From Vulcanimicrobiota bacterium (GTDB taxonomy: Bacteria > Vulcanimicrobiota > Vulcanimicrobiia > Vulcanimicrobiales > Vulcanimicrobiaceae): a stretch of 13,504 bases of DNA. The notes under the pieces were generated by a model. It ran no database searches. It saw nothing but the letters and a program-made list of their open reading frames with translations, and was not told the origin of the DNA. The DNA lies in NCBI GenBank assembly GCA_013289785.1, contig JABCZE010000013.1, positions 1 through 13,504 of the forward strand, read 5' to 3'. The position numbers and the translations under genes are program-made. This document shows positions 1 through 13,504 of the stretch, piece by piece (position 1 is the stretch's first letter; each line of letters begins with the position of its first letter).

Positions 1-1
1 G

Positions 2-427
2 GCTCTCGCGCGCCTGGGAATCGACGTGGATGCCTGGCCGGCGCCGCCGGCGGGGCTCTTCGTCGTCGAAGAGCGCGCGCTTTTTCTGCGATCGCGCAGC
101 CCGATGACCGTGGCCCACGAGTTCGGTCACGCCCTCGACTGCGCGCTGGGGGGCGGCGTCTATCGCAGCAGCATCGATCCGCAAGTCCGGGCGCTCTTTG
201 CCGGCGCGCAAACGTTCGTGACGCCCTACGCCGCAACCGGCGTCGACGAGTACTTCGCCGAGTCGCTGCGGGCATACGTCGAGGCCAACGACTGCGCTTC
301 GCCGTGGCCGCGGGCGACGCGCGCGCGTCTGCGTCACGGCGACCCCGGGATGCACGACTACGTCGAGGCGCTCTTCGAGCGCGAGTTCGGCGAGCGGCTC
401 GACCTGGGGGAGGTCGTCTCTATTTGA
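2..427 (+). CDS. Putative zinc metallopeptidase, C-terminal part (5' end outside window)
   Basis: The reading frame is open from the first bases of the window, so the true start lies upstream and 141 residues are visible. A gluzincin-type motif HEFGH (visible residues 39-43, preceded by VA and followed by ALD) supplies two zinc-ligand histidines and the catalytic Glu. About 40 residues later DEYFAES (visible 82-88) offers a glutamate as likely third ligand. HExxH followed by an (E)YFAE helix resembles the catalytic domain of anthrax-lethal-factor-like (ATLF-like) peptidases and related small bacterial zinc proteases. That resemblance is recalled, not searched. Substrate and location are unknown because any signal peptide would lie outside the window. 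The gene converges on the cytochrome c gene and overlaps its last 8 bases. A GTG at 26 is in frame, but coding character continues upstream of it, so I treat the gene as partial. Confidence 0.7.
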   Translation, partial: ALARLGIDVDAWPAPPAGLFVVEERALFLRSRSPMTVAHEFGHALDCALGGGVYRSSIDPQVRALFAGAQTFVTPYAATGVDEYFAESLRAYVEANDCASPWPRATRARLRHGDPGMHDYVEALFEREFGERLDLGEVVSI

Positions 428-854
428 CCGACTGAACTTGCGCGAGGCTCACGCCGCCGGCGTGATTGGTCCACGAGCTGCGAATGTAGCTGATGACCGC
501 GGCAATCTGATCGTCGGAGATCTGGCCCTTCCAACTCGGCATGATGCCGCTGTAGGCTGCGTTGTTTACCGTCACGCGGCCTTCGAGGCCGTCCTTTACG
601 ATCGCAATCACGGCGACCGGATTTCCCGTAACGACGGCGTTGCCGGCCAGGGGCGGAAACGCTCCGGAGACGCCTTGGCCGCTGGTTTGGTGGCAACTCG
701 AGCAATCGGTCAGATAGACCGTCGCACCGTCGCTGGCCGAGGCTGGATTCTTCATCGCCGCGGCCGACGCCGATGCCCCGGCGCTCGCGGCGTTGGAACT
801 TTTGGTGCAGGCGGCCAGCGCCACGCAAAGCGCGAGCGCAACAGCGATTCTCAT
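420..854 (-). CDS. Class I cytochrome c lipoprotein
   Basis: This 144-residue protein has a short hydrophobic signal ending in a lipobox (LAAC, Cys16), so it is probably lipid-anchored on the outer face of the cytoplasmic membrane. A low-complexity Ala/Ser linker (about 20-42) leads into one mono-haem cytochrome c domain. The haem-binding CSSCH is at 51-55, FPPLAGN at 67-72, and the probable distal ligand is Met105 in IMPSW. The C-terminal helix DDQIAAVISYIRS is typical of the fold. It should act as a small electron carrier; partner oxidase or reductase is not visible. The start was chosen because ATG at 854 gives the complete signal peptide and overlaps the SEDS gene stop as ATGA. The frame stays open far upstream, but that extension is antisense-like shadow of the SEDS gene. 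Finding it at the end of a cell-wall operon is unexpected. Confidence 0.9.
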   Translation of the reverse strand: MRIAVALALCVALAACTKSSNAASAGASASAAAMKNPASASDGATVYLTDCSSCHQTSGQGVSGAFPPLAGNAVVTGNPVAVIAIVKDGLEGRVTVNNAAYSGIMPSWKGQISDDQIAAVISYIRSSWTNHAGGVSLAQVQSVK

Positions 855-2056
855 GTAACTCTCCGAGGACGAGCGCTCATCGCCCAGACGAGCGCCACGA
901 GCAAGAAATTGGCAACCAACGAACTTCCGCCGTACGAGATAAACGGCAGCGTTATGCCGGTTAGCGGCAGCAGACCGATCACGCCGGACACGATGATGAC
1001 GACTTGAAATCCGAGGGTTGCGCCCAGCCCCGCAGCCAGCAGTTTCGTATAAAGGTCGGGCTGCTCGAGCCCGGCGGCTAGAACCCGCCGCACGAGATCG
1101 AGAAAGATCGCCAAGACGACGATCGCGCCGATCAGCCCGAACTCTTCGGCAAGGGCCGCGTACACGTAGTCGGTCGCCACATCCGGAATGAACTGCGGAT
1201 GGCCGAGGCGGTAACCGGTTCCCGCCAAACCGCCGGCCGCAAGCGAATAGTAGGATTGCGAGGATTGAAATCCGGCGCCGAGCGGATCGGCAAAGGGATG
1301 GAACCAAACGGCGATGCGCGTCTGTACGTACGGGTAATGGTGCACGGCCCAAAATGCGCCGGCCGCAAAGAGCAACGCGCCGAATAGCACGATGTCGATC
1401 CGTCGCGTCGCCACGAAAAGCAGCGTAGCAAAAGTTGCCAGCAGCAGCGTCGCCATGCCGAGGTCGCGCTGCACGACCAGAATCGCCATCGACGCTCCCC
1501 AGCCGATAAAGAGCGGCCCGAGATACTTCAGGTTGGCGCGCAACGACCACGGCCGCGCCGTGGCGATGACGTCGGCCATCTCGGCGAGATACGCCGCCAG
1601 GAAGAGCACGATGCAGAGTTTGATCAGCTCGATCGGCTCGTATTGAACCGGCCCGAGCTTGATCCACAGTCGCGCTCCATTAATCTCGACGCCGAAGAGA
1701 ATCAGCAGCGCAAAGAGCGCGAGCGAAGCGACGACCCAGAGATATTTGAACGCCGCAAAACGGCGAAACTGCGTAAAGGCGGGCCCCGCGACCAGCGCCA
1801 GTCCCAGCGACAGCAGCAGCCAAAGTTGCTGGCGATGCGCGAGATCCGGCTTGAGCCGCGCGACCATTGCGAGGCCGAACGCCGCCAGCACGACGGCAAG
1901 TGCGGGAATGACGTCGTCGCGAACGCTCGTCGCCGGCTGCCACAGCACCCACGCCATCGCAAGCACGACCAATGCAACGAGCATCCACGGTGGACCAATC
2001 GTCCCAGCCGGCGCAAACGAGAGCATCAGTGCGGCCACGGCCAGCGCGACGCTCAT
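851..2056 (-). CDS. SEDS-family peptidoglycan glycosyltransferase (RodA/FtsW type)
   Basis: This is a 401-residue polytopic membrane protein with about ten or more hydrophobic segments. SEDS proteins polymerise lipid II into glycan strands with a partner class B penicillin-binding protein. Visible family marks are NGARLWIKLGP (126-136) followed by QYEPIELIK, the loop PFADPLGAGFQSSQS (254-268) containing the catalytic Asp257, EEFG (304-307), and the signature GLLPLTGITLPFISYGGSS (361-379). An additional N-terminal hydrophobic region precedes the usual first helix, as in actinobacterial RodA. Neighbours (two FHA proteins and a PP2C-like gene upstream) match the actinobacterial fhaA-fhaB-pstP-rodA order, so RodA-like is the better guess than FtsW. 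The chosen ATG has no clear ribosome binding site and lies 29 bases after the previous stop. The frame is open back to that stop, so a non-canonical start upstream is possible. No partner PBP gene follows. Confidence 0.9.
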   Translation of the reverse strand: MSVALAVAALMLSFAPAGTIGPPWMLVALVVLAMAWVLWQPATSVRDDVIPALAVVLAAFGLAMVARLKPDLAHRQQLWLLLSLGLALVAGPAFTQFRRFAAFKYLWVVASLALFALLILFGVEINGARLWIKLGPVQYEPIELIKLCIVLFLAAYLAEMADVIATARPWSLRANLKYLGPLFIGWGASMAILVVQRDLGMATLLLATFATLLFVATRRIDIVLFGALLFAAGAFWAVHHYPYVQTRIAVWFHPFADPLGAGFQSSQSYYSLAAGGLAGTGYRLGHPQFIPDVATDYVYAALAEEFGLIGAIVVLAIFLDLVRRVLAAGLEQPDLYTKLLAAGLGATLGFQVVIIVSGVIGLLPLTGITLPFISYGGSSLVANFLLVALVWAMSARPRRVT

Positions 2057-2085
2057 CGGCAGCGCGCGCCGGACGAGTAGAGCGA

Positions 2086-2829
2086 TCAGTGGGCGAGCAC
2101 CGCGGCCGCGAGAAACCCGATGGCCGCCGCAATTCCGGTCGCCATGCGCGCGATTACCGGAACGTGAAAGACCACGACGCTCGACGCCGGGAAAATCGCT
2201 CCTTCATCGTCTTCAAACCGCGCGACCAGAATCCGTTCGCCCGGGTCGCTGGCTTCCAATCGCTCCAAGAGCGTTTGCCGTTCGCTCGCCCCTGCAATGC
2301 GCCGTCCCAAAAGCACGATCGCATCGCCGGGAATCAGGCTCACGTTCGAGATGCTTACGTCGAGCACGGGTGCGGCGGCAAACGCCCGCGCCAGCACCGG
2401 GATCGGGCGTTCCTCCATCACGTCGTCGTTGCAGAGCGGCGCGATCGCACCGCCCCGCGCCAGATATGCCGCCGTCGCTCCGGCGTGGATAACATAGGCA
2501 AACCCTTGCACGACGATTACCGCCGTCAACGACGCTGCCGCGGTCACATAATCGTCGTGGTTGGCCGTGTTGGCATAGAGCGACCCGTTTACTCGCGCCA
2601 AAACGGCGAGCATTGCGGTTGCGGCGGCCTGCGGCCGAGCGATGGCGCGCCGGAAGAGCGGACTGCGCATTCGCCCTTGACACTCCGCGCGAAGCCGTGC
2701 GAGCAGGGCCGACTCGATCGGAAGACCGCCCATCTGCCCAAAGCCTCGCGCGACGGCCAGCAGCCACGTGCCGGGGCCCAACTGCAAACTCAAACACGAC
2801 GTCCGGTCGCCGCGGATCGCAAGGGTCAT
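2086..2829 (-). CDS. Degenerate PP2C-like protein with C-terminal membrane anchor (probable pseudophosphatase)
   Basis: The 247-residue protein occupies the position of PstP/PrpC, the Ser/Thr phosphatase partnered with bacterial PknB-type kinases. Its sequence can be laid on the PP2C pattern. VARGFGQMGG (26-35) stands where VADGMGG is expected, HAGATAAYLARGG (115-127) where VGDSRAYL..RG is expected, PGDAIVLLGRRIAG (167-180) where PGDxLLLCSDGL is expected, and GERILVARFE (197-206) where DNxT-VxxRxE is expected. In each block the metal-binding aspartate is gone. A hydrophobic helix at about 216-246 gives a single C-terminal membrane segment, as in PstP, though with almost no extracytoplasmic part. 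Start and stop overlap or closely abut the neighbours (ATGA with the FHA gene), and the frame is intact, so it is not an obvious decayed gene. I infer a non-catalytic scaffold or phosphoprotein-sensing role. The PP2C assignment rests on weak motif similarity plus context. Confidence 0.6.
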   Translation of the reverse strand: MTLAIRGDRTSCLSLQLGPGTWLLAVARGFGQMGGLPIESALLARLRAECQGRMRSPLFRRAIARPQAAATAMLAVLARVNGSLYANTANHDDYVTAAASLTAVIVVQGFAYVIHAGATAAYLARGGAIAPLCNDDVMEERPIPVLARAFAAAPVLDVSISNVSLIPGDAIVLLGRRIAGASERQTLLERLEASDPGERILVARFEDDEGAIFPASSVVVFHVPVIARMATGIAAAIGFLAAAVLAH

Positions 2830-3266
2830 CCGCTGCGCACCGACGTCACGACGAGCCGCGTCGTTCCCAGGTCTATTTCATCGCCCTCGCGGACTTCGAT
2901 CGCCTCGGTGACGCGACGCCCGTTGAGAAAGGTGCCGTTGCGGCTGCGCAGGTCTTCAACGTAGACCACGCCGTCGTAGCTCGACAGGCGCGCGTGCTGC
3001 CGGCTTACCTCGGGATCGTTCACGGCGACGCCCGCATCTTTCGAGCGGCCGATTTCCACCGGTGGGCGCACCTGCAGCGGACGCCGCCCGCCGCGTTCGA
3101 CGATGTCGAAGTCGACCTGCATTGGCGTCAGGGTGCCGATTTCCGCCGCCGCGCGCACGCGGGGGCGCGCGGCCAGCAGCGCTACGGCGGCCAGCGCCGC
3201 GGTGATCTCCAGCGATCCGACGCGCATTTGCGTCGTAAAGCCGGCGACGGCAGCCAGGGCGATCAT
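2826..3266 (-). CDS. FhaB-like membrane protein with FHA domain
   Basis: This 146-residue protein has a hydrophobic N-terminus (segments about 1-10 and 20-33) and a C-terminal forkhead-associated domain (about 52-143). FHA domains bind phosphothreonine peptides. The key blocks are present: EIGRS (71-75), SRQHA (88-92) and RSRNGTFLNGR (107-117). Size, a membrane helix before one FHA domain, and position directly between an FhaA-like gene and a PP2C-like gene correspond to actinobacterial FhaB (FipA), which recruits phosphorylated division proteins at the membrane. It overlaps both neighbours by four bases (ATGA), so translation is probably coupled. The Ser/Thr kinase expected to make its ligand is not in the window. 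Confidence 0.88.
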   Translation of the reverse strand: MIALAAVAGFTTQMRVGSLEITAALAAVALLAARPRVRAAAEIGTLTPMQVDFDIVERGGRRPLQVRPPVEIGRSKDAGVAVNDPEVSRQHARLSSYDGVVYVEDLRSRNGTFLNGRRVTEAIEVREGDEIDLGTTRLVVTSVRSG

Positions 3267-3928
3267 GCCGACTCAAATCTCATTCGCGTGTTTCCAAATA
3301 GCAGCTCATCTCCATCACGCAAGGCTTCGACGCTGACCCGCCGGCCGTTGACGAACGTCCCGTTCGTCGAGCCGAGATCCCGAACGACGGGTTGCGCGCC
3401 GTCAATCTCGACGAGCGCGTGGGCGCGCGAAACGCTGGGATCTACCAGGACGATCTCGCTCTCCTCGCCTCGCCCCACGCGGGTCGCTCCTTCGATGGAA
3501 TATACCCTATCCGGGGGCACGCCCTTGACCATCCGCAAAGAAAAGTGCGTGTCGCGCGTCGCGGCCTCTTCGACTTCGATCGCGACGGCGCCTAACGGCA
3601 CGCTGGCTCGGGGCGCCATGGCAACCCGCGCTTCGCCGCCGGTGAAGGCCACGCCGACCTTCGCGGCTAGATCGTGCAAGAGCTCGGCCCACGCTCGCTG
3701 CAGATACTCCGCGTGCTCGGCGAGGCGATCGAAATCTTCAGGGCTCACGTAGACGGCATAACCGGCGGGAGCGCTCAGCCGGCCGTCGTCGGCGCGCGTC
3801 TGCGCTTCCATCGTCGAGACGAGCTTCCGCGCGATCTGCGCGGGCTCGACATCGCTGGGAAAGGTCTTCGCAAAGGCGCGCTCGATGAACTGCGCGCACG
3901 CCTGCTCGATCTTCGCCAAGAAGCTCAT
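3263..3928 (-). CDS. FhaA-like protein: DUF3662 N-terminal domain plus FHA domain
   Basis: The protein has 221 residues. The N-terminal part (about 1-118; FEQ-type helix IEQACAQFIERAFAKTF then LSAPAGYAVYVSPEDFDRL) resembles the FhaA N-terminal domain (DUF3662). The C-terminal FHA domain (about 143-220) has GRG (152-154), SRAHA (167-171) and GSTNGTFVNGR (186-196), so phosphothreonine binding should be intact. Mycobacterial FhaA binds the phosphorylated pseudokinase domain of MviN/MurJ to restrain peptidoglycan synthesis; an equivalent role here is inference. The linker between the two domains is much shorter than in mycobacterial FhaA. I chose ATG at 3928, because the longer in-frame start at 4021 would overlap rsmB by 80 bases and adds an unconserved basic tail. 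The start follows rsmB by 13 bases, with AAGG directly adjacent that comes from a dispersed repeat. Confidence 0.88.
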   Translation of the reverse strand: MSFLAKIEQACAQFIERAFAKTFPSDVEPAQIARKLVSTMEAQTRADDGRLSAPAGYAVYVSPEDFDRLAEHAEYLQRAWAELLHDLAAKVGVAFTGGEARVAMAPRASVPLGAVAIEVEEAATRDTHFSLRMVKGVPPDRVYSIEGATRVGRGEESEIVLVDPSVSRAHALVEIDGAQPVVRDLGSTNGTFVNGRRVSVEALRDGDELLFGNTRMRFESA

Positions 3929-3944
3929 CCTTCGACTGCGCTCA
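3929..3944 (-). repeat. Dispersed repeat core, copy 1 (rsmB/fhaA junction)
   Basis: CCTTCGACTGCGCTCA on the plus strand is identical over 16 bases to the copy inside hslU. On the minus strand it reads TGAGCGCAGTCGAAGG: its first three bases are the rsmB stop codon and its last base directly precedes the fhaA ATG. Confidence 0.7.
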
Positions 3945-5264
3945 TTGCCGACGGACCAGTCGCGCGATGTAGAATCCGTCGCGCCCGTCGATTCCGGGGG
4001 GCACGAGCACGTCACCGGCATCGGTCAGCAGCGACTCGTAGGCCGCCGGCATCGGGTCGCGTTCGAAGTTCTCTCGCGCCAAGAACCACTCCATCACTTC
4101 CGTCGTTTCGCGCGGGTCCGTCGAGCAAACCGCGTAGACCAGCGTCCCGGACGGGCGGACATGCCGAGCCGCTTGCTCGAGAAGCGCTCGCTGGGTGCTC
4201 GCGAGGCGTTCGCCGTCGGTACTCTGCTTCTTCCAGCGCGCCTCGGGCTGGCGCCCGACGATACCGCTTCCCGAGCATGGGGCGTCGAGCAGCACGCGGT
4301 CGAAATGCTGCTCCTCCGGAAGTAGCGCTTGCGTCGCGTCGCCCGTGACGATGCCGGCAATAACGTCCGCTCGTTCCAAACGCTGTGCCAACGTGGCAGC
4401 CTTGCGCGCGTCGCTCTCGACACAGAGCAGCGTCCCGTCGCGCGCGAGCCGCGCGCCGATTTGCAGCGCCTTGTTTCCTCGCCCGCTGCAAACGTCCAGG
4501 ACGCACTCACCGGGCCGCGGATCGAGCACGCCGGCAGCCATCGCGGAACTCTCCGATTGCGGCCACCAACGACCGTCACCCGCCGCCTCGGAGATCTGTC
4601 CGCGCTGCACCAGCAACGCCTCTGCGACGAAGGGCGACGGGCGCGTCTCCACCCCCGCCGCTGCAAGCTGCGAAGCTGCCTCGTCGACCGTACCGCGAAG
4701 CGCATTGACGACGAGCGCGGGGCTCGCCGGCGCGTTTACCGCCAGGCAGATCTGCTCGAGCGCAACGCCAAAGGTTGCGCGCCATTGGCGCACGAGCCAA
4801 GTGGGAAGCGAATAGCGCGTCGCGAGATACTCGTCTTCGTCAACAAAAAGCTCTCGCGCCGGCGGCGGCGGCCGCTCGCGAAGGAACCTTCGCAGCACCG
4901 CGTTGACCAAGTTCGCCACCCCGCGATGGCCGAAACGTTTGGCAAGGTTGACGAACTCGAACAGCGTCGCATGTTCGTCGGCACGCGTATAGACTAGTTC
5001 GTAAACGGCCAGCCGTAGAATCTCCGCAATAATCGGCGGCAGCTCGGACAACGGCTTCGTTAGCAGCGGATTTAGATACCAGTCCAGCGTGCGCCGCATC
5101 TTGATTGCGCCGTACCCGAGCTCGGCGGCAAATGCGACGTCGCGCGCGCTCAAGCCGGCGCGGCGCACGCGATAATCGAAGGCGGCGTGCGCGCTGCGCC
5201 CGCTCTCCCCGTTAGCGGGAAACACGTCGCTGACGACCCGCAGCGCCAACTCCCGCGCACTCAT
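3942..5264 (-). CDS. rsmB: 16S rRNA (cytosine-967-C5)-methyltransferase RsmB
   Basis: RsmB uses SAM to methylate C967 of 16S rRNA. The 440-residue protein has an N-terminal NusB-like RNA-binding domain (about 1-135), including ELGYGAIKMRRTLDWYL at 48-64, and a C-terminal Rossmann methyltransferase domain (about 235-440). The two catalytic cysteines are present: Cys330 in DAPCSGSG (327-334) and Cys380 in YAVCST (377-382). SAM motif I reads VLDVCSGRGNK (255-265) rather than the usual DxCAAPGGKT, a notable deviation. DGFYIARLVRR at the end is typical. The start overlaps the fmt stop as ATGA. Placement directly after def and fmt is the common bacterial arrangement. Its stop codon lies inside a copy of a dispersed repeat. 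Confidence 0.95.
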   Translation of the reverse strand: MSARELALRVVSDVFPANGESGRSAHAAFDYRVRRAGLSARDVAFAAELGYGAIKMRRTLDWYLNPLLTKPLSELPPIIAEILRLAVYELVYTRADEHATLFEFVNLAKRFGHRGVANLVNAVLRRFLRERPPPPARELFVDEDEYLATRYSLPTWLVRQWRATFGVALEQICLAVNAPASPALVVNALRGTVDEAASQLAAAGVETRPSPFVAEALLVQRGQISEAAGDGRWWPQSESSAMAAGVLDPRPGECVLDVCSGRGNKALQIGARLARDGTLLCVESDARKAATLAQRLERADVIAGIVTGDATQALLPEEQHFDRVLLDAPCSGSGIVGRQPEARWKKQSTDGERLASTQRALLEQAARHVRPSGTLVYAVCSTDPRETTEVMEWFLARENFERDPMPAAYESLLTDAGDVLVPPGIDGRDGFYIARLVRRQ

Positions 5265-6085
5265 CCGGCCGTCCGCCTGTATTCGGAGCCGCTCATCTTT
5301 CCGCGATTTGGCGCGATCAGCTCGTCGATAACGAGATCTCCGGAATCACCGACGTGAGCGCGCAGAATCTTGACGGTCTCGCCGTTGATTTCGGCGCGCG
5401 CCGCCGGCTGCGGCGCATAGGCGCGAACGGCGCGCACGATGCGTTCGGGCGCCCAACTCAAGTCGATTCGCAAGTCGTCTTTGGCGACTGGGCGCGTCAG
5501 CACCGGTTCGCCGCTTTGCGGATGCGCGGCGAGTCCGCCACGCTCCGCCAAGGTGATGCACTGCGCGAGCAGCTGCGCACCCAGCGCAGCCAGACGGTCG
5601 TGCAGTTCGCCGTACGTTTCATCCCGCTCGATGGCGACGCGTTGCTGTAAGACGATCTCCCCGGTATCCAAGCCGGCGTCCATCAGCATGATCGAGACTC
5701 CCGTCTCCGCTTCGCCTTGCAGAATCGCGCTCTGAATCGGTGTTGCCCCGCGGTACTTGGGAAGCAGCGAAGGATGAACGTTGAGCGCCCCCAGCGCAGG
5801 AAGCGCGAGCAGCTCGCCCGGCAGAATGCGCCCGTACGACGCGAGCGCAAAGAGGTCGAAGCCTTCGCCGGCCATTTCACGCGCAAAGCTACGCAGCCGT
5901 AACGGCTGGTAGACCGGCAAGCCGAGGTCGAGCGCCACTCGTTTGACGGGGCTGCTTTGCAAGCGATGGCCCCGCCCGGCCGGGCGATCGGGTTGTGTGA
6001 CGGCGCCGGCGCATTCGGTGCGTTCCGCAAGGACGCGAAGGCTCGGCACGGCAAAGTCGCTGGTGCCAAAGAAGAGCGTTTTCAC
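5261..6085 (-). CDS. fmt: Methionyl-tRNA formyltransferase (short C-terminal domain)
   Basis: Fmt formylates initiator Met-tRNA using 10-formyl-tetrahydrofolate. The catalytic triad is in place: Asn102 and His104 in LNVHPSLLPKYRGA (101-114) and Asp140 in MDAGLDTGEI (135-144). The start KTLFFGTSDFAVPSL (2-16) is a standard Fmt N-terminus. It follows a GTG at 6085 that overlaps the def stop as GTGA; the longer in-frame ORF running up to 6190 lies inside def and is rejected. At 274 residues the protein is about 35-40 shorter than typical Fmt (about 310-315). The deficit lies in the C-terminal tRNA-binding domain: after LRIDLSWAPERIVRAVRA and NGETVKILRA (234-243) the chain runs quickly to DLVIDELIAPNRGKMSG, skipping most of the usual middle strands. 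The catalytic core looks complete. Confidence 0.95.
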   Translation of the reverse strand: MKTLFFGTSDFAVPSLRVLAERTECAGAVTQPDRPAGRGHRLQSSPVKRVALDLGLPVYQPLRLRSFAREMAGEGFDLFALASYGRILPGELLALPALGALNVHPSLLPKYRGATPIQSAILQGEAETGVSIMLMDAGLDTGEIVLQQRVAIERDETYGELHDRLAALGAQLLAQCITLAERGGLAAHPQSGEPVLTRPVAKDDLRIDLSWAPERIVRAVRAYAPQPAARAEINGETVKILRAHVGDSGDLVIDELIAPNRGKMSGSEYRRTAG

Positions 6086-6588
6086 GCCTCCGCCGTCTCT
6101 TTTTCCTCTTCGCTGACTGCAGCGCGCAAGTTCTTCGCGCGGTCGATGTAAAGCGCGCCGTTGAGATGGTCGATCTCGTGCTGCAGACACTGCGCGAGCA
6201 GGCCGTCACCTTCGATCCGAATCTTCTGCCCGTGGCGATCCAGGCCGCTTACGGCGGCGTGCTTGAAGCGGATAATTTCCCCGACGAGGCCCGGTACCGA
6301 AAGACACCCCTCGCGAAGCTCGCTCTCTTCACTGAGCTCTTCGATTTTGGGATTGATGACGACCATCGGCTCGTGCTCGTCGTCATGCACGTCCATGACG
6401 AAGATCCGCTTCGAAACATTGATCTGCGGCGCTGCCAGCCCCACGCCCGGCGCCGCATACATCGTTTCGAACATGTCGTCGATGAGCTGCTGAAAAAGCG
6501 GCTCCCGAATCTCTTTGGGATTGACTCGCTTGGCCACCCGCCTAAGCGTCGGGTGGCCGTCGGTCAAAATCTCTCGGATATAGGGCAT
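6082..6588 (-). CDS. def: Peptide deformylase
   Basis: The 168-residue enzyme removes the N-formyl group from nascent proteins at the ribosome. All three family motifs are intact: GVGLAAPQ (48-55), EGCLSVPG (93-100) with metal ligand Cys95, and QHEIDHLNG (136-144) with ligands His137 and His141 and catalytic Glu138. The tail is acidic (SEEEKETAEA). It is the first gene of the def-fmt-rsmB-fha-fha-PP2C-SEDS-cytochrome run. The ATG at 6588 agrees with the conserved beginning (REILTDGHPTLRRVAKRV) but has no evident Shine-Dalgarno sequence. Instead a GC-rich hairpin ends one base before the start codon. Confidence 0.97.
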   Translation of the reverse strand: MPYIREILTDGHPTLRRVAKRVNPKEIREPLFQQLIDDMFETMYAAPGVGLAAPQINVSKRIFVMDVHDDEHEPMVVINPKIEELSEESELREGCLSVPGLVGEIIRFKHAAVSGLDRHGQKIRIEGDGLLAQCLQHEIDHLNGALYIDRAKNLRAAVSEEEKETAEA

Positions 6589-6589
6589 C

Positions 6590-6621
6590 GCGGGCGGCTA
6601 TTCGCGCTTCGCGCCGCCCGC
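6590..6621 (-). promoter_or_regulatory. GC-rich hairpin immediately 5' of def
   Basis: A perfect 9-bp inverted repeat, GCGGGCGGC (6590-6598) and GCCGCCCGC (6613-6621), flanks a 14-base loop. On the minus strand it ends one base before the def start codon, where a ribosome binding site would normally be. It has no T-tract, so it is not a classical intrinsic terminator. It could be a remnant terminator for the lipoprotein gene or a structure that limits translation of def. Which one is undetermined. Confidence 0.45.
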
Positions 6622-6641
6622 TACTCTCAGCGCTTGGGGCC

Positions 6642-7151
6642 CTAGGCTTTCTTCGTTCGGAACGTCGTTACCAGGAAGTGCGGGATGCAGTTGCGTCCGC
6701 CGTCATTCCAAAAGAGGCTGACCGTTACATCCGGACCGACGTACCATCCCGAACCCGATGGGCCCGCAATGGCCGATTGATAATAGACCGCGTTGGAATA
6801 TGTCGGGTTCTTGTGACCGGAAGGAAGCTGCGACTTGTTAATGCCGGTAAACGGCCCGGTGAACGTCGACGAACCGTTCGATTCTGAAAGCAAGAAGTCG
6901 AACTGGTTGCTCGGCGGCAACTGACCCTTGGTGGAGACGTAGATGTTCGCGATTCCCGGAGGAGCGTTCTTCGAGTTCGGGACCGGGAAAAGCACTTCGA
7001 GTTGGTTCGAGCTCGGCGGGCCGCCGCAGTTTCCCGTCGGCCCAGAAGTGGGCCCGGGCCCCGGAAAGCCGCCGTTGTTAGCGCCATTGCACCCGGCTAA
7101 GGCGGCGGTTGAAAGCAGGGCGGCGAGGAGTACGCCTTTGGGTTTTCTCAT
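6642..7151 (-). CDS. Hypothetical secreted lipoprotein
   Basis: This 169-residue protein has a clean lipoprotein signal: positively charged MRKPK, a hydrophobic core, and the lipobox LAGC with Cys21 as the lipidated residue. A Gly/Pro/Asn-rich flexible linker (about 22-49) tethers a roughly 120-residue globular part. That part has alternating hydrophobic strands (QLEVLFPVPNS, ANIYVSTKG, FDFLLSES, DVTVSLFWND, HFLVTTF), suggesting an all-beta, Ig-like sandwich. Only two cysteines follow the anchor (42 and 155). I recognise no family or catalytic motif. The start is supported by a GAGGA sequence about 10 bases upstream. It stands apart from its neighbours, with 57 bases to hslU and 53 to def, so it may be transcribed separately. 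Function unknown. Confidence 0.8.
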   Translation of the reverse strand: MRKPKGVLLAALLSTAALAGCNGANNGGFPGPGPTSGPTGNCGGPPSSNQLEVLFPVPNSKNAPPGIANIYVSTKGQLPPSNQFDFLLSESNGSSTFTGPFTGINKSQLPSGHKNPTYSNAVYYQSAIAGPSGSGWYVGPDVTVSLFWNDGGRNCIPHFLVTTFRTKKA

Positions 7152-7208
7152 GGTGTAAGAATCCTCGTTTCGCGGGAGGCGGACCTGTGAGTCCTAATGG
7201 GAATTCCC

Positions 7209-8641
<1,433 letters not shown>

Positions 8642-8645
<4 letters not shown>

Positions 8646-9187
8646 GGCAGCGTCTCCACGATGATGTCGGTATTGGTGTAGATGCAGATCTCGGCTGCAA
8701 TCTCGAGCCCTTTGCGCGCGATCTCGTCCACCGAGAGCGCAGTGTTGCGCAGCAGCGCGGTGCCTGCCGCCTGAGCGTAGGGGCCACCGCTGCCGATCGC
8801 CGCAACGCCTTGATCGGGTTCGATGACGTCGCCCGTGCCGGAGAGCACGAAGAGGTGCTCGGGATTGCCGACGATCATCAGCGCCTCCAAACGCCGTAAC
8901 GCGCGATCCTGACGCCAGTCTTTGGCCAACTCGACCGCGGCGCGCGTCAGATCTTTGAACTCAGCGAACTTGCCCTCGAACTTTTCGAGCAGGGTAATGC
9001 CGTCGGCGGCCGAGCCGGCGAAGCCGGCCAACACCTTGCCGCCGGAGATCTTGCGCACCTTGCGCGCCCCGTGCTTTACGATGGTCTTATCGAGCGTCAC
9101 CTGGCCGTCGCCGGCGATCGCTAGCTTTCCGTCGCGGCGGACGGCCAAAATCGTAGTAGAGCGAACCTTCATGTTAGCTTCTGTCAC
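8642..9187 (-). CDS. hslV: ATP-dependent protease proteolytic subunit HslV (ClpQ)
   Basis: HslV is the N-terminal-threonine peptidase of the HslVU complex. The protein is 181 residues from a GTG at 9187, or 176 from the internal ATG at 9172. The start GTG shares one base with the trmFO stop; the ATG has no better ribosome binding site, so the choice is open. The conserved core [20 protein letters not shown] follows. The first Thr of the TT pair (Thr11 from GTG, Thr6 from ATG) should be the nucleophile, so a 5- or 10-residue propeptide must be removed. Further conserved blocks are [17 protein letters not shown] and the C-terminal [10 protein letters not shown]. It overlaps hslU by four bases, as expected for a two-subunit protease operon. 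Confidence 0.96.
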
Positions 9188-10518
9188 TACCCGACCGGCG
9201 CCGCAACGGTTTCAGAAGCGAACCGCTCGATGGCGGCGAGCGCGTGCTCGGCCATCAGTCGGCGCCTCTCCCGCTTCCCAAGCTTCTCACTCCCACGCTG
9301 CGCGAAGGACCCCCACGTGACGTTCGACGGTTGAAAGTCGGCCGTCTGACGGTTTTGCAGGTGCGCGACCACGGCGCCGAACGCCGTTTCGCGCGGAAAC
9401 TCGACCGGCGGCAGGCCAAGAATCTCGCGCCCCGCGTGGATTCCCGTCATCGCGCCGCACGCCGCCGCTTCGACGTAGCCTTCCGCGCCGGTAATCTGTC
9501 CGGCGAAGTACAGGCCGCGCGTGCCGCGTAAACGCAGACGCTCGTCGAGCAGCCGCGGAGAGTCGATGAAGGTGTTGCGGTGCATCACGCCGAGCCTCAG
9601 CCACTCCGCATTCTGCAGGCCAGGGAGCTTTCCGAAGGCCTCTTTCTGCGCCGGCCACGCCAGTCGCGTTTGGAATCCGACGAGGTTGTAGGCGCTGGCC
9701 TCTACGTTCTCTTTACGCAGTTGCACGACGGCGAAGGGAGTCTGGCCCGTGCGCGGGTCGCGCAACCCGACCGGTTTGAGCGGGCCGAAGCGCAACACGT
9801 CGTCGCCCCGATCGGCCATCTCCTCGATCGGCAGACAGCCTTCGAAATAGCGCGTCTCTTCAAAGTCTTTCGCCGGATGGCGCTCGAGCGTTCGCAGATC
9901 GGCAAGCAGTTGGGCGTACTGCGCGCGATCGAGCGGGATATTGAGGTAATCATCTCCATCGCCCTTATCGTAGCGCGACTTTCGGTAGGTGAGCGATTCG
10001 TCGACCGAGTCGGCGGCGACGATCGGCGAAGCCGCATCGTAATAGTGAAGCCTCGACCCCACCAGCCCGTCGAGCGTTGCTAGAAACTCGTCGCTTGGCA
10101 GCGGTCCGCACGCGATGATTACCGGCCGGTCCTTCGGTATCTCGCGAACCTCTTCGCGAAGCAACGCAATCCGCGGCTCGCCGGCAATACGCGACTCGAC
10201 CAACGCAGCGAAGCGCGCGCGATCGACGGCCAACGCTCCACCTGCCGGGACGGCGCTCTCCCGCGCCGAGGTAATGATGAGCGACCCCAGCCGCGCGAGC
10301 TCTTCTTTGAGCAGGCCTACTGCGTTTTCCAGCGCTGCGCCGCGAAACGAGTTGCTGCAAACCAGCTCGGCGAGCGCGCCCGAGGTATGGGCGGGACCGC
10401 TGCGATGGGGGCGCATTTCGTACAAATCCACCTCGACGCCGCAGCGCGCGGCCTGCCAGGCCGCTTCGCAGCCGGCGAGTCCGCCGCCAACAATGGTCAG
10501 CCGTTCAACGCCTTTCAC
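9187..10518 (-). CDS. trmFO: FAD/folate-dependent tRNA (uracil-54-C5)-methyltransferase TrmFO
   Basis: TrmFO makes ribothymidine at position 54 of tRNA with methylene-tetrahydrofolate and FADH2 rather than SAM. The 443-residue protein starts with the dinucleotide-binding motif [12 protein letters not shown] (9-20). Two functionally important cysteines are visible: Cys54 in VCSNSFR (53-59) and Cys228 in [11 protein letters not shown] (225-235). The block [15 protein letters not shown] and the C-terminal flavin motif [16 protein letters not shown] are characteristic. The GTG at 10518 was chosen because it sits just before the Rossmann motif, while the longer ORF to 10653 would run through hicB. 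Neighbours topA upstream and hslVU downstream reproduce the Bacillus order, except that xerC is missing between trmFO and hslV and hicAB lies between topA and trmFO. Confidence 0.95.
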
Positions 10519-10552
10519 CCGGTCGCCAAAAACGTGGTCGAGCGATTTGCCG

Positions 10553-10768
10553 TCACGCCACGTGGATGATTTCGGCTGCAGAAACGGGGTCGGGGACCCG
10601 TTGACCGGTCTGCCGTAAGAGCTCGACATGCTCTTCGATGGCTTGTCGCACATTCTTCGTGGCTTCGTCGCGCGTCTTTCCGCCGCTCGTACAGCCCGGT
10701 AAATCGGGTACGTAAGCGCCCCACGTTCCGTCCGCTGCCGGCTCCAATATCACGACGTAGTCTTTCAC
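10553..10768 (-). CDS. hicB: HicB-like antitoxin (short form, no DNA-binding domain)
   Basis: This 71-residue protein has the partially degraded RNase H-like fold of HicB/UPF0150: DYVVILEP then WGAYVPDLPGCTSGG (16-30), with PDLPGC as the hallmark, then the helix TRDEATKNVRQAIEEHVELL. The chain ends after this domain (PVSAAEIIHVA), so it carries no C-terminal ribbon-helix-helix or helix-turn-helix, unlike autoregulating HicB antitoxins. It should neutralise the HicA toxin by direct binding; operon control would need another factor. The GTG start overlaps the hicA stop as GTGA, and CAGGCAGG upstream offers a modest ribosome binding site. Confidence 0.87.
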   Translation of the reverse strand: MKDYVVILEPAADGTWGAYVPDLPGCTSGGKTRDEATKNVRQAIEEHVELLRQTGQRVPDPVSAAEIIHVA

Positions 10769-10953
10769 TTCAAACCTGCCTGCTTCAAAATTGAGTTGAG
10801 TATCGAGCGAGGCACGTCGCTCCCCGACAAATGCCCCGCGATTGTGACAACCCCCGGCTTGGTAGGGTGTGTATAGTGCCGATGCGACCCGCGCGTCCGA
10901 GCTAGGGTCCAGCCGTCCCGCTCGATTACTTTGACGATATCTCGGTACTTCAT
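10765..10953 (-). CDS. hicA: HicA-family mRNA interferase toxin
   Basis: The 62-residue protein matches HicA/YcfA in length and pattern. It has the N-terminal helix YRDIVKVIERDGW, the catalytic block TRGSHRHYTHP (20-30) with His24 as the probable active residue, then VVTIAGHLSGSDVPRSILNSILKQAGL. HicA folds like a double-stranded RNA-binding domain and cleaves mRNA when free of HicB. The toxin-first order and the 4-base overlap with hicB are standard for type II hicAB modules. No catalytic residue appears missing, so the module may be functional. It lies between topA and trmFO, two genes commonly adjacent, suggesting insertion. Confidence 0.9.
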   Translation of the reverse strand: MKYRDIVKVIERDGWTLARTRGSHRHYTHPTKPGVVTIAGHLSGSDVPRSILNSILKQAGLK

Positions 10954-10977
10954 TGTTGCCCCGTACGCTCACGCTTA

Positions 10978-11004
10978 AGGCGGGGCCGTCTACCCCTATC
11001 GCCT
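10978..11004 (-). terminator. Possible hairpin between topA and hicA
   Basis: In the 80-base gap after the topA stop, AGGCGGGG (10978-10985) can pair with CCCC (10993-10996) and CGCCT (11000-11004), leaving a small bulge. It could attenuate topA read-through into hicAB. There is no T-tract on the minus strand and I see no convincing promoter for hicA in the gap, so the call is tentative. Confidence 0.3.
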
Positions 11005-11033
11005 CGTTAGCGGATGGCAGTTGTGAGGGCGCT

Positions 11034-13154
11034 TTAGGCTTCGACGGGTTCTTTGTCGTCGGGGGATTCCGCTTCCACGTGGTGCGTGCGGTCGGCGGCG
11101 CACTCCAAACGCGTGACTCCTCCGCGGCGCGTCTTGCTGACGACGTACGAGTCGCAGACCGGACAGCGTTGCGTCACGACGGGATCCCAGGAGATGAAAT
11201 CGCAGTTCGGATAGTTGGCGCAGCCGTAGAACGTGCGGCCTTTCTTCGAGCGGCGCTCGACGATCGCGCCGGCGCACTTGGGGCAGGCAACGCCGGTCTC
11301 CTTGACGATCGGCTTTGCGGTCTTACATTCGGGATAGCCGGTACACGAGATGAAACGCCCGAACCGCCCGGTTTTAATCACCATCGGGCGGCCACACTTG
11401 GGGCAGATTTCGTCCGTTGGCTCGTCACGCAGCTCCAAGCGCGGGAGCCTCTTTTCGGCTTCCTCGAGCTCGCCCGAGAACGGGCCGTAAAAGCGACGGA
11501 GCAGCGTAACCCAATCCTCCTGTCCGTCGGCAACCTTGTCGAGGTCGCCCTCCATCTGCGCCGTGAAAGCGAGATTGAGAATCTTTGGAAAATGCTCGAC
11601 GAGCAGATCGTTGACCGCCGTACCTATCTCGGTCGGCATAAAGCGCCGCTCTTGCTGCGTAACGTAGCCGCGAGCTTGAATCGTCTCCACGATCGTCGAG
11701 TACGTCGAGGGCCGTCCGATGCCGTTCTCTTCGAGCGCCTTGACGAGCGCGGCTTCGGTATAACGCGGCGGCGGCTCGGTAAAATGTTGCTTGGGCTCCA
11801 ATTTGCGGCAATCCAGATCTTCGTTCTCGTTCAACTCGGGTAGCCGGACGCGGCCTTTTGCGGCGCTCTCCTCGTCTTTGCCCTCGTCGTAGACGCGGGT
11901 AAAACCGGGGAAACGCATGACGGTGCCGGTCGCGCGGAAGCCGTACTCGCCCGCGGTCACGTCGACGACGGTCTGATCGAAAACCGCCTGCGACATCTGC
12001 GAGGCGACGAACCGTTCCCAGATCAGCGTGTAAAGCCGAAGCTCCTCGCGTTTGAGGTGGCCCGCGAGACGCTCCGGCGTGTGCAAAACCGAGGTCGGGC
12101 GAATCGCTTCGTGCGCGTCCTGCGCGCCCTCGCGGACGGCGTAGCGGCGCCCGCCGTGGAAGGCCTCGCCGTACTCGGCGACGATGAACTCACGGGCTGC
12201 GTCACGTGCCTGATCGCTGATCCGGGTCGAGTCGGTGCGCATGTAGGTAATCAACCCCACGGTTCCCTCACTCGCACCGAGGTCGACGCCTTCGTAGAGC
12301 GCTTGGGCGACTTGCATGGCACGGCGCACACGCATTTTTAGCTTGCGCGAGGCCTCTTGCTGCAGCGTCGAGGTCGTGAACGGTGCGGGCGCGTTGCGTC
12401 GAACTTCGCGCTTCTTGATCGAGCCGACGCGGTATGCGGCACCTTCGAGCGCCTGCAATGCCGCATCGGTTTCGGCCTGCGAGTGCAGTTCGAGCTTTTT
12501 ACCGCCGTGGGAGACGAGGTCGGCTGAAAACGTCACGTCGGCACCGGGCCCGGTTCCGGCTTCGGCCCGCGCCAGAAGTGCCGTTAGGCTCCAGTATTCC
12601 TTAGGAATGAAGGCCGCGATTTCGCGCTCCCGGTTGACGATCAGCCTGACCGCAACCGACTGCACGCGCCCGGCGGAGAGGCCGCCGCGCACTTTTGCCC
12701 ACAGCAGCGGCGAGATTTTATATCCGACGAGCCGGTCGAGAATTCGGCGGGCCTGCTGCGCGTTGACGCGGTCCATATCGATATGGTGGTAGTCTTTGAG
12801 CGCCGCAAGCGCCGCGGCTTTGGTGATCTCGTGAAGCTCGATTCGCTTGGGATCGGGGAGTTTGAGCAGCTCGGCCAGATGCCACGCGATCGCCTCGCCT
12901 TCGCGATCCGGGTCGGTTGCGAGGTACACGTCCGTCGCGCTTTTTACGGCGCTCCGCAGCTCCTTGATCACGTCGCCTTTGCCTTTGATAGTCAGGTACC
13001 GCGGCAAAAAGTCGTTCTCTACATCGACCCCTAAGGTGCTTTTTGGGAGGTCGCGCACGTGCCCCACCGATGCCTTCACCACGTATCGGGGAAGAAACTT
13101 CTTGATCGTCCTCGCTTTCGTCGGCGATTCGACGATGATGAGGGGCTTTTTCAC
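11034..13154 (-). CDS. topA: DNA topoisomerase I (type IA)
   Basis: TopA relaxes negative supercoils by a transient 5'-phosphotyrosyl break. The 706-residue protein begins with the TOPRIM domain: KKPLIIVESPTKA with catalytic Glu9, and DPDREGE (81-87) with the metal-binding aspartates. LSAGRVQSVAVR (159-170) is the typical DNA-binding block. The active-site Tyr304 lies in GLITYMRTDSTRIS (300-313), and ENGIGRPSTYSTI (476-488) is conserved. The C-terminus has two complete four-Cys zinc ribbons (584/587/604/610 and 624/627/645/651) and a third (664/667/685) in which a histidine near 691-692 may replace the last Cys. The GTG at 13154 fits the family N-terminus exactly. The in-frame upstream stretch to 13259 is translated repeat and promoter DNA, so I reject it. 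There is no ribosome binding site, consistent with a leaderless mRNA. Confidence 0.97.
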   Translation of the reverse strand: MKKPLIIVESPTKARTIKKFLPRYVVKASVGHVRDLPKSTLGVDVENDFLPRYLTIKGKGDVIKELRSAVKSATDVYLATDPDREGEAIAWHLAELLKLPDPKRIELHEITKAAALAALKDYHHIDMDRVNAQQARRILDRLVGYKISPLLWAKVRGGLSAGRVQSVAVRLIVNREREIAAFIPKEYWSLTALLARAEAGTGPGADVTFSADLVSHGGKKLELHSQAETDAALQALEGAAYRVGSIKKREVRRNAPAPFTTSTLQQEASRKLKMRVRRAMQVAQALYEGVDLGASEGTVGLITYMRTDSTRISDQARDAAREFIVAEYGEAFHGGRRYAVREGAQDAHEAIRPTSVLHTPERLAGHLKREELRLYTLIWERFVASQMSQAVFDQTVVDVTAGEYGFRATGTVMRFPGFTRVYDEGKDEESAAKGRVRLPELNENEDLDCRKLEPKQHFTEPPPRYTEAALVKALEENGIGRPSTYSTIVETIQARGYVTQQERRFMPTEIGTAVNDLLVEHFPKILNLAFTAQMEGDLDKVADGQEDWVTLLRRFYGPFSGELEEAEKRLPRLELRDEPTDEICPKCGRPMVIKTGRFGRFISCTGYPECKTAKPIVKETGVACPKCAGAIVERRSKKGRTFYGCANYPNCDFISWDPVVTQRCPVCDSYVVSKTRRGGVTRLECAADRTHHVEAESPDDKEPVEA

Positions 13155-13161
13155 GGGGCTT

Positions 13162-13190
13162 AGTATACCGCCGGGGTCAAGGCCCGGCAA
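13162..13190 (-). promoter_or_regulatory. Predicted sigma70-type promoter of topA
   Basis: On the minus strand, TTGCCG (13190-13185) is the -35 box and TATACT (13167-13162) the -10 box, with a 17-base spacer. Only seven bases separate the -10 box from the GTG start codon, so transcription should begin at or within a base or two of the GTG. The -35 box directly abuts a dispersed repeat copy. Confidence 0.65.
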
Positions 13191-13218
13191 TCCTTCGACT
13201 CCGCTCAGGATGACAATG
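13191..13218 (-). repeat. Dispersed repeat, copy 3 (topA upstream region)
   Basis: TCCTTCGACTCCGCTCAGGA followed by TGAC is the same element with one core difference (G to C). It lies between the divergent topA and histone-like promoters and touches the predicted topA -35 box. Confidence 0.75.
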
Positions 13219-13243
13219 CGCGTGTGCGCGCGAGCACGCGAAT

Positions 13244-13272
13244 TTGCATGATTCGGCAAAATCCTCTATGAT
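13244..13272 (+). promoter_or_regulatory. Predicted promoter of the histone-like gene
   Basis: TATGAT (13267-13272) is a good -10 box, preceded at a 17-base spacer by TTGCAT (13244-13249), a weak -35 box. Transcription would start near 13279, giving a leader of about 60 bases that includes a small stem (AGCGC 13283-13287 with GCGCT 13293-13297) and the 16-bp palindrome. Confidence 0.5.
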
Positions 13273-13312
13273 TGCGTGCAAAAGCGCCATGAGCGCTGTC
13301 CACTAACGCTTA

Positions 13313-13328
13313 TCGTCCCCGGGGACGA
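13313..13328. promoter_or_regulatory. 16-bp perfect palindrome overlapping a ribosome binding site
   Basis: TCGTCCCCGGGGACGA is perfectly self-complementary. Its last two bases are the first two of the GAGGAGGA Shine-Dalgarno sequence (13327-13334) of the histone-like gene. It could be a repressor operator, downstream of the predicted promoter, or in RNA form a structure affecting ribosome access. No loop separates the arms, so a protein-binding site is the more natural reading. Confidence 0.5.
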
Positions 13329-13338
13329 GGAGGAATGA

Positions 13339-13504
13339 ATGGACTCGGATTCCACGATGAACGGCATGGAGCCGGCCGTCGCCGCAGCTGTTAAGAAAGC
13401 TGTAAGGCGTCGGAAGAAAACCGGTCGTAAAGCCGCCGTTAAAAAGGCGATCGTCGGAGCGATAATTCGCAAGGCGGTTCGCAAGAGAGTGGCTCGAAAG
13501 CTGG
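13339..13504 (+). CDS. Lys/Arg/Ala-rich histone H1-like DNA-binding protein, N-terminal part (3' end outside window)
   Basis: The frame opens with ATG at 13339 and remains open to the window end (55 residues visible). The strong ribosome binding site GAGGAGGA (13327-13334; core GGAGG five bases from the ATG) fixes the start. The ATG four bases earlier is too close and its frame stops at 13394. After a short acidic/polar N-terminus (MDSDSTMNGMEP) the chain is a basic repeat-like series of AAVKKAVRRRKK, GRKAAVKKAI and IRKAVRKRVARKL, alternating Ala/Val with Lys/Arg. This composition is typical of bacterial H1-like or nucleoid-associated tails; a ribosomal or other basic RNA-binding protein is possible. 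It diverges from topA, so two proteins that affect DNA topology or packaging may share a control region. Confidence 0.7.
   Translation, partial: MDSDSTMNGMEPAVAAAVKKAVRRRKKTGRKAAVKKAIVGAIIRKAVRKRVARKL

Follow-up and report, generated by a model that had tools for sequence, protein, structure and literature searches.

PstP/Stp phosphatases are usually viewed as the counterpart of PASTA kinases. PstP has an extracellular domain, and it is an active transmembrane phosphatase encoded in a cluster with pbpA and kinases, whereas the protein studied here has lost the metal ligands, ends at a membrane helix, and has pbpA-pknB elsewhere in its genome. Shared with PstP of Mycobacterium (1txo, 2cm1; PMC6554272) are the PP2C fold, the membrane association, and a gene neighbourhood that includes fhaA, fhaB and a gene of the SEDS family; PMC6554272 also gives PstP as the sole annotated Ser/Thr phosphatase in many Actinobacteria. 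With PP2Cs of the Stp1/PhpP/PrpC type (NF033484; 2pk0), the fold and a partial sequence match are shared, but the catalytic aspartates are missing in our protein.

Pseudoenzymes with a PP2C fold have been described before, RssB in bacteria and TAB1 in eukaryotes. In RssB, a receiver domain is combined with a PP2C domain of the SpoIIE/RsbU-like kind, and TAB1 (2j4o) differs from our case in being eukaryotic and in its partners. The gammaproteobacterial RssB pseudo-PP2C domain is, like the present protein, bacterial and PP2C-related (Foldseek match 3f79, see below), and PMC5468089 presents RssB mainly as an adaptor, not a phosphatase, and counts it with TAB1 among the PP2C-fold pseudoenzymes. 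It differs in its N-terminal receiver domain, for which Pfam gave no match in our protein, and in having no FHA/SEDS operon. An inactive PP2C-type domain in RssB is also described in PMC10957080, and PHLPP2 is named as another such pseudoenzyme in PMC12002173. In the open-licence literature, searches on bacterial PP2C pseudophosphatases or a dead PstP/Stp yielded no case of either among the matches listed, and one on Eremiobacterota and phosphatases yielded nothing relevant by title among the matches listed.

The window, i.e., the whole 13,504-nt stretch of DNA analysed, carries the following features around the gene of interest.

851..2056, minus strand: FtsW/RodA-family SEDS protein (Pfam, NCBIfam)
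2086..2829, minus strand: ORF of the candidate PP2C-fold pseudophosphatase, 247 aa (ORF call, homologues, PDB profile, AF2, hhalign)
2089..2145, minus strand: hydrophobic helix at the C-terminus (residues 229-247), a predicted membrane tail (19-residue Kyte-Doolittle mean 1.85; AF2 helix 225-246)
2826..2829, minus strand: 4 nt, ATGA, in which the stop codon of the fhaB-like gene overlaps the pseudophosphatase start codon (sequence)
2826..3266, minus strand: FhaB-like protein, FHA domain plus an N-terminal hydrophobic stretch seen by eye (Pfam, NCBIfam)
3263..4021, minus strand: FhaA, FhaA_N plus FHA (Pfam)

The minus strand reads topA, trmFO, hslV, hslU, def, fmt, rsmB, fhaA, fhaB-like gene, pseudophosphatase ORF and ftsW/rodA-family gene. 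The order fhaA-fhaB-PP2C-rodA/ftsW is thus present as for PstP, which bears out an earlier note that had placed the gene in a PstP-like position between an FhaB-like and a RodA-like gene. The intact, coupled frame it described is also real: the 247-aa ORF overlaps the fhaB-like stop by the ATGA, and the FtsW/RodA-family ORF starts 29 nt downstream of its own stop. Its Actinobacterial context, however, does not apply, given that the host belongs to Eremiobacterota. FHA signature residues were found in both FhaA and FhaB of the window; those of the FhaB-like protein are GRS, SRQH and RNG, which we take to be the signature motif. The actual start of FhaA is probably near 3928 (MSFLAKIE, by eye).

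The ORF at 2086-2829 has 206 homologues at E<=1e-3 (7999 candidates scored); most of the named ones belong to Candidatus Cybelea, Baltobacteraceae, Tumulicola or Eremiobacteraeota, and two records are labelled otherwise (Binatia, Babeliales). The Pfam scan of the window protein gave no PP2C match, and NCBIfam NF033484 matched it with 19 bits (E 8e-4), far under the cut-off of 230 bits. Given that intact relatives also miss this cut-off (best 145 bits among the matches listed), the cut-off alone is not decisive. The A1 profile matched PstP in the PDB (1txo, E 0.0035; 2cm1, E 0.0046), and hhalign gave a probability of 99.8 (E 1.2e-28) over residues 11-175, a range that confirms the M2 and GDSR registers, ends one residue short of R176, and has M1 and M11 outside it. 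The AF2 model has a PP2C fold, with one PP2C domain and a C-terminal helix, and matched 3f79 in Foldseek (E 8e-6). A hydrophobic C-terminal helix, with a 19-residue mean above 1.6, occurs in 108 of 117 homologues. By profile comparison and predicted structure, two of the checks that the earlier note had proposed, the window protein is confirmed as a PP2C homologue with a PP2C fold.

The former catalytic motifs were located in a MAFFT alignment whose motif columns were anchored on the intact PP2Cs that related genomes encode at this position (ADGFG, GDSRAYL, CTDG, GxDN).

2737..2754, minus strand: former motif 2 (M2), VARGFG at residues 26-31, with Arg28 in place of the metal Asp (alignment with intact relatives)
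2461..2487, minus strand: former GDSRAYL motif, HAGATAAYL, residues 115-123 (alignments including hhalign)
2299..2313, minus strand: former motif 8 (M8, LCTDG), LLGRR, residues 173-177, Asp replaced by Arg176 and Gly by Arg177 (alignment)

Compared with the intact relatives, ADGFG has become ARGFG, GDSRAYL has become GATAAYL, CTDG has become LGRR, and the GxDN segment is a gap, the window type being without the M10-M11 segment. The motif register and the loss of catalytic aspartates claimed earlier are therefore upheld. The M1 loop is shortened, and one aspartate, D8, is kept near it. Among 118 aligned sequences (the window protein and 117 of 120 listed homologues, length-filtered), none has the M2 aspartate, the residue being Arg in 104, Ser in 13 and Ala in one; R177 is present in all 118 and R176 in 103. 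In other dead lineages, the M2 residue is Thr, His, Glu, Gln or Ala.

The reading we favour, and consider probable, is that of a PstP/Stp-type PP2C of an FHA/SEDS operon that no longer performs metal-dependent catalysis and has been retained as a pseudophosphatase anchored by a membrane tail. Its distribution was examined by a phylum-wide search, in which the family was present in 91 of 149 genomes. The motif table covers 89 of these, G005 and G014 being left out as distant matches at other loci. Scoring was confined to genomes whose FtsW was usable, 98 in all, of which 83 have the gene and 15 lack it; six gene-bearing genomes without a usable FtsW were left out. The aspartates of M2, M8 and M11 are all present in 24/98 (G075 and G076 among them carry a Glu within the GDSR motif), two of the three in 1/98, one in 4/98, and none was seen in 54/98 (including G126, a fragment with M2 unread). 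Intact copies come from one branch of the window's family, from a different family of its order (f2), and from one more of its class (f3).

In the remaining 15/98 genomes, no gene lies between fhaB and ftsW, whose estimated start is -49 to 47 nt from the fhaB stop. Given that FhaA, FhaB and FtsW were all found there, the pseudophosphatase is not essential to the module. Five of these genomes, G041, G042, G044, G045 and G047, share the window's genus, and three of the five are at least 95% complete. Among gene-bearing loci, the distance from fhaB stop to ftsW start is about 2.5 kb in G090 (L167) and G091 (L037) and 2.0 kb in G016 (L041), the others having 0.66-1.2 kb.

The gene tree was built from 83 rows with the motif columns removed, leaving out the fragments G053, G095, G036, G104, G114 and G126. 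The window type forms one clade of 44 rows with a long stem (1.63). Given that three of its members (G071, G074 and G092), as well as G117 from a neighbouring lineage, retain the M2 aspartate, catalytic erosion looks stepwise in these sequences, with M8 and M11 apparently gone before M2. On the FtsW tree, the AU test does not reject one loss of catalysis (p-AU 0.554) but rejects one common origin of the deletions (p-AU 4e-8). Two independent losses, one in the window type and one in the g37/g26/g36 lineage, are suggested by the FtsW tree and by the differing substitutions, but are not claimed here, since the gene tree unites both lineages (57 rows, SH-aLRT 91) and a single loss is compatible with the FtsW tree. 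A partly eroded copy was observed at L042 (G035), with VADAFG, HLGDARVYL, LCTSGV and STDGAAA, in which the M8 aspartate is lost and those of M2 and M11 are kept.

The repeated deletions, the long stem, and the variation among lineages in the residues replacing the former ligands would agree with a relic on its way out, i.e., a protein whose catalysis became unneeded, which drifts under weak constraint and is deleted lineage by lineage. We consider this rather unlikely in view of the selection results. Pairwise NG86 medians, computed over pairs with pS under 0.6, gave a dN/dS of 0.26, 0.17, 0.24, 0.19 and 0.28 for five groups of dead copies, in comparison with 0.34 and 0.32 for intact copies, 0.06-0.25 for FtsW, 0.09-0.29 for FhaA, and 0.11-0.36 for FhaB; these values are approximate, given a median dS of 0.6-1.1. 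The dead copies thus show no higher dN/dS than the intact ones, and are under purifying selection in all five dead groups tested, as the earlier note had supposed from the frame. No internal stop occurs in the matches listed from the phylum-wide search, among which G053 is split into two at the end of a contig. Conservation in the 118 close sequences is higher in the former motif blocks than elsewhere in the domain, with a mean entropy of 0.52 versus 1.04 bits (block permutation p 0.006). It could in part reflect folding constraints, which weighs against our preferred reading, residues 91-103, outside the motifs, being likewise highly conserved.

The conserved blocks, together with the conservation of D8, H115 and several arginines and the retention of the M2 aspartate in four genomes, would also suit a protein that is still an enzyme, using other metal ligands or metal-free catalysis. 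This is very unlikely, however, given how many genomes show none of the three aspartates and the missing M10-M11 segment of the window type. A protein that is not a PP2C, or a misaligned register hiding the aspartates, is effectively ruled out: despite the Pfam and NCBIfam results, hhalign, the PDB profile, the AF2 fold and intermediate sequences all agree.

The kinase side of the module has been kept. A protein kinase domain was found in 147 of 149 genomes, the two exceptions being 63% and 56% complete. The kinase gene of the window genome (G000) follows a PbpA-like gene on contig C207 (L201) and continues past the end of the sequence analysed; the PBP and kinase genes lie not beside the operon but at a second locus, apart from fhaA-fhaB-ftsW. 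In G041 the two loci are far apart on one contig (C1). Of 25 kinase loci read, hand-picked mostly from the best-scoring rows and not a random sample, 24 had sufficient length, and each of these shows the Gly loop, VAxK, HRD and DFG; 21 of the 24 belong to genomes whose phosphatase is dead or deleted. PASTA repeats were found in all three full-length kinases scanned.

A second PP2C, for which the earlier note had advised a search, was sought with PF13672 in 43 NULL or DELETED genomes (at least 90% complete, at most 5% contaminated). Matches elsewhere were found in five (G050, G073 below cut-off, G096, G098 and G118) and in none of the other 38, with a model that is not fully sensitive, intact G031 not being listed. 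The NF033484 matches listed in NULL genomes are all at the fhaB-ftsW locus. SpoIIE-type domains are present in 147/149 genomes, which means the kinase may have another eraser. Given these domains and the five PF13672 genomes, the statement that these genomes have no other phosphatase was dropped.

Returning to the pseudophosphatase reading, the computations establish a PP2C fold, loss of the M2, M8 and M11 ligands, purifying selection, and a former active-site region that is conserved but altered. From its sequence, we infer that the window protein has no phosphatase activity. By analogy with TAB1 or RssB, it may bind, without catalysis, a phosphoprotein or partner within the PknB/FhaA/FhaB/FtsW module, and the scaffold role suggested in the earlier note is plausible. 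Arg28, Arg176 and Arg177, at former metal-ligand positions, suggest a metal-free anion-binding surface, which would hold or shield a phosphorylated target without dephosphorylating it; the basic substitutions are not universal, however, given the residues of the other dead lineages and the Ser in 13/118, and D8 persists near the shortened M1 loop. Since the fold, the conserved former active-site region and the hydrophobic C-terminal helix are all kept, the protein is probably a membrane-tethered binding module beside FhaB and FtsW. The 15 genomes without the gene, five of them from the window's genus, count against this reading in that any function is dispensable there, and they favour a role that is conditional or modulating over one that is essential.

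More tentatively, this branch of Eremiobacterota might run a PASTA-kinase system without its cognate Ser/Thr eraser, the former phosphatase having become a charge-inverted, metal-free phosphate reader that would hold or protect PknB-phosphorylated targets at the membrane beside FhaB and FtsW, and that some lineages later discarded. One operon slot is found intact, partly eroded, dead and deleted in related genomes, with the kinase and FHA genes staying, and thus offers a natural series on how a kinase system runs when its usual eraser is missing, and on the origin and loss of a pseudophosphatase.

Elsewhere in the window, an incomplete metallopeptidase-like fragment lies at the edge (2-427, plus strand; HEFGHAL, by eye; Pfam matches sub-cutoff only), and a HicB-like antitoxin domain (PF15919, E 1e-12) is encoded at 10553-10972, minus strand, between trmFO and topA. 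The ORF at 420-1667, minus strand, overlaps ftsW and looks like a cytochrome c gene with a long upstream extension, the cytochrome c domain comprising residues 312-399 only.
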